A stretch of DNA of 64,000 nucleotides from an uncultured Rikenellaceae bacterium. GTDB taxonomy: Bacteria > Bacteroidota > Bacteroidia > Bacteroidales > Rikenellaceae. The stretch covers positions 1-64,000 of the forward strand of contig CALVFY010000002.1 of the NCBI GenBank assembly GCA_944326945.1. Reading direction: 5' to 3'. Numbering within the stretch: the stretch's first letter is position 1; every line of letters begins with the position of its first letter. The translations under genes were made by a program, and so were the position numbers. Positions 1-64,000 of the stretch are shown one piece after another. Under the pieces are notes generated by a model, which was not told where the DNA came from, ran no database searches, and saw only the letters and a program-made list of their open reading frames with translations.

Positions 1-14
1 AAAATAATGTACTG

Positions 15-1118
15 ATGGGACTTCTGAAATTCGAAAATTTGCCGGTCAATACACTTGTCGGCGCCGACAGAAAGACATTTGAAACCGTGATCCGCGGAGC
101 GGAGATCGACAAAGATCGTCACCGCAAATTCGTCACGACGAAATGTGTACGACGTCTGCTCGACCCGTTCTACGCGATCAACGAAAAACGTTATGCCGCA
201 CTGTCCGAAACCGCAGGTACGGAAGCTCCGGTGTTCATACTCGGCCATTGGCGCAGCGGCACGACTTTCGTTCATAACGTCCTTTCGTGCGATGATAGTT
301 TCGGTTGCTGCTCGACCTATCAGACGGTGTTTCCTCACCTGATGCTTTGGGGCCGCTCTTTCTTCAAGCGCTGCATGTCTTTGGTCATGCCCTCCGAACG
401 GCCGACCGATTCGATGGCGCTGGGTGTGGATCTTCCGCAGGAGGAAGAGTTCGCCTTGAGCAACATGACCGCTTGCGCGTACTACCATTTCTGGATGTTC
501 CCCCGCCGCATGGCCGAATACCGGGATAAGTATCTCACTTTCACGACTGCGACCGAAGCGGAGCGGCAGGAGTTCAGGCAGGCACTCGACAAACTGATTC
601 GCATCGCATTGCACGTCACGGGAAAAAAGCGGTTTCTCAGCAAGAATCCGCCTCATACGGGTCGGATCAGGATGTTGCTCGAAATGTATCCCGACGCGAA
701 ATTCATCTACCTGGTCCGCAATCCCTATGTCGTATTCGAATCTACACGCAGTTTCTTCCGTAATACGCTCGCTTCAATCCAGTTGCAAACGATCTCCGAC
801 GAGGAGCTGGAGCGCGAGATCCTGCTCAATTACCGGGCGCTGTACGAGCGCTACGAGGCGGAGAAGGGGCTGATTCCCGAGGGACATCTCGCCGAGGTGC
901 GTTTCGAGGAGTTCGAGGCACATCCGCTCGAAACGGCGGAAGCCCTTTACCGTAAGCTGTCACTCGGAGATTTCGAGCGTGTGCGGTCTGCTATGGAACG
1001 TTATCTCGAGGGGCAGCGGGGATTCCGTAAAAAAAACTACCGTTTCGATCCTCAGACCCTGTTGACGGTCGAGCGCCACTGGGGCGAAGCGTTGTACCAA
1101 TGGAATTACCGACCATGA
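15..1118 (+). CDS. Sulfotransferase family protein
   Basis: A 367-residue protein that probably transfers sulfonate from PAPS to a hydroxyl or amine acceptor. The 5'-phosphosulfate loop is visible near residues 76-87 as GHWRSGTTFVHN. The 3'-phosphate site follows in the middle of the protein around YLVRNPYVVFES, where R and S match the usual RxP..S pattern. There is no signal peptide or membrane segment, so it should be cytoplasmic. The start is the ATG at 15, because the earlier ATG at 7 hits a stop after two codons. Its stop codon overlaps the start of the next gene (ATGA), so the two are probably translationally coupled. The acceptor cannot be read from sequence. Gut Bacteroides sulfotransferases acting on sterols are known, but there is no proof this is one. 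Confidence 0.85.
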   Translation: MGLLKFENLPVNTLVGADRKTFETVIRGAEIDKDRHRKFVTTKCVRRLLDPFYAINEKRYAALSETAGTEAPVFILGHWRSGTTFVHNVLSCDDSFGCCSTYQTVFPHLMLWGRSFFKRCMSLVMPSERPTDSMALGVDLPQEEEFALSNMTACAYYHFWMFPRRMAEYRDKYLTFTTATEAERQEFRQALDKLIRIALHVTGKKRFLSKNPPHTGRIRMLLEMYPDAKFIYLVRNPYVVFESTRSFFRNTLASIQLQTISDEELEREILLNYRALYERYEAEKGLIPEGHLAEVRFEEFEAHPLETAEALYRKLSLGDFERVRSAMERYLEGQRGFRKKNYRFDPQTLLTVERHWGEALYQWNYRP

Positions 1119-2332
1119 CCGGCTTTCGGTTCAGCCTTGTTCTGGCGATGGTCCTTTGCTTGGCGACGGCTCGGGCCCGGGATGCCGTTTCTGCCGGGGG
1201 GTGGTGCGAGATGACGGCGAAGGATTCCGTCGTACAATCGAAGTCGGAGCTGCGGCAGATGCGCCGCGATTCGATTCGTCGCCGCAAGAATGTCTGGATT
1301 TCCGTGCTTGGAGGTCCTTCCTATACTCCCGAAGCGTCGTTCGGTATTGGCGGAGCGATGTTAACTTCGTTTCGGATGAACAGGGCCGATACGATATCGC
1401 AACGTTCGTTCCTGCCGATCGGATTCAATCTTTCGCTCAACGGTACGATCGTCGTTAGCGGAACCGGAGCCTTGTTCATGAAACAGAATCGATTCCGCAT
1501 CTATCTCAAATACTCTTACCGTGATGAACCGAGTAACTATTACGGAGTCGGTTATAAAACGATCGAGCACACCGAGAAGGGGAAAGAAACGACCGAATTT
1601 CACAAGCAGGCCTTTCAATTCCACCCTCGTTTCGTATGGGAGATTCGGCCGTCGCTTTATCTGGGGGCTTTGGCCGATGTGAACCATACTTCTTCGACAG
1701 ACATAAATCCAGTGATGGCCGTTGATCCTTATTTTACGCAATACAAGTCTCGTTATACCAGTGTCGGAGTTGGGGGGATCATTCAGTATGATACGCGAGA
1801 TGACGTTGCTACTCCGTCACGGGGACTTCTACTCGGGGCTACGGGAACTTTTTATCTCAGGCCCTTGGGTAGTACCTACAATTATCAGCGGCTCGATCTT
1901 GAGTACCGCCAGTTTGTATCCCTTTTCAACCGCCGCAGTGTATTGGCCTGGACGGCCCGGTCACAGATGGGATTCGGGGATATCCCTTTTACGGAGTTGC
2001 CGATGTTTGGTTCTCCGTTCGATCTGCGCGGATACTATTGGGGCAAATACCGCGACAAATCGATGGCTTACGGAATCGTGGAGTATCGTCATATGTTTGG
2101 ATCCGAGGAGTCGTATCGTCGGGGCAACATCTGGTCGAAACTGGGGTTCGTCGTCTGGGGCGGAACAGGTACTATCGGACGAACGCCTGCGGGTTGGAAC
2201 AACTGGAAATGGAATTATGGAGCCGGACTTCGTGTGCAGGTACAACCGAAGAAGAATTTCCGGTTCGACGTGGGGCGTGAACCGGGGCAAAAAGGTGTGC
2301 TCTTCTACATGAATATGACCGAGGCATTTTGA
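1115..2332 (+). CDS. BamA/TamA-family outer-membrane beta-barrel protein
   Basis: A 405-residue protein with a signal peptide (MTGFRFSLVLAMVLCLATARA) and a C-terminal barrel of the bacterial surface antigen (Omp85, D15) type. Barrel hallmarks are DTRDDVATPSRG, the conserved LRGYYWGKYRD turn and a C-terminal phenylalanine (MTEAF). No POTRA repeats are apparent: only about 70 residues separate the signal peptide from the barrel, so this is a short POTRA-less member. An in-frame ATG at 1100 would add five residues. The ATG at 1115 is preferred because it overlaps the sulfotransferase stop as ATGA and gives a better signal peptide. A role in exporting a sulfated product, or in anchoring at the surface, is speculation from the coupling. 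Confidence 0.85.
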   Translation: MTGFRFSLVLAMVLCLATARARDAVSAGGWCEMTAKDSVVQSKSELRQMRRDSIRRRKNVWISVLGGPSYTPEASFGIGGAMLTSFRMNRADTISQRSFLPIGFNLSLNGTIVVSGTGALFMKQNRFRIYLKYSYRDEPSNYYGVGYKTIEHTEKGKETTEFHKQAFQFHPRFVWEIRPSLYLGALADVNHTSSTDINPVMAVDPYFTQYKSRYTSVGVGGIIQYDTRDDVATPSRGLLLGATGTFYLRPLGSTYNYQRLDLEYRQFVSLFNRRSVLAWTARSQMGFGDIPFTELPMFGSPFDLRGYYWGKYRDKSMAYGIVEYRHMFGSEESYRRGNIWSKLGFVVWGGTGTIGRTPAGWNNWKWNYGAGLRVQVQPKKNFRFDVGREPGQKGVLFYMNMTEAF

Positions 2333-2475
2333 ACCTTGTCTGTTTGTTCGGATATTCGTCTTTCCAGATTCGGACGTTTATTTTCGGAATCCGATTCCCG
2401 GCATTTAGCAAGTAGATCCGAACCGACATGATATATCCGACTATTTTTACCGTTGAATAAAAAGTTTGTACCACA

Positions 2476-2754
2476 ATGAGTCAAGAAATCACCTCTTTAC
2501 TGCTCGTATTTCTGTTTGCGACTTCCTGTGCCGACCGGCAGGAGTTGCTGGCTGTCGAGGTAGATCGCAATGAAGCCGAATACCGTTGTTTGCAGGCTCG
2601 AAGCGATTACGAAGTTGGATTGATGGCACTCAACTCGTTTGTCGACTTGCCGTTTGACATCGAAATACGGATCGGAGGGGCCGTTTTACCTGTGGAAAAT
2701 GTTGCGGAAACCATCTCTGATGCCTCGCCGCGTAACTCCGTTTTGCAGATCTGA
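2476..2754 (+). pseudogene. TolC-family outer-membrane efflux fragment
   Basis: A 92-codon reading frame. From about residue 23 it reads like the alpha-helical hairpin segment of Bacteroidota TolC proteins: ELLAVEVDRNEAEYRCLQAR, then a VGLMALNSFVDLP segment, where family members have a helix ending in ..LxxxxGLP. Complete TolC proteins are above 400 residues, so this is a small internal piece. The first 18 residues look like a lipoprotein signal (LLLVFLFATSCAD), and it is unclear whether that is original or fortuitous. It lies alone between the barrel gene and the sensor kinase, with no RND or MFP partners nearby. It may be a decayed remnant or a small expressed lipoprotein. The resemblance is by eye only. 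Confidence 0.5.
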
Positions 2755-2805
2755 TCAAAGCCGCGAACGGATACAACCGACCGTAATTTTGTATACCTTT
2801 ACGTC

Positions 2806-3840
2806 ATGACCGATTCACAAAAAAACAGATTGCTGCGTACGGTGCTCTTCTCCGGGCTGGGTATTTTCGCCTGCCTGCTGCTGGGAAACTATACCAATCT
2901 GCCTCCGGAGGCGGTGGCGCGTCTGGGGACATGGTGGGTCTACCTCTTTTTCATCGTTATCTTCAATCTGCTGGGTGAGGTGGTCGTTCGGATGAGCATT
3001 TGGCTGAACAACCAGTACTTGCTTGGCGGCCGAAGATGGTTGCGGCTCGTGATTTCTTATGCGATCGCCATATTGCTGATGTTTGGAATTAACTATGCGC
3101 TGCTGGTTTTGGTTAACTTACTCGTCGGCGCCGCATCGCCTTTCACTTTTTCCAACGAAAAGGTGCGAATTCTGATTTTGGTATGGCTGGTCGAACTGGC
3201 CGTATTGGGGTTGCTTTCGGCCAATTACTCGATGCGCGAAGCGCTCCGGTTGCAACGCCTTTCGGCAGCCCTGCAGGAAGAGACCGATATGGCCCGCTAC
3301 ACGGCGCTGCAACAGCAACTCGATCCGCATTTTCTCTTCAACAGTCTCAATACGCTGATCGCCGAAATCGAATACGATCCGACACGGGCCGTAACCTTTA
3401 CCCGTAACCTTTCGGATGTCTATCGATATGTGTTGCAAAGTCAGCACAAGCGATTTGTGACGCTTGCCGACGAGTTGCATTTCGCCGGGGCCTACCTTTT
3501 CCTGCACCGGGTCCGGTTGGGCGACTGCATTCGTTTCGAGATGCATGTCGCCGAGGAGTATATGGAAGCGCAACTGCCACCGCTGACATTGCAACTTCTG
3601 CTGGAAAACGTCGTCAAACATAACGTCGTTTCCGCAACATATCCCATGCTGATCTCGCTGTCTGTGGCCGATGGCATCCTTTCGGTCGTCAATACGCTTC
3701 ACCCCCGCCATAAAGAAAATTCGACTGGGGTTGGATTACAGAATCTCCACAACCGATGTCTTATGGCACTCGGCAGAGGAATTGAAATCCAGCGGAGCGA
3801 GACTCGGTTTATCGTTAAAATTCCGCTTTGCAATGAATAG
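2806..3840 (+). CDS. LytS/YehU-type sensor histidine kinase
   Basis: A 344-residue integral membrane kinase with four apparent transmembrane segments (about residues 11-28, 43-61, 79-108 and 120-139). A coiled linker and the His_kinase (PF06580) domain follow. The phosphoacceptor is H175 in LDPHFLFNSLNTL, and an ATP-binding N-box is visible at LLLENVVKHN. The C-terminal ATPase segment is short (VGLQNLHNRC), as in this family. It overlaps the downstream LytTR regulator by 8 bases, so the pair forms one operon and presumably one phosphorelay. No extracellular sensor domain is present, so the signal must be sensed in or near the membrane. Confidence 0.9.
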   Translation: MTDSQKNRLLRTVLFSGLGIFACLLLGNYTNLPPEAVARLGTWWVYLFFIVIFNLLGEVVVRMSIWLNNQYLLGGRRWLRLVISYAIAILLMFGINYALLVLVNLLVGAASPFTFSNEKVRILILVWLVELAVLGLLSANYSMREALRLQRLSAALQEETDMARYTALQQQLDPHFLFNSLNTLIAEIEYDPTRAVTFTRNLSDVYRYVLQSQHKRFVTLADELHFAGAYLFLHRVRLGDCIRFEMHVAEEYMEAQLPPLTLQLLLENVVKHNVVSATYPMLISLSVADGILSVVNTLHPRHKENSTGVGLQNLHNRCLMALGRGIEIQRSETRFIVKIPLCNE

Positions 3841-4600
3841 ATTCCGTGTTGCCATTATCGAAGACGAAGTGCCTGCAGCCCGTCTGCTCCGTTCCCTTGT
3901 GGCCAGCCTGCGTCCGCAATGGGAGATCGAGGTATTGCCCGGTAGCGTAGAGGAGGCCGCTGCGTGGTTTGCTGCGAACGATCATCCCGATCTGCTGTTC
4001 CTCGATATCCGCCTTTCGGACGGAACGTCGTTCGACCTGCTTTCCAAGGTGCGGTTCGCTTCCGCTGTCATCTTTACGACCGCCTACGACGAATACGCCA
4101 TTCGGGCATTTAGCGTGAACAGCATCGATTATCTGCTTAAGCCCGTGGACAAGGAGCGGCTGGCCGATGCAATTACAAAATACGAAAATCTGACTCGGAT
4201 ACAACGACCGGATGACTATTTGTCGATGTTGCTCGACGCCTTGCAGAGCCGCGAGAAAAAGTACCGCACGCGTTTCCTGATTGCGGGCGTCGATCGTTTC
4301 CACACCTTGCAGATCGATGATGTGGCCTATTTTTACTCCGAAAACAAGGTGACGACCGCGGTCTCGTGCGATGGGGTTTCGCATGTTATTGATTTTTCGT
4401 TGAGCCGCCTTGAAGAGCAACTCGATCCTGACCGTTTTTTCCGGGCAAACAGGCAGGTATTGCTCTCGGTCGGTGCCATCGACCGCATTGAGCCTTATTT
4501 CAACGGGAAGGTGTCGGTGACAGTGCGCCCGCCGCATAAGGAGAAGATTACCGTCAGTGAAGAGAAGGTATCGGCTTTCAAAGCGTGGCTGAATTACTGA
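3833..4600 (+). CDS. LytTR-family response regulator
   Basis: A 255-residue DNA-binding response regulator. The receiver domain (residues 4-120) shows the acidic pair E10/D11, phosphoacceptor D58 in LLFLDIRL, T82/T83 and the invariant lysine K103 in LLKPVD. A LytTR DNA-binding domain fills the C-terminal half, ending in FFRANRQVLLSVGAIDRIEP and the typical YFNGKVSVTV strand. The start is ATG 3833, which overlaps the kinase stop by 8 bases. A longer in-frame extension starting at 3671 lies wholly inside the kinase gene and is not supported. LytTR regulators usually bind paired direct repeats. The target genes are not obvious, although the TolC fragment and barrel gene are immediately upstream. 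Confidence 0.92.
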   Translation: MNRFRVAIIEDEVPAARLLRSLVASLRPQWEIEVLPGSVEEAAAWFAANDHPDLLFLDIRLSDGTSFDLLSKVRFASAVIFTTAYDEYAIRAFSVNSIDYLLKPVDKERLADAITKYENLTRIQRPDDYLSMLLDALQSREKKYRTRFLIAGVDRFHTLQIDDVAYFYSENKVTTAVSCDGVSHVIDFSLSRLEEQLDPDRFFRANRQVLLSVGAIDRIEPYFNGKVSVTVRPPHKEKITVSEEKVSAFKAWLNY

Positions 4601-4812
4601 TCCGCAATTCGTTTTTTATCAATAAGCGTAACTGCCCATGAACTCATTCTACGATTCATGGAAAATGAAATATACCGTCGTTTCGTCGATAATCAGAATG
4701 AAGGTAAGTTCAGCGGAACGGCAGAAGCTCAAATTGCAAAAGTTAGATTTATGCGCCACAATCAAGCGTGACCGATCGGAAACTCTGAAACAGATTGACA
4801 GGAAGTATGTTT
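4601..4812. other. Intergenic stretch with a vestigial reading frame
   Basis: About 210 bases without a convincing gene. A short open frame from roughly 4658 to 4768 reads ENEIYRRFVDNQNEGKFSG, then a further segment ending in KVRFMRHNQA and a stop. The composition is protein-like, but there is no start codon at its head, so it could be the tail of a lost gene. I do not recognise the family. A longer frame starting at 4638 overlaps the next gene and has no family features. Confidence 0.25.
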
Positions 4813-5388
4813 ATGACTCAAGTCGGAATAAAAACAATGCATTTATTGATAACAACCCTTGCTTTTATTGCATCGGGCCATGTTATCGCTCAGACCTATT
4901 ATGGCAAATCCGAAGTCATTGTTCGAGATACGGTTAAATACGTTTGTATAAATGAAGGCGGAGCAATTTCGCTGTACAATCAGGATGCAGTTTTTGTAAA
5001 TGTTCCCCAAACGCTTAAAAACGGAGAACCTATGAATACTGCAATCAGTTATGAAGATATGTTGTCAAAACCATGCTATGATTTACCAGAGGGATTGGTA
5101 AATGCTATGAGTAAATTATTGCATGCAGCATTTGCACCTTATGAACAGTATTTACCACCTAAGAATAACCGAATCCTAATTTTTCTTTATGTAGCCCCGA
5201 ATGAATCTGGAAAGGTCAAAGATGTTGTTTTCGAGATGGTAGAGTCGTATGATAATTATATCCATGTACCTCCCGAAGTATTTATGATGCTGGAAAAGAA
5301 ACTGAAAAATATGAAGATTCCTGTTACAGCGTTTGGGCGTCAGTTTAACTATTTAACAGTGCCTATTAATTACAGATATATCAAATAA
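4813..5388 (+). CDS. Secreted hypothetical protein, possibly DUF5043-like
   Basis: About 191 residues with a signal peptide ending at VIAQ, followed by QTYYGKSEVIVRDTVKYVC and a mixed alpha/beta mature domain. The middle segment (Y-V-C ... ISLYN ... VNVPQTLKNGEP) resembles small secreted Bacteroides proteins classed as DUF5043, but this is by eye and uncertain. Start choice: AGGAAG at 4800-4805 lies seven bases before ATG 4813. ATG 4807 is also possible, and a TTG at 4795 is not favoured. The gene is clearly more AT-rich than its neighbours, which suggests recent acquisition. It stands alone and is followed by a strong hairpin at 5432-5456. Confidence 0.6.
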   Translation: MTQVGIKTMHLLITTLAFIASGHVIAQTYYGKSEVIVRDTVKYVCINEGGAISLYNQDAVFVNVPQTLKNGEPMNTAISYEDMLSKPCYDLPEGLVNAMSKLLHAAFAPYEQYLPPKNNRILIFLYVAPNESGKVKDVVFEMVESYDNYIHVPPEVFMMLEKKLKNMKIPVTAFGRQFNYLTVPINYRYIK

Positions 5389-5431
5389 ATACGGTGACTT
5401 TTACTCCAAGACATACATTTCATTGAGGGAA

Positions 5432-5456
5432 GGGGCCGGACCATTATTCCGGCCCC
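5432..5456 (+). terminator. GC-rich hairpin after the secreted protein gene
   Basis: GGGGCCGGA pairs perfectly with TCCGGCCCC across a 7-base loop. No T-run follows (ACCTAAAAG), so it could be a transcript-stabilising or rho-assisted stop rather than a classical intrinsic terminator. Confidence 0.5.
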
Positions 5457-5726
5457 ACCTAAAAGATTGTGTATAAGTTTTGTCTATTGATGGCTTGTAT
5501 CCCTTTTTGCAGATCATATCGTCGTCCAGACATATTAAGAAAAATCCAAAGTTATTGTCAGAAATGAGTTAAATTTCCCGACGAGATGAAAGGACTAATG
5601 TGCGGATTGTCGCTTTTTACAAGCACATATGTCGGAGCGAAAGATCATAATATCGACGTGGATTTCAGAGGTCGTACGGTCGTCTCCCGGGAGAGGGGGG
5701 AAGGCGTGTCGGGGAATCGGATTTTC

Positions 5727-5749
5727 AGGCGGTTTCGGCCGCCTTTTTT
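5727..5749 (+). terminator. Rho-independent terminator upstream of the TonB receptor locus
   Basis: AGGCGG, loop TTTCGG, CCGCCT, then a run of T. It lies about 105 bases before the TonB receptor start. It could insulate the locus from upstream reading. If the promoter lies further upstream it could instead act as a leader attenuator. Confidence 0.6.
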
Positions 5750-5826
5750 GCTGGATACCTACTTTTGTGGATAGAGCGATTCAGGAAATACCTATTTGTG
5801 AGGATTGATTCCGATGGTGTTTTCTC

Positions 5827-5849
5827 CGGAAATTTGTACCGAATTTCCG
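5827..5849. promoter_or_regulatory. Operator-like inverted repeat before the TonB receptor
   Basis: CGGAAATT and AATTTCCG form a perfect 8-bp inverted repeat separated by 7 bases. The repeat ends five bases before the ATG at 5854. Its size and symmetry suit binding by a dimeric repressor, or a hairpin that covers the start codon. No known box was identified with confidence. Confidence 0.4.
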
Positions 5850-5853
5850 AAAA

Positions 5854-8712
5854 ATGTCGTTGAGTCAGATACATATATTCAGGAGTGTTCGTTTCGTGTG
5901 TGGCATATTGCTGGTAATCAGTGTGTTGTCTGCCACGGTCGCTGTGGCCTCCCCGGCGGATCCGCTCCGGCGTATCGCGGGAAAGGTGAGGGACGCCGAG
6001 TCGGGAGAAGCGATAGGGGGTGCGTCCGTCGTGCTGGAGGGCACTTATCTCTGGGCCACGTCCGGACGCGACGGGCGGTTCGTCATCGAAGGGATTCCTG
6101 AAGGCGATTATGTGCTGGAGGTCTCTTTCTTAGGGTATGCCAAAGTCGCCCGTCCTCTCGATATCCGCAGGGATACAGACAGTCTCGATATACGGATGCG
6201 GGCGATGTCGCTGGAGATCGGCGACGTGGTGGTGACCGCCCAGGCACGTCCACAGAGCCTGAACACGACTTTGGTGATCGGGAGAAACGCCCTCGACCAC
6301 CTGCAGATGTCCAATGTCTCGGACATCGCTGCCCTGCTGCCCGGCGGCAAGACCGTCAATCCCGACCTGACCACGGCACGTGCCTTCTCCCTGCGGGGAG
6401 GAGGTTCCGATGCGGGCAATGCTCCGTTTGGTACCGTCGTGGAGGTGGACGGTGTGCGTATGGGCAACAACGCCTCTTTCGGAGCGCCGGGCGGGGTGGA
6501 TACCCGGAACATTCCCGTGTCGAACATCGAATCGGTGGAGGTGATCACCGGTGTGCCGTCGGCGGAATACGGCGACCTGAACAGCGGGATCGTCCGAATC
6601 CATACCCGGAGGGGCCATACGCCGTGGAACGTCTCCACGGCCGTGAATCCGAGGACTTACCAGTTTGCCTTCTCGAAAGGGTTCGACCTGGGAGGAAACC
6701 GTGGTGCGCTCAATATCGACGGTGAGTGGACTCGGGCCACAAAGAAACTCTCCTCGCCTTATGCCTCTTATACCCGCCGCGGATTTTCGGTGGGATACAG
6801 CAACACGTTCCGCAAGGTGCTGAAACTCCGGGCCGGCGTGTCGGGCAACGTGGGCGGAATGAATACGGAGGACGATCCGGACGCCTTTACCGGCTCCTGG
6901 ACCAGAGAACGGGACAATGTCGTGCGGGCCGACGTCGCGCTCGTGTGGCTGCTGAACCGGCCGTGGATCACCAATCTCAAGTTCGACGCCTCGCTGTTCT
7001 ATAACGACCGGCGTACCCGCGACCATGCCTACTGTTCCGAGGCTTCGGAACAACCGGCCGCCCATGCCGCTTCGGAAGGCTATTTTCTGGCGGACAAGCT
7101 GCCCTATATCTATTTTTCGGACCAGGTGGTGGATTCCCGGGAACTGGACTATACGGCCTCGCTGAAGTACGAACTCAACGGCCGTGTCGGCCCTCTGTTC
7201 AGCCGGCTCAAGGCCGGGGTGCAGTGGAAGGCCACAGGCAACGCGGGAGAGGGGGAGTATTACCTCGATCCCCGACTGGCGCCGCACGGCTATCGTCCTC
7301 GACCCTATTCCTCCTATCCCTACATGCACAACCTTTCGGCGTATGCCGAAGAGAATCTGACACTTCCTGTGGGACGGACCTCGCTGGAACTGATGGCCGG
7401 CGTACGGATGGAGAACGTGTTCGTCCGGGGATCGCATTACGACCATTTGAACACCTTTTCGCCGCGTTTCAATGTCCGGTGGAGGATGGGCCGCGGTGTG
7501 ACCGTACGTGGAGGATGGGGCGTCACCGAAAAATTGCCTTCCTACTGGGTGCTCTATCCGGCGCAGGAGTACCGGGACATTCAGACTTTCGGATTTTCCT
7601 ATGACAACAACCGTTCTTCATACGTGTATTACACCCAGCCCTATACCCTGCTGCACAACGGGAATCTGCGCTGGCAGCGCAACCACAACGCGGAGATCGG
7701 CGTGGAGGCGGAGGCCGGAAGAGTGCGGATCTCGCTGGTGGGCTATCATAACCGCACGAGGCTTCCCTATAAATATGCGAGGAGTTACACTCCGTTTTCA
7801 TACAACGTACTGCAACTGCCCGACGGGTTCTCCATGCCCTCGGATCCGGAGGTGAAGGTAGACAGCCAGACCGGGGCGGTGTACGTGCGCGGCGGACGGG
7901 AGGATTCCTGGACGGAGATGGCGCTGAAGGTGACCGACCGGACCTTCGTGGCCTCGACTTCGCCCGACAACGGGACCGACATCACCCGTCGGGGGGCGGA
8001 ACTGATCGTGGATTTTCCGGAGATTGTGCCTGTCCGCACGCAGGTGCGGGTGGACGCAGCCTTCACTCAGACGGAATACGTGGACGACCAGCTTACATAT
8101 TACTACAATACCGGGTGGTCGCACACGTCGATCGCAAACCGCTCTTATCAGTATGTGGGTATCTATGCGGGAGCGGACTCCTACAACGGGGAGCGGACCT
8201 GTCGGCTGGACGCCAACGTGACGGCGATCACTCATATCCCCGGAGCACGCCTCGTGGTCTCCTGCCGGTTGGAGATGGCGCTGCTGAGGCGTTCGCAGCG
8301 GCTGTCCGAGTACGGCGGACGTCCCTATGCCTTTACCGTGACGGAGGACAGCAACGTCCCTACGGACGGGGACATTTACGGGGGAGACTCCTACACGGCC
8401 ATCCGGCCCGTGGCCTACATGGATACGGACGGCAATATCCATCCTTTCACGCAGGCCGAGGCCGACGATCCCGCCTTCGCGCATCTGATCCGCAAATCGA
8501 GCAACGTCTATACGTTTGCCCGGGACGGGTACGATCCCTATTTCTCGGCCAACCTGAGTATTACGAAAGAGATCGGCGACCATGTGTCGCTCTCGTTTTA
8601 TGCCAATAATTTTACCAATTCGCGGCGTTACGTCACCTCGTATGCGACGGGTGTGGGTGCCATATTCACCCCCGATTTCTACTACGGGCTGACCTGCCGG
8701 CTGAAATTCTGA
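5854..8712 (+). CDS. TonB-dependent receptor with carboxypeptidase-regulatory-like N-terminal domain
   Basis: A 952-residue outer-membrane active transporter. After a signal peptide (residues 1-33) comes a CarboxypepD_reg-like domain (about 38-115, with GKVRDAESGEAIGGASVVLE and GDYVLEVSFLGY). Next are a TonB-box-like stretch (IGDVVVTAQA), a plug domain (about 125-245, with VVEVDGVRMG and SVEVITGVPSAEYGDLNSG), and a barrel of roughly 700 residues ending in RLKF. It should import a large or scarce ligand using TonB energy. It lacks the SusC-type long signature and has no SusD next to it, so a glycan is less likely than a metal chelate, cofactor or peptide. It is the first gene of the locus, and the DUF4876 gene starts 6 bases downstream. 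Confidence 0.92.
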   Translation: MSLSQIHIFRSVRFVCGILLVISVLSATVAVASPADPLRRIAGKVRDAESGEAIGGASVVLEGTYLWATSGRDGRFVIEGIPEGDYVLEVSFLGYAKVARPLDIRRDTDSLDIRMRAMSLEIGDVVVTAQARPQSLNTTLVIGRNALDHLQMSNVSDIAALLPGGKTVNPDLTTARAFSLRGGGSDAGNAPFGTVVEVDGVRMGNNASFGAPGGVDTRNIPVSNIESVEVITGVPSAEYGDLNSGIVRIHTRRGHTPWNVSTAVNPRTYQFAFSKGFDLGGNRGALNIDGEWTRATKKLSSPYASYTRRGFSVGYSNTFRKVLKLRAGVSGNVGGMNTEDDPDAFTGSWTRERDNVVRADVALVWLLNRPWITNLKFDASLFYNDRRTRDHAYCSEASEQPAAHAASEGYFLADKLPYIYFSDQVVDSRELDYTASLKYELNGRVGPLFSRLKAGVQWKATGNAGEGEYYLDPRLAPHGYRPRPYSSYPYMHNLSAYAEENLTLPVGRTSLELMAGVRMENVFVRGSHYDHLNTFSPRFNVRWRMGRGVTVRGGWGVTEKLPSYWVLYPAQEYRDIQTFGFSYDNNRSSYVYYTQPYTLLHNGNLRWQRNHNAEIGVEAEAGRVRISLVGYHNRTRLPYKYARSYTPFSYNVLQLPDGFSMPSDPEVKVDSQTGAVYVRGGREDSWTEMALKVTDRTFVASTSPDNGTDITRRGAELIVDFPEIVPVRTQVRVDAAFTQTEYVDDQLTYYYNTGWSHTSIANRSYQYVGIYAGADSYNGERTCRLDANVTAITHIPGARLVVSCRLEMALLRRSQRLSEYGGRPYAFTVTEDSNVPTDGDIYGGDSYTAIRPVAYMDTDGNIHPFTQAEADDPAFAHLIRKSSNVYTFARDGYDPYFSANLSITKEIGDHVSLSFYANNFTNSRRYVTSYATGVGAIFTPDFYYGLTCRLKF

Positions 8713-8718
8713 CCGAAG

Positions 8719-9948
8719 ATGAGACGACTGTTTTTCATACCGCTGTTTGCCGCCACACTGTGGGCGGCCGGCTGTTCCGAACCGGGGAAGGAGCTCTATT
8801 CCGGGGAGGTGCACACACTGACGGTGCGGGCCGTATATCCCGATGGCTATGCGGAGATGGTCCGCGAGGGTGTCACCGTGACGGCGGAGGACATCGACAG
8901 GGGCAATTCCTACAAGGCTTCGACCGATGACGAGGGGACTGCGCGGCTGCAGCTCACCAACGGATTGTACCGCGTCATGGTAAAGGACCGCAACGGAAAG
9001 GACATTTTCAACGGGACGGCCGACATGGTCCGTGTCGTGGACCAGGATGCGGAGATCGGTCTGCCGCTGGTCCACTCGAGGGCCGGAAGCATCGTCATCA
9101 AGGAGATCTACTGCGGGGGATGCATGAAGTACCCGCAGGAGGGCAAGTACCAGTCGGACAAGTATATCATCCTGCACAACAACGACTCCGAGGTGCAGTA
9201 TCTGGACAGCCTCTGCTTCGCCACGTTCGATCCCTATAATTCGCAGGGTACCAACGTGTGGGTGACGCAGGATCCGGAGACGGGGGCGAGCGTGTACCCC
9301 GATTTCGTGCCGGTGGTGCAGGCGATCTGGCAGTTCGGCGGGAACGGAAGGTCGTTTCCGCTGGAGCCCGGCGAGGATGCGGTGCTGGTGGTCTGCGGGG
9401 CGATCGACCATGCGGCACAGTATCCGCTGTCGGTGAATCTGAACCGGGAGGGTTATTTCGTATGCTATAACAACGTCTATTTCTGGAATACGCTCTACCA
9501 TCCTGCTCCGGGCGACCGGATTGCTCCGGATCATTATCTGGACGTGGTGATCAAGGTGGGACAGGCCAATGCCTTCACTTTCTCCGTGTTCTCGCCCGCC
9601 GTGGCGATATTCAGGGCTCAGGGTGTCACGGTGCAGGAGTTCGTGGCCGGAGCGGAGAATGTGATACAGAAACCCGGCAGTACGGTGGACCGTATCGTCA
9701 AGATTCCACTGGAATGGGTATTGGACGGCGTGGAAGTGTTCTACGGAGGATCGTCGAACAACAAGAAACGCATCCCGCCTTCGATAGATGCCGGCTATGT
9801 GACCCAGAGCGCCCTCTATACCGGGCGGACGCTCCACCGCCGTACGGACGAGGAGGCCACCCGGGAGGCCGGCTACGAGATACTCATGGATACGAACAAC
9901 TCTTCGACGGATTTTTACGAACGGGAACAACAGTCGCTGCATGATTGA
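8719..9948 (+). CDS. DUF4876-family lipoprotein
   Basis: A 409-residue predicted lipoprotein: the signal ends in the lipobox LWAAGC, so the mature protein begins at a lipidated Cys. Residues 28-110 look like a carboxypeptidase-regulatory or Ig-like fold (VRAVYPDGYAEMVREGVTVT). The core contains SIVIKEIYCGGCMKYPQEGK and YIILHNNDSEVQYLDSLCF, which match my knowledge of DUF4876, a family repeatedly found beside TonB receptors in Bacteroidota. The YCGGC pair could bind a metal, which is inference. The gene sits 6 bases after the receptor and overlaps the next gene by 8 bases. It is plausibly the surface lid or ligand-capture partner of the receptor. Confidence 0.8.
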   Translation: MRRLFFIPLFAATLWAAGCSEPGKELYSGEVHTLTVRAVYPDGYAEMVREGVTVTAEDIDRGNSYKASTDDEGTARLQLTNGLYRVMVKDRNGKDIFNGTADMVRVVDQDAEIGLPLVHSRAGSIVIKEIYCGGCMKYPQEGKYQSDKYIILHNNDSEVQYLDSLCFATFDPYNSQGTNVWVTQDPETGASVYPDFVPVVQAIWQFGGNGRSFPLEPGEDAVLVVCGAIDHAAQYPLSVNLNREGYFVCYNNVYFWNTLYHPAPGDRIAPDHYLDVVIKVGQANAFTFSVFSPAVAIFRAQGVTVQEFVAGAENVIQKPGSTVDRIVKIPLEWVLDGVEVFYGGSSNNKKRIPPSIDAGYVTQSALYTGRTLHRRTDEEATREAGYEILMDTNNSSTDFYEREQQSLHD

Positions 9949-11449
9949 ACGGAGAAAAATAGCCTTGTTGTGCGCCCTGCTGCCGTTGGCGGCGGTCCTT
10001 TCGGCGCAGCCCTACGAGCGGATCGAGCGGCGCAATTTCTGGAATGCAGGGGTGAATGCCGCGGGGCTGCGGATGGACAGTGTGACCGTGTCCTATGCCG
10101 AACTGTACGGACGGGGCATGCAGGGGGAGTTCCGCGACACCTACCAGGCCCGCGAGGCGTGGAGTGCGGGGGCCGTGGCGAAGACCATTGCTCATCGTGA
10201 GCGGTACTCCATGGCGGGGTCGTTTTCGTTCGACCATACCTCCGGACGGGAAATGTGTGGTTCGATGTTCATCCGCCCGGGCTTCTATCCGGTGGATGTG
10301 TTGGAGTTTACCCCCGGGCGCAAGGACCTTCAGACCTATTCGTTCACGGGGGGAATCGCCGTAGATGCGGCTCCCCGTTGGAGACTGGGCGGAAAGATGG
10401 AGTTCCTGGCGGCCAACTGCGCCAAGCGTAAGGACCTGCGTCACACCAACTACCGGCTGGAGATGAAGGTGGCGCCCGGCGTGATGTACCACAAGGGGCG
10501 GACGGCCCTCGGACTGGCATATGTGTTCGTAAAGAACAGCGAATCGATTCGGGCCGAGGAGGTGGGGTCGACGGTGGGCACCTACTACGCTTTTCTGGAC
10601 AAGGGGCTGATGTACGGTGCATACGAAGACTGGGAGGGCAGCGGCGTCCATCTCAAGGAGTCCGGGGTAGACGGGTTTCCCGTGAAGGAGACGATGCACG
10701 GGATTTCCGTGCAGGTGCAACAGGACGGCCTGTATGTCGATGCGGAGTATCTCCGTTCGGTGGGTTCGGCGGGGGAGAAACAGACGGTGTGGTTCGAATT
10801 TCCGGCCCATCGTGTCTCCTCGCATGTTGGTTACCGTTTCCGGCGGGGAGAGGTGTGGCATTATCTGCGTGCGGAGTTCTCGTGGAGCCGGCAGGTCAAC
10901 GACGAGAACGTGCTGGGCCGGGAGACGGCAGGCGGCGTCACCGTGACCCGCGTGTACGGGTCGAACCGGATATTCCAACGCCGCCTGCTGCGCGTGAATC
11001 CCGAATACGAGGCGGTCTTTCCGAAAGGGGAGGTCCGGTTGGGAGCAGAGGTCTCGTCGCTGCGGCGGCTGGCCACACAGATGTTCCCCTACGGGACGTT
11101 GCAGACGATGACCCTGTATCGGGGATATGTTTGCGGGGAACGCCGCGTCGGGCGGTTCGATCTGAAGGGGTACGCGGCCTTCGCCTCGAGCAGCCGGACG
11201 GAGCGGAAACTGGAGGCCGCCACGGAGACGGAACCCGGCGATCCGCCCTACCGGCTCACGGAGTATCTCGACTGGCAGGACGAATACCTGTCTGCGTCCC
11301 GAGTGTCGATAGGGGTCGGGGTGCGGTATCGCTTTCTCCAGGGGGTCTACGCAGAGTTGGGGACGGCTTTCGTCCACGGGTTCGGTCTTCGGTTCATCGG
11401 GGGGGCGAACCGCTGGGCGGAGATGCTGAAGGTGGGATATGTATTCTGA
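9941..11449 (+). CDS. DUF6850-family outer-membrane beta-barrel protein
   Basis: A 502-residue protein with a signal peptide (LLCALLPLAAVLSAQ) and many alternating aromatic strands: GSFSFDHTSGR, SMFIRPGFYPVD, YSFTGGIAVD and, at the end, AEMLKVGYVF with a C-terminal Phe. This is typical of an outer-membrane barrel. The N-terminal RRNFWNAGVNAAGLRMDSV segment matches DUF6850 as I know it. It has no plug domain, so it is not a TonB receptor itself. It overlaps the DUF4876 gene by 8 bases, which implies co-translation. Its role may be a second pore or an assembly partner in the same system. No substrate can be inferred. Confidence 0.78.
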   Translation: MIERRKIALLCALLPLAAVLSAQPYERIERRNFWNAGVNAAGLRMDSVTVSYAELYGRGMQGEFRDTYQAREAWSAGAVAKTIAHRERYSMAGSFSFDHTSGREMCGSMFIRPGFYPVDVLEFTPGRKDLQTYSFTGGIAVDAAPRWRLGGKMEFLAANCAKRKDLRHTNYRLEMKVAPGVMYHKGRTALGLAYVFVKNSESIRAEEVGSTVGTYYAFLDKGLMYGAYEDWEGSGVHLKESGVDGFPVKETMHGISVQVQQDGLYVDAEYLRSVGSAGEKQTVWFEFPAHRVSSHVGYRFRRGEVWHYLRAEFSWSRQVNDENVLGRETAGGVTVTRVYGSNRIFQRRLLRVNPEYEAVFPKGEVRLGAEVSSLRRLATQMFPYGTLQTMTLYRGYVCGERRVGRFDLKGYAAFASSSRTERKLEAATETEPGDPPYRLTEYLDWQDEYLSASRVSIGVGVRYRFLQGVYAELGTAFVHGFGLRFIGGANRWAEMLKVGYVF

Positions 11450-11500
11450 CGGATGACAAGAATAATTTCAATGTTTTATAAATCATTAACCAATCGAACG

Positions 11501-13171
11501 ATGAAAAAAAGTTTACTTTTCCTGTTGGCGGCGAGCGCGGTGATGGCCTCCTGCAACAAAGACGGAAACGAGGCGGGCGGACCCGCAGCAGACCCGGTGC
11601 TCATCAATCCCGTGTTGAATTTCTCCCGGGCTTCGGAGACGAATTTCGACGAAGGGGACCAAATCGGGCTCACGGTCCTCAAAACGGACGGAACCAAATA
11701 TGCGGAGAATCAGTTGATGACTTTCCGGGACGGCGTGTTCTCCGGAAACCTGCAATGGTATGCCGAGGCGAACGACAAGTCTACGCTGACGGCCTACTAT
11801 CCGTACGACGAGGCGGGTGCCCCGACTGAATTTTCCGTGGCGACCGACCAGACCGACCAGACGACGGGATACGGGGCTTCGGACCTGATCGCCGGAAGCA
11901 AGGCCGAGGTGCTGCCCACGGCGCAGGCCGTAGTGGTGCCGTTCAAGCACCTGTTGACCAAACTGTTGGTGAATGTGACCAACGAGTCGGGTTCGGATAT
12001 CCGTTCCATAGTCCTCGGGGGATCGATTCCCAAGGCGACCGTGGATCTGGCTGCCCTGACCGCTACGGTGGACGGCAGCGCTTCGGCTGCCGAGATCACC
12101 GCGCAGCAGGTGACGGCGAACAGACAGTACCGTGCCATCGTGGTGCCGCAGGAGGTGGCCTTTACGCTGACGGTCAGCACCACGGACGACAGGACGATGA
12201 GCCAGAACCTCGCTTCTGCGAACCTGAAGGCCGGAGGTCAGTATACGGTGGACGTGCGTGTCCTTCCGGACGACATTCAAGTGACGCTCAGCGGCGAGAT
12301 CTCCGGCTGGACGGACGAAGGGGCGATCGGCCCGTCGGAAGAGGTGGCCTTCGAGGAGCATCTGGACGAGAACTATTTCCTCTATGACGGCGAACGATAT
12401 ACCACGGTGAAACTCTCCAACGGACAGTACTGGATGGCCGAACCGATGCGTTACATTCCCCAGGGGATCACGCCTTCGACCGATCCTGTCGCCGACAGTC
12501 ACATGTGGTACCCCTACAAGCTCAACAACGCGGACGGTTCGGAGAATACGATCAACGCCGCCAGCGCTACGGCCTTGACCGATGCGGACGATATCAGGAA
12601 GAACGGTTATTTCTACGACATGTATGCCGCACTGGGCGGTGTGGAGGTCACCGAGGAGAACTGCAACGACTTCGAGGGCGTGCAGGGTATCTGTCCGAAG
12701 GGATGGCATATCCCGACCCGCACAGACCTATGGAACCTCTGCGGGCTGTCGAACAAGGCAGCATCCGGCGAAAGCGGCAACCAGATCAACGAGGATGCCC
12801 TGTTTTACGATCAGGAGTACGGCGGCGGCAATATGGCAAAGTTCAACGAGGCCGGCTGGAATTACGTGGTTTCGGGCGTGCGGATGATGACCAATTTTTC
12901 GGCCGAACCCAGGTATCAGCTGACCCAGTTCTATTCGGGCAACACCTCGAAAAGCGAACTGTTCGGTACGCCGGCGATGACCTATATCATGTCGTCGACC
13001 TGCTACACTCCGCTTTACCAGGATAAGGAAGATCCCTCGAAACTGACCAATATCCAGTTCTTCTCCATGATGACGACGTTTACCACCAAGTATCCGGAGG
13101 GAAGGATCAATGTGGCCTATATCTGTACCAAGTCCGGGCAACAGCTCCGCTGCGTGAGGGATTCGCAGTAG
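11501..13171 (+). CDS. Fimbrillin-like lipoprotein with C-terminal FISUMP domain
   Basis: A 556-residue protein. The ATG at 11501 gives a clean lipoprotein signal (MKKSLLFLLAASAVMASC); an upstream in-frame ATG at 11453 was rejected. Residues 25-290 resemble the fimbrillin / Mfa-like fold of Bacteroidales surface proteins (FDEGDQIGLTV, the FKHLLTKLLVNVTN strand, KAGGQYTVDV). Residues 300-556 resemble the FISUMP domain (YTTVKLSNGQYWMAEPMRY, GICPKGWHIPTRTDLWNLCG). It is thus a two-domain surface lipoprotein rather than a pilus subunit. It lies 51 bases after the DUF6850 gene and is followed by a perfect 28-bp palindrome. It may capture ligand or form an accessory surface structure. Confidence 0.82.
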   Translation: MKKSLLFLLAASAVMASCNKDGNEAGGPAADPVLINPVLNFSRASETNFDEGDQIGLTVLKTDGTKYAENQLMTFRDGVFSGNLQWYAEANDKSTLTAYYPYDEAGAPTEFSVATDQTDQTTGYGASDLIAGSKAEVLPTAQAVVVPFKHLLTKLLVNVTNESGSDIRSIVLGGSIPKATVDLAALTATVDGSASAAEITAQQVTANRQYRAIVVPQEVAFTLTVSTTDDRTMSQNLASANLKAGGQYTVDVRVLPDDIQVTLSGEISGWTDEGAIGPSEEVAFEEHLDENYFLYDGERYTTVKLSNGQYWMAEPMRYIPQGITPSTDPVADSHMWYPYKLNNADGSENTINAASATALTDADDIRKNGYFYDMYAALGGVEVTEENCNDFEGVQGICPKGWHIPTRTDLWNLCGLSNKAASGESGNQINEDALFYDQEYGGGNMAKFNEAGWNYVVSGVRMMTNFSAEPRYQLTQFYSGNTSKSELFGTPAMTYIMSSTCYTPLYQDKEDPSKLTNIQFFSMMTTFTTKYPEGRINVAYICTKSGQQLRCVRDSQ

Positions 13172-13198
13172 GGAAAGATTCTGCAAACGGGACGGAAC

Positions 13199-13226
13199 CG
13201 TATGGCCGGATGCATCCGGCCATACG
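13199..13226. terminator. Perfect 28-bp palindrome between the fimbrillin-like and ABC genes
   Basis: Two 14-base halves (CGTATGGCCGGATG and its exact complement) meet with no spacer. As RNA this folds into a very stable stem with a tight loop. No T-run follows, so it may be an mRNA-stability or attenuation element that separates expression of the surface proteins from the inner-membrane ABC part. A DNA-binding site is the alternative. Confidence 0.5.
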
Positions 13227-13295
13227 ACCGTTCGGAAACACAGGAAAGGGACATCTCATGGAGAGACCGTCTCTTCCGTACATGAACAAGACACT

Positions 13296-14171
13296 ATGAA
13301 TCCAGTTATCCAATGTGACAACATAACGCACAGCTACGGGAAAAAACTGATCTACGAGAACCTCTGCTTTTCTGTGGAGGAAGGGAGCGTCGTGGGGCTG
13401 CTGGGACGGAACGGGACCGGGAAAACCACGATCATCAATATCCTGAACGGCTATCTCAGGCCCCGCAGCGGGGTATGCCGTCTGTTCGGGGAGCCGATGG
13501 ACCGTCTCTCTCCTGCCACGAAAGCCCGTGTGGGGCTGCTGCTGGAGGGGCATATCCAGCACACTTATTTCAATGTGAGGCAGATCGAGCGGTTCTACGG
13601 GCGGTTCTTTCCGAAATGGAAGAGGGATGCCTACTACGAGCTGCTGGAGAAACTCCAGGTGACACCGACGCAACGGATCAGCACCATGTCCTGCGGGCAG
13701 CGGTCGCAGGTGGCCCTCGGGCTTCTGTTTGCGCAGGACCCCGATCTTCTGATCCTCGACGACTTCTCCATGGGACTCGACCCGGGTTACCGGAGGCTTT
13801 TCGTGGAGTACCTGCGCGAATATGCGCGGGCGGGAAAGAAGACCGTGTTCCTCACCTCGCACATCATACAGGATATGGAGATGCTGATCGACGACTGTAT
13901 CGTCATGGATTACGGGCGTATCCTGCTCCATCGGCCCACGAAGGAGATCTTGGAGGGTTTCCGTCGTTACCGTTTCACGGCGCCGGGTCCGGTGCCGGAG
14001 AAATTGGAGGGTCTGTGGAACACCTCTGCGATCGGAAACCGATGGGAGACCTATTCCTTTCTGGACGGGGAGCACGTGGCCGGGTTGCTGGCGCCTTTCG
14101 GTGCGGAGAACCTGAGGGCGGAGAGGCTCTCCCTGGAGGATGCCTTCATCGGGTTGACCGGAAAATACTGA
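13296..14171 (+). CDS. ABC transporter ATP-binding protein
   Basis: A 291-residue nucleotide-binding subunit. Walker A is at residues 37-45 (GRNGTGKTT), the signature motif at 131-135 reads MSCGQ instead of LSGGQ, Walker B is at 151-155 (LLILD) and the switch histidine is H189 (TSH). The residue after Walker B, normally the catalytic glutamate, is Asp156. Both changes could lower ATPase rate; similar changes occur in other exporter-type ATPases. The permease gene follows after 13 bases. The arrangement ATPase, small permease and membrane protein resembles NosFY- or CcmAB-like exporters more than importers with binding proteins. It is the first gene after the palindrome and probably still belongs to the same transcript. 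Confidence 0.9.
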   Translation: MNPVIQCDNITHSYGKKLIYENLCFSVEEGSVVGLLGRNGTGKTTIINILNGYLRPRSGVCRLFGEPMDRLSPATKARVGLLLEGHIQHTYFNVRQIERFYGRFFPKWKRDAYYELLEKLQVTPTQRISTMSCGQRSQVALGLLFAQDPDLLILDDFSMGLDPGYRRLFVEYLREYARAGKKTVFLTSHIIQDMEMLIDDCIVMDYGRILLHRPTKEILEGFRRYRFTAPGPVPEKLEGLWNTSAIGNRWETYSFLDGEHVAGLLAPFGAENLRAERLSLEDAFIGLTGKY

Positions 14172-14184
14172 AACTTTCTGCAAC

Positions 14185-14856
14185 ATGGTAAAAGCTATAT
14201 TATACAAGGAATGGATCAAGACCCGGCGCAGCGTGTGGCTGGCGGCGGCGGTCATGGCCGGCTGCACGGCCTATGCTTTCGTGGAGTCGGGGCAAGAGTT
14301 CCGCCTCTCGGGGGCCGTGCAGGTGTGGTACGGTGCGATTGTGAAGGATGCGCCGCTCCTGCCGGCCGTCATGCAGTGGGTCCCTGCGTTCGTCGGGGTG
14401 CTGCTTTCTCTCTCTCAGTTCGTGCCGGAGATGACGGACAGGCGTCTGAAACTCACCCTGCACCTGCCGGCCGGGGAGGATGCCCTGTTGGCCTCGCTGC
14501 TGGCCTATGGTGCGGTGGTGCTGGTCTTGCTATATGCACTGACCTGCGCCGTGCTGGCGGTCGGGTTCTCCGCAATCTATCCCCCGGAGATCGTGGGGAA
14601 CATGGTTCTGGACTCCCTGCCGTGGTTTTTGGCCGGAATATGTGCCTATCTGCTGACGGCCTGGATCTGCATGGAACCCGTGTGGCGCTTCCGCATCGCC
14701 TACGGACTGGTCGGAGCGTGTCTGTGCGCCTTCTTTTTTGTGGATGGTCCTGCCGGGGCCTGTCTGCCAGCGATACCTTATCTGACACTGTTTACCCTGC
14801 TGTGTTTCTTCTTCCCGTTCCATTCGGCGGGACGTTTCAAGGAGGGAGCCCGGTAA
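14185..14856 (+). CDS. ABC transporter permease-like membrane protein
   Basis: A 223-residue hydrophobic protein with about six transmembrane helices. It starts with the cytoplasmic MVKAILYKEWIKTRRS typical of ABC-2-type permeases. It sits directly between the ATPase and the DUF4857-like gene, so it is most likely the membrane half of that transporter. A full ABC-2 permease is usually 230-260 residues, so this is slightly short but intact. No substrate-binding protein is encoded nearby, which favours export or a mechanical role over import. Assignment rests on topology and context rather than a strong motif. Confidence 0.72.
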   Translation: MVKAILYKEWIKTRRSVWLAAAVMAGCTAYAFVESGQEFRLSGAVQVWYGAIVKDAPLLPAVMQWVPAFVGVLLSLSQFVPEMTDRRLKLTLHLPAGEDALLASLLAYGAVVLVLLYALTCAVLAVGFSAIYPPEIVGNMVLDSLPWFLAGICAYLLTAWICMEPVWRFRIAYGLVGACLCAFFFVDGPAGACLPAIPYLTLFTLLCFFFPFHSAGRFKEGAR

Positions 14857-14872
14857 CGATACGAGACGAATT

Positions 14873-16108
14873 ATGAAACATCAAAATATCCTTTATGCGG
14901 TGATCCTCGTGTGCACTACGGTTGTGTGCATGTGGGTGCTGCCCGCACTGGTGAAGATGGCGACGCGCGAGCCGCAGGAGTATCCGTTCGTGTATTACGG
15001 TTCGGTGCTGAAGGGGTTCGGGCTGGTCGACTACAAGAACAAGGAGATGCCGTTGACCGACCTGGCTGGAAATCGGTACACGGCCGAACAGTTCGATTCG
15101 CTGATGCCGTTGCTCAATTACCGGCAACTCATGTCCGACGGAAGGTTGCCGGACAGCATCGGGGGGCGTGAGGTGACTCCTCCGTTGCTCCGGATGTCCA
15201 CCGTGATTTTCCGCTACAAGCCCGAAGAGGTGTCGGCCCCGGAGTCCGGGCTGTATATCCTGCAGGAGTCCATGCCCCGTCGGGGTGGCCTCTCTATTCC
15301 GCCGGACGTGTTCCGGTTGCGTGGGGGAATCGAGTTTGTCGATGCCGCGACCAATCGGGTGGACGAGAAGAAAAGTGCCCGTTTCCGGAAGGCGATGGAA
15401 AAAGCCGGTTTCGCCTTTCCGGCCCGGTGGGCGGCGGGGAATCCCACGACTCTCAAATCGTATGATGAGGGATACTTCTGCCTTGATGCACGGGGGCGGT
15501 TGTTCCATCTCAAGATGGTGAACGGGCGGCCCTATGTGCGCGATACGCATGCAGGGGATTCGATCGACATCCGTTCTTTCTCCATGTACGAGGCGCCCGA
15601 CCGCCGGTTCTACGGTTTTATGTTCGACCGGAAAGGCTCCCTGTACATTCTGGAGAGCGATCTGGCGGGAGGCTACGAACCGAGGAAGCTGGGTATGGGA
15701 CCGGTGGACCCGGAGACGGACCGGGTCACGGTCATGGGAAACCTGCTGTACTGGACCGTGACGGTGGAGACGCCCGGAGGCCGCCGCTATTATGCGCTGG
15801 ATACGCCGACGCTGGGGCCGGTAGCTGAGTATCATATAGATGCGGAACCCGACCGGTGGGAGAGGGTGTCGCGCCGACTCTTCCCGGTTTACCTGACCAT
15901 GGGACGCGAAAACTCCTCTTATGTGGCTCCGCATCTGACTTTTACCGGTGTTGCGGCGCTGGCGGCCAATGTCGTTGTGGCGCTTCTCGCGTTGCTTGCC
16001 ACGGGCGGCGGGCGGAAAAGAAAGGTATGGACGGTATGCTATCTCCTGCTGACCGGGATCGCCGGGCTGGCGGCGATGGCACTGTTGCCCCGCTTGCGCC
16101 GGGAATAA
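14873..16108 (+). CDS. DUF4857-like membrane protein associated with the ABC transporter
   Basis: A 411-residue protein with one N-terminal transmembrane helix (ILYAVILVCTTVVCMWVLPAL), a large hydrophilic domain (about residues 35-345) and two closing helices (around 358-376 and 386-402). This topology puts the big domain outside the cytoplasm. The domain contains beta-propeller-like stretches (GYFCLDARGRLFHLKMVNG and FDRKGSLYILES). I recall the family DUF4857 as partner of such ABC genes in Bacteroidota, but the match is from memory. It begins 16 bases after the permease. It is probably a periplasmic sensor or coupling subunit for the ABC unit. Confidence 0.65.
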   Translation: MKHQNILYAVILVCTTVVCMWVLPALVKMATREPQEYPFVYYGSVLKGFGLVDYKNKEMPLTDLAGNRYTAEQFDSLMPLLNYRQLMSDGRLPDSIGGREVTPPLLRMSTVIFRYKPEEVSAPESGLYILQESMPRRGGLSIPPDVFRLRGGIEFVDAATNRVDEKKSARFRKAMEKAGFAFPARWAAGNPTTLKSYDEGYFCLDARGRLFHLKMVNGRPYVRDTHAGDSIDIRSFSMYEAPDRRFYGFMFDRKGSLYILESDLAGGYEPRKLGMGPVDPETDRVTVMGNLLYWTVTVETPGGRRYYALDTPTLGPVAEYHIDAEPDRWERVSRRLFPVYLTMGRENSSYVAPHLTFTGVAALAANVVVALLALLATGGGRKRKVWTVCYLLLTGIAGLAAMALLPRLRRE

Positions 16109-16146
16109 ATAGAAATGAAGAACGTATATCTTAACACAAAAACGCT

Positions 16147-16701
16147 ATGAAAAGATTATTTATGATCGCCGCCCTGTGCGGCCTGATGGCAGCCTGCGGC
16201 GGAAACGACAACCGGAAGAGTGGCGGAGAGGGTTCGGAGACGGCCCGCAGCGCCGCAGCCGTCGCGGAGACGGAGACTTACGGGTTGGATGATCTGCTGG
16301 CCGAGGCGGATAAGCTGATCGGCAAGAAAGTGACCGTGCGCGGTTATGTGACGCATACGTGCACGCATTCGGGCAAACGCTGTTTTATCGTGGGCGAGAG
16401 TCAGAAAACCTCCATGCGTGTGGAGGCGAAGGGCAACATCGGCGGATTCAACCGTGAACTGATCGGCTCGCAGCTGGCCATCACGGGCACGATGCACGAA
16501 AACCGTCTCAGCCAGGAGTATCTGGCCCAGATGGAGAAGGAGATCAACGAGAAGAACGTGAAGGAACCCGAGTCGGGCGAGGCGTGTGCCGCGGAGCTGG
16601 CCAATATCGAGGAGATGAGGGCGTGGATGAAGGAGAACGGCAAGGATTACTACGCTCTGTATTACATGGACGGAGAGGATTATGAAGTCGTGGAGGAATA
16701 G
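16147..16701 (+). CDS. Small OB-fold-like lipoprotein with a Cys-His motif
   Basis: A 184-residue predicted lipoprotein (lipobox GLMAAC, mature Cys at about 18). The mature part holds an OB-fold-like segment (LIGKKVTVRGYVTHTCTHSG ... VGESQKTSMRVEAKG ... GSQLAITGTM). Within it CTHSGKRC (residues 77-84) gives two cysteines and a histidine in eight residues. That spacing could ligate a soft metal or a heme, which is inference. The C-terminal third is acidic and helical. It overlaps the PepSY-type gene by 20 bases, a strong sign of translational coupling, so it is a likely periplasmic partner of that membrane protein. Confidence 0.65.
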   Translation: MKRLFMIAALCGLMAACGGNDNRKSGGEGSETARSAAAVAETETYGLDDLLAEADKLIGKKVTVRGYVTHTCTHSGKRCFIVGESQKTSMRVEAKGNIGGFNRELIGSQLAITGTMHENRLSQEYLAQMEKEINEKNVKEPESGEACAAELANIEEMRAWMKENGKDYYALYYMDGEDYEVVEE

Positions 16702-17230
16702 TGTCGTCCGCTGGTTGAGGATCGTCCACCGCGACCTGGGCTACCTGATGGTGGGAATCTGTCTGGTGTACGGCATTTCGGGCATCCTGTTGAACCACAT
16801 GAACGGGAAGGACCCTGCCTACCGGAGCAGTTATTACACGCTGGATTTTCCTGCGGGACTGGACCGTGACGGGGTGAGCGCGGCATGGAACGGAAAGTCG
16901 GGTCTTCCCCGGCTCAAAAAAGCCTTGCCCCTCGACGACCAGCATACGAGGCTCATGCTGGAAGGCGGCATGGGAGTGTACAACAGCGCGACCGGTACGC
17001 TGGACTACGAACTTCACGAGAAACGGGCTCTGGTGTATTGGATCAACAAACTGCACTATAATCGGGTGGACGGATGGAGCATCATGGCCGACCTGTTCGC
17101 CGTGTCACTGATCTTTTTCGCCCTCTCCGGACTGTTCATGATCCCGGGGCGGAAGGGGCTGCCCGGCCGTGGAAAATGGTTCCTGCTGGCGGGCGTGCTG
17201 ATTCCCGTGTGTTATGTGATTTTTACCTGA
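16682..17230 (+). CDS. PepSY-associated transmembrane protein with conserved histidines
   Basis: A 182-residue inner-membrane protein. It has a first helix around residues 22-38, a periplasmic domain of about 75 residues, and further helices near 134-152 and 164-181. Histidines in family-typical places are H16 (IVHRDLG), H39 (LLNHM) and H125 (KLHYN). In PepSY_TM proteins such histidines can bind heme, and relatives such as XusC of Bacteroides thetaiotaomicron act with a TonB receptor and a lipoprotein in xenosiderophore use. This copy is short, having one half of the usual four-helix PepSY_TM. It is the last gene of the locus. Metal-chelate reduction is a reasonable but unproven role. Confidence 0.75.
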   Translation: MKSWRNSVVRWLRIVHRDLGYLMVGICLVYGISGILLNHMNGKDPAYRSSYYTLDFPAGLDRDGVSAAWNGKSGLPRLKKALPLDDQHTRLMLEGGMGVYNSATGTLDYELHEKRALVYWINKLHYNRVDGWSIMADLFAVSLIFFALSGLFMIPGRKGLPGRGKWFLLAGVLIPVCYVIFT

Positions 17231-17357
17231 CGGGAATGGTATAGTTCAGTCAATTTATTTGGGCTGACTATCTTCATGTTGAGGTAGAGCCTGAATATTT
17301 TTCCGATATTGAATACACAGTAAGAAAAAATAATTAATTTTAGCAAAATTTATAGCC

Positions 17358-17789
17358 ATGAATAAGATTGTATTGTCATGTTTGGCCGTAAGCGCAGTGC
17401 TTTTTATCTCAGCCGTAAGCGCCGACAATAAAAAAGGAGAGACTGTAAATTTGCCGGAGTGTTGCTGTGGGGATTGTGACTGTCGCGACTGCCGGTGCGA
17501 TGTGGGTTGCTTCGAGTGTAGGGGATGCCGCAATATGTACGACTGTCACCAGGATTGTCGTGTGAATGACAGCATTACATTCTACAGACACGGTTACTGC
17601 TGCGATTACCATTATCGTGCCGATAAACGGCGGTATTACCGCAACCATCGCAGCCATCATTACGCCCGTCACTATTATGGGCGTTGTTGCGACGTATATC
17701 CCAGCGATTACAAGGATCGCGGGCGATATATTCAAGACGATACGTCACCATATCGTTACGGCCGTCGGGGCGGATGCTGCGGACGATGA
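17358..17789 (+). CDS. Secreted cysteine- and histidine-rich protein
   Basis: A 143-residue protein with a signal peptide (VLSCLAVSAVLFISAVSA). Its mature part has 18 cysteines, twelve of them packed between about residues 35 and 73 in short C-x-C and C-x-x-C steps (ECCCGDCDCRDCRCDVGC). A Tyr/His/Arg-rich segment follows (HYRADKRRYYRNHRSHHYAR), then more CC pairs up to the C-terminal GGCCGR. I know no family match. Cysteine density at this level suggests metal binding (metallothionein-like) or heavy disulfide bonding in the periplasm or outside. It starts 127 bases after the PepSY-type gene and is followed by a strong hairpin. Low complexity also leaves room for a structural envelope role. 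Confidence 0.7.
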   Translation: MNKIVLSCLAVSAVLFISAVSADNKKGETVNLPECCCGDCDCRDCRCDVGCFECRGCRNMYDCHQDCRVNDSITFYRHGYCCDYHYRADKRRYYRNHRSHHYARHYYGRCCDVYPSDYKDRGRYIQDDTSPYRYGRRGGCCGR

Positions 17790-17953
17790 AATCCTCTCCG
17801 AGAAAGGATCAATCATCTTCCAAAATGATAAAACCGTGAAAAGACTTTTTTGGCAGTCTTGATGGATTAAAGTGGCGTTCGACAAAAATGGAAGGTGGAC
17901 AAAAGTTCAATCTGCTCGATATCGACGACTGACATGCCTTATTGCTGATATGG

Positions 17954-17986
17954 GGAAGTGCGGCAAAACTATTTTGCCGCACTTCC
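17954..17986. terminator. Perfect 15-bp hairpin after the Cys-rich gene
   Basis: GGAAGTGCGGCAAAA and its exact complement surround a 3-base CTA loop. The inner A/T part supplies a T-tract in either direction, so it can terminate the Cys-rich transcript and back up the tRNA-Lys terminator on the other strand. Confidence 0.7.
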
Positions 17987-17997
17987 ATTATTGTCCA

Positions 17998-18038
17998 AAA
18001 AAAGAAAAAACCTTGACAATCGTTTGATTATCAAGGTT
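17998..18038 (-). terminator. Intrinsic terminator of tRNA-Lys
   Basis: On the minus strand AACCTTGA and TCAAGGTT form the outer stem (18009-18038), extended by GATT/AATC around an AAAC loop. A T-rich tract (complement of 17998-18010) follows, a classical rho-independent stop about 16 bases after the tRNA end. Confidence 0.75.
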
Positions 18039-18054
18039 CCATTCTGGTGATTGC

Positions 18055-18130
18055 TGGTGGATCGTCAGGGGCTCGAACCCTGGACCCCAACATTAAGAGT
18101 GTCGTGCTCTACCAGCTGAGCTAACGATCC
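18055..18130 (-). tRNA. tRNA-Lys (CTT)
   Basis: A full cloverleaf can be folded by eye. The acceptor GGATCGT pairs with ACGATCC, the D arm is GCTC-AGCTGGTA-GAGC, and the anticodon arm is CGACA-CTCTTAA-TGTTG with anticodon CTT. The variable loop is GGGTC and the T arm is CAGGG-TTCGAGC-CCCTG. CCA is encoded (18055-18057). It has its own promoter and terminator and forms a single-gene unit. Confidence 0.95.
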
Positions 18131-18176
18131 ATCCTTTGTGGCTGCAAAAAGATCATGTGATCTTCGATAGCGGTTG

Positions 18177-18207
18177 CAAAGGTAGCTATTTTCGGACTAT
18201 TTCCAAA
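18177..18207 (-). promoter_or_regulatory. Bacteroidota-type promoter of tRNA-Lys
   Basis: On the minus strand a -33 TTTG (18204-18207) and a -7 TACCTTTG (18177-18184) are separated by 19 bases, matching the TTTG / TAnnTTTG consensus. The -7 box lies about 46 bases before the tRNA 5' end. Confidence 0.75.
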
Positions 18208-18241
18208 TTTTTCAAAGGAAAAATTCACCGAAAAAAACGGA

Positions 18242-19474
18242 CTATTCGTATTCGCCCGATTTGAGCATGGCCACCTCTCGCGGTGTCAGGAAACGCCAGG
18301 CTCCACGTTTCAGACTTTTTTTGGTGAGTCCTGCGAAATACACCCGATCGAGTTTCTGTACCTTATAGCCGAAATGTTCGAAAATACGACGTACGATACG
18401 GTTGCGTCCCGAGTGGATTTCTATGCCGATCTCCTTATGATTTTCTTTGACATAACTGATCTCGTCGGCATAGATATGCCCGTCTTCCAGATCAATGCCT
18501 TCGGCGATTTGTTCCATGTCGGCTTTGGTGAGAGGTTTGTCGAGCGATACCTGGTAGATTTTCTTTTTGGAATAGGAGGGGTGGGTGAGCCGTTTGGTCA
18601 GATCGCCGTCGTTGGTGATCAGAAGCACGCCTACGCTGTTCTTGTCCAGGCGTCCCACGGGATAGACTCTCTCCGTACAAGCTCCTTTAACCAGATCCAT
18701 CACGGTTTTATCGGCATGAGGATCGTCCAATGTGGTGACGAATCCTTTGGGTTTGTTCATCAGAATGTACACTTTTTTCTCTCCGTGCACGATGCTGTCG
18801 TTGAAACGAACCTCGTCATTGGGAGATACCTTGCTGCCGAGTTCGGTGACTACGACTCCATTCACGGTGACCACTCCGGCAAGGATGAAGTTGTCGGCTT
18901 CCCGTCGCGAACACAGGCCCGACATGGCTAGAAATCGGTTCAGACGGATAGGCTTATCCTGTTGAGGTGCGGCGAATTTAGGATACTCCTTGGTGCGTTT
19001 TTCGGAACGGTTTCCTTCGTTTCTTTTTCTCCACCCGTTGTTCTTGGACCGGTTACCATACGGTTTGGCCGGGTGTTCGGAGTCGCCGTTTTCTCGGTAG
19101 GACTCTTTTCTGGTGTCTTTGCGGAAATCGAAGTTTCTCGAGAAGTCTCTCTCCCGATTCTGATCTCGGGTGGGTTTATGAGGGTTGCTTCCCCGGGAGG
19201 AGGAGGGGGTGTTGTCCCGGAGACGATTGTCTTTCGTGAAATTAGGATTGAATGAATGACGAGTACTCTCGGACGATGTTTGCCCAGAACGAGCCGGACG
19301 AGTGTCTCTCGAGATGCGTTCGACGCGTTTGACACCGGTACGAGTCCGCTTTCCTTTCGCAAAAGCGGTGGTACTTGTCTGGAGACGGTCTGAATCTTCC
19401 CGACGGAGGCCGTCCTGATTCCGTTCCCCGTGATTGGAGGTGCGGGGATTTTCTTTCGGATTAAATGTTTTCAT
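18242..19474 (-). CDS. RsuA/RluB-family rRNA pseudouridine synthase with long basic N-terminal tail
   Basis: A 410-residue protein. An S4 RNA-binding domain starts near residue 176 (IRLNRFLAMSGLCSRREADN). The synthase core follows, with the catalytic aspartate D277 in GRLDKNSVGVLL, and the domain ends in IHSGRNRIVRRIFEHFGY. These enzymes isomerise a uridine in 16S or 23S rRNA. The first roughly 170 residues are unusual: low-complexity Arg, Asn, Ser and Lys with no fold, likely an RNA-binding tail. Bacterial members are usually 230-290 residues. The ATG at 19474 is chosen over an upstream TTG. A TACCTTTG -7 box lies 28 bases upstream of the start codon. Confidence 0.9.
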   Translation of the reverse strand: MKTFNPKENPRTSNHGERNQDGLRREDSDRLQTSTTAFAKGKRTRTGVKRVERISRDTRPARSGQTSSESTRHSFNPNFTKDNRLRDNTPSSSRGSNPHKPTRDQNRERDFSRNFDFRKDTRKESYRENGDSEHPAKPYGNRSKNNGWRKRNEGNRSEKRTKEYPKFAAPQQDKPIRLNRFLAMSGLCSRREADNFILAGVVTVNGVVVTELGSKVSPNDEVRFNDSIVHGEKKVYILMNKPKGFVTTLDDPHADKTVMDLVKGACTERVYPVGRLDKNSVGVLLITNDGDLTKRLTHPSYSKKKIYQVSLDKPLTKADMEQIAEGIDLEDGHIYADEISYVKENHKEIGIEIHSGRNRIVRRIFEHFGYKVQKLDRVYFAGLTKKSLKRGAWRFLTPREVAMLKSGEYE

Positions 19475-19501
19475 GATAAACGGTTGTTTATTAAAAGTTG
19501 T

Positions 19502-19509
19502 CAAAGGTA
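19502..19509 (-). promoter_or_regulatory. Candidate -7 promoter box for the pseudouridine synthase
   Basis: Minus-strand TACCTTTG, 28 bases before the start codon. No good TTTG was found at the -33 position, so confidence is limited. Confidence 0.4.
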
Positions 19510-19522
19510 AGGTTTATTTTGG

Positions 19523-19530
19523 TATATTTG
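19523..19530 (+). promoter_or_regulatory. Candidate -7 promoter box for the PatB-like lyase
   Basis: TATATTTG, 38 bases before ATG 19569, with only a weak GTTG at the -33 place. It lies back to back with the minus-strand box at 19502-19509, as expected for divergent genes. Confidence 0.4.
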
Positions 19531-19568
19531 CCTACGTTTCGTTTTAATTCTCAATTTACGTGCCTGTT

Positions 19569-20753
19569 ATGAAGTATGATTTCGATCGAAAGGTTGTTCG
19601 GGAGGGAAGTCGTTGTGAAAAATATGACAGTAGGAAGGAGATTTTCGGCCGGGCCGATGTGATTCCTCTGTGGGTGGCCGACATGGATTTCGAGGTGGCT
19701 CCGTTTATTACGGAGGCCATTTTGCGTCGGGCGTCGCATCCTGTGTACGGATATGAATTCCGGGGAAAGTCGTTTTATGAATCGGCAGTGGAATGGATGG
19801 CCCGTCGTCATGGATGGACCACGCAGCCCGAATGGATGAGTTTTACGCCGGGTGTCGTGTCGGGACTGGTGTGTGCGATGCGTGCCGTGACCGCAGAAGG
19901 AGATGGGGTGGTGATTCAACCTCCCGTGTACCCTCCGTTTGCGCGGGTTACCAGATCCAACGGACGGCAGTTGGTCGAGAATCCGCTGCGGGAGACGCCC
20001 AATGGATATGAGATGGATTTTGAGGATCTGGACCGTAAGTTGGCAGGGGCGAAGGCACTGCTTTTCTGTAATCCTCAGAATCCGACGGGACGGGTATTTA
20101 CCCGTGAAGAACTGGAACGGGTGGGTGAATTGTGTGTCAAACACGATGTGATTCTGATCTCCGACGAGATTCATTGCGATTTGATACAGTCTCCGCATAG
20201 ACATGTTCATATTGCCTCTCTGTCCGAGGAGGTGGCCCGTCGGACGATCACTTTGGTGGCCCCCAGCAAGACATTCAATACGGCCGGTTTGTCGACATCG
20301 CTGGCGGTGATACCCGACGATTCGTTGCGTTGTCGTTTCCGGGCCGAGTTCGACAAGATACACATTGACCAGGGGAATGCTTTCGGGACGGCTGCTCTCG
20401 AGGCTGCATACACTTATGGCGATGAGTGGTTGGATCAGCTGTTGGACTATGTGCGGGGCAACATGGAATATGTAGTGGAATTTCTCGGACGGAATTTGCC
20501 TTCGGTGAAGACCCGATTGAGCGAAGGAACCTATATGATGTGGCTCGATTTCCGGAGCTGGGGGCTTACGGCCGATGATTTATGGCATTTTTTGGTTTTC
20601 GATGCGGGATTGGGATTGAACGACGGAGCCCGCTTTGGTACCGGAGGCGAATGTTTCATGCGGATCAATCTGGCCACACGTCATGCCGTGGTAGAGCAGG
20701 CTCTGTCACAGTTGCTGGCGGCTTGTGAGAAACGGGGGATCGGATTGGAATAG
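19569..20753 (+). CDS. MalY/PatB-family PLP-dependent C-S lyase (cystathionine beta-lyase type)
   Basis: A 394-residue fold-type I PLP enzyme. Signature parts are the substrate-side ADMDFEVAPFI, NPQNPTGRVFTREEL, the cofactor aspartate D199 in SDEIHCDLI and the Schiff-base lysine K234 in APSKTFNTAGL. The lysine context and SDEIHCDL are typical of PatB/MalY lyases, which cleave cystathionine or cysteine to a thiol, pyruvate and ammonia. An aminotransferase role is less likely. The ATG at 19569 is preferred to a GTG at 19560. It stands alone, divergent from the pseudouridine synthase and convergent with the methyltransferase. Confidence 0.9.
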   Translation: MKYDFDRKVVREGSRCEKYDSRKEIFGRADVIPLWVADMDFEVAPFITEAILRRASHPVYGYEFRGKSFYESAVEWMARRHGWTTQPEWMSFTPGVVSGLVCAMRAVTAEGDGVVIQPPVYPPFARVTRSNGRQLVENPLRETPNGYEMDFEDLDRKLAGAKALLFCNPQNPTGRVFTREELERVGELCVKHDVILISDEIHCDLIQSPHRHVHIASLSEEVARRTITLVAPSKTFNTAGLSTSLAVIPDDSLRCRFRAEFDKIHIDQGNAFGTAALEAAYTYGDEWLDQLLDYVRGNMEYVVEFLGRNLPSVKTRLSEGTYMMWLDFRSWGLTADDLWHFLVFDAGLGLNDGARFGTGGECFMRINLATRHAVVEQALSQLLAACEKRGIGLE

Positions 20754-20801
20754 AATAGAATCCTTTGACAGGATAAACAGATAAAGGGAAGACGAACAGG
20801 T

Positions 20802-21572
20802 CTATTTTTCGGCAATGAAATAGAGATCGAAGCAGTGGTCGTCGGCCGGGGCGAAGAAATAGTCGTCCATGGCTATGGTGGAGGTAAGTTTCCGGTTGTC
20901 GACCAACAGTCTGCGGCGATTCATGCGATTGAGGATGTCGTACGGGATTTTCAGCATCCAACGCGGAAGAATGTATTGGAGTCTCAATACGTCGAATCGG
21001 GTGATGTTTTCCACCGATTTCTTGTTTTTTGCATAGTACTCCATCACCTTGTCGCTGCCGAACACTCCTTGGGCATCTATTTGATTGAAGTGGCTGCCGA
21101 TCAGATTCTTGAATTCATCCACGGTGTATTCTCTCACGTGCCAGGGATTGCGCGTAAGAGACATTTTTTTGTTCGGAGTCGAGACGATCAGTTTTCCTCC
21201 CGGTTTCAATACACGGTAGATTTCGCGCACGAAACAGAAATCGTCTTTGATGTGCTCGATCACCTGGAAAGTGATGACGAAGTCGAAACTGTTGGATGCG
21301 ATTCCTTTCAGAGGCGGGACAACCATTTTATGGAATTCGACATTGCTGTATCCCGACAGGTCCACTCTCGGTTCGAATTTGTCGAGGGTGAAGAAACTTT
21401 TTGCATGGGGAGATATGATCGAGATTCCGTAGCCGCTGCCCGTACCGATTTCCAGTACATTGCCCCCGACCAGTTCAGCAGCCCGATGGTAGGCCAATAG
21501 CGATCGTTGGAATACGTAATTGTCCGAAATGTCCTGTTGCGACACACGTTCTGCGCTCTGGATGGTTCTCAT
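20802..21572 (-). CDS. Class I SAM-dependent methyltransferase
   Basis: A 256-residue cytoplasmic protein with the Rossmann-type SAM site VLEIGTGSGYGISIIS (motif I), an acidic residue ending strand 2 (FTLDKFEP), FDFVITFQVIEHIKDD (post II) and LKPGGKLIVSTPNK (motif IV). The LKPGG hallmark is that of the UbiE/COQ5-like Methyltransf_11 group. The substrate is unknown. It starts three bases after the stop of the CvfB-like gene, so the two are one operon. The last 70 residues (RRLLVDNRKLTSTI) are not in the core domain and may define the substrate. Confidence 0.88.
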   Translation of the reverse strand: MRTIQSAERVSQQDISDNYVFQRSLLAYHRAAELVGGNVLEIGTGSGYGISIISPHAKSFFTLDKFEPRVDLSGYSNVEFHKMVVPPLKGIASNSFDFVITFQVIEHIKDDFCFVREIYRVLKPGGKLIVSTPNKKMSLTRNPWHVREYTVDEFKNLIGSHFNQIDAQGVFGSDKVMEYYAKNKKSVENITRFDVLRLQYILPRWMLKIPYDILNRMNRRRLLVDNRKLTSTIAMDDYFFAPADDHCFDLYFIAEK

Positions 21573-21575
21573 TGT

Positions 21576-22418
21576 CTATTTTTTGTTCGTTAATCGAGTC
21601 GAGGTTCCGTCGGTTTCCACTTCTCCCCGTTTGAGCAGATAACCCAGAGATCGTTTGAATACTTTCTTGCTCATCCGAATTGCTGCGGCGATCATTTCCG
21701 GAGAGCTGTCGTCGCCCAGGGGAATATTTCCTCCGGCATGACGGATGATCTCCAGCAGCCGCTCGGCCGAGTGACGTACTTCGTCGAATCCCTCCTGTTG
21801 GAGGCTGAGGTCCACGCGGTGGTCCGGGGTGATTTTACGCACGTAAGCCGTTGTTTTTTCGCCGATGGCGACCGGGCGGAATAATTGGTTGCGATAGAGC
21901 ATTCCCCAATGGCGGTTGTCGATCACTGCACGATAGCCCAGCGGAGTCTCTGTCGCGATGAGAATCGAAACCTGTTGACGGGGGTTCAGATTCAATGATT
22001 CATTGGATATGAATCCGTTGAGGCGGGCGGAGGCTACGGTTCGACCCGTGACGTTGTCCCGGTAGAGAAATACCACGTAACTCTTGCCGGCCTGCATTGG
22101 GGTATTCTGGTTGCGATTGGGAACAAAAAGATCTTTGCCTTGCAGTCCCCACTCCAGAAAGGCCCCGTGAATGGTTTTGTCCACCACTTTCAGATAAGCT
22201 GTCTCGCCGACAACGGCCAGCGGATGTTCGGTGGTAGCCACCAGACGGTCTTCCGAATCGTGATAGAGAAACACCTCTTTCGCGTCACCCGGTTTATCGG
22301 CCAGGGAGACATGCCGATTGGGCAGAAGTACCTCGGCTCCTTCCTCGTCGGCGAGATAGAGGCCGTGATCCGATATGCGACTGACGGTAAGTGTTTGGTA
22401 ACTGCCTGCCTGTAACAT
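21576..22418 (-). CDS. CvfB-like S1 RNA-binding protein
   Basis: A 280-residue protein built of successive S1-like OB domains, for example LTVSRISDHGLYLADEEGAE at the N-terminus and TAYLKVVDKTIHGAFLEWGL in the middle. It ends in a winged-helix domain (SPEMIAAAIRMSKKVFKRSL, then GYLLKRGEVE). This order matches the CvfB / YitL family of RNA-binding regulators known from Firmicutes and common in Bacteroidota. The ATG at 22418 is preferred to an upstream TTG. It is the first gene of a two-gene operon with the methyltransferase. The target RNAs are unknown. Confidence 0.88.
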   Translation of the reverse strand: MLQAGSYQTLTVSRISDHGLYLADEEGAEVLLPNRHVSLADKPGDAKEVFLYHDSEDRLVATTEHPLAVVGETAYLKVVDKTIHGAFLEWGLQGKDLFVPNRNQNTPMQAGKSYVVFLYRDNVTGRTVASARLNGFISNESLNLNPRQQVSILIATETPLGYRAVIDNRHWGMLYRNQLFRPVAIGEKTTAYVRKITPDHRVDLSLQQEGFDEVRHSAERLLEIIRHAGGNIPLGDDSSPEMIAAAIRMSKKVFKRSLGYLLKRGEVETDGTSTRLTNKK

Positions 22419-22436
22419 TTTGTTCCGCGTAATTTT

Positions 22437-22778
22437 TTGCAAAGGTACTTAATTTATCAGGAGAAACCGCTATCTTTACCCGAAATAATTCGATCGTGTC
22501 ACTCAGAACACTCGTTCAGACCGATATCATGTGGGGAAGATGCCTCCGAAAACAGAAAACCTCTGACGGAAACATTGTCAGGGGAGAGGAGTGATCCCTG
22601 GGTGCTCTGCTATGCAGGGGATTCAGCGGTTGTGGATTTCATGGGGAAGGTCATGGTGGCGGCGCAGGAAGAGATTCCGGCGATCGTTACCGCCGTACTC
22701 GAGAAAGAGCCTTTGATTCATTTTCGGGAGAAGTTTCCGGCCTATCTGGATGCGGACGATTTTATGCCGCAATGGTGA
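22437..22778 (+). pseudogene. Doubtful short frame, possibly a gene remnant
   Basis: An open frame of 113 codons with only a TTG start, overlapping the CvfB upstream region. Its last 60 codons (WVLCYAGDSAVVDFMGKVM, then a helical tail ending DADDFMPQW) have protein-like composition. The first half does not, and a different frame carries MWGRCLRKQKTSDGNIVRGE, so a frameshifted remnant is possible. I recognise no family. A real gene could begin at the internal ATG near 22641 and make about 45 residues. Confidence 0.3.
22440..22447 (-). promoter_or_regulatory. Candidate -7 promoter box for the CvfB-like operon
   Basis: Minus-strand TACCTTTG, 22 bases before ATG 22418. It is the same box as upstream of tRNA-Lys and panB. 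The -33 element is not clear. Confidence 0.4.
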
Positions 22779-22886
22779 TCTGTTTTTTTGTTGGTATTCA
22801 ATGGGTAATGAATTTCGCTTGTTGAAATATAGGTGAGATATGCAGAATAATTCGTATCTTTACGCGCTTATTTTATAAGGCGAGTT

Positions 22887-23780
22887 ATGAAATATTGTTT
22901 TTGCTTATTGATATCGCTATTCCTCTCGGCAGGATGGTTGCCGGCTCAGAATCTGTTTCCCCAGGCCATGGTTCCCGTGTTGCCCGAAACATTGGAATTT
23001 GCCGGCGAAGAGGTGCCGCTCGATCGTTTCGATACCCGGGAGAGTCTTCAGAGGGAACTCTCCGTGACGATGTATATGCATTCGCGGACGATCTATGCGT
23101 TGATGCGTACCACTCGTTATTTCCCGATTATCGAGCCTATTCTGAAGAAGAACGGGGTTCCGGTCGATTTTAAATATCTCTGTATGGCAGAAAGCGGACT
23201 TAATCCCGAGGTGCGTTCTCCGGCCGGGGCGGCCGGTTTGTGGCAGCTCATGCCGGCTGTGGGGCGGAGTTATGGCATGGAAGTGGGCCGGGGCGTGGAC
23301 GAACGATATCATATCGAAATGGCTACGGAAGCGGCCTGCCGTCATTTGAAGGAGTCCTACGAGCGGTTCGGATCGTGGACATTGGCTGCGGCGGCCTATA
23401 ATCTGGGCCTTACGGGGGTGGCGACACGACTCGAAAAACAGGGTGTAACCAGCTATTACGATGCGTTTTTCCCGGAGGAGACCCTGCGTTACGTGTTTCG
23501 GATTCTGTCATTGAAGCTGATTGCGGAACATCCTCTTCGTTATGGTTTTCTGATCGAGGAGGAGGATTATCTGGCTCCGTTCGATCAGTATCGGGAGACC
23601 ACGGCTCGGGGTCATAAAATAGACTGGGCGGCCTTTGCCCGTGCCCAGGGGACCAATTATAAGATGTTGCGGGCATACAATCCCTGGATACGGGATTATG
23701 AGAGTCAGAATCCGTCCGGGCGTGTTTATACGGTGCGTATTCCGCTCGAGGGGACAGAAAAACAAGAGGGGACGAAGTGA
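22887..23780 (+). CDS. MltD-like lytic transglycosylase (SLT domain)
   Basis: A 297-residue secreted murein hydrolase. A signal peptide ends near WLPAQ. The SLT domain covers about residues 80-220, with catalytic glutamate E102 in [19 protein letters not shown] followed by LWQLMP, then [12 protein letters not shown]. It cleaves the MurNAc-GlcNAc bond in peptidoglycan and forms 1,6-anhydro ends. MltD proteins often carry C-terminal LysM repeats; here the tail ([14 protein letters not shown]) holds only one LysM-like remnant. Its stop TGA overlaps the GTG start of uvrA. A TATCTTTA box at 22855-22862 lies 24 bases before the ATG. Confidence 0.88.
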
Positions 23781-26605
23781 AAGAGGAGAAGATAAAAATA
23801 TTGGGCGCACGCGTCCACAATCTGAAGAATATCGATCTGGAGATTCCTCGCGACAAATTGGTCGTCATTACGGGTCTTTCCGGATCGGGCAAGTCGTCGC
23901 TGGCTTTCGACACGATCTATGCCGAAGGACAACGCCGGTATATGGAGACTCTGTCGACCTATGCACGCCAATTTGTGGGGTCGATGGAGCGTCCCGATGT
24001 GGACAAGATCACGGGGCTGAGTCCGGTGGTGGCGATCGAGCAGAAGACGACCAACAAGAATCCCCGTTCGACGGTGGGAACCGTTACGGAGATCAACGAT
24101 TTCCTGCGTCTGCTCTATGCGCGGGCATCTAAGGCCTATTCTCCGGTGACGGGCGAGGAGATGGTGCATTATACCGACGATCAGATCGTGGAGTTGATCC
24201 TGAAGAATTTCCCGGGACGGAAACTGGCTCTGCTCGCACCCGTAGTGAAAGGGCGTAAGGGACATTATCGGGAACTTTTCGAGTCGTTTCTGAAAAAAGG
24301 GTATCTCTATGCCCGGATCGACGATGAGATTCGGGAAATAGCCTCGGGTATGCGGCTCGATCGTTACAAAATACACCATATCGATCTGGTGGTGGATCGG
24401 TTGATCGTGAGCGAGGATTCGCGCGACCGTCTGGTCAAGAGTCTCCAGGAGACGATGCGGCAGGGGAAAGGCACAATGATCGTGTATGACTACGACACGA
24501 AGGCTTCCCGTTTTTACAGTCGTCACCTGATGTGTCCCACCACGGGCATTGCCTTCAACGAGCCTGCCCCCCATACCTTTTCGTTCAACTCTCCGCAGGG
24601 AGCCTGTCCTCATTGCAACGGTCTGGGCGAGGAGGTGGTTTTCGATCGAGGAAAGATCATTCCCGATCCGAAAAAGAGTATCCGTGAGGGAGCCATCGAG
24701 CCGATCGGCAGGTATCGCAACAATCGACTCTTCGCGCTGCTGGAAACATTGGGCAAACGATATGATTTTACACTGGACGATCCCGTAGAGACTCTTTCCG
24801 AAGAGGCCCTGGGAGCCATTATCAACGGTGATTCGGAGCCGCTTACGATCGATACCCGGGAGTTTGCTCTGGCCGGAGGCAACAATATGGCTTCGTGGGA
24901 CGGAGTGGCCGATTACATCGGACAGTTGGAAGAGGACAGTTCCAGTGGCAGGGGAGACAAGTGGAAAGAGCAATTCGTGGCACGCCGTACTTGTAGTGTG
25001 TGCGGGGGGACACGTTTGAAGAAAGAGGCGCTTCAGTTTCGGATCGACGGCAAGAATATTGCCGAGGTGTGTGCCATGAGTATCGACGGATTTTCGGAGT
25101 GGATAGTCGATCTTGAGGATCGGCTTACGGATCGGGAACGTCGTATCGGCCATGAAATCATTAAGGAGATTCGGGAACGGCTCCATTTTCTGGTGGATGT
25201 GGGGTTGGGATATCTCTCCCTGAGCCGGGCTTCGCGAACGCTTTCGGGCGGCGAAAGCCAACGCATTCGGCTCGCCACACAGATCGGTTCGAAACTCGTG
25301 AACGTATTGTATATCCTGGACGAACCCAGTATCGGATTGCATCAGCGGGACAATCAGAAGTTGATCCGCAGTCTGCAGGATTTGCGTGATGCGGGTAATT
25401 CGGTGATTGTGGTCGAACATGACGAGGAGATGATCCGCAGTGCCGATTACATTGTGGATGTAGGTCCGAAGGCAGGTCGCAAGGGAGGTTATGTGGTAGC
25501 GGCGGGCCGACTCGACGATATTCTGAAGTCCGATTCCATTACGGCCGATTATCTTTGTGGCCGTCGTCGGATCGAGGTGCCGGCCGGGCGTCGTGCAGGC
25601 AACGGGAACAAATTGACCGTACGAGGTGCCAGAGGAAACAATCTGAAGAATGTGACGGTCGATTTCCCGTTGGGATGTATGATTTGTGTGACGGGGGTGA
25701 GTGGCAGCGGTAAATCGACTCTGGTGAATGCCACATTGAGGCCCTATTTGAGCCAACATCTCTATCGTTCGTTCGAATCGCCTTTGGCGTGTGACGGGGT
25801 GGATGGAATCGAACATGTCGATAAACTGGTTGTGGTGGATCAGTCGCCGATCGGTCGTACGCCTCGTAGTAACCCGGTCACCTACTCAGGGGTGTTTTCG
25901 GATATTCGCAAGCTGTTCGAGTCTACGCCCGATGCCAAGACGCGCGGATTCAAGGCAGGCCGATTCTCTTTCAATGTGAAGGGCGGACGATGCGAAGAGT
26001 GTCGGGGGGCAGGTGTGCAGACGCTGGAGATGAATTTTCTGCCGGATGTATATGTTCGCTGTAAGGCTTGCGGCGGCAAACGTTACAACCGGGAGACGCT
26101 CGAGGTGAAATATAAGGGCAAGAGCATCAATGATGTGCTGGATATGACGGTCAACATGGCCGTAGAGTTTTTCGAGAACATTCCTGCGATCTACACCAAA
26201 CTCAAAGCCATACAGGATGTGGGACTGGGGTATCTGACGCTCGGACAACCCTGTACGACTCTGTCGGGAGGGGAGAGTCAGCGGATCAAACTCTCTTCGG
26301 AACTGGCCAAACGCGATACGGGGAGCACGCTTTATATCCTGGACGAGCCCACAACGGGGCTTCATTTCGAGGATATCCGGCTGTTGTTGGGGGTACTCGA
26401 TAAATTGGTGGAGCGGGGCAATACGGTGATTGTGATCGAGCATAATCTGGACGTGGTGAAGGTTGCCGACTATTTGATTGATATCGGGCCCGAGGGGGGG
26501 GCCGGCGGAGGGCGTATAGTCGCAACCGGTACGCCCGAAGAGGTCGCCGAAGTCAGGGAAAGTTACACGGGACATTACCTGAAACCGCTTTTGATTCAGA
26601 AATAA
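23777..26605 (+). CDS. uvrA: Excinuclease ABC subunit A
   Basis: A 942-residue DNA damage sensor for nucleotide excision repair, of normal length. Two ABC modules are seen: Walker [10 protein letters not shown] near residues 33-41 and again at GVSGSGKST, with signatures [12 protein letters not shown] and [12 protein letters not shown]. The second zinc module is intact (CEECRGAG and CKACGGKR). The first keeps only one of two N-terminal cysteines: MCPTTG stands where many UvrA have CPxCG, although CPHCNGLG follows. This may be a lineage trait. The start is GTG 23777, inside the stop of the transglycosylase gene (GTGA), so translation is probably coupled. Confidence 0.97.
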
Positions 26606-26616
26606 TAGGCTGATAA

Positions 26617-26648
26617 TTTGTTTATTAGTATTTTAAAGTTTATATTTG
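26617..26648 (+). promoter_or_regulatory. Bacteroidota-type promoter of the tandem lipoprotein genes
   Basis: TTTG at 26617-26620 and TATATTTG at 26641-26648 with a 20-base spacer match the -33 / -7 consensus closely. The box ends about 30 bases before the first lipoprotein ATG. Confidence 0.75.
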
Positions 26649-26678
26649 CATCATACCCTCAAACTGAACCTGGATATG

Positions 26679-27137
26679 ATGAAAAAATTATTATTGATAC
26701 CCGTCCTTATCATCTTTGCATTTTCTGGATGCATTACTGAATACGTATATTTATCAACTTATGTGTATAAAAATCAAACATCTTACTCCATTACGGTTAA
26801 AGCTCACTCCTGTTTTTTAGAAAAAGATTCTGTTTTTATCATTCCTCCTTCAGAAAGTCATATGCTGGAATTTATGGTAGATGGAAGTCATTATTCACCT
26901 CCTTTTTGGGGGGACTATATTTCTATAAGTGATTACATCGTTGTTTCGAATGGAGAGAAACAATTCATTCATAAGTTTTACCCACCAGACCCAGAAACAA
27001 ACAATTTATATCAAGAGGAAACGTATAAACTTGTGAAAGAACGGAAACGACACAGAACATACGAATACATTTTCACGGATGACGATTTTGTCAATGCAGA
27101 ACCGATAGAACCTTCTGACGGTTCAGTATCTGAATAG
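26679..27137 (+). CDS. Small lipoprotein, first of a tandem paralogous pair
   Basis: A 152-residue predicted lipoprotein with signal MKKLLLIPVLIIFAFSGC and a mature Cys in the lipobox. The mature part has YVYKNQTSYSITVKAHSCF, a DSVFIIPPSESHMLEF strand and a conserved Tyr/Glu-rich tail (HRTYEYIFTDDDFVNAEPIE). It looks like a small all-beta domain. No family is recognised. It is strongly AT-rich against uvrA, and nearly identical at both ends to the next gene. ATG 26676 directly before it is an alternative start. A clear promoter precedes it. Confidence 0.7.
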   Translation: MKKLLLIPVLIIFAFSGCITEYVYLSTYVYKNQTSYSITVKAHSCFLEKDSVFIIPPSESHMLEFMVDGSHYSPPFWGDYISISDYIVVSNGEKQFIHKFYPPDPETNNLYQEETYKLVKERKRHRTYEYIFTDDDFVNAEPIEPSDGSVSE

Positions 27138-27145
27138 ATTATGCC

Positions 27146-27607
27146 ATGAAAAAACTATTATTGATACCCGTCCTTATCATCTTTGCATTTTCTGGATGCA
27201 ATAAGGATTATATGAATACTTCTGTTTATATGTATAAAAATCAAACATCTTCCTCTATTACGATTAAAGCTCACTCCTATTTTTTAAAAAAAGATTCTGT
27301 TCTTATTATTTCACCTGGAGGAATGCTTGAGTTAATATTTGGAATAGAGCACGAAGTGTTATTTCCTCCTCCATTTTCATGGGACGAATGTCCCCCTTAT
27401 ACTGATGATTATATCGTAGTTTCGAATGGGGAGAAACAACTCATTCATAAGTTTTACCCACCAGCCCCAGAAACAAACAATTTATATCAAGAGGAAACGT
27501 ATAATCTTGTACAGGAACGGGAACACCACAGAACATACGAATACATCTTCACGGATGCCGATTTTGTCAATGCAGAACCGATAGAACCTTCTGAAAGCCC
27601 TGAATAG
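27146..27607 (+). CDS. Small lipoprotein, second of a tandem paralogous pair
   Basis: A 153-residue paralogue of the preceding gene, eight bases downstream. The signal (ending FAFSGC) and about the last 50 codons are almost identical to the first copy at DNA level. The middle (about residues 55-95, with SPGGMLELIFGIE and a PPPFSWDECPPY loop) differs in sequence and length. This pattern suggests a duplication whose centre diverges while the ends are held, or are renewed by gene conversion. Function is unknown. It probably sits on the cell envelope and shares the upstream promoter. Confidence 0.7.
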   Translation: MKKLLLIPVLIIFAFSGCNKDYMNTSVYMYKNQTSSSITIKAHSYFLKKDSVLIISPGGMLELIFGIEHEVLFPPPFSWDECPPYTDDYIVVSNGEKQLIHKFYPPAPETNNLYQEETYNLVQEREHHRTYEYIFTDADFVNAEPIEPSESPE

Positions 27608-27700
27608 GGGAGAAAGTTCTGCCGGACGTAAATTGTTGGTAATTAGTTGGGTATGGGGTGCGGGGGAATTGTTCGAATGGATCGAGATAATATAATTTGT

Positions 27701-29590
27701 TTACCCTTCTATTTCGCTCAATTCCAGCCATCGCATCGACTTTTCGTCGATCAGGGTAATCAGTTCTCCGATCCGGGTGGAATCGGCGTTCAGTTCCTCG
27801 ATGCTTAGTGTACCCGAACTGATTCTCTCCTCCAAAGTCCTCTTTTCTTCCTCCAGTTGGGGAATCTCCCGATCGAGGGCCTCGAATTCCCGTTTCTCCT
27901 TGAAGGTCATTTTGCGTCGACCCTCGGTCGGAGTCGGATTGCGTCGAACGGATGTGGCTGGTTTATTGGCCGTCTGTCGTTCTGTCTCGCGAGCCCGTTC
28001 TTCAGCCTCCTGAGCCTTTTTCCATTCAAGATAACGGGAGTAGTTGCCCGGGAACTCCTTGATCTGTCCACCGCCCTGAAAGACTAACAGATGGTCGGCT
28101 ACCTTATCCATGAAATAACGGTCGTGCGATACGACCATCACACATCCGTCGAACTCCTGCAGATACTCTTCCAGAATGTTCAGCGTCATGATATCCAGGT
28201 CGTTGGTCGGTTCGTCGAGAATCAGAAAATTCGGATTGCCGATCAACACCGTACACAGGTAAAGTCTCCGTCGTTCGCCGCCGCTGAGTTTGGCCACGTA
28301 GTTGTATTGTACTTCGGGCGGGAACAGAAAGTGTTGCAGAAACTGCGAGGCACTCAATCGGCGTCCTCCGCTCAAGGTGATCTCCTCCGCAATACGGGTC
28401 ACCACGTCGATTACCTTCATCGAATCATCGAAAGCCAGTCCCTCCTGGCTGTAATAACCGAACCGCACGGTGGTACCGATATCGATTGTGCCGCTGTCGG
28501 GAGATTCAAGTCCCATCAGCATCTTGATGAAGGTCGATTTTCCGGTTCCGTTTTCGCCGATGATTCCCAATTTTTCGTATCGGGCGAAAGCGTAGCTGAA
28601 ATGATCCAGTATGCAGAGCTCTCCGAAACGTTTGCAGAGATCCTTTATTTCGAATATTTTTTTGCCTATGTAGGAAGATTTGACCTCGATCCGGACATTC
28701 CCTTCACTACGGCCGCCCTGTACGCGTTCTTTCAATTCATGGAATGCGTCGATCCGGTATTGGGCCTTTCCGGCACGTGCCTGCGGTTGACGCCGCATCC
28801 ATTCCAGTTCCCTACGGTAGATGTTGCGATCTTTGTCCAGTTGGGCAGCGGCGGCGTCGATCCTCTCCTGACGTTTTGCGAGGTAGTAGCTGTAATTACC
28901 CTTGTAGGTATAGACCTTCCCATCGTCGATTTCGAGAATGTCACTGCATACCCGGTCGAGGAAATAGCGATCATGAGTTACCATCAGCAAGCTCATTTTA
29001 GATCGGGAGAGATACTCTTCCAGCCAACCGGTCATCTCCAGGTCGAGGTGGTTGGTCGGCTCGTCCAACAGTAGCAGATCGGGTTCTCCGATCAGTACTC
29101 CGGCCAGCGCTACACGCTTGATCTGTCCGCCGGAGAGCTGTTCCACGGGTTGGCTGAAATCCTCGATACGAAGCCGGGAGAGAATCTGTTTGCATCGCTG
29201 TTCGTAGTCCCAGGCCTTGAGCCGGTCCATCTCCGAGATGGCCTCCTGCATTGTCTGAGGATCGTTTTCGGCGAGGGAGCGTTCATAGCGGGCGATGGCG
29301 CGAACTGTTTCATTCTCTTCCCGGAAACAGGCCTCCAGTACGGTCTGCCCCGGCCGAAACCCCGGATTTTGTTCCAGATAGCCCACCTTCAGGTCGCGTT
29401 TGAACACCACCTCTCCCGCATCGCTCTGCTGACGTCCGGCGATGATCTCCATCAGTGTACTTTTCCCTGTTCCATTGCGGGCGATCAGACCCACACGTTG
29501 GTTCTCCGCCACCGAGAACGAAATGTCGCGGAACAACTCCCTCTCTCCGAAACTCTTGGCCAGCGATTCGACCTGTAAATACGTTACCAT
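27701..29590 (-). CDS. ABC-F family ATPase (Uup-like)
   Basis: A 629-residue soluble protein with two ABC domains (Walker A ARNGTGKST and GENGTGKST, signatures LSGGQIKRVALA and LSGGERRRLYL, Walker B LLLLDEPTNHLD and FLILDEPTNDLD) joined by the ABC-F linker. It has no membrane domain. The C-terminus has the basic region and coiled coil (KREFEALDREIPQLEEEK) seen in Uup, which acts on branched DNA or on the ribosome. The ATG at 29590 starts the conserved MVTYLQVESLAKSF; a longer upstream frame reads through the intergenic gap. It is the last gene of a four-gene operon, 16 bases after the SDR gene. Confidence 0.93.
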   Translation of the reverse strand: MVTYLQVESLAKSFGERELFRDISFSVAENQRVGLIARNGTGKSTLMEIIAGRQQSDAGEVVFKRDLKVGYLEQNPGFRPGQTVLEACFREENETVRAIARYERSLAENDPQTMQEAISEMDRLKAWDYEQRCKQILSRLRIEDFSQPVEQLSGGQIKRVALAGVLIGEPDLLLLDEPTNHLDLEMTGWLEEYLSRSKMSLLMVTHDRYFLDRVCSDILEIDDGKVYTYKGNYSYYLAKRQERIDAAAAQLDKDRNIYRRELEWMRRQPQARAGKAQYRIDAFHELKERVQGGRSEGNVRIEVKSSYIGKKIFEIKDLCKRFGELCILDHFSYAFARYEKLGIIGENGTGKSTFIKMLMGLESPDSGTIDIGTTVRFGYYSQEGLAFDDSMKVIDVVTRIAEEITLSGGRRLSASQFLQHFLFPPEVQYNYVAKLSGGERRRLYLCTVLIGNPNFLILDEPTNDLDIMTLNILEEYLQEFDGCVMVVSHDRYFMDKVADHLLVFQGGGQIKEFPGNYSRYLEWKKAQEAEERARETERQTANKPATSVRRNPTPTEGRRKMTFKEKREFEALDREIPQLEEEKRTLEERISSGTLSIEELNADSTRIGELITLIDEKSMRWLELSEIEG

Positions 29591-29606
29591 ACTGTTCCTT
29601 GTTCTG

Positions 29607-30419
29607 TTATTTGAAGGGAGAATCGGGTTCTTTGGCCATGTGCTTGTAGAAGAGCCGGTCGAGTAATCCCGGGGCAAATTTCTTGATGAAGGTCGTGGCA
29701 CGGCCGTCGAATTCCATCAGTACGGTCCGTTTCTTACGGGCAACACCGCGTATGATACGGCGGGCGACTTCTTCGGCCGACATCATTTTCCCTTCGTCGC
29801 GAGGTGATTCACCTTGGTTTTCTCCGTGTGCCGTCAGGGCCGAGAAGCGTACGTTCGAGGCGGTGAATCCCGGACAGGCGATCATGACGTGCAGCCCTTT
29901 CTTGAGGTTTTCGATGCGCAGGGTCTCCAGAAAACCGCACATGGCGAATTTCGATGCCGAATAACCCGTACGTCCCGGCAGGCCGTGGATGCCGGCCACC
30001 GACGAAACCCCCACGATTGATCCGTGGGATTCCAACAGATAGGGCAGGGCATATTTGGCACAGTTGACCGTACCCCAGAAGTTGACATCCATCAATCGGT
30101 GCAGTACGGAGAGATCGACCTCTTCGAAGATGGCACGCATGGAGATTCCCGCATTACAGATGAGAATATCCACACCGCCGAAACGCTCCGCGGCCGTTTC
30201 GATCAACTTTTTGCAATCACTCTCTTTCGTTACATCCGTCACGACCCATGCGGTTCGCTCACCCGAAGGGTCGAGTTCACGGGCCAATGTCTCGAGTTTC
30301 TCTCCGCTGCGGGCTCCCATGGCTACTTTTGCCCCCAAACGGGCGAACTCCCGGGCCAAGGCCAGTCCGATACCGGACGATGCCCCCGTAATGACTACTC
30401 TTTTCTCTTTGAAATTCAT
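29607..30419 (-). CDS. Short-chain dehydrogenase/reductase
   Basis: A 270-residue classical SDR with the NAD(P) site TGASSGIGLAL (residues 11-21), the NAG motif (LICNAGIS), the catalytic serine in GVSSVAG and the YxxxK pair in YSASKFA. A basic residue in the RSGEK stretch after the second strand suggests NADP(H) preference. The C-terminal extension (RATTFIKKFAPGLLDRLFYK) is amphipathic and may touch membrane, as in DltE-like or 3-ketosphinganine/ketoacyl reductases. Sphingolipid or lipid reduction is possible in this phylum, but unproven. It lies 12 bases after the radical SAM gene. Confidence 0.88.
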   Translation of the reverse strand: MNFKEKRVVITGASSGIGLALAREFARLGAKVAMGARSGEKLETLARELDPSGERTAWVVTDVTKESDCKKLIETAAERFGGVDILICNAGISMRAIFEEVDLSVLHRLMDVNFWGTVNCAKYALPYLLESHGSIVGVSSVAGIHGLPGRTGYSASKFAMCGFLETLRIENLKKGLHVMIACPGFTASNVRFSALTAHGENQGESPRDEGKMMSAEEVARRIIRGVARKKRTVLMEFDGRATTFIKKFAPGLLDRLFYKHMAKEPDSPFK

Positions 30420-30431
30420 ATGGTTGTGTGT

Positions 30432-32552
30432 TTATATCTGTAACAGGCCGAATCCTCGCAGAATGTCCCATTTTTTTGAATGATATAGGAATGAGAACGG
30501 TTCCTGGCTGTATTCGGCATATATTTCTCGTGCCTCGGCAAACGTGATTTTCCGATTCAGATCGCCGCACAGAGACATGATCCGTATGAGAAAATCAGCA
30601 TCTTTGTCCGGCAGTTTGAGGCTTTTCTGACTCGAGGTACTATATACTTCGATTCCTTCCGATGTGCGACGAGGGGCTGGTCCGATCCAGATTAACCGGG
30701 CCTTTTCGTCGAATATCCGGCAGGCGTCGGGTCGGATCAGATGATCGGTGATCAGGGTAGGCTCCACGGTGGTCGGGGGCACTTTCCCTGCGAACCATTT
30801 GTGTACGGGACGTTCCAGTCCCTCTCCGGCCATATAGTTGGCCAATGCCTGGCGCAGGCCTTCGCCTACCAGATTGATATTGTATCCGCGGTTCTCGGCA
30901 AAATAGATCTCGTTGTTGGCAAAGGGGTTGAGTGCCGTTCCCTTGCGACGTACCCCGAACTTTTCCGGTTCCCGACCCGAGGGGCTGTGCAGGGTCATGG
31001 CGTAGCGGTGCCAGAAAGCCGAATCGATCAGTTGGGCACGGAACATCTGACGGACCACTTCCAGTGCATCGACGCTTTCCTGTAGGGTTTGGGTGGGTAG
31101 TCCGTACATCAGATAGGTGTGTACCATGATGCCTGCATAGAAGAAGTTTCGCATGGCCAACGTTGCCTGTTGGATGGTGATGCCCTTGTTGATCATGGCC
31201 AGCAGACGGTCCGAGGCAACTTCCAGACCTCCCGATACGGCGATGCATCCCGCGGCAGCCATCAGTTGGCACAGGTCTCCCGTATAGGCGGATTCGAACC
31301 GGATGTTGGTCCACCACGAGAATTTTACTCCCCGACGCAGCAGTTCCAAAGATAACTCTTTGAGCAGACGAGGAGGAGCCGCTTCGTCTACGAAATGGAA
31401 ACCTCGCGATCCGGTTTGTGCGGCTACCTGTTCCATCCAGTCGGCGGTTTGCGAGGCGGAGACGGCATCGTAACGGCCGATATAGTCGAGCGACGTGTCG
31501 CAGAAGGCACATCGGGCCCAATAGCATCCGTGAGCCAGCATCATCTTGTTCCACCGTCCGTCGCTCCAGAGCCGGTGCATGGGATTGGCCACCTCACACA
31601 ACGAAAAATAATGGTCGTGAGGCAGACCGCTGAAATCGGGGCATCCCCGTTCCAGGTGTGAAACCCGGCCTGAACCTTCGTAATATCCATTCCGGGTGAA
31701 TGTATGGATCAGTTCGCCCCCCGAGACGATTCGTTCCAGCGCCAGTTCTCCGTCGTCGAGCGATACATAGTCGAAATAGTCGAACAGGACCTTTTCGGAG
31801 AGATTCCGCAACTCTGTGGAGGGATAACCACCCCCCAGGATGGTCCGGATTTTCGGGAAATATTGTTTGATGTATTGGGCACACCGCAGAGCCGAGAACA
31901 GATTGCCCGGAAACGGAACGGTAAAACTGACAAAATCAGGATATACCGCCTCGAGCTTCTTGCGCAGCAACTCGGTCATTCGCCCTTCGATACGGTTGAG
32001 CGGACGAGCCAACTCTTCGGCCAGCGGGGCGAATTCCGGGATCGAGAGGGCGATCCGCTCGGCATATTTTACGATTTCGAAATGTTCCGATACGGTAGCT
32101 CGCAGAAAATCGGCAATGTCCTGCAGGTAGAGCGTGCAGAGGTATTTCGCACAATCCGTTTGTCCCATCGATCCGAAAGCGCTCTCAAGATCGGTCAGCG
32201 ATTCGAACCGTCCGGCCTGGGGCAGGAAATCCGCTCCGCAAATCAGATTGGCCAGTGTAGGGTCGGCTCCCCGCAGGAAGATGATGACCGATTCTACGGT
32301 GGCGATATAGCGTTCGCGCAAGGCGTAGATACGTGTAAGATTGGAATCCGTATCGAATTGAGTCGGATCGCATCCTTCGAAGACTTCGCGCAGGAAAGTC
32401 GCCGAAAAGATCTCTCCGATCAGTTCGATCCCCAGATCGTACTGATCGGCCGGAATCCCTTTTCTGACGAGGTATCCTTTCAGGTAAGCCGTAGCCGGAT
32501 AGGGGGCATTGACCTGTACGAAAGGTGGGGTGATCAACAGAATCTTGTTCAT
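30432..32552 (-). CDS. Radical SAM enzyme with cobalamin-binding-like N-terminal region
   Basis: A 706-residue protein. The N-terminal 300 residues include PDFVSFTVPFPGNLFSAL and TILGGGYPSTELRNL, as in the Rossmann part of B12-binding radical SAM enzymes, but the B12-binding DxHxxG motif is not seen. The cluster motif is HGCYWARCAFCD with cysteines C343, C348 and C351. The spacing is CX4CX2C rather than the usual CX3CX2C, which I confirmed in the DNA. The SAM barrel follows (CIAVSGGLEVASDRLLAMI, GLPTQTLQESVDAL). The substrate is unknown. It is the second gene of the operon, six bases after the MBL gene. Confidence 0.85.
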   Translation of the reverse strand: MNKILLITPPFVQVNAPYPATAYLKGYLVRKGIPADQYDLGIELIGEIFSATFLREVFEGCDPTQFDTDSNLTRIYALRERYIATVESVIIFLRGADPTLANLICGADFLPQAGRFESLTDLESAFGSMGQTDCAKYLCTLYLQDIADFLRATVSEHFEIVKYAERIALSIPEFAPLAEELARPLNRIEGRMTELLRKKLEAVYPDFVSFTVPFPGNLFSALRCAQYIKQYFPKIRTILGGGYPSTELRNLSEKVLFDYFDYVSLDDGELALERIVSGGELIHTFTRNGYYEGSGRVSHLERGCPDFSGLPHDHYFSLCEVANPMHRLWSDGRWNKMMLAHGCYWARCAFCDTSLDYIGRYDAVSASQTADWMEQVAAQTGSRGFHFVDEAAPPRLLKELSLELLRRGVKFSWWTNIRFESAYTGDLCQLMAAAGCIAVSGGLEVASDRLLAMINKGITIQQATLAMRNFFYAGIMVHTYLMYGLPTQTLQESVDALEVVRQMFRAQLIDSAFWHRYAMTLHSPSGREPEKFGVRRKGTALNPFANNEIYFAENRGYNINLVGEGLRQALANYMAGEGLERPVHKWFAGKVPPTTVEPTLITDHLIRPDACRIFDEKARLIWIGPAPRRTSEGIEVYSTSSQKSLKLPDKDADFLIRIMSLCGDLNRKITFAEAREIYAEYSQEPFSFLYHSKKWDILRGFGLLQI

Positions 32553-32558
32553 CGTACT

Positions 32559-33329
32559 CTATTCGATTGATTCCACGACCAGTCCGTCGTAAGCGAAATG
32601 GGTGTTCGGAGGAAGTTCCCGTTCTATTTGGGCGAAACGCCCCATTTGATGGGATACGTGGGTGAGGTAGGTCTGTCCAGGCGATACCAGCCAACTGACG
32701 TGGAGTGCTTCGTCGAGGGTAAAATGCGATATATGGAGTTCTTTTCGCAGTGCATTGATCACCAGAATCTCCACTCCCTTTATTTTTTCGATCTCTTCGG
32801 GTTCGATGTGGTCGAAATCGGTCAGGTAGGCGATGCCTCCTATGCGGAAACCCAAAACGGGCAGTTTGAAGTGACGGCCGCGGATCGGAATGATGTCGGT
32901 CTCTTTGACACGGAACGGATGTTCGTCGATGGTGATGAGATTGATTTCGGGTACTCCCGGGTATTTGTGTTCGGCAAAGGCATAGTCGAAATCCTTCTTG
33001 ACGGTCCGTTGCACCCGTTCCTCGGCATAGATGTCCACGGCTTGTCCGGATGTGTAGTTGAAAGCGCGAACGTCATCCAGCCCGCCGATGTGATCCTTGT
33101 GTTCGTGAGTGAGCAGGATTCCGTCGATCCGTTTGACATTTTCGCGGAGCATCTGTTGACGGAAATCGGGGCCCGAGTCGATCACCAGGGTTGTGTCGTT
33201 GTGTTCCACCAATGCCGATGTGCGGAGCCGCTTGTCACGACTGTCTTCGGAAGTGCATACCCAGCATCCGCACGATATGACGGGTACGCCCTGAGAGGTT
33301 CCCGTACCCAGAAAAGTCAGTTTTGTCAT
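32559..33329 (-). CDS. MBL-fold metal-dependent hydrolase (PhnP-like)
   Basis: A 256-residue metallo-beta-lactamase-fold protein. The metal motif HEHKDHIGG appears at about residues 75-83, with further ligands at LTDFDH and THVSHQMG. The N-terminal GTGTSQGVPVISCGCWVCTS is characteristic of the PhnP / phosphoribosyl cyclic phosphodiesterase-like subgroup. The likely reaction is phosphodiester hydrolysis. It is the first gene of the four-gene minus-strand operon (MBL, radical SAM, SDR, ABC-F). A good promoter lies 23 bases upstream of its start codon. Confidence 0.88.
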   Translation of the reverse strand: MTKLTFLGTGTSQGVPVISCGCWVCTSEDSRDKRLRTSALVEHNDTTLVIDSGPDFRQQMLRENVKRIDGILLTHEHKDHIGGLDDVRAFNYTSGQAVDIYAEERVQRTVKKDFDYAFAEHKYPGVPEINLITIDEHPFRVKETDIIPIRGRHFKLPVLGFRIGGIAYLTDFDHIEPEEIEKIKGVEILVINALRKELHISHFTLDEALHVSWLVSPGQTYLTHVSHQMGRFAQIERELPPNTHFAYDGLVVESIE

Positions 33330-33351
33330 GCTCTATTTACTAACAAACATT

Positions 33352-33383
33352 CAAAGATAGTCTATTTTCCCCGAAGAGCCAAA
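33352..33383 (-). promoter_or_regulatory. Bacteroidota-type promoter of the MBL/radical SAM/SDR/ABC-F operon
   Basis: On the minus strand TTTG (33380-33383), a 20-base spacer and TATCTTTG (33352-33359) match the -33 / -7 consensus. The -7 box ends 22 bases before ATG 33329. Confidence 0.75.
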
Positions 33384-33406
33384 GTACGTATGGCCGATAG
33401 AGAGAA

Positions 33407-33976
33407 CTATTCTTTGAAACGGATTATACAATGGTCGAGGCTCTCGATCACGGCCAGCGATTCGACATGGACATTTTTCTGTTTCAATCGCTGGGAGCCG
33501 CCCTGGAAAGCCTTTTCGATGATGAAACCCATTCCTTCGAGGGTGGCTCCGGCTTGTTCGATCAGCTCCAGTGCGCCGAAAGCGGCATTGCCATGAGCCA
33601 GAAAGTCGTCGATGAAGAGAATGTGGTCGTCCGAAGTGAGAAAATCGTGACTGATACAGATTTCATAATCACGGTCTTTGGTGAAGGAGTGAACCGTGGT
33701 GGTCAGGGCATTGCGCATGGTTTTCGGTGATTTTTTCTTGGCGAAAACCACGGGCAGATCCAGCAGAAATCCCACCATGATGGCCGGCGCGATTCCGCTG
33801 GCTTCGATGGTCATTACCTTGTTGACGGGTGTTGAGGCGAATCGGCGTACGAATTCTACTGCCATAGCTTTCATCAGGCCGGGGTCCATCTGGTGGTTGA
33901 TGAAACTGTCCACCTTGAGAATGCCGCCTTCGAAACAGCGTCCATCCTGTAAAATCCGTTTTTTGAGCAATTCCAT
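33407..33976 (-). CDS. xpt: Xanthine phosphoribosyltransferase
   Basis: A 189-residue type I PRTase that salvages xanthine to XMP with PRPP. The N-terminus [20 protein letters not shown] and the segment [12 protein letters not shown] are characteristic. The PRPP loop is [14 protein letters not shown], and VVFAKKKSP is another family hallmark. The length matches the family (about 190). The start is ATG 33976; a much longer frame on this strand runs antisense through the helicase gene and is not real. It diverges from the DEAD-box gene. No purine riboswitch aptamer was recognised upstream. Confidence 0.94.
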
Positions 33977-33996
33977 GAGTCGTATGTTTTGAGCGG

Positions 33997-34004
33997 TAAA
34001 GGTA
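33997..34004 (-). promoter_or_regulatory. Candidate -7 promoter box for xpt
   Basis: Minus-strand TACCTTTA, 21 bases before the start codon, with only a weak TCTG at -33. Confidence 0.35.
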
Positions 34005-34103
34005 GTGAAAAAAACGGTATGCCAGACCGGCTTGAACCTCCGGATGTGAAATAAGAGATCGGACCGGGAGTCGGGTTTGAAGTGAAATTTGAAGTAAAAA
34101 GAG

Positions 34104-34111
34104 TATCTTTG
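34104..34111 (+). promoter_or_regulatory. Candidate -7 promoter box for the DEAD-box helicase
   Basis: TATCTTTG, 33 bases before ATG 34145. A TTTG at 34076-34079 is 24 bases upstream of the box, slightly far. Confidence 0.4.
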
Positions 34112-34144
34112 GAAAATTTTTCGAAAGAAATAGTACGATTTACG

Positions 34145-35575
34145 ATGAGATTCGACGAACTTGATTTCAATAGAGAGATTCTTCAGGGGCTCGAAGCCAT
34201 GAATTTTCAGGAGATGACGCCCGTACAGGAGAATACGATTCCTGTGATTCTCGAGGGACGTGACCTGATCGGATGTGCCCAGACCGGAACCGGAAAAACG
34301 GCGGCTTATACGTTGCCTTTGCTCGATCGTCTGATGCGGGAGGGAAATCCCGATAACCATGTAAAGGCTTTGGTTGTGGTGCCGACCCGTGAATTGGCCC
34401 AGCAGATCGATATGCAGCTGGAGGGTTTTGCCTATTTTCTGCCGCTTTCTCATACGGTGGTCTACGGAGGAGGAGACGGCAAGGGGTGGGATCTGCAGAA
34501 GAAAGGAATGCTCTCGGGAGCGGAGATTGTGATCGCTACGCCCGGCCGTCTGATTGCACATATTCAGAACAGTGGGGTGGATCTTTCTCATGTGGGGTAT
34601 CTGATTTTGGACGAGGCCGACCGGATGCTCGACATGGGTTTTTTCGACGATATCATGCAGATTGTCCGTCACTTGCCCGAAAAGCGTCAGACTCTGATGT
34701 TTTCGGCCACGCTGCCTCCGAAGATCCGGGAACTGGCCCGGCAGATACTGCACGCACCGGCCGAGATCAATATTGCCGTTTCGAAGCCCAACGAGGCGAT
34801 TGCTCAGTCGGCCTATGTTTGTCACGAAAATCAGAAAATGGGGCTTATTCGGGAACTGTTTGCCAAACCTACGGGGACCAAGACCATTATTTTTTCCTCC
34901 TCGAAAGTGAAGGTCAAGGAGCTGGCTTTTGCGCTCAAACGGATGAAACTGAATGTGGCTCCGATGCACTCCGATCTGGAACAGGCGCAACGGGAGGCCG
35001 TGATGCTCGATTTCAAGAACGGCAAGACAGATATTCTGGTGGCTACGGATGTGGTGGCCCGCGGGATCGATATTACCGATATAGGATTGGTTATCAATTA
35101 TGATGTACCTCACGATCCGGAAGACTATATTCATCGTATCGGACGTACGGCACGGGCCAGTGCTGCGGGTGCGGCCATTACCTTCGTGTGCGATGCCGAA
35201 CAGGGTAAATTCCATCGGATCGAACGTTTTATCGAGCGGGAGGTTGAGAAGGTTCCTCTGCCGGAGTCGGTGGGTCCGGGGCCGGAGTATAATCCGGGTG
35301 CCGATGAGGGGAGACGTCGTGGACGGGGTGGACGGTCACGTTCCGCACGCTCTTCGTCTCGGGGAAACGGGCGCCGGGGAGAACGCCGCAATGATCTGCC
35401 GGAGGCATCCCCCGCGACAGGCTCTGCCGATACAGGACAACAAGCTGCCTTGAGGAAGGATTCCGTGGCTCCGGAATCGTCTGCAGCGACCGCGGAAACA
35501 CCGAAAAAGAGACGTCGTCGTCCGTTCCGTCGCCACCGTAAACAGAAAACGTCGGGGAGTACAGGACAGCAATAA
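34145..35575 (+). CDS. DEAD-box RNA helicase
   Basis: A 476-residue ATP-dependent RNA helicase of the RhlE-like type. Motifs are visible in order: Q-motif [25 protein letters not shown], Ia [41 protein letters not shown] and [10 protein letters not shown]. Residues from about 390 form a basic, disordered tail rich in Arg, Gly and Ser ([20 protein letters not shown]), ending in a second basic patch ([15 protein letters not shown]). This tail probably gives nonspecific RNA binding. The ATG at 34145 is chosen over a longer frame starting at a GTG. Its terminator is the 22-bp inverted repeat at 35616. Confidence 0.95.
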
Positions 35576-35615
35576 AAGATCCGATTCGAGGTTGATGATC
35601 CGACAACGGATACGG

Positions 35616-35666
35616 CCCGAAAATAAAAAACCCGACTGTGAATCAGTCGGGTTTTTTATTTTCGGG
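35616..35666. terminator. Bidirectional terminator between helicase and peptide transporter
   Basis: A perfect 22-bp inverted repeat (35616-35637 and 35645-35666) around a 7-base loop. The core is ACCCGACT / AGTCGGGT flanked by A- and T-tracts, so a GC stem with a T-run exists on both strands. Confidence 0.85.
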
Positions 35667-35676
35667 GTGAATAGTC

Positions 35677-37227
35677 TTATTTCGTAATCCGTTCCAACCA
35701 TTTGAGCATGGCAAGCATGGTGAACATCGAGATCAGACAGGCTGCTACGAACACGGTCCAGGTTGCCCAAATCGGAATATGCTCGTAGAGAATCGTGCCG
35801 ATGAAAAGCAACTGGTTACCTATTGCGGTAGCTCCCAGCCAGCATCCTTGCATGATACCCTGATATTGGGGGGGAGCCACTTTCGAGACGAACGAGAGGC
35901 CCAGCGGGCTGATGAACAGTTCGGCTACGGTGAGGATGAAATAGGTGACGATCAGCAGCAACGGGGTTACACGTGCTGCATCGGGCAGACCTCCCATTGC
36001 CTTTACTTCGGCCGAAGTAGGCAGACCGAACGAACCCAGCGTCATCACAATGAAGGCACACGCAGCGATTCCCATACCGATAGCGATCTTTTTGGGCGTG
36101 GAGGGTTCCTTGCCCCGGGCACGCAGCCATCCGAAGAAACCGATTACGACAGGTGTCAGGAAGACCACAAAGAAGGGGTTGATCGACTGGAATATTTCGG
36201 CACCCACGAGCCGGGTGAAGCCCAGGTTGATATCGATGGCGCTGAGGTTGGTGTAGTCGTTGGCGAAGAAGGTGAGTGTAATTCCGTTCTGGTGGAACGA
36301 GAACCAGAAGAAGATCACCACGGCGAACACCGAGAAGAGTGCATAGAGACGTTGTTTGATCTCTTTGCTATCCATCGGAGCGATTTCTGCGGCGGTAGAG
36401 GCACCGCCCTCTTTCCTGGGAGCGGCTTTCAGGGCCGGATCGGGGAATCGGCGTTTGTTGACCAGATAGATCGTCAGGGAGATCAACATGGCAACGATGG
36501 CGGCACCGAATGCGTAGTGGAATCCTGTGTTGAATACGTCGAGATAGTTGCTCACAAAGGCACCCATGTCGGCAGGGGCCGTTCCTCCGCTCACTTCGGT
36601 GGCCAGTGTTTGCAGACGCTCGGTCGCTTCGGGCGAAAGATCGCCTTTCAGAAATCCGTGGCAGAGAGCGGGCAGGTCGGAATTATAGGCCAGATTGTGC
36701 AGTTTCAACCACCAGTTGCGTACGCCGATAGCCACGAACGGAGCGAAAAATCCGCCCACGTTGATGAACATGTAGAATATCTGGAATCCGGTGTCGCGTT
36801 TGGAGGAGTACTCGTTGTTGTCGTACATCTGACCCACCAGGGCCTGCAGGTTTCCCTTGAACAGACCGTTACCCAGTGCGATGACCAGCAGTCCTCCGCA
36901 GGTCATGGTCAGGTAAAGTGCCAGATTGGGAACGGGAGTCGGGGTGGGGATCGCGATCAGAAAATAGCCGATCGTCATCAGAACCAATCCCCAGAGAATC
37001 GTGCCTTTATAATTCCGGGTTTTGTCGGCAATGACACCTCCGACCAGGGCCAACAGATAAATTAATGCATAGAATACGGAGTAGATCAAAGCTGCGGGGG
37101 TCTTCTCCAGTCCGAATTTCGCAGTGAGGAATAGCGACAGAATCGCCATCATGATGTAGAAACCGAACCGTTCGCCCATGTTGGCCAAAGCCGCGGCGAT
37201 CAGTCCTTTAGGGTGTCCTTTAAACAT
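35677..37227 (-). CDS. POT-family proton-dependent oligopeptide transporter
   Basis: A 516-residue MFS-type membrane protein that takes up di- and tripeptides with protons. The start MFKGHPKGLIAAALANMGER contains the family's E-rich first helix (ExxER variant MGERFGFY). The PTR2 signatures GGVIADKTRNYKGTILWGL and FQIFYMFINVGGFFAPF follow. Some 12-14 helices are visible, with a long loop around residues 190-220 and a cytoplasmic loop near 265-285. It stands alone, convergent with the helicase and divergent from the branching enzyme, with repeats in the shared upstream region. Confidence 0.93.
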   Translation of the reverse strand: MFKGHPKGLIAAALANMGERFGFYIMMAILSLFLTAKFGLEKTPAALIYSVFYALIYLLALVGGVIADKTRNYKGTILWGLVLMTIGYFLIAIPTPTPVPNLALYLTMTCGGLLVIALGNGLFKGNLQALVGQMYDNNEYSSKRDTGFQIFYMFINVGGFFAPFVAIGVRNWWLKLHNLAYNSDLPALCHGFLKGDLSPEATERLQTLATEVSGGTAPADMGAFVSNYLDVFNTGFHYAFGAAIVAMLISLTIYLVNKRRFPDPALKAAPRKEGGASTAAEIAPMDSKEIKQRLYALFSVFAVVIFFWFSFHQNGITLTFFANDYTNLSAIDINLGFTRLVGAEIFQSINPFFVVFLTPVVIGFFGWLRARGKEPSTPKKIAIGMGIAACAFIVMTLGSFGLPTSAEVKAMGGLPDAARVTPLLLIVTYFILTVAELFISPLGLSFVSKVAPPQYQGIMQGCWLGATAIGNQLLFIGTILYEHIPIWATWTVFVAACLISMFTMLAMLKWLERITK

Positions 37228-37263
37228 ACAGAAGCGGTGTTTTTGTTCAGGTTAATAAATAAG

Positions 37264-37306
37264 AATTTTTTACTTATGCCTACAAAAGTAGGATAATTTT
37301 TTACTT
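37264..37306. promoter_or_regulatory. Direct repeats flanking an inverted repeat in a divergent promoter region
   Basis: AATTTTTTACTT occurs at 37264-37275 and again at 37295-37306, exactly 31 bases apart (about three helical turns). Between them lies CCTAC-AAAA-GTAGG (37279-37292). The element sits 36 bases upstream of the peptide transporter and 62 bases upstream of the branching enzyme. It looks like a shared operator, but no known motif was recognised. Confidence 0.45.
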
Positions 37307-37368
37307 TTTTATTGATTGATGCTAAATTTTGATTAACTTTCATTGATTAATTCGATGATTGACCTGCC

Positions 37369-39399
37369 ATGGAAAACAGTGTTACGGAGTTGCGTATGGT
37401 GAAAGAAGACCCCTGGTTGGAGCCTGTGGCCGGGGAGTTGGAGTATCGTCGCCGGCTGTATCTGGACCGGCTGGAGCAGATCGAACGGGGAGCGGGGTCG
37501 TTGGTTGATTTTGCCAATGGATACCGTTGGTTCGGTTTTCAAAGAGACGATATTGCCGGCGGCTGGTGGTTCAGGGAGTGGCTGCCCGGGGCGCAGGATG
37601 TCTATCTGTTCGGCGATTTCAACGGATGGCAACGGACCGAGGTGCCTTTGACGAGGGGCAACGATGGCGTGTGGTCGGTCTTTCTGTCCGATGAAATGTA
37701 TGCGGAGAGACTGGTCCACGGGAGTTTGGTCAAAATGCTCGTCCACGGCGACAACGGTTGGCTGGAGCGTATTCCGTCGTATATCCGGCGAGTGGTACAG
37801 GATGAGCAGACGAAGGATTTCTGCGGGCAGTTCTGGAATCCGAAACCCTTCGACTGGAGCGGCGACGATTTCGATATTTCAAAAAATGGCAGTTTGCTGA
37901 TCTATGAAGCCCATGTGGGAATGGCCCAGGAGGAGGAACGGGTAGGGACATATCGGGAATTTGCCCGGAATGTGTTGCCGCGCATCAAAAAATTGGGTTA
38001 TAATACCGTGCAGTTGATGGCTGTGGCTGAACATCCCTACTACGGCAGTTTCGGCTATCATGTCTCCAATTTTTTTGCGGCTTCGTCCCGGTTCGGTACG
38101 CCGGAGGAGCTCAAGGCATTGATTAGGAAGGCCCACAAGATGGGACTTGCCGTGATTATGGATCTGGTGCATGCCCATTATGTGAAGAATATCAACGAGG
38201 GAATCAACGAACTGGACGGTACGGACCATCTCTACTCTCTGCCTGGCGAGGCGGGCAATCAACCCTATTGGGATTCGAAACTGTTCGACTATGGGAAAGG
38301 CCAGGTGCAACATTTTCTGCTTTCGAATGTCAAATACTGGCTGGATGAGTTCCATTTCGACGGGTTCCGTTTCGACGGGGTGACCTCCATGATCTATTAT
38401 CACCACGGATACACGGAGTTCGATTGCCGGGAGAAATATTTCGATGATTCGGTCAATCGCGATGCGTTGACCTATTTGACACTGGCCAATCGGCTGGTGC
38501 ACGATTTCCGTCCGCAGGCGGTGACCATCGCCGAGGATGTGAGCGGTATGCCCGGGATGTGCAATCCGATTCCCGACGGGGGAGTGGGATTTGACTATCG
38601 GTTGGGAATGGCCGTACCCGATTTCTGGATTCGATTGCTCAAGGAGGTCCCCGATCAGCAGTGGAACATTTGGGAGATATGGAATATCCTGACCGATCGT
38701 CTTCCTCAGGTGAAGACGGTGGCTTATGCCGAATCGCACGATCAGGCGCTGGTGGGCGACAAGACGATTGCCTTCCGGTTGATGGACAAGGAGATGTATA
38801 CGGACATGAATCGTGCTTATCAGAATATCATTATCGACCGGGGAATCGCTCTGCACAAGATGATCCGCCTGGTGACGATCTCCCTGGGAGGCCAGGCCTA
38901 TCTCAATTTTATGGGCAACGAGTTCGGTCATCCCGAATGGATCGATTTTCCGCGGGAGGGCAACGGCTGGAGTTATGCCCATGCCCGGCGGATGTGGAGT
39001 TTGTCGGAGAATCCATTTTTGCGTTACAGTTATTTGAATGAATTCGACCGGGCCATGATCCATCTGGTGAAGCGTTACGGGATATTGAGCGACGGGTATG
39101 CCTACAATCGGATGATGGACCAGGAGAATAAAACGATGGTGTTCAATCATCGCGACCTGTTGTTTGTGTTTAATTGGCACCCGGACCGGAGCTTGCCCGA
39201 TTATGCGGTGCCGGTGCCGGAACCCGGTAAATATAAGGTGTTGCTCTCGACCGACTCGGAAAAATTCGGCGGTTTGGGTCGTCAGGATGAATCGGTGGTC
39301 CATTTTTCCTATCCCGTGACCGACAGGGAGGGAAACGTGAGTCATTACATGAAAATCTACAACATTTGCAGGACGGCGACGATATTTAAAAAGATGTAA
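37369..39399 (+). CDS. glgB: 1,4-alpha-glucan branching enzyme (GH13, GBE1-like)
   Basis: A 676-residue enzyme that makes alpha-1,6 branches in glycogen. An N-terminal CBM48-like domain (VYLFGDFNGWQRTEVPL) precedes the GH13 barrel. Catalytic residues are the nucleophile D336 (FRFDGVTSMIYYHHG), acid/base E389 (TIAEDVSGMP) and H457/D458 (YAESHDQALVGDKT). The MIYYHHG stretch and EFGHPEWIDFPREGN are hallmarks of the eukaryote-like subfamily GH13_8. E. coli GlgB is longer (about 730 residues) with an extra N-terminal module. No other glycogen gene is adjacent. Confidence 0.95.
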   Translation: MENSVTELRMVKEDPWLEPVAGELEYRRRLYLDRLEQIERGAGSLVDFANGYRWFGFQRDDIAGGWWFREWLPGAQDVYLFGDFNGWQRTEVPLTRGNDGVWSVFLSDEMYAERLVHGSLVKMLVHGDNGWLERIPSYIRRVVQDEQTKDFCGQFWNPKPFDWSGDDFDISKNGSLLIYEAHVGMAQEEERVGTYREFARNVLPRIKKLGYNTVQLMAVAEHPYYGSFGYHVSNFFAASSRFGTPEELKALIRKAHKMGLAVIMDLVHAHYVKNINEGINELDGTDHLYSLPGEAGNQPYWDSKLFDYGKGQVQHFLLSNVKYWLDEFHFDGFRFDGVTSMIYYHHGYTEFDCREKYFDDSVNRDALTYLTLANRLVHDFRPQAVTIAEDVSGMPGMCNPIPDGGVGFDYRLGMAVPDFWIRLLKEVPDQQWNIWEIWNILTDRLPQVKTVAYAESHDQALVGDKTIAFRLMDKEMYTDMNRAYQNIIIDRGIALHKMIRLVTISLGGQAYLNFMGNEFGHPEWIDFPREGNGWSYAHARRMWSLSENPFLRYSYLNEFDRAMIHLVKRYGILSDGYAYNRMMDQENKTMVFNHRDLLFVFNWHPDRSLPDYAVPVPEPGKYKVLLSTDSEKFGGLGRQDESVVHFSYPVTDREGNVSHYMKIYNICRTATIFKKM

Positions 39400-39439
39400 A
39401 AAATCTTAATCGAATTGCGGTTTTTCGTTAAAGAATCGT

Positions 39440-39447
39440 TATATTTG
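39440..39447 (+). promoter_or_regulatory. Candidate -7 box upstream of the nuo region
   Basis: TATATTTG, 14 bases before ATG 39462, with a weak ATTG 22 bases upstream. It is the best promoter candidate between the branching enzyme gene and nuoA. Confidence 0.45.
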
Positions 39448-39461
39448 TGGCCTCGAAATTT

Positions 39462-39683
39462 ATGGAAAAGGTCGCAAAATATTATGTGTTAGCCGTTTTA
39501 TTGCTGAGCTTGACAGTCTTGTTTTCGGGAGAAGCACAGCAAAAGAAGGTTTTTGTGTCTGGAGTAGAGCCAGAGATTCCGATTTCTGAGATTTTGAGAG
39601 AAAAAGCTATTGGAGAATGCGAGGCGATGGTTTCCCGGAGAGGAATGTCGTTTTGTGTCGCGATAGGAGAGTTGCTAACATAG
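39462..39683 (+). CDS. Small putative secreted protein ahead of nuoA
   Basis: A 73-codon frame starting at ATG 39462, with a signal-like N-terminus (KYYVLAVLLLSLTVLFSGEAQ), then KKVFVSGVEPEIPISEILRE and a short tail with one cysteine pair. A promoter-like box is close by. It lies 93 bases upstream of nuoA and could be co-transcribed. I recognise no family and it may be spurious; if it is not a gene, the 377 bases before nuoA are a leader. Confidence 0.4.
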   Translation: MEKVAKYYVLAVLLLSLTVLFSGEAQQKKVFVSGVEPEIPISEILREKAIGECEAMVSRRGMSFCVAIGELLT

Positions 39684-39776
39684 TCGAGATAGATAGGTGG
39701 AGGCCGTTTCCGTTGTCGGGGGCGGCATTGTTTTATTATTGGAAGAGATAAGATAATCATTTAATAGTAATATGTT

Positions 39777-40127
39777 ATGAATCTGACACTGTTTGTCGTC
39801 GTGCTGATTACGGCTATCGCATTGGTCGCGATTGCGTTGGGAATCGCCCGATTGATCTCGCCCCGGTCGTTCAATAAACAGAAGGGGGAGGCTTATGAGT
39901 GCGGTATTCCTACGCGGGGTCGTTCGTGGATGCAATTCAAGGTAGGATACTATCTGTTTGCCATTCTCTTCCTGATGTTCGATGTGGAAGCCGTGTTCCT
40001 GTTCCCCTGGGCGGTGATCGTACAGGAAGTGGGAGTCATGGGACTGGTGAATGTCATATTCTTTATTGTAATTCTGGCGTTGGGTCTGGCCTATGCCTGG
40101 AAGAAAGGAGCGTTGGAATGGAAATAG
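39777..40127 (+). CDS. nuoA: NADH-quinone oxidoreductase subunit A
   Basis: A 116-residue membrane subunit at the junction of the arms of complex I, with three transmembrane helices. Family motifs are [20 protein letters not shown] and [20 protein letters not shown]. The cysteine of the ECG loop is the one near the quinone channel. It opens an operon of ten genes and overlaps nuoB by 10 bases. Confidence 0.95.
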
Positions 40128-40705
40128 CGAAGCCCAAAATCAAGTCGATGAAGTATGAAGACTTCAACGACAACGAATACCTGGAAGAACTCCGCAAGGG
40201 GGGCGTTGATGTGATAGTCGGCAAGTTGGATGAACTCATCAATTGGGGACGTTCCAACTCTGTGTGGCCGCTGACATTCGCTACCAGTTGCTGTGGTATC
40301 GAATTCATGGCCGTAGGAGCGGCTCGTTACGACTTTGCCCGGTTCGGATTCGAAGTGACCAGGGCCAGTCCGCGTCAGGCCGATGTGATTGTGGTGGCGG
40401 GAACCATCGTGCACAAAATGGCACCGGTACTCAAACGTCTCTACGACCAGATGGCCGATCCGAAATATGTGATCGCCATGGGTGGATGTGCCATTTCGGG
40501 CGGACCGTTCAAGAAATCTTACCATGTGGTGCGCGGAGTGAATACGATTATTCCCGTGGATGTCTATGTGCCGGGCTGCCCGCCGCGGCCGGAGGCATTG
40601 CTCTACGGAATGATGCAGCTGCAACGTAAAATCAAAGTGGAACGTTTCTTCGGTGTGGTGAACCACAAACAGCCCAAGAGCGAAAACCCCGATAACGAGA
40701 AATAA
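40118..40705 (+). CDS. nuoB: NADH-quinone oxidoreductase subunit B
   Basis: A 195-residue peripheral subunit that carries iron-sulfur cluster N2 next to the quinone site. Ligands are the adjacent cysteines in [10 protein letters not shown], the Cys of MGGCAISGG and that of [12 protein letters not shown]. The ATG at 40118 is preceded by AAAGGAG inside nuoA, one of the few clear Shine-Dalgarno sites in the window. A longer frame starting inside nuoA is not supported. The order A, B, CD is the conserved one. Confidence 0.96.
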
Positions 40706-40708
40706 AAA

Positions 40709-42337
40709 ATGGAGAAAATCAAAAATAGAATTCTCGAGGTGGTTCCTGAGGCAGTAGTTGTTTCAGAGGCGCCTCTGACTGTCTCCGTTCCGCCTCTGCC
40801 ATTCTACGATTTGGCGCGGCGACTGCGTGACGACGAGGATATGCGATTCGACTATCTGGTCTGCATGACGGGAGTCGATGAAGGCGAGTCATTGGGGGTG
40901 GTCTATCACTTGCGTTCTACGGTTTACGGACATGAACTTGTGTTACGGACGGCTGCCCTGGATCGGGAAAATCCCGAGTTGGCCAGTGTTGTGGATATAT
41001 GGGCTACGGCCAATCTGAATGAACGCGAAGTGTTCGATTTTTTCGGTATCCGATTCATCAATCATCCAGATATGCGTCGGTTGTTCCTGCGCAACGATTG
41101 GGTGGGATATCCCTTGCGTAAGGATTACAATGCCGATGAGAAGATTAATCCCGTGCGGTTGGAGAGCGAAGAGACCATCGATGTGGCACCTGCTTACGAA
41201 GCCAGTCGGGACGGAGAGGTGGAAGAGATCGAACACGTGTTGTTCAAAGAGGGTGAATATGTGGTGAACATCGGTCCCCAGCACCCTGCGACACACGGTG
41301 TGCTGCGTTTCCGCGTGCAACTCGACGGAGAGATCGTTCGCAAGGTGGATGTGAACTGCGGATATATCCATCGCGGTATTGAAAAGATGTGCGAGAGTCT
41401 GACCTATCCTCAGATGCTGGCCCTGACAGACCGGTTGGATTATCTGTCTGCCCACCAGAACCGTCATGCCCTCTGCCTTTGCATTGAGGATGCTTTGCAG
41501 ATCGAGGTGCCGGAGCGGGTCAAGTATATTCGTACCATCATGGACGAGTTGACCCGTCTGCAATCGCACCTGCTTTTCTGGTCTACGTTCTGTATGGACC
41601 TGGGTGCGTTGACGGCCTTCTTTTACGGATTCCGCGACCGGGAGAAAATCCTGGATATGTTCGAGGAGACTTGTGGCGGACGTCTGATCATGAACTACAA
41701 CGTGGTTGGCGGTGTGATGCAGGACATTCACCCCAATCTGGTGCATCGGATCAAGGATTTTATCAAATATCTGCCACCGATGTTGAAAGAGTATCACGAG
41801 GTGTTTACGGGCAATATCATCGCACAGCAACGTATGAAGGGAATCGGCCTGTTGAGCAGGGAGGATGCCATCTCTTACGGAGTGACGGGTCCTTCGGGAC
41901 GTGCTTCGGGATGGGCTTGCGATGTGCGGAAGATTCATCCTTACGGGGTCTATGACAAGGTCGATTTCAAGGAGATCGTACGGGAGGATGGCGATGTGTT
42001 CGGACGATATATGGTGCGCATGGAGGAGATTCTTCAGTCGCTGCACATCCTCGAACAGTTGGTGGACAACATCCCCGAGGGCGATTTTGCAGTGAAGACC
42101 AAACCGATTATCCGGTTGCCGGAAGGAAACTATTTCCGCAGTGTGGAGGCCAGCCGTGGTGAATTCGGGGTCTATATCGAGAGCCGCGGGGATAAATTCC
42201 CGTATCGGGTGAAATTCCGTTCGCCGGGTCTGCCACTCGTATCAGTGGTCGATCTGCTGGCTCGAGATGGCAAGATCGCCGACTTGATAGCAGTGGGAGG
42301 TTCGTTGGACTATGTTGTTCCCGATATCGACCGCTAA
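40709..42337 (+). CDS. nuoCD: Fused NADH-quinone oxidoreductase subunits C and D
   Basis: A 542-residue fusion. Residues 1-155 are the NuoC (30 kDa) domain (REVFDFFGIRFINHPDMRRL, WVGYPLRKDYN). After a linker, residues 183-542 are NuoD (49 kDa), with the quinone-site start YVVNIGPQHPATHGVLRF, GYIHRGIEKMCE and DPIIRLPEG-like KPIIRLPEGNYF. In E. coli the two are also fused, while in many other phyla they are separate. Three bases separate it from nuoB, and a 109-base gap without obvious structure separates it from nuoH. Confidence 0.96.
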   Translation: MEKIKNRILEVVPEAVVVSEAPLTVSVPPLPFYDLARRLRDDEDMRFDYLVCMTGVDEGESLGVVYHLRSTVYGHELVLRTAALDRENPELASVVDIWATANLNEREVFDFFGIRFINHPDMRRLFLRNDWVGYPLRKDYNADEKINPVRLESEETIDVAPAYEASRDGEVEEIEHVLFKEGEYVVNIGPQHPATHGVLRFRVQLDGEIVRKVDVNCGYIHRGIEKMCESLTYPQMLALTDRLDYLSAHQNRHALCLCIEDALQIEVPERVKYIRTIMDELTRLQSHLLFWSTFCMDLGALTAFFYGFRDREKILDMFEETCGGRLIMNYNVVGGVMQDIHPNLVHRIKDFIKYLPPMLKEYHEVFTGNIIAQQRMKGIGLLSREDAISYGVTGPSGRASGWACDVRKIHPYGVYDKVDFKEIVREDGDVFGRYMVRMEEILQSLHILEQLVDNIPEGDFAVKTKPIIRLPEGNYFRSVEASRGEFGVYIESRGDKFPYRVKFRSPGLPLVSVVDLLARDGKIADLIAVGGSLDYVVPDIDR

Positions 42338-42446
42338 AAGAAAATGTAGACAGGTAGTCGGAAGGCTACGAAATATAAAAAATGGTTTTTTAGTTCCCTG
42401 ATCGAATGATGCAGAGAACAGACCTTAACCAACAACGAAAAGTTTT

Positions 42447-43523
42447 ATGTTTGATTTCGCAGTTGTAACAGAGTGGGTCGATGGATTGCTCCGATCGTGG
42501 CTGCCCGAATCGTGGGCGGTACTGGCCGAGTTTTTTCTGATCGGACTTTGCCTGCTGTTGGCCTATGCGGTGATCGCACTGGTGCTGATTCTGGCCGAAC
42601 GTAAGGTGTGCGCCTATTTCCAGTGTCGTCTCGGTCCCAATCGGGTGGGTCCCTGGGGCTTGACACAGAGTGTGGCGGATATGTTCAAAATGCTGATCAA
42701 GGAGTTGATTCAGGTGCGTCATGTGGATAATTTCCTGTTTAATTTGGCTCCTTATATCGTTATCATCTCGTCGGTATTGGCATTCGGATGTATCCCCTAC
42801 GCCAAGGGGCTGGAGATTATCGACTTCAATGTGGGAATATTCTTCCTGTTGGCAGTCTCCTCGATCGGTATAGTGGGAATTCTGTTGGCCGGATGGTCGA
42901 GTAACAATAAGTATTCGTTGATCGGAGCCATGCGAAGCGGCGCCCAGATGATCAGTTATGAACTTTCGATCGGATTGTCGATTCTTACGATGGTTGTCTT
43001 TTCGGGTAGCATGCAGTTGTCGACGATTGTGGAGAGTCAGGCCGACGGATGGTTCCTGTTTCGGGGACATATTCCGGCTTTCATCGCATTTATCGTCTAT
43101 CTGATTGCGGGTACGGCCGAAACCAACCGAGGACCCTTCGACCTGCCCGAGGCCGATTCGGAGTTGACGGCCGGTTACCATACCGAATATTCCGGAATGC
43201 ATTTCGGATTTTTCTATTTGGCAGAATTTCTTAATATGTTTATTGTGGCTTCGGTTGCTGCCACCCTATTCCTGGGCGGATGGATGCCGTTGCACATACC
43301 GGGATGGGAGGGATTTAATGCCGCTATGGACTGGATTCCCTCTATCTTCTGGTTCATCGGTAAAGTGGCCGTTATGATCTTTATCATCATGTGGTTCAAG
43401 TGGACTTTCCCTCGATTGAGAATCGACCAGCTGCTACGGCTGGAGTGGAAGTACCTGCTGCCGTTGAATCTGTGCAATCTGTTGCTGATGGTGATCGTAG
43501 TTGTGTTTAACCTGCATTTTTAA
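42447..43523 (+). CDS. nuoH: NADH-quinone oxidoreductase subunit H
   Basis: A 358-residue membrane subunit with about eight helices that forms the quinone chamber. Family motifs are [23 protein letters not shown]-like loops near [20 protein letters not shown] and [20 protein letters not shown]. It ends 12 bases before nuoI. The conserved [11 protein letters not shown] loop is present as [16 protein letters not shown]. Confidence 0.96.
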
Positions 43524-43535
43524 GGAGGAATGGCC

Positions 43536-44009
43536 ATGAGTAATAGCTTTACACGTTATATATCTTCATTTTGGAAAGGATTGTGGTCGCTGCTCAAGGG
43601 TATGCGTCGTACAATCATCATTTTCTTCCGGAAAAAGACAACGGAATGTTATCCCGAAAATCGGGCGACACTGGTGATTTCCGATCGTTTCCGGGGCGAA
43701 CTGGTCATGCCGCACGACGAGAATAACCAACACAAATGTGTGGCGTGTGGCATCTGTGAAATGAACTGTCCGAACGATTCGATTCACATCGAATCGGAAA
43801 TGGTGGAGGACGAGAACGGAAAGAAAACAAAAGTGTTGCGTCGCTATAATTACGATCTGGGAAGTTGCCTGTTTTGTCAATTGTGTGTGCGGGGATGTCC
43901 GCACGGAGCGATTGAATTCCGCAATACGTTCGAACATGCCGTTTTTACCCGTGAAAAGTTGGTGAAACAACTCAATCGGGAGGGTTCAACCGTAGTTAAA
44001 AAGAGATAG
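43536..44009 (+). CDS. nuoI: NADH-quinone oxidoreductase subunit I
   Basis: A 157-residue ferredoxin-like subunit with two [4Fe-4S] sites, CVACGICEMNCPNDSI and CLFCQLCVRGCPHGAIEF, passing electrons to N2. The start is ambiguous: ATG 43530 is two bases from AAGGAGG, while ATG 43536 has AGGAGG with a seven-base spacer and is preferred. Without NuoEFG these clusters are the expected entry point for electrons, possibly from ferredoxin or flavodoxin (inference). Confidence 0.93.
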   Translation: MSNSFTRYISSFWKGLWSLLKGMRRTIIIFFRKKTTECYPENRATLVISDRFRGELVMPHDENNQHKCVACGICEMNCPNDSIHIESEMVEDENGKKTKVLRRYNYDLGSCLFCQLCVRGCPHGAIEFRNTFEHAVFTREKLVKQLNREGSTVVKKR

Positions 44010-44011
44010 TC

Positions 44012-44521
44012 ATGGAAATATCACTTCAGGAAATCGTGTTTTTTATACTGGCGGCGGTCATCGTGGTTTGTTCCGTGCTGGCCGTGACAACCAAGCGGAT
44101 TCTTCGCTCGGCGACCCATCTGCTGTTTGTGTTGTTCGCTACGGCGGGTATCTATTTTCAGCTTAATTACTCGTTTTTGGGTGCGGTTCAGCTCACGGTC
44201 TATGCCGGAGGTATCATCGTGTTGTATGTCTTTTCGATTCTGCTGACCAGTCCGGAAGGTGACCATGCCGAGAAGCTTATGCGAGGTAAATTCTTCGCCG
44301 GTTTGGTGGCCGCATTGGCGGGGGCTGCCGTGTGTATCTTTATTATGGTTACCCATTCGTTCGGGGCCTATCGAATCATTCCGGGCGAAATACCGATGAA
44401 GGAGATCGGTCACGCATTGATGGGAACCGAACGCTATCAGTATCTGTTGCCGTTTGAATTGATCAGTGTATTGTTGCTGGCCTGCATTGTCGGGGGAATC
44501 ATGATCGCAAGAAAACGTTAG
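44012..44521 (+). CDS. nuoJ: NADH-quinone oxidoreductase subunit J
   Basis: A 169-residue membrane subunit with five helices. Recognisable parts are RSATHLLFVLFATAGIYFQL and QLTVYAGGIIVLYVFSILL, including the pi-bulge helix region. Gaps of two and four bases link it to nuoI and nuoK. Confidence 0.93.
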   Translation: MEISLQEIVFFILAAVIVVCSVLAVTTKRILRSATHLLFVLFATAGIYFQLNYSFLGAVQLTVYAGGIIVLYVFSILLTSPEGDHAEKLMRGKFFAGLVAALAGAAVCIFIMVTHSFGAYRIIPGEIPMKEIGHALMGTERYQYLLPFELISVLLLACIVGGIMIARKR

Positions 44522-44525
44522 GAGT

Positions 44526-44840
44526 ATGGAAGAGATAAGAATGGAATATTATCTGATAATCAGTACGCTGATGCTGTTTATCGGAATCTATGGATTCATT
44601 ACGCGGCGTAATTTGCTAGCGGTGTTGATTTCAGTAGAGTTGATGCTCAATTCGGTGGATATCAATTTTGTGGTCTTCAACCGATACCTGTTTCCGGACC
44701 ATCTGGAAGGATTGTTCTTCTCGTTGTTTGCTATCGGGGTTTCGGCGGCGGAAACAGCAGTGGCTATTGCCATCATTATCAATATATATCGTAATATCCG
44801 GAGCATTCAGACCCGGGAACTCAATACGATGAAACACTAA
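44526..44840 (+). CDS. nuoK: NADH-quinone oxidoreductase subunit K
   Basis: A 104-residue (or 99-residue from ATG 44541) three-helix membrane subunit. The conserved glutamates of the proton path are seen in VLISVELMLNSVDINFV and SAAETAVAIAIIINIYR. Family length is about 100, which favours the second ATG, but the first has the better spacing from nuoJ. Confidence 0.94.
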   Translation: MEEIRMEYYLIISTLMLFIGIYGFITRRNLLAVLISVELMLNSVDINFVVFNRYLFPDHLEGLFFSLFAIGVSAAETAVAIAIIINIYRNIRSIQTRELNTMKH

Positions 44841-44861
44841 CGGTCTTAAAAGAATAAATCT

Positions 44862-46766
44862 ATGGAATATACGCTTTTGATACTGCTTTTGCCGTTGGTG
44901 AGCTTCTTCGTGTTGGGATTGCTCGGTACGCGGCTCAAGCCTTGTGTGGCGGGATGGATCGGGACTCTCGTATTGGCGGTCTTGACGTTGGTTGCCTATG
45001 TGACCGCTTGGGAATATTTTTCGATGCCGCGAGTGGAGGGCGTTTACGCTACGCTCGTGCCGCTGAATTTCGAGTGGCTGCATTTTACTCAGAACCTTCA
45101 TCTGGATTTGGGCATTCTGCTCGATCCGATTTCGGTGATGATGCTGGTGGTCATTACGACCGTCTCTCTCATGGTCCATATTTATAGTATGGGGTATATG
45201 AACGGAGAACGCGGTTTCCAGCGTTACTACGCATTTTTGTCGCTCTTTTCGTTCTCGATGCTGGGGCTGGTTGTGGCGACCAATATTTTCCAGATGTATA
45301 TCTTTTGGGAGCTGGTGGGTGTTTCGTCTTATCTGCTGATCGGTTTCTACTACACGAAACCCGAAGCGATTGCCGCCTCTAAAAAGGCATTTATCGTCAC
45401 TCGTTTTGCCGATCTCGGATTCCTGATCGGTATTCTCGTGCTGTCGTTCTATACGAAAACCTTCAGTTTCGACCTGCTCACGTCGGGAGATTCGTCGATT
45501 TTTGCCGGAGCGGCCGGCAGTACTTTCCTCGGTGCTTCGGTCATCAGTTGGGCCATGGCATTGATCTTCATCGGAGGTGCCGGAAAATCGGCCATGTTCC
45601 CGCTGCATATCTGGTTGCCGGATGCTATGGAGGGTCCGACTCCCGTGTCGGCGTTGATCCATGCCGCTACGATGGTGGTGGCCGGAGTCTATCTGGTGGC
45701 GCGTCTTTTCCCGGTATACTATTTTGAGGCACCCGATGTGCTGGTTGCCATTGCTGTGATCGGGGCCTTTACTTCGCTTTATGCCGCTGTGGTGGCGTGT
45801 GTGCAGACCGATATCAAACGGGTACTGGCCTTCTCGACCATCTCCCAGATCGGTTTCATGATGGTGGCGCTCGGAGTATCGGGAATGGAGGGACATGAAG
45901 GCCTCGGTTATATGGCTTCGATGTTCCACCTCTTTACCCATGCCATGTTCAAGGCGCTGCTGTTCTTGGGTGCGGGGGCCATTATTCATGCGGTACACAG
46001 CAACGAAATGGATCGGATGGGAGGGTTGCGGAAGCAATTGCCGGTGACCCACCTTACGTTTCTGATCGCCTGTCTGGCTATCGCGGGTATTCCTCCCTTC
46101 TCGGGCTTCTTCAGCAAGGATGAAATTCTTTCGGCCGCATTCATGTTCAGTCCGTGGATCGGCTGGACGATGAGCGTGATCGCAGGGCTCACGGCATTCT
46201 ATATGTTCCGCCTGTATTATAATATTTTCTGGGGCAAGCCGGCCGTTCACGAACATGAACCGCATGAGGCTCCGGTTAATATGACCTTGCCGCTGGTGGT
46301 ACTGGCTGCGATTACCTGTGTGGCTGGCTTTATTCCTTTCGGACATTTCGTGACGGCCGACGGGCTGGTGTATGACATTCATCTGAACTGGACCGTGGCC
46401 GGAACAAGCATTGTGATCGCCTGTGTGGGCATTGCAATCGCTACGGTGCTCTACATGAAAGGGACGAATCCGGTGCCGACCCGCCTGGCAGAGCGTTTCA
46501 AGGGATTCTATACGGCTGCTTACCATCGTTTCTATTTGGATGAGTTGTGGTTGTTCGTGACCAAGCGCATTATTTTCGGATATATCTCCCGCCCGTTGGC
46601 CTGGTTCGATCGTCATGTGGTCGACGGAGCCATGAACGGTATGGCATTGGTGACGCAGAAAGTGTCGTGGGCGATCCGCGGATTGCAGTCGGGGCAGGTT
46701 CAACAATATGCCTTTATATTCCTGTTGGGTACGTTGATCATCGTGCTGCTGTTGTTGTATGTGTAA
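44862..46766 (+). CDS. nuoL: NADH-quinone oxidoreductase subunit L
   Basis: A 634-residue antiporter-like proton-pumping subunit with about 16 helices and the long lateral helix at the C-terminus. Motifs are MHIYSMGYMNGE (here VHIYSMGYM), FFWELVGVSSYLLIGFY-like IFWELVGVSSYLLIGF, LPDAMEGPTPVSALIHAATM and KRVLAFSTISQIGFM. The C-terminal amphipathic helix (residues about 520-600) is intact, so the horizontal coupling helix is present. Confidence 0.95.
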   Translation: MEYTLLILLLPLVSFFVLGLLGTRLKPCVAGWIGTLVLAVLTLVAYVTAWEYFSMPRVEGVYATLVPLNFEWLHFTQNLHLDLGILLDPISVMMLVVITTVSLMVHIYSMGYMNGERGFQRYYAFLSLFSFSMLGLVVATNIFQMYIFWELVGVSSYLLIGFYYTKPEAIAASKKAFIVTRFADLGFLIGILVLSFYTKTFSFDLLTSGDSSIFAGAAGSTFLGASVISWAMALIFIGGAGKSAMFPLHIWLPDAMEGPTPVSALIHAATMVVAGVYLVARLFPVYYFEAPDVLVAIAVIGAFTSLYAAVVACVQTDIKRVLAFSTISQIGFMMVALGVSGMEGHEGLGYMASMFHLFTHAMFKALLFLGAGAIIHAVHSNEMDRMGGLRKQLPVTHLTFLIACLAIAGIPPFSGFFSKDEILSAAFMFSPWIGWTMSVIAGLTAFYMFRLYYNIFWGKPAVHEHEPHEAPVNMTLPLVVLAAITCVAGFIPFGHFVTADGLVYDIHLNWTVAGTSIVIACVGIAIATVLYMKGTNPVPTRLAERFKGFYTAAYHRFYLDELWLFVTKRIIFGYISRPLAWFDRHVVDGAMNGMALVTQKVSWAIRGLQSGQVQQYAFIFLLGTLIIVLLLLYV

Positions 46767-46785
46767 AAAATAATCGTATTCAGAT

Positions 46786-48279
46786 ATGAATTTTCTATCG
46801 TTGTTTGTGCTCATTCCGCTGCTGATGATGCTGGGACTGTGGGTGTCGGCGGATATGAAGCAGATCAGGGCCGTGATGGTGACCGGTGCGAGCATGTTGC
46901 TTGTACTGTCGTTGGGCCTGTTGGCCTCGTTTCTCTCGGAGAGAGCGGCTGGTAATACGGCCGAAATGCTCTATATGGCCGATGTGATGTGGTTCGCTCC
47001 GCTCAATATCCATTATGCAGTGGGCGTAGACGGTATTTCGGTGGCCATGTTGCTGCTTTCGTCGGTCATTGTCTTTACCGGGGTATTTGCTTCGTGGAAC
47101 ATGAATCCCATGCCGAAGGAGTTTTTCCTCTGGTTCTGCCTGTTGTCTGTGGGTGTGTTCGGGTTTTTCATTTCGATTGACCTTTTCACGATGTTCATGT
47201 TCTATGAGATCGCTCTGATCCCCATGTATCTGTTGATCGGCGTATGGGGGACGGGACGTAAGGAGTATTCGGCCATGAAACTGACCCTGATGCTGATGGG
47301 CGGTTCGGCCCTGTTGTTGGTGGGTATTCTCGGTATATATTTCAACTCGGCTCCCGAAGGCGGTAACTATACGATGAATATTCTGGAGATCGCCCAAAAC
47401 CAGATGCCGATGAATGCTCAGCGCCTCTTTTTCCCGCTTACGTTTGTCGGATTCGGGGTGCTGGGGGCACTTTTCCCGTTCCATACATGGTCGCCCGACG
47501 GTCATGCTTCGGCCCCTACCTCGGTGTCGATGCTCCATGCCGGCGTGTTGATGAAACTGGGTGGTTACGGATGTTTCCGGGTGGCGATTTTCCTGATGCC
47601 CGAGGCTGCTCACGAACTTTCCTGGATATTTATCATTCTGACCGGTATCAGTGTCGTATATGGAGCCTTTTCGGCCTGCGTGCAGACCGACCTCAAGTAT
47701 ATCAACGCCTATTCCTCGGTGAGCCACTGCGGACTGGTGCTCTTCGCTATTCTGATGCTTAATCAGACGGCCATGACGGGAGCCGTGCTCCAGATGCTCT
47801 CGCACGGATTGATGACAGCACTCTTCTTTGCGTTGATCGGTATGATTTACGGGCGAACCCATACCAGGGATATTCGCGAGATGAGCGGTTTGATGAAGGT
47901 GATGCCTTTTCTGAGTGTTTGCTACGTGATTGCCGGTCTGGCTTCGCTGGGACTGCCGGGGTTGAGCGGTTTCGTGGCTGAAATGACCGTGTTTGTGGGT
48001 GCTTTCCAGAATGCGGATACGTTCCATCGGGTATTCACCATCATCGCTTGTACGTCGATCGTGATTACGGCGGTCTATATCCTGCGAGTGGTCGGTAAGT
48101 TGCTTTACGGTACGGTGGCCAATAAGGATCATCTGGCTCTGACCGACGCCGCATGGTACGAACGACTCTCGGTCATTACGCTGATTGTCTGCATAGCCGT
48201 GATCGGTATGGCCCCGCTGTGGATTTCCGATATGATTCACGGCAGTCTGGCTCCTGTCATTGAACAATTAACCAAATAA
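46786..48279 (+). CDS. nuoM: NADH-quinone oxidoreductase subunit M
   Basis: A 497-residue antiporter-like subunit with about 14 helices. Family marks are [20 protein letters not shown], the conserved Glu in that helix, the [20 protein letters not shown] loop and the Lys-bearing helix near [14 protein letters not shown]. It lies 19 bases after nuoL. Confidence 0.95.
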
Positions 48280-48293
48280 GAGGAGGAAGAGAT

Positions 48294-49715
48294 ATGGACT
48301 ATTCGAATTTCTTATATATGCGAGAGGAACTTTCGCTGGTTGCCGTGATGGTGATTCTCCTCCTGTACGATTTGTTTGCTCCGGAACGCAGTCAACGGCG
48401 ATTCCAGCTTGTGGCTTGTATCCTGTTCGGGGTACATACGGTGTTGAATCTTTTCCCGCACGAGGAGGCCACCGCTTTCGGGGGAATGTATGTCTATCGC
48501 CCCATGCTGACCGTTTTGAAGAGTATTCTCAATGTGGGTGTATTGATCGTATTCCTGCAGGCTCACGCTTGGCTCGAGAGTGAAAAGGCCGTTATTCGTC
48601 GAGGGGAGTTCTATTTCCTGACTCTCTCCACGTTACTGGGTATGTATTTCATGATGTCGGCCGGCGACTTCCTGCTCTTCTTTATTGGTCTGGAGACCGC
48701 ATCGATTCCGATGGCTGCACTCGTGGCATTCGATAAATACAAACACAAATCGGCTGAGGCGGGTGCCAAATATATTCTTTCGGCTGTTTTCGCATCGGCC
48801 TTGTCTCTCTACGGTATTTCTCTGCTCTACGGAACGACCGGCAGCCTCTATTTCGACGAGGTGGCGGCCGGAATCACGGGAAGTCCTCTGCAGATCATGG
48901 CTTTCGTCTTCTTTATCGTGGGGATGTGTTTCAAGATCTCGCTCGTGCCATTCCATCTTTGGACGGCCGACGTATATGAAGGTGCTCCGACCAATGTGAC
49001 CTCTTATCTGTCGGTCATTTCGAAAGGATCGGCCGTGTTCGTGTTGATGGTCATTCTGATGAAGGTGTTCGGAAATATCCTGACCGAATGGAGAGGAATG
49101 CTCTATGGAGTGATTGTGTTGACGATTACCGTAGCCAATGTGTTTGCTATCCGACAGAAGAATCTGAAACGTTTTCTGGCTTTCTCGTCCATTTCGCAGG
49201 CCGGCTATCTGATGCTGGGCGTTATCAGTGCCAATGCATTGGGTATGACATCGCTGGTATATTATGTATTGGTTTATATGGTGTCCAATCTGGGTGCTTT
49301 CGGCGTGATCTCCGTCATCGAACAAAAAACAGGAAAGGTTACGATGGATGATTACAACGGACTCTACAAGACTCATCCCTATCTGAGCTTGGTGATGACT
49401 CTGTCGCTTTTCTCTTTGGCGGGAATCCCTCCTTTTGCGGGCTTTTTCAGCAAGTTCTTTATCTTTGCCGCAGCAGCCAGTGAGGGGTATTACATTCTGG
49501 TATTGATCGCCTTGCTCAACACGATCATTTCGCTGTATTACTATCTCTTGGTGGTCAAGGCGATGTTTATCAATCCGTCGGAGAGTCCGATTGCTCCGTT
49601 TCGCTCGGACAATTATACGCGGGTGAGTCTGGTGGCCTGCTGTGCGGGGATCGTGTTGCTGGGAATATTGAGTGTGGTTTATCAGCAGATTTCGCTCTTC
49701 AGCTTCGGAATGTAG
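48294..49715 (+). CDS. nuoN: NADH-quinone oxidoreductase subunit N
   Basis: A 473-residue third antiporter-like subunit, last gene of the operon. Motifs are [38 protein letters not shown] and [18 protein letters not shown]. The transcript likely ends at the 18-bp stem at 49729-49769. With nuoL and nuoM it completes the pump arm. Confidence 0.95.
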
Positions 49716-49728
49716 ATCGTGAGATAGA

Positions 49729-49769
49729 AAAATGAAAAAGGGCTTCCCAAAGAAGCCCTTTTTCATTTT
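49729..49769. terminator. Bidirectional terminator after nuoN and panB
   Basis: An 18-bp perfect inverted repeat (core AAAGGGCTTC / GAAGCCCTTT) around a 5-base loop, with A- and T-tracts on both flanks, between convergent nuoN and panB. Confidence 0.85.
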
Positions 49770-49782
49770 GGTGGATAAACGA

Positions 49783-50598
49783 TTAGTATTGTTCTTTTTC
49801 GTTGGGAAAATCTCCGCTTTTCACGTCGGCAATATAGCGGGTAAAGGCATTCGACATGATTCCGTGCAGGTCCGCATAGCGGCGCAGGAATCGAGGCGAA
49901 AATTCATTGGTGATGCCCAACATGTCGTGTACTACCAATACTTGACCGTCCACGCCCGAACCGGCTCCGATACCGATGACGGGAATATGGAGTTCCGATG
50001 CCACACGGTGTCCCAGTTCGGCCGGAATCTTCTCCAATACGACGGCAAAACATCCCGCTTCTTCCAACAGATGTGCGTCGCGGATCAGTTTGTCGGCTTC
50101 GGCTTTCTCCTTGGCTCGGACCGAATAGGTCCCGTATTTGTGAATGGACTGAGGCGTGAGGCCCAGGTGCCCCATGATGGGAATACCTGCACTGAGAATA
50201 CGCTGAACGGACTCGAGAATCTCTTCGCCACCTTCCATTTTCACGGCATCGGCTTCGGTCTCCTTCATGATGCGGATAGCTGAAGCGAGCGCCTCTTTCG
50301 AGTTACCCTGATAGGTCCCGAAGGGAAGGTCCACTACGATCAGTGCACGTGAAACGGCCCGGGTGACCGACCGTGCATGGTAGATCATCTGGTCGAGGGT
50401 GATGGGGACCGTAGTTTCATAGCCTGCCATGACATTGGCAGCGGAATCGCCGACCAGAATCACATCGATTCCGGCCTGGTCCAGAATACGGGCCATCGAA
50501 TAGTCGTAGGCGGTGAGCATCGATATCTTTTCGCCGCGTTGTTTCATCTCCGAGAGACGGTAGGTCGTAACGGCCCGAACATTGCCTTCTGTTGACAT
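49783..50598 (-). CDS. panB: 3-methyl-2-oxobutanoate hydroxymethyltransferase
   Basis: A 271-residue PEP-mutase-type TIM-barrel enzyme that makes ketopantoate from ketoisovalerate and methylene-tetrahydrofolate, the first committed step to pantothenate and CoA. Conserved parts are [35 protein letters not shown], the metal-binding [17 protein letters not shown] and [14 protein letters not shown]. Length is normal. No panC or panD is adjacent. A TACCTTTG promoter box lies 30 bases before its start codon. Confidence 0.96.
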
Positions 50599-50627
50599 AA
50601 TGGTTTCGTTTGATAAGTTTGATCTGG

Positions 50628-50635
50628 CAAAGGTA
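50628..50635 (-). promoter_or_regulatory. Candidate -7 promoter box for panB
   Basis: Minus-strand TACCTTTG, 30 bases before the panB start. An ATTG about 20 bases upstream could serve as a weak -33 element. Confidence 0.45.
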
Positions 50636-50660
50636 TAAGAGTTTTCGGATTAACCCAATT

Positions 50661-51215
50661 TTATTTTTCGATATTCAATCCGGCCTGCATCACCGGATCG
50701 GCGAAAAGATGCCAAAGCACTACGCCGGCCGAAACGGAAACGTTGAGAGAATGCTTCGTGCCTGCCTGAGGAATTTCCATCCCGAAATCACACTGGTCGA
50801 CTACCTCTTGTGCTACGCCGAACACTTCGTTTCCGAAAATAAGGGCATATTTCACATCGGGTTCTGCCCGGAAGCGATCGAGCATGATCGCCCCTTCAAC
50901 CTGTTCCACGGCTCCGATTCGATAGCCCTCTTCACGGAGTTTGTTTACGGCTCCGAGAGTGGAGGGGAAATAATTCCAAACCACGGTATTTTCTGCCCCG
51001 AGGGCTGTTTTGTGGATCTCTTTGGAGGGGGGAGTCGCCGTAATGCCACACAGGAAAATACGTTCTACGGCAAATGCATCGCACGTACGGAAAAACGAAC
51101 CTACGTTGTTCAGACTCCGGACATTGTCCAGAACTACCGTGACGGGGAGTTTGGACATTCGGGCAAATTGTTCGGGAGTCGGACGGCCCAATGCTTCGTT
51201 GGATATCTTTTGCAT
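50661..51215 (-). CDS. SpoU/TrmH-family RNA 2'-O-methyltransferase
   Basis: A 184-residue SPOUT-fold enzyme. The three trefoil-knot motifs are visible: NVRSLNNVGSFFRTCDAF, ALIFGNEVFGVAQEVVDQCD and MEIPQAGTKHSLNVSVSAGV. The substrate is a ribose 2'-OH in tRNA or rRNA; the exact site cannot be told. The upstream L30e-like substrate domain of RlmB-type enzymes is absent, so TrmH/TrmL-like activity on tRNA is somewhat more likely. It lies just upstream of panB on the same strand, with a 62-base gap and a separate promoter box. Confidence 0.88.
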   Translation of the reverse strand: MQKISNEALGRPTPEQFARMSKLPVTVVLDNVRSLNNVGSFFRTCDAFAVERIFLCGITATPPSKEIHKTALGAENTVVWNYFPSTLGAVNKLREEGYRIGAVEQVEGAIMLDRFRAEPDVKYALIFGNEVFGVAQEVVDQCDFGMEIPQAGTKHSLNVSVSAGVVLWHLFADPVMQAGLNIEK

Positions 51216-51375
51216 GGAGATTGATGATCGTTTTGTTGATAAAATTTTGCGTAAATGTAGCGCAAAATTTAGATAAAATGGTAACTTTGATCAATTTCGT
51301 TTTTTGCGAAAACGGATGTTCCCATAGCAAAACCTGAAAGAACAGAATAAAATTTACTAACTAAAACAACTGAGT

Positions 51376-53592
51376 ATGGGTCATATTCCTGCAATTTTCT
51401 GGCTGGTACCTGTCGCCTCTGTGATCGCTTTGGGATTCGCCCTGTACTTCTTCCTCCGGATGAAAAAGGAGAGCGAAGGTACGGAGCGGATGAAAGAGAT
51501 CGCTGCCTATGTGCGGCGGGGTGCGATGGCCTACCTGAAACAACAGTACAAGGTAGTGTTTATCGTGTTTATTGTTCTTTGCCTTTTCTTCGCCTTCCTC
51601 GCTTATGGCCTGGGAGTGCAGAATCCGTGGGTGCCGTTTGCTTTCCTGACAGGCGGTTTCTTTTCAGCTTTGGCCGGGTTCTTCGGTATGAAAACCGCAA
51701 CCTATGCCTCGGCGCGTACGGCTCATGCTGCAAGCAAGTCTCTGAACCAGGGTCTGAAGGTGGCATTCCGTAGTGGTGCTGTGATGGGGCTTGTGGTGGT
51801 TGGTCTCGGTCTGCTCGACATTTCGCTCTGGTATCTGGTGCTCGACCATTTTGTGGAGGCTACCGGTACCCAGAAGCTGGTGGTGGTCACGACAACCATG
51901 CTGACGTTTGGTATGGGAGCCTCGACACAGGCACTGTTTGCCCGCGTGGGAGGAGGTATCTATACGAAAGCAGCCGATGTGGGGGCCGATCTGGTGGGTA
52001 AGGTAGAGGCCGGAATCCCGGAAGACGATCCGCGTAACCCGGCTACTATTGCCGATAATGTGGGTGACAATGTGGGTGACGTGGCTGGTATGGGTGCCGA
52101 CCTGTACGAGAGTTATTGCGGTTCGATTCTGGCAACCACTGCCTTGGGTGCCGCTGCATTTGTGACCGGCGATGGTTCTGTACAGATGAAAGCCGTGTTG
52201 GCTCCGATGCTGATCGCAGCCGTGGGTATTTTGCTTTCGATCATCGGTATCTTCCTCGTGAGAACCAAGGAAAACGCCACGATGAAGCAGTTGCTCGGGG
52301 CTCTCGGTACGGGGGTCAATACCAGTTCCGTGTTGATTGCAGTCGCAACGTTTATTATATTATATGCTTTGCAGATTCCAAACTGGGGATGGATCGCCTG
52401 CTCGGTGGTAGTGGGCTTGGTGGCCGGTATTATCATCGGGCAATCGACGGAGTACTACACTTCCCAATCCTATAAACCGACCAAAAAGGTGGCGGAGAGT
52501 TCGGAGACGGGTCCTGCTACCGTGATTATCTCCGGTATCGGTCTGGGTATGATCTCAACGGCGGTTCCGGTGATCACGATCGGTATCGCCATTATTCTTT
52601 CCTATCTGTGTGCCATCCGATTCGATGTGGCCAACATGCTTTCGGCAACCAATTTGGGCATGGGCCTTTATGGTGTGGGTATTGCTGCTGTGGGGATGCT
52701 CTCCACGTTGGGCATTACGCTGGCTACCGATGCCTATGGGCCGATCGCCGACAACGCCGGTGGAAACGCCGAGATGAGCGGTCTGGGCGAAGAGGTGCGT
52801 AAACGTACCGATGCCCTGGATGCCCTGGGAAATACGACGGCTGCTACGGGTAAGGGCTTTGCAATTGGTTCGGCTGCACTGACGGCTCTGGCTCTGTTGG
52901 CTTCCTATATCGAGGAGATCAAGATCGGTTTGTTGCACATCGGACAGGAGGTGCTCACCTTTGCGGATGGGGCGACGAAAGCCGTGGCCGATTGTAACAT
53001 TATCGACTTTATGGAGTATTATCAAATATCGTTGATGAATCCCAAGGTATTGATCGGGGTGTTCGTGGGTTCGATGATGGCTTTCCTTTTCTGCGGTCTT
53101 ACGATGAATGCCGTGGGGCGTGCTGCACAGAAGATGGTGGCTGAAGTGCGCCGTCAGTTCTACGAGATTAAAGGTATCCTCGAGGGTAAGGCTACTCCGG
53201 ATTATGCCCGCTGTGTGGAGATTTCGACCAAGGGTGCTCAACACGAGATGTTGATGCCTTCGATCCTGGCTATTCTGGCCCCCGTCGTAATGGGACTCGT
53301 GTTTGGCGTGGCCGGTGTGATGGGATTGCTGGTGGGCGGTCTGGGTGCCGGTTTCGTGTTGGCCGTATTTATGGCTAATTCGGGAGGTGCCTGGGATAAT
53401 GCCAAAAAGTATATCGAAGAGGGTAATCTCGGAGGTAAGGGTTCGGCAAATCACAAGGCTACCGTGGTAGGCGATACCGTGGGCGATCCGTTTAAGGATA
53501 CGTCGGGACCTTCACTCAATATTCTGGTCAAACTGATGAGCATGGTGGCGATCGTGATGGCTGGATTGACCGTGGCTTATAGCCTGTTCTAA
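51376..53592 (+). CDS. hppA: Membrane-bound ion-translocating pyrophosphatase
   Basis: A 738-residue membrane protein with about 16 helices that couples pyrophosphate hydrolysis to H+ or Na+ pumping. Catalytic loops include [40 protein letters not shown] and [17 protein letters not shown]. The stretch [10 protein letters not shown] at residues 485-494 has Ala489 and Gly492, the K+-dependent signature (K+-independent enzymes have Lys and Thr there). T92, F96 and D148 fit three of the four residues described for Na+,H+-pumping Bacteroides PPases if a two-residue offset is right; the fourth could not be placed. A TAACTTTG box lies at 51282-51289. Confidence 0.96.
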
Positions 53593-53613
53593 AAGAGTAC
53601 GATTCCTTTTAAG

Positions 53614-53646
53614 GCGGAATAACCCGAGAGGTTGTTCCGCTTTTTT
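53614..53646 (+). terminator. Rho-independent terminator of hppA
   Basis: GCGGAATAACC and GGTTGTTCCGC pair over 11 bp (one G-U) around CGAGA and are followed by six T. It starts 21 bases after the hppA stop. Confidence 0.85.
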
Positions 53647-53661
53647 GTTTTATTACACGAA

Positions 53662-53677
53662 TATATTTGTACCTTTG
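53662..53677 (+). promoter_or_regulatory. Overlapping -7-like boxes for the outer-membrane protein gene
   Basis: TATATTTG (53662-53669) is followed at once by TACCTTTG (53670-53677), 34 bases before ATG 53712. A TTTG at 53644-53647 lies 22 bases before the second box. Confidence 0.5.
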
Positions 53678-53711
53678 TCGGCAATATATTTCGTCGGTAA
53701 ATTTGTGCGAG

Positions 53712-54761
53712 ATGAAAACTATATCCAGACTCATTTTTTGTGTATTGTTCCTCGGTGTTTTTTCTGAGGTTTTTGCACAGCGGTTTTTGTGGAATGCCCG
53801 TTTCGACACCCGGTTCGATAACAGGGAGTACAAGAGCGAGGTGAATTGGCCGCAGACATTGTTCGGTGCCCGGCTTACCCCTGAAGTGGGTATCGGCTGG
53901 GGAAACGGAAACGGATTGATGATCGGGGTGGATCTGATGGCTGATTTCGGAGCCAAAACTTTCAATACCGATCCGGAATTGTTGTTCTATTATAACTATG
54001 ATTCGAAAAAATTCAAGGCTTATGCCGGGATTTTCCCGCGTAATAAGTTGATCGGAGGGTATTCGAACGCCTTTTTCAGCGATTCGGTGCGTTTTTATGA
54101 TGCCAATCTCGACGGTCTGTTGCTGCAATATGTCGGAGGACGAGGGTATGTCGAAGTGGCTTGTGACTGGAACAGTATGCTCTCCGAGACTACTCGGGAG
54201 AAATTCATGCTCTTCTCCTCTGGACGGGTCAATACTCCCGTGTTCTATGCCGGATATAATGTCTCGATGTATCATCATGCAGGGACGATCCATGAAGACG
54301 GCGTAGTGGATAATGTGCTGCTTAATCCTTATGTCGGAATCGATTTGAGTCGTAAATTGCCTCTCGATTCGCTCTACATTCAGGCGGGATGGTTGCAGGC
54401 TTTTCAGAACGACCGGAAATATGTGGGTGAATATGTCTCTCCGCATGGAGCACAGATCGAATTGCGGGTAGAGAAGTGGAAATTCGGTATTTTCAATACG
54501 CTCTATCTCGGTCAGAATCTGATGCCCTATTACGATTCGCCATACTTCGATTACGGACATGGACTCTATTTCGGAGAACCGTTCTATCGGACCGAATCCA
54601 ATGTCTACGATCGGCTGGAACTCTATTGGCATCCGATCCGTACGGGAAATATGAATCTTCGGGTGGCTTCGATCCACCATTATGACGGTAAGAAGTGGGG
54701 CTGGCAACAGATGGTTACCTTCTGGGTTGATATCAATGGAAAGATGTCCCGGAAAAAGTAA
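53712..54761 (+). CDS. Outer-membrane beta-barrel-like protein of unknown function
   Basis: A 349-residue protein with signal peptide MKTISRLIFCVLFLGVFSEV ending at FAQ, then alternating aromatic strands (FLWNARFDTRFDNREY, KKFKAYAGIFPRN, VYDRLELYWHPIRTG) fitting a barrel. The start is ATG 53712; a TTG at 53667 would read through the promoter boxes. I recognise no family. The sequence looks like a complete small porin-like barrel ending at a Lys-rich tail (GKMSRKK), not the usual aromatic residue. It is single, between hppA and a convergent decarboxylase gene. Confidence 0.65.
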   Translation: MKTISRLIFCVLFLGVFSEVFAQRFLWNARFDTRFDNREYKSEVNWPQTLFGARLTPEVGIGWGNGNGLMIGVDLMADFGAKTFNTDPELLFYYNYDSKKFKAYAGIFPRNKLIGGYSNAFFSDSVRFYDANLDGLLLQYVGGRGYVEVACDWNSMLSETTREKFMLFSSGRVNTPVFYAGYNVSMYHHAGTIHEDGVVDNVLLNPYVGIDLSRKLPLDSLYIQAGWLQAFQNDRKYVGEYVSPHGAQIELRVEKWKFGIFNTLYLGQNLMPYYDSPYFDYGHGLYFGEPFYRTESNVYDRLELYWHPIRTGNMNLRVASIHHYDGKKWGWQQMVTFWVDINGKMSRKK

Positions 54762-54847
54762 TTCTTCCGGGAAGGGGTCGGATAGAGGGGACCGGAGAGG
54801 GAAGATCGCCTGTTTGATTGATCGGAAAGTTTTCTCTGCCCGAAAAT

Positions 54848-54882
54848 AAAAAGGCTGTCCGTACTCTGCGGACAGCCTTTTT
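54848..54882. terminator. Bidirectional terminator between the barrel and decarboxylase genes
   Basis: AAAAAGGCTGTCCG and CGGACAGCCTTTTT form a perfect 14-bp stem with a 7-base loop. It has T-tracts on both strands and serves two convergent genes. Confidence 0.85.
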
Positions 54883-54896
54883 TGGGGGGGAGGGGA

Positions 54897-56288
54897 TCAA
54901 TAACCCAGAATACGCATCATGGAACGATAGCTTTGTTCCTTGGCGAAAAGGCGGGTGTAATATTCATTGTCTCCCTTGTCACGGTCGATAATGATATGTT
55001 TCGGGGCGGGGGTCAGGCAGTGTTGGATGCCGCCGAAACCGCCGAGTGATTCTTGGTAGGCTCCCGTGTGGAAAAATCCTACGTAAAGCGGGTCGCCGTT
55101 GAGCTTGGGTAAGAAAATCGCGTTGGCATGCGACTCCCCACTGTAAAAATCTTCGCTGTCGCAGGTCAGACCACCGAGGAATACCCGTTGATATTCCTTG
55201 TCCCAATTGTTGATTGCCAGCATAATATAGCGCTGGTTGATACCCCATGTGTCGGGCAGGGTGGTCATGAAGGAACTGTCGATCATGTACCAGCACTCGC
55301 GGTCGTTCTGTTGTTTTTGATTGATGATCGAGAAGAGAGTCGCGCCGCTTTCGCCCACGGTGAACGATCCGAATTCGGTGAATATGTTCGGTTCGGGAAT
55401 GTCCATCTGGTTGCAGAAAGTTTTGATTTGGGCTACTATCTCTTCGGTCATGTATTCGTAGTCGTAATCGAATGCGAGTGAATTCTTGATCGGGAAGCCT
55501 CCGCCGATGTTCAGCGAATCGAGTTGGGGGCAGATCTTTTTGAGTTCGCAGTAGACATTCAAGCACTTGATCAACTCGTTCCAATAGTATGCCGTGTCCT
55601 TGATGCCCGTATTGATGAAAAAGTGGAGCATCTTCAATTCGAACTGCGTGTTGTTCTTGATTTTGCTTTTGTAGAAATCAACGATGTCGTTGTATCGGAT
55701 GCCGAGCCGGGAGGTATAGAAGTCGAATTTAGGTTCCTCTTCCGATGCGATCCGGATGCCGATTTTGCATTTGTGATTGAGAATATTGGAGAACAGATCG
55801 ATCTCCTCCTTGTTGTCCAGAATGGGAATCGTATTCTCGAACCCGTTATTGATCAGACTGGCAATGTTTTCTACGTACTGGGGACGCTTGAAGCCGTTGC
55901 AGATGATATATCGGTCTTTGTCGATGACTCCTCCGTCGTAGAGTGCATTGATAATATGGATGTCATAGGCCGATGAGGTCTCCAGATGAATGTCGTTACG
56001 CAAGGCCTCTTCCAGAATGAATGAAAAATGGGAGCTTTTCGTGCAGTAACAGTAGTTGTAGCTGCCTTTATAGTCCACTTTGGCCATCGCCACATTGAAC
56101 ATTCGCTTGGCTCGATTGATCTGAGAGGATATCTTCGGAAGATAGGTGATCTTTAAGGGAGTTCCGTACTGTTTGATGATATCCATGAGTGGAACATCAT
56201 TGAAGTTCAGTTCGTTGTCGACTACTGTGAACTCGTCTTGAGGAAACTCGAACGTCTGTTCGATCAGATCAATGTACTTGTTTTTCAT
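54897..56288 (-). CDS. Arginine decarboxylase-like PLP enzyme (alanine-racemase fold)
   Basis: A 463-residue fold-type III PLP decarboxylase. The PLP-lysine region is YNYCYCTKSSHF, the Gly-rich phosphate loop LNIGGGFPIKNS, and the C-terminal substrate loop includes LTCDSEDFYSG with the catalytic Cys-Asp, then GAYQESLGGFGG. Proteins of this length in Bacteroidota are called arginine decarboxylase, giving agmatine for polyamines. SpeA of other phyla is about 630-660 residues, so the substrate is less certain; a diaminopimelate- or carboxynorspermidine-type reaction is the alternative. It stands alone, convergent with the barrel gene. Confidence 0.8.
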   Translation of the reverse strand: MKNKYIDLIEQTFEFPQDEFTVVDNELNFNDVPLMDIIKQYGTPLKITYLPKISSQINRAKRMFNVAMAKVDYKGSYNYCYCTKSSHFSFILEEALRNDIHLETSSAYDIHIINALYDGGVIDKDRYIICNGFKRPQYVENIASLINNGFENTIPILDNKEEIDLFSNILNHKCKIGIRIASEEEPKFDFYTSRLGIRYNDIVDFYKSKIKNNTQFELKMLHFFINTGIKDTAYYWNELIKCLNVYCELKKICPQLDSLNIGGGFPIKNSLAFDYDYEYMTEEIVAQIKTFCNQMDIPEPNIFTEFGSFTVGESGATLFSIINQKQQNDRECWYMIDSSFMTTLPDTWGINQRYIMLAINNWDKEYQRVFLGGLTCDSEDFYSGESHANAIFLPKLNGDPLYVGFFHTGAYQESLGGFGGIQHCLTPAPKHIIIDRDKGDNEYYTRLFAKEQSYRSMMRILGY

Positions 56289-56430
56289 GTAACTCGTCTG
56301 TTTTTTATCGATCCGTCTCGGCTACTTTGTTGAAATTTCGGGCAAGTAGCTCGATTACTTGTTTTTCAAAATGGTGGTGCAAGGTAGGTAAATATTTTCA
56401 ATTTGGTAAGGTGTTTGTTCGAAAAATCTG

Positions 56431-56438
56431 TATTTTTG
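56431..56438 (+). promoter_or_regulatory. Candidate -7 promoter box for the HU-fold membrane protein
   Basis: TATTTTTG, 23 bases before ATG 56462. TTTG motifs lie 13 and 25 bases upstream of it, neither at the best distance. Confidence 0.4.
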
Positions 56439-56461
56439 AGCAAAATAAACAAGTAAGGACG

Positions 56462-57280
56462 ATGATTAACGAAATTATTGCCGCACACCTGCGGGAAAAT
56501 AAAAGGTTGGTGGTTCCTGCCATGGGTGCTTTTATACGTAAGGATGATTCCGGAGAGGTGGTTTTTGTGGAGTTCCTGAAAAAAGACGACGGAGTACTGA
56601 CTGAGTTGTTGGAAAGGCAGTATGGCTTGTCTCGTAATGAGGCTGTCGAGGCGATTGCCCAGTATGTGGAGCAGGTAAAGCAACATATTGCCCGTCATGG
56701 ATTTTTTGTCGTAGGAGGTGTGGGTACTTTGCGTCCGGATGCCAATTCGCTTTTGGAATTGAGTTATGATCCCTCGGTGGATGAGAAAGCCGTTGTGACC
56801 TCTGGGGCCGAACAGAAACCGGTGGTGGAATCGGTAGAGAAGAAAAGTCCGGCGGAAGAAAAAACAACGGTGGCTAAACCTGCTCCGGTTCAGGAAAAAA
56901 GTGCTCAGCCGATTGTGGCGCAGCGCGCACATAATTCGGAAAATAGACGTCCGTCAGGTCCGAGTGTGACTGAACCCAGACGGGTGAAGGTCGAGGAACG
57001 AAAAACTCCGGTAGGACCTTCTGTCGTAGGAGCTCAGAAACAGAGTGAGAAAACAGTTGCCGGAGAGCCTCGCAAACCGAAAGGGCGTCCTGTCGGCAGA
57101 CCGGCTCCACGTAATAAGAAAAAAAGGGCCGATCTGATTATGATCATCGCGATTTTGGCTGCGCTGATGGCTGTCGGTGTTATGGTGTATAGCATGTTCG
57201 CTCAGGCGAATCCTGTGGAGAATCTGCTGGAAGAGGTAGTGATGCCGGTCGTTCAGGATTCGGTTTCGGTGGAAGAATAG
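56462..57280 (+). CDS. Membrane-tethered protein with HU-like N-terminal domain
   Basis: A 272-residue protein. Residues 1-90 read like the HU-type fold found in Bacteroidota SPOR and CCDC81-like proteins (MINEIIAAHLRENKRLVVPA, GAFIRKDDSGEVVFVEFLKK, GVGTLRPD). Residues 100-215 form a Lys/Pro/Ala-rich disordered linker (EEKTTVAKPAPVQEKS, GRPVGRPAPRNKKKR). A single transmembrane helix covers about 224-246 (IMIIAILAALMAVGVMVYSM), with a short acidic tail. Unlike relatives I know, no SPOR domain follows. The HU part would be cytoplasmic and the tail periplasmic. A role at the septum or in nucleoid tethering is inference. The start is ATG 56462. Confidence 0.75.
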   Translation: MINEIIAAHLRENKRLVVPAMGAFIRKDDSGEVVFVEFLKKDDGVLTELLERQYGLSRNEAVEAIAQYVEQVKQHIARHGFFVVGGVGTLRPDANSLLELSYDPSVDEKAVVTSGAEQKPVVESVEKKSPAEEKTTVAKPAPVQEKSAQPIVAQRAHNSENRRPSGPSVTEPRRVKVEERKTPVGPSVVGAQKQSEKTVAGEPRKPKGRPVGRPAPRNKKKRADLIMIIAILAALMAVGVMVYSMFAQANPVENLLEEVVMPVVQDSVSVEE

Positions 57281-57336
57281 ATGAAAAAGTGATCGTATCA
57301 TAGGTCGGATATGGTCCGTGGTGGCAGAAATTTGTG

Positions 57337-57344
57337 TATCTTTA
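57337..57344 (+). promoter_or_regulatory. Candidate -7 box for the activator/LptE/SecG operon
   Basis: TATCTTTA, 35 bases before ATG 57380. No clear -33 TTTG at the right spacing. Confidence 0.35.
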
Positions 57345-57379
57345 ACCCGCTAAAAGAAGAAAAAGGAGACTAACCCAGC

Positions 57380-58594
57380 ATGGATATTTTATCGGTAAAA
57401 CAACGGTTTGGAATAATCGGTAATAATGAGGCGCTGAACAGAGCGCTGGAAGTGGCTGTAAGAGTGGCACAAACCGATTTGTCGGTGTTGGTGACCGGCG
57501 AAAGCGGTGTGGGAAAGGAGTACTTTCCGCAGGTGATTCATGCCTACAGTGCACGAAAACATAATAAGTATATTGCAGTCAATTGCGGGGCAATTCCCGA
57601 AGGAACGATCGATTCGGAGTTGTTCGGTCACGAAAAGGGCGCTTTTACCGGAGCTACTGAAGCTCGCAAGGGCTATTTCGAGGAGGCCGACGGAGGAACA
57701 ATCTTTCTGGACGAAGTGGCCGAATTGCCTCACTCTACCCAAGTCCGTCTGTTGAGGGTTCTGCAGACAGGCGAATTTATTCGGGTAGGTTCGTCGAAAA
57801 CTCAGAAAACCAATGTGAGAGTGGTGGCCGCCACCAATGTGAACCTGCAAGAGGCCATCAATTCCGGGCGTTTCAGGGAAGATCTCTATTACAGACTTAA
57901 TACGGTGCCGATTTGGGTGCCGCCTCTGAGAGAGAGACGGGAGGATGTATTTCTCTTGTTCCGTAAGTTTGCCTCGGATGTGGCGATTCAGTATCGGATG
58001 CCGCCTATTTCGTTGGATGAGGGGGCTCGGCGTCTGCTGGAGGGATATTCCTGGCCGGGAAATATCCGACAACTCAAAAACGTGGCGGAACAGATCTCTG
58101 CCATTGAGGAGTCGAGAGTCATTACCGAAGCGATTCTGGCTAAATATTTGCCTCAGTCAACACCGGCTTCCACTATGCCGATCGTCGTAGGTAATGGTGC
58201 TTCGAAAGATCATAGCGATGAGCGGGAATTATTATATAAGGTGCTTTTCGATCTGAGAAGCGATATGAATGAGATGAAACGGATGTTGTCCGAGTTGCTT
58301 CATGAACATGGCGGGGGCGATTACAAGAAAGATATTGCAGGATATCTTGCTCCTTCGAACAATTATCCGGCTGTGTCGTCCCTTTCTTCTTCTGTAGGAG
58401 AACCGGTTTATGCCGATACGGAAGAGGTGACCGATGAACCGCAGGAGATGACCAAAGAACGTGTTCAGAGAGAGGCTATCCTGAAGGCTCTCAGACGTCA
58501 TAACGGTCGTCGGAAAGAGGCTGCCAAGGAACTTTTCATATCGGAAAGAACCCTTTATCGTAAAATTAAGGAGTTAGGAATCAATGAGTATTAA
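57380..58594 (+). CDS. Sigma-54-interacting transcriptional activator
   Basis: A 404-residue AAA+ enhancer-binding protein. Walker A GESGVGKE is at residues 40-47, the sigma-54 contact loop GAFTGA at 87-92 and Walker B TIFLDE at 107-112, with the arginine-finger region FREDLYYRLNTVPI. A Fis-type helix-turn-helix ends the protein (GRRKEAAKELFISERTLYRK). There is no N-terminal receiver, GAF or PAS domain, only ten residues before the AAA module, so control must come through levels or another protein. It heads an operon with lptE, a TPR-like gene and secG. Confidence 0.93.
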   Translation: MDILSVKQRFGIIGNNEALNRALEVAVRVAQTDLSVLVTGESGVGKEYFPQVIHAYSARKHNKYIAVNCGAIPEGTIDSELFGHEKGAFTGATEARKGYFEEADGGTIFLDEVAELPHSTQVRLLRVLQTGEFIRVGSSKTQKTNVRVVAATNVNLQEAINSGRFREDLYYRLNTVPIWVPPLRERREDVFLLFRKFASDVAIQYRMPPISLDEGARRLLEGYSWPGNIRQLKNVAEQISAIEESRVITEAILAKYLPQSTPASTMPIVVGNGASKDHSDERELLYKVLFDLRSDMNEMKRMLSELLHEHGGGDYKKDIAGYLAPSNNYPAVSSLSSSVGEPVYADTEEVTDEPQEMTKERVQREAILKALRRHNGRRKEAAKELFISERTLYRKIKELGINEY

Positions 58595-59111
58595 GAGATT
58601 TTCTTCTGTATTGCTGTTGCTGTTGTCGACAGTGTTTCTGTTTTCGGGCTGCAAGATAAAATATTCTCTCTCGGGAGCCTCCATTCCTCCCGAAGCGAAA
58701 ACGGTGAGTATCGCTTATTTCCCGAATAACGCTCCGATGGTCGCCCCGATCTTGAGTTCTACGCTTACGGATGCTTTGCAGGATCGTTTCTCCCGTCAGA
58801 CACGATTGACCCTGGTGAGGGAAGGCGGCGATTTGAGTTTCGAGGGCGAGATCACCAATTATACTTCGACTCCGGCTTCGATCACCAGCTCGGGAGAAGA
58901 TGCCGTGGCGGCCATGAACCGCTTGACAATTACCGTGCGTGTGCGTTTTGTCAATGCACTTGATCCGAAATTGAATTATGACCGTACGTTTTCCGCTTTT
59001 TCGGACTACCCCAGCAGCAGTTTGTTGCAGTCCGTGGAGTCTCAGTTGATTCCTGAAATCGTGGATATGTTGGTGGAGGATATTTTTAATGCCGCTGTTT
59101 CAAACTGGTAA
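58584..59111 (+). CDS. lptE: LptE-family LPS assembly lipoprotein
   Basis: A 175-residue lipoprotein (lipobox FLFSGC, mature Cys about 23) with the LptE-like core KYSLSGASIPPEAKTVSIAY and LTDALQDRFSRQTRLTLV. In this phylum LptE-like proteins (PF04390-type) help LptD insert lipopolysaccharide into the outer membrane. It overlaps the activator by 11 bases and the next gene by one base (TAATG). Confidence 0.85.
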   Translation: MSIKRFSSVLLLLLSTVFLFSGCKIKYSLSGASIPPEAKTVSIAYFPNNAPMVAPILSSTLTDALQDRFSRQTRLTLVREGGDLSFEGEITNYTSTPASITSSGEDAVAAMNRLTITVRVRFVNALDPKLNYDRTFSAFSDYPSSSLLQSVESQLIPEIVDMLVEDIFNAAVSNW

Positions 59112-59611
59112 TGGAAGAGGAGTTTAAGAAGTATTTGAGTGGTGCAGCCTTGGGAGGGGCTGTCGAGCCTTGTTTGAAACAAGTGGTGGAGCAATGGCCG
59201 TGGTTTTCGACGGCCCGAATATTGCTGGCTGTGGCAGAAAAATCGAACGATTCGAGATTGGTCTTGTCGGAAATGGCTTATCCGCTTCCCTCTCCGTTTC
59301 TGAAAGAATTGGCCCCGGAGGAGTTCTTACGGCGAAGTACGGGCGAGATTATCGACGAGTTTCTCAAAAAGGGTGAGTATAAAATTGTCCCTCAGGAGGG
59401 AACCCCCGAAACAGGGCCTGGAGAGGAGGAAACGGTTACGGATGACGAATTGGTTACGGAGGAATTGGCGGAAATATACCTCGCTCAGGGTCTTTATGAC
59501 CAGGCAGGCGCAATATATCGTAAATTAAGTTTGTTATATCCGGAAAAAAGTGTTTATTTTGCCGAAATTATCGATAAAATCGGTAGTATAAAGGAGCAGT
59601 CAAACAATTAA
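59111..59611 (+). CDS. TPR-like hypothetical protein
   Basis: A 166-residue soluble protein of no recognised function. An acidic Pro/Glu-rich linker separates a helical N-terminal half (ARILLAVAEKSNDSRLVLSE) from a C-terminal repeat (LAEIYLAQGLYDQAGAIYRK) that looks like one or two tetratricopeptide repeats. Coupled directly to lptE (TAATG) and 17 bases before secG, it may be a small adaptor in envelope protein biogenesis. Confidence 0.7.
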   Translation: MEEEFKKYLSGAALGGAVEPCLKQVVEQWPWFSTARILLAVAEKSNDSRLVLSEMAYPLPSPFLKELAPEEFLRRSTGEIIDEFLKKGEYKIVPQEGTPETGPGEEETVTDDELVTEELAEIYLAQGLYDQAGAIYRKLSLLYPEKSVYFAEIIDKIGSIKEQSNN

Positions 59612-59628
59612 AAACTTAAATAGAGCGT

Positions 59629-59994
59629 ATGTATATTTTTTGCATTGTATTGATTCTGATTGCAAGCGTCTTGATCATTCTGGCGGTGTTGGCACAGAGC
59701 CCCAAAAGCGGAATGGCCGCAAATTTCGGTGCGTCGAACCAGGTGATGGGCGTGCGTCAGACCTCTGATTTTCTTGAGAAATTTACTTGGACATTGGCTA
59801 TTTCGATCGTTGTTCTGAGTCTGGTGGCTACGATGACGATGCCTGCTGCCAACATCGCAACCAGCAAGGGCGGTCTGGAAAAAGCTATCGAACAATCGGC
59901 CGAAGGAACGGAGAATTTTATGCCTAATCAGTTAGGTGTGCCCGAGCAACCGGCAGAAACCCCCGCTCCGGAATCGACTCCCGCAGAGAAATAG
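59629..59994 (+). CDS. secG: Preprotein translocase subunit SecG
   Basis: A 121-residue protein with two transmembrane helices (CIVLILIASVLIILAVLAQS and TWTLAISIVVLSLVATMTM). The conserved SecG stretch PKSGMAANFGASNQVMGVRQ lies between them. The tail is acidic and Pro-rich. It supports SecYE during protein export and ends the operon. A strong terminator follows at 60017-60054. Confidence 0.9.
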   Translation: MYIFCIVLILIASVLIILAVLAQSPKSGMAANFGASNQVMGVRQTSDFLEKFTWTLAISIVVLSLVATMTMPAANIATSKGGLEKAIEQSAEGTENFMPNQLGVPEQPAETPAPESTPAEK

Positions 59995-60016
59995 TCTTGT
60001 TTTACTTGATACAGGT

Positions 60017-60054
60017 CACAGGGTGTATGTTTTACATACTCCCTGTGTTTTTTT
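60017..60054 (+). terminator. Rho-independent terminator of the secG operon
   Basis: CACAGGG-T-GTATG pairs with CATAC-T-CCCTGTG around TTTTA, with one T-T mismatch, followed by seven T. Confidence 0.85.
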
Positions 60055-60150
60055 GTTTGAGACGAATGTGTAAGCACTTGTTTTAAGTTGTTTGGCGGGG
60101 GGCTGTTTGACTTTATATTATATACAATAAAGCAAATTTGGTTTGAATAG

Positions 60151-62610
60151 ATGCGCTTTATAGTCTTTTTAATGTTGTGTCTGGTGGTGTCTAATGAGGC
60201 ATTAGGCCAACCGATGACTTCGGATGGAGAGTATGGAGAGGCTTTCAATAGAGAGTATATGCCTCCCATTGAATTCGATCCGTCGTTGTTCGAGATGCCT
60301 CTGGAGGGTGCTTATGATATATTTTCCCGGACGGCTGCTTATGAATTTTCGGCGGTTCGGTATTTACGCAGAGGCTATGATTTTGCATCGGAAGCCTATG
60401 CTGTAAATGGGATGGATTTGTTCGAACCTCTGTCGGGTAGGGTGAATTATTCTGTTTTGAGTGCCCTGCGCAGAGTGAATCGTTCGGAACGTTACTCTTC
60501 GGGAATGGCGATAGGCGATGTGATGTTGGGCGGATTATGCGGTACGACTCACTATTCGTTGGCCCCTTCGCAGGTGAAAGCCGGAAATTCGGTCGCGTTG
60601 TTCTCTTCGGACAGGCGTTATCGGTGGGGGTTGAAGGCTTCCAGTGCAGGCGAATTTTCTCGGAAAGGATGGTATTACTCTCTCTCGGTGGGGCGTCGAT
60701 GGGGCCGTGATGGCCATATCCGAGGGGTCTTTACCGACGAAACGACAGGAATGGTTGCTGTGGAAAGAAGATGGAATCCTCGTCATTCGTTGTCGATGGT
60801 GGGGTTGGTGGCTCCCGCTTCGCAGGGACTACGCTCGGCTGCCGTCCAGGAGTGTTTCGAATTGACGGGCGATCGCTTGTACAATCCTTCTTGGGGGTAT
60901 TACGACGGGAAAGAGTTCAATTCGAGAGTGAGGAAAAATGTACAGCCGTTGGTTTTGCTTTTCTATCGCTGGGAACCATCCGACAGGACACAATTCGAGA
61001 TGTCTATGTCGCTGTTGGCCGGACGAAGCAGTTACAGCGGGTTGAGCTGGTTCGAAGCGCAGAATCCTTATCCGGATTATTATCGGGTGATGCCGGGATT
61101 CTATACGGATCCCGAAATCGGAGCATTGGTCCGGGAACGCTGGTTGGTCGGTGACAGCCGTTATACCCAGATGAATTGGGAGGAGATGGTGTATCAGAAT
61201 AAAGCGGCACGTGGGCCGGCTACTTATGTGTTGGAAGATCGGGTGGAACGAAAACGAAATTGGCAGTGGGGTGTGGAAATGGTACATCATTTCAACGATC
61301 GGCTTTCATTGGGCGCGACTCTTAGGTTGCGTCGGGACCATACCTTGAATTTCAAGGAGGCTGCCGATTTACTCGGAGGCGAGTGGTTCGAAGATGTGGA
61401 CCAATATCTGATCGACGATGAGTTTTATGGCGACCGGCGAATGAATAATGTACGTACTCCCGGGCGGAGGGTGACGCAAGGGGAACGTTTCGGATACTGT
61501 TATGACATGTATCTTTCGAGGTATGATCTCTCGGCACAGCTTATCTGTCGTAACGATCGTTTCCGATATGGAATCGGGGTTGAGATGGCCTCCGAGCGGT
61601 TCTATCGTTCGGGCCATTACGAAAAAGAACTCTTCCCGGACGAAGCGTCGTTCGGCGATTCCCGGCGACTCGATTTCCCGGAGTACAGAGTGAAGTTCGC
61701 TGCGGGATATTCGTTCTCTCCGCGTCACGGGGTCGACCTGACAGTGATGGCTGCCGAACAGGCTCCTGCTGTCGATCGGGTTTTCCTTTCGCCCATGTAT
61801 AACAACTACACGGTGAACGATCCGACAACGATGGGTGTGATGGGTGCCGAATTGTCGTATCGGCTCTCCTTGCCCAATCTGAGGTTGAAAATGACCGGAT
61901 TTTATACCCGAACCCGACGGGAAACCGATGTGTACCGTTATTATGACGATCTGACTTCCCTGTTTTGTGATATGAGCTTGAGTGGAATGGACAAGCTGTT
62001 TTATGGTATCGAATTGGGTGCGGAGATCCGGCTGGCATCTCGATTATATCTGACGATGGCTGCTTCAGCGGGGGAGTATGTCTATGATTCCAATCCTTTG
62101 GTGCAGATAGTAACCGATGCCGAACACAGTGATGTGGTGACCGATGGGCGGAGTTTGCTTTCGGGCTATCGGATCGGAAATACGCCGCAACGGGTGGCAT
62201 GTGCTCAACTTCAGTACGATGGGGCTCGCGGATGGTTGGCTACGCTGTCTCTGAGTTGGATGGGCGATCGTGCTGTTACGCCCAATCCTTTGCGCCGGAT
62301 GCCGCGTGTGCTGACAATGTGCACCTCTCCGGAGATGTTCGCTGCTTTTGCCGATCAGGAGTCGCTACCCGATGCCTTTACGGTGGGACTGTTCGTGCTG
62401 AAGAGTTTCCGGATCGGAAGTCATTCGTTTACTTGTATGGCTTCACTCAGTAATTTGCTCGGTCGCAGCGATATCGTGTACAGTGCTTACGAACCAATGC
62501 GGATTTTGAAGACCGGAACCGTGACCAATCGTAGTTACCAGCCTTTTGTGTCGCGTTATCAGTATGCGTATGCAAGAACCTATTATGTTTCTGTTGGTTA
62601 TAAATTTTAG
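60151..62610 (+). CDS. TonB-dependent receptor-like outer-membrane protein with degenerate plug
   Basis: An 819-residue protein with signal peptide MRFIVFLMLCLVVSNEALGQ and a long barrel ending in YYVSVGYKF. Residues 60-140 resemble a worn plug domain (RRGYDFASEAYAVNGMDLFE, then a SALRRV helix), but the usual CarboxypepD domain, TonB box and plug signatures are missing. It therefore differs from the receptor at 5854. It is followed directly by DUF5689-type lipoprotein genes, the usual neighbours of this barrel type in Bacteroidota. Import may still depend on TonB or another energiser. The substrate is unknown. Confidence 0.8.
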   Translation: MRFIVFLMLCLVVSNEALGQPMTSDGEYGEAFNREYMPPIEFDPSLFEMPLEGAYDIFSRTAAYEFSAVRYLRRGYDFASEAYAVNGMDLFEPLSGRVNYSVLSALRRVNRSERYSSGMAIGDVMLGGLCGTTHYSLAPSQVKAGNSVALFSSDRRYRWGLKASSAGEFSRKGWYYSLSVGRRWGRDGHIRGVFTDETTGMVAVERRWNPRHSLSMVGLVAPASQGLRSAAVQECFELTGDRLYNPSWGYYDGKEFNSRVRKNVQPLVLLFYRWEPSDRTQFEMSMSLLAGRSSYSGLSWFEAQNPYPDYYRVMPGFYTDPEIGALVRERWLVGDSRYTQMNWEEMVYQNKAARGPATYVLEDRVERKRNWQWGVEMVHHFNDRLSLGATLRLRRDHTLNFKEAADLLGGEWFEDVDQYLIDDEFYGDRRMNNVRTPGRRVTQGERFGYCYDMYLSRYDLSAQLICRNDRFRYGIGVEMASERFYRSGHYEKELFPDEASFGDSRRLDFPEYRVKFAAGYSFSPRHGVDLTVMAAEQAPAVDRVFLSPMYNNYTVNDPTTMGVMGAELSYRLSLPNLRLKMTGFYTRTRRETDVYRYYDDLTSLFCDMSLSGMDKLFYGIELGAEIRLASRLYLTMAASAGEYVYDSNPLVQIVTDAEHSDVVTDGRSLLSGYRIGNTPQRVACAQLQYDGARGWLATLSLSWMGDRAVTPNPLRRMPRVLTMCTSPEMFAAFADQESLPDAFTVGLFVLKSFRIGSHSFTCMASLSNLLGRSDIVYSAYEPMRILKTGTVTNRSYQPFVSRYQYAYARTYYVSVGYKF

Positions 62611-62613
62611 GTG

Positions 62614-63414
62614 ATGATGAGAGTGAGATATTATCTGATCTTGTTCCTTATGCTGTCGGGTGGCTGTGGGTATGATAAGTTGGAGATCGATCCCGGACCC
62701 AATGCGGGAGATCGTACGTTACCCAATATGCGGATGGCGGATTTGCGTGGTTACTATCGGGGAGAACCGTTGACATTGAACCGAAATATCGTGGTGGCCG
62801 GATATGTGACGGCTACCGATCGTTCCGGAAATTTTTACCGTACCTTTCTCCTCGAGGATGAATCGGGTGCCGTGGAGATTATGGCTGGACTTTATGATCT
62901 GCACAATATTTATCATCTGAATCAGCGAATTGTGGTTCGGGCCGAAGGTTTGACGCTCGGCTGTGAACGAGGGGTATTGCAGTTGGGACTTGCCGCATCG
63001 GAAAATTCTTCCTATGAGACGGATTACTTCGGACACAGGTTGGTGATGGAGCGTTATGTGTATAGAGACAGTATTTTCTGTGTATCCGATCCGAGGGTGG
63101 TCCCCATTTCGGAACTGACCGAAGACCTTTGCGGATCTCTGTTGAAAATAGAGAATCTCGTGGCTGATGAACCGGGCGAATATTGGGGCGGAGGTCATTC
63201 GCCGGATGGGACACCGCTGACCGGGTATCGTTGTTTCAGAGATTCAGCCGGTGATTCGATTTATGTCGAGACCAGTGGATATGCCAATTTTGCGGGACGT
63301 TTGATACCGGAAGACGTTCTCTCTTTGACCGGTATTCTTTTGCAGGGAAGTCGAGAGGGAAAAGTTTGTTATATGTTGAAATTGAGAGATGAAAAGGATG
63401 TGGAAAGTAATTAG
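62614..63414 (+). CDS. DUF5689-type lipoprotein
   Basis: About 266 residues with a lipoprotein signal (LFLMLSGGC). Core strands fit an OB/beta-sandwich fold of the DUF5689 kind: NIVVAGYVTATDRSGNFYRT, FLLEDESGAVEIMAGLYDLH and LNQRIVVRAEGLTLG. It starts right after the barrel gene. The GTG at 62611 and ATG at 62617 are alternative starts. It is presumably the surface partner of the barrel. Confidence 0.8.
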   Translation: MMRVRYYLILFLMLSGGCGYDKLEIDPGPNAGDRTLPNMRMADLRGYYRGEPLTLNRNIVVAGYVTATDRSGNFYRTFLLEDESGAVEIMAGLYDLHNIYHLNQRIVVRAEGLTLGCERGVLQLGLAASENSSYETDYFGHRLVMERYVYRDSIFCVSDPRVVPISELTEDLCGSLLKIENLVADEPGEYWGGGHSPDGTPLTGYRCFRDSAGDSIYVETSGYANFAGRLIPEDVLSLTGILLQGSREGKVCYMLKLRDEKDVESN

Positions 63415-64000
63415 TTGCTGGATGTTACTGATCTGTGGAATGGTGTCGTGTGCCGAAAAACCTCATTTGTCGTTTGAAGAGAACGGAGCGGACACTTCCG
63501 ATGGATACGACACCGACGATGAATTTGAGGTGAAGATAGTTTCCGTTGATTATCTCAAATCCTTTTATGAAGGAGTTCCTCGATTGATCACGGAGGAAGT
63601 GGCTATCCGGGGAAGGGTGATAGAAAATGATTTTTCCGGGAATTTTCATGAAATGCTTGTCATTGGAGATGGTACGGCGAATATAGAGGTGAGGGCGGCC
63701 GGTTCGGAAATGTTTGCGGATTATCCTCGAGGATCGGTGGTGACGGCATATTGTCAAGGATTGATATTGGCTGCCGATGGAGGAATGGTCCGGTTGGGTG
63801 CAAAACCTCAGGATGTTAATTCTCAGTATGCAATGGAGGCAATAGCTGCCGGAGATGTGGCCTGGAGAATACGAAAGACGGAGGACCCCATACAGGAGGT
63901 GTTGCCGGACGATACATTGACTATTAGTGGACTTTCTCCCCATTGGTTAGGCCGTCTTGTGGGATTCGAGGAGGTTCAGTTCATCGGAGAGGAGCTCGGT
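63389..64000 (+). CDS. Second DUF5689-type lipoprotein (partial, runs off the window)
   Basis: An open frame of 204 codons from ATG 63389 to the window end with no stop. It has a lipoprotein signal (MKRMWKVISCWMLLICGM, then VSC). The core again has EEVAIRGRVIENDFSGNFHE, MLVIGDGTANIEVRAAGSEM and GSVVTAYCQGLIL, the same strand order as in the preceding gene, so the two are tandem paralogues. It overlaps that gene by 26 bases. The rest of the gene lies beyond the window. Confidence 0.8.
   Translation, partial: MKRMWKVISCWMLLICGMVSCAEKPHLSFEENGADTSDGYDTDDEFEVKIVSVDYLKSFYEGVPRLITEEVAIRGRVIENDFSGNFHEMLVIGDGTANIEVRAAGSEMFADYPRGSVVTAYCQGLILAADGGMVRLGAKPQDVNSQYAMEAIAAGDVAWRIRKTEDPIQEVLPDDTLTISGLSPHWLGRLVGFEEVQFIGEELG

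Follow-up and report, generated by a model that had tools for sequence, protein, structure and literature searches.

A nine-gene operon of an uncultured Rikenellaceae bacterium is a real and widespread iron-regulon system, probably a variant of TonB-dependent iron acquisition. Sequence comparison identifies the nine genes as a conserved system. Membership of the iron regulon is well supported, induction by iron depletion itself being taken by analogy from the homologous operon of Bacteroides thetaiotaomicron. Our preferred reading, held with slightly better than even confidence, is that the operon encodes iron-starvation-induced, TonB-dependent uptake of a ferric chelate, with reduction in the periplasm and an ABC-2 unit that carries a propeller-like periplasmic domain.

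The window analysed is a stretch of 64 kb, to which all plain coordinates refer. Ten ORFs, those of the nine-gene operon and a following Cys-rich gene, were confirmed at the positions and in the order given by an earlier sequence-only reading. Pfam agrees with the families which that reading had named, except that the permease is matched weakly and the Cys-His lipoprotein has no Pfam match above the curated cut-off. The nine genes are as follows.

5854-8712, + strand: TonB-dependent outer-membrane receptor with a CarboxypepD-like N-terminal domain (Pfam plug and barrel, 5e-13 and 4e-14)
8719-9948, + strand: DUF4876 lipoprotein (Pfam 1e-41; solved relative 4q1z, E 3e-24)
9941-11449, + strand: DUF6850 protein, a predicted outer-membrane barrel (Pfam 2e-28)
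11453-13171, + strand: fimbrillin-like and FISUMP lipoprotein, a variable accessory gene (Pfam Mfa_like_1 and Fib_succ_major, 8e-37 and 1e-11)
13296-14171, + strand: ABC ATPase of exporter/ABC-2 type (Pfam ABC_tran 5e-20; NCBIfam and PDB neighbours)
14185-14856, + strand: ABC-2 type permease (weak ABC2_membrane_4 match, Pfam 1e-4, under the curated cut-off)
14873-16108, + strand: DUF4857 protein, with one helix, a propeller-like periplasmic domain and two helices (Pfam 5e-100; model pLDDT 93.6)
16147-16701, + strand: OB-fold lipoprotein with an HxCxH motif and a distal Cys, a distant DUF4920 relative (alignment, model and the DUF4920 match of a relative)
16682-17230, + strand: PepSY-type membrane protein with three invariant His (Pfam PepSY_TM_like_2 8e-12; alignment)

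The fimbrillin-FISUMP gene likely starts at 11498 instead of 11453. Packing with overlaps of 8 to 20 bases had been described, but only two junctions overlap, by 8 bases (9941-9948) and by 20 bases (16682-16701); at all other junctions the genes are separated by 3 to about 125 bases. An inverted repeat at 5827-5849, directly before the start codon of the receptor gene, is perfect in the window and imperfect in a congener.

The locus is GC-rich, as had been noted, with about 0.59 across 6-17 kb against about 0.51 outside. Positions 5700-17335 match a single place in the congeneric genome over 11,638 bases with 96.7% identity. The DNA flanking the operon is 77-82% identical to the same genome, and this match lies about 390 kb away. 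On these alignments, the nine genes and about 150 bases upstream behave as a single transferred unit, which would explain the GC contrast. We saw no transposase gene at either edge of the unit, and a tRNA was the sole result of an Rfam search. Upstream of the operon and outside the transferred unit, a histidine kinase and a LytTR response regulator are encoded as a pair (2806-4600). At 15-2332, a sulfotransferase-family gene overlaps a gene for an Omp85-superfamily barrel.

The Cys-rich gene (17358-17789) encodes a secreted protein rich in His and Tyr, with 19 cysteines, 18 of them after the first. It had been read as part of the locus. We rejected it as an operon member: it lies outside the 11.6 kb, about 97%-identical unit and was found at none of 130 other loci. 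Among 61 genomes of the family its relatives are weak partial matches at other places. One partial copy is located elsewhere in the same genome (C50), and weak relatives occur in two other family genomes.

DUF4857 is found in 12 of 61 genomes in the family, in 30 of 247 in the order and in 15 of 395 in a phylum sample. Within the order, DUF4876 is present in 29 of the 30 DUF4857 genomes (Fisher p = 4e-27, with no correction for relatedness) and DUF6850 in 28; DUF6850 and DUF4876 co-occur in 39 of 41 genomes. Across Bacteroidota, receptor, DUF4876, ATPase and DUF4857 stand together in 84 of 95 long loci (at least 18 kb). The OB-fold lipoprotein is found in 73 and the PepSY gene in 55 of these loci, which were gathered by DUF4857, so that the counts measure linkage to DUF4857. 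Co-occurrence of the families across Bacteroidota, whose absence the sequence-only reading had named as evidence against its grouping, is thus strong.

Two blocks can be distinguished. An outer-membrane module consists of the receptor, DUF4876 and DUF6850. An inner-membrane and periplasmic module consists of the HxCxH lipoprotein, the PepSY protein, the ABC ATPase, the permease and DUF4857. These blocks shift as modules between loci, where they are co-directional, divergent or swapped. In the distant loci L051-L053, which also show two or three receptors and cytochrome c, permease and DUF4857 are a single polypeptide. This fusion is real and makes it likely that both act together. An apparent sequence homology between permease and DUF4857 proved to be an artefact of a profile contaminated by the fused proteins. 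In L051 and L052, the PepSY gene is flanked by CbiX-type proteins, of which one is probably a lipoprotein; this may point to a tetrapyrrole link. L098 and L107 carry tandem DUF4857 copies and an ABC ATPase with no receptor near, so that the ABC half may serve some other purpose there.

The fimbrillin-FISUMP gene occupies a variable slot, present in 13 of the 95 long loci. Near the same modules elsewhere we found other surface protein families, namely YCF48-type propellers with a secretion tail and DUF6383-tailed or DUF4932 proteins. The presence of a fimbrillin-like gene, together with the label given to BT3625-BT3633 of B. thetaiotaomicron in PMC10434189, could point to a fimbrillin synthesis or transport locus that assembles a fimbria-like surface protein. 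The variability of the slot disfavours such an assembly role, which we consider very improbable.

By published annotation, BT3625-BT3633 is the homologous operon, with TonB receptor, DUF4876, fimbrillin, PepSY, ABC ATPase and DUF4857. B. faecis and other Bacteroides served as sequence stand-ins for B. thetaiotaomicron, and the same gene set is linked in these close relatives (L142 and L159). B. faecis (L159) is one of the relatives in which the lipoprotein/PepSY pair stands before the ABC genes; here the pair follows DUF4857. BT3625-BT3633 is induced 37-128-fold when iron is depleted and 14-19-fold in colitis (PMC10434189). The most strongly iron-induced operons of B. thetaiotaomicron also include hmu, flavodoxin-DUF2023 and a TetR operon. 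In P. gingivalis, PG1019-PG1022 likewise encodes DUF4876 and a TonB receptor and rises 21-215-fold in iron depletion. It is reported without the ABC/DUF4857 half, an arrangement to be compared with the 12 of 247 order genomes that have DUF4876 without DUF4857. The locus had been called undescribed. No function has been published for it, but expression of the B. thetaiotaomicron homologue under iron depletion and in colitis has (PMC10434189). Iron depletion also induces iron-sparing genes, not importers alone, which counts against reading the operon as an uptake system.

A promoter element common to the operon and to known iron-starvation genes was looked for and found. An independent de novo search upstream of 76 non-redundant receptors gave a 20-bp palindrome, AATmCCyAnnnnTrGGkATT, in about 68% of them, with a log-likelihood of 363 against 65-75 in shuffled controls. 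The corresponding sites are listed below.

5787-5806, + strand: predicted iron operator AATACCTATTTGTGAGGATT, with the palindromic consensus above, 22.7 bits
5754-5773, + strand: second, weaker operator-like site, 11.9 bits, a score that shuffled sequence sometimes reaches
L214:3412-3431 and L214:4452-4471, same genome: operator-like sites, one ahead of fldA and one ahead of a hemerythrin-like gene

The site at 5787-5806 is the top site in the 64 kb window and still scores 20.2 bits with its own family omitted from training. Training on a set that left out the window and its close relatives, with no symmetry imposed, recovered the same motif, and 5787-5806 remained the best site in the 64 kb. 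In the whole genome (2.55 Mb), three sites have at most one mismatch, against zero for a reversed control pattern. One precedes the nine-gene operon, the second lies 55 bp before a Calycin_like-HmuY-receptor operon, and the third precedes the hemerythrin-like gene directly after fldA-DUF2023. A further, weaker site lies about 50 bp before fldA. Across 247 genomes we counted 395 palindrome sites against 136 control sites (counts transcribed by hand). In other genomes, perfect sites stand before genes for flavodoxin, hemerythrin-like proteins and TetR, as well as before some genes of less clear role. L234 and L246 also have a perfect site ahead of the hemerythrin-like gene, which suggests that this gene is an iron-regulon member. 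P. gingivalis Fur binds the hmu promoter and does not bind the E. coli Fur box. The literature searched, limited to open-licence text, contained no earlier description of the palindrome. In five loci (L043, L044, L046, L048 and L049) the receptor is preceded by genes for an ECF sigma factor and FecR, and a good palindrome is lacking, which suggests another control mode. The ECF sigma/FecR pair adjoining the receptor counts in favour of uptake.

Published induction of the homologue and the shared operator support the earlier proposal of metal, heme or siderophore handling and narrow it to the iron regulon. The substrate and the chelate, the reduction step and the direction and role of the ABC unit are inferred. 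Heme is the main alternative substrate. In a system for heme or another tetrapyrrole, the receptor would import heme or another metal-tetrapyrrole, and periplasmic parts would remove the metal or pass it on, as a system parallel to Hmu. The operon, judged by its homologue, and HmuYRSTUV are both iron-starvation induced, both have a TonB receptor and a lipoprotein, and the predicted operator is common to this operon and the hmuY operon of the same genome. The P. gingivalis DUF4876 and receptor genes go down with hemin excess, and CbiX-type lipoproteins stand beside the PepSY gene in L051-L053. However, iron control alone can explain a shared operator, CbiX is confined to the most distant loci, and the operon has no HmuY or HmuS-type protein. 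For lack of these proteins the operon is not Hmu; HmuY is encoded in a separate operon of the same genome. We consider a heme system unlikely.

For uptake of a ferric chelate, the Xus system offers a precedent with its receptor, lipoprotein and PepSY reductase. The xenosiderophore system XusABC (BT2063-BT2065) is iron-controlled and comprises a TonB receptor, a surface lipoprotein and a PepSY inner-membrane protein. The analogy drawn earlier holds in that a TonB receptor and a PepSY membrane protein are encoded together here too. It does not extend to membership: no operon protein matches DUF4374, the family of the lipoprotein XusB, and the operon adds DUF6850, the OB-fold lipoprotein, ABC ATPase, permease and DUF4857. 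In the proposed mechanism, the ferric chelate would cross the outer membrane by way of the TonB receptor and a surface lipoprotein, together with DUF4876 and DUF6850. The PepSY protein would act as a heme-bearing membrane reductase that reduces or loosens the iron in the periplasm. This small protein has invariant H16, H39 and H125 in the alignment, and PepSY proteins such as FoxB bear hemes on conserved histidines. The HxCxH lipoprotein, modeled as an OB fold (mean pLDDT 85.7), may then accept or chaperone the iron. H70, C72 and C147 are invariant and H74 is nearly so. The invariant His of the PepSY protein and the HxCxH and Cys of the lipoprotein count for uptake with reduction. A Fer4_5 polyferredoxin is found in six loci that lack the PepSY/lipoprotein pair; its frequent presence in such loci is compatible with a redox or electron-delivery step.

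The ABC ATPase, the permease and DUF4857 would form a single ATP-driven unit, with the propeller-like domain working in the periplasm. The DUF4857 model (pLDDT 93.6) shows one helix, a beta domain and two helices. The best structural matches of the model are propellers, but they score low (best Z 7.5, with 4.2 A over 165 residues), and we describe the domain only tentatively as propeller-like. For DUF4857 and the PepSY protein, sequence searches against solved structures yielded no useful match. NosDFY likewise pairs its ABC-2 ATPase and permease with NosD, a large periplasmic protein that is a beta-helix. This layout, the presence of NosF among the solved relatives of the ATPase and the His/Cys site of the lipoprotein would suit a metal other than iron, such as copper or zinc, with the ABC/DUF4857 unit acting like NosDFY in periplasmic metal delivery. 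DUF4857 differs in being membrane-anchored and propeller-like, and nos genes are absent here. NosD does not appear among the matches listed for the DUF4857 model, and the domain may nevertheless be of NosD type. Iron-depletion induction of the homologue and an operator common to heme uptake and the flavodoxin neighbourhood argue against another metal, and we regard this role as highly unlikely.

ABC-2 units are usually exporters, which counts against uptake, and chelator efflux is the main alternative role for the ABC unit. In P. aeruginosa, PA4063-PA4066 is a Zur-regulated MacB-type exporter for which a role in chelator export was proposed. Like the present operon, this metal-starvation operon has an ABC unit of the exporter type and encodes an OB-like protein of the periplasm, and that protein (PA4066, 4hsp) is among the matches of our OB-fold lipoprotein. 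By the same token, the ABC unit, whose ATPase resembles those of exporters, could be a true exporter expelling an iron-free foreign chelator or another compound that the uptake half makes available, and DUF6850 might be the outer-membrane exit, which is pure conjecture. PA4063-PA4066 differs in its MacB-type permease, its zinc control and the lack of a TonB receptor. The permease here is ABC-2, with no MacB family match in Pfam, and the loci have no adaptor protein or TolC-like channel. We hold true export to be rather unlikely. In the uptake mechanism that we prefer, the unit would not be a classical importer; it may force ligand release and hand-over, or remove the emptied chelator.

Gene content, conserved linkage, an operator common to hmu and the fldA neighbourhood, the permease-DUF4857 fusion and the fold classes of two proteins are shown here. 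A bolder proposal, which we consider doubtful as a whole, is that ABC/DUF4857 is an ATP-driven periplasmic machine of a new class, which mechanically frees or hands over chelate iron without transporting it, and that the whole system is under a previously undefined 20-bp palindromic Bacteroidales iron operator that also governs hmu and fldA-region genes. Expression in B. thetaiotaomicron was already published; the architecture, the mobility and the predicted operator are new. In a 2026 paper on Xus, the iron transporter of the inner membrane is still listed as unknown. The present operon, widespread and induced by iron depletion and in colitis in B. thetaiotaomicron, supplies candidate parts for this missing inner-membrane step, and with the predicted operator, iron regulation in Bacteroidota can be approached from sequence.
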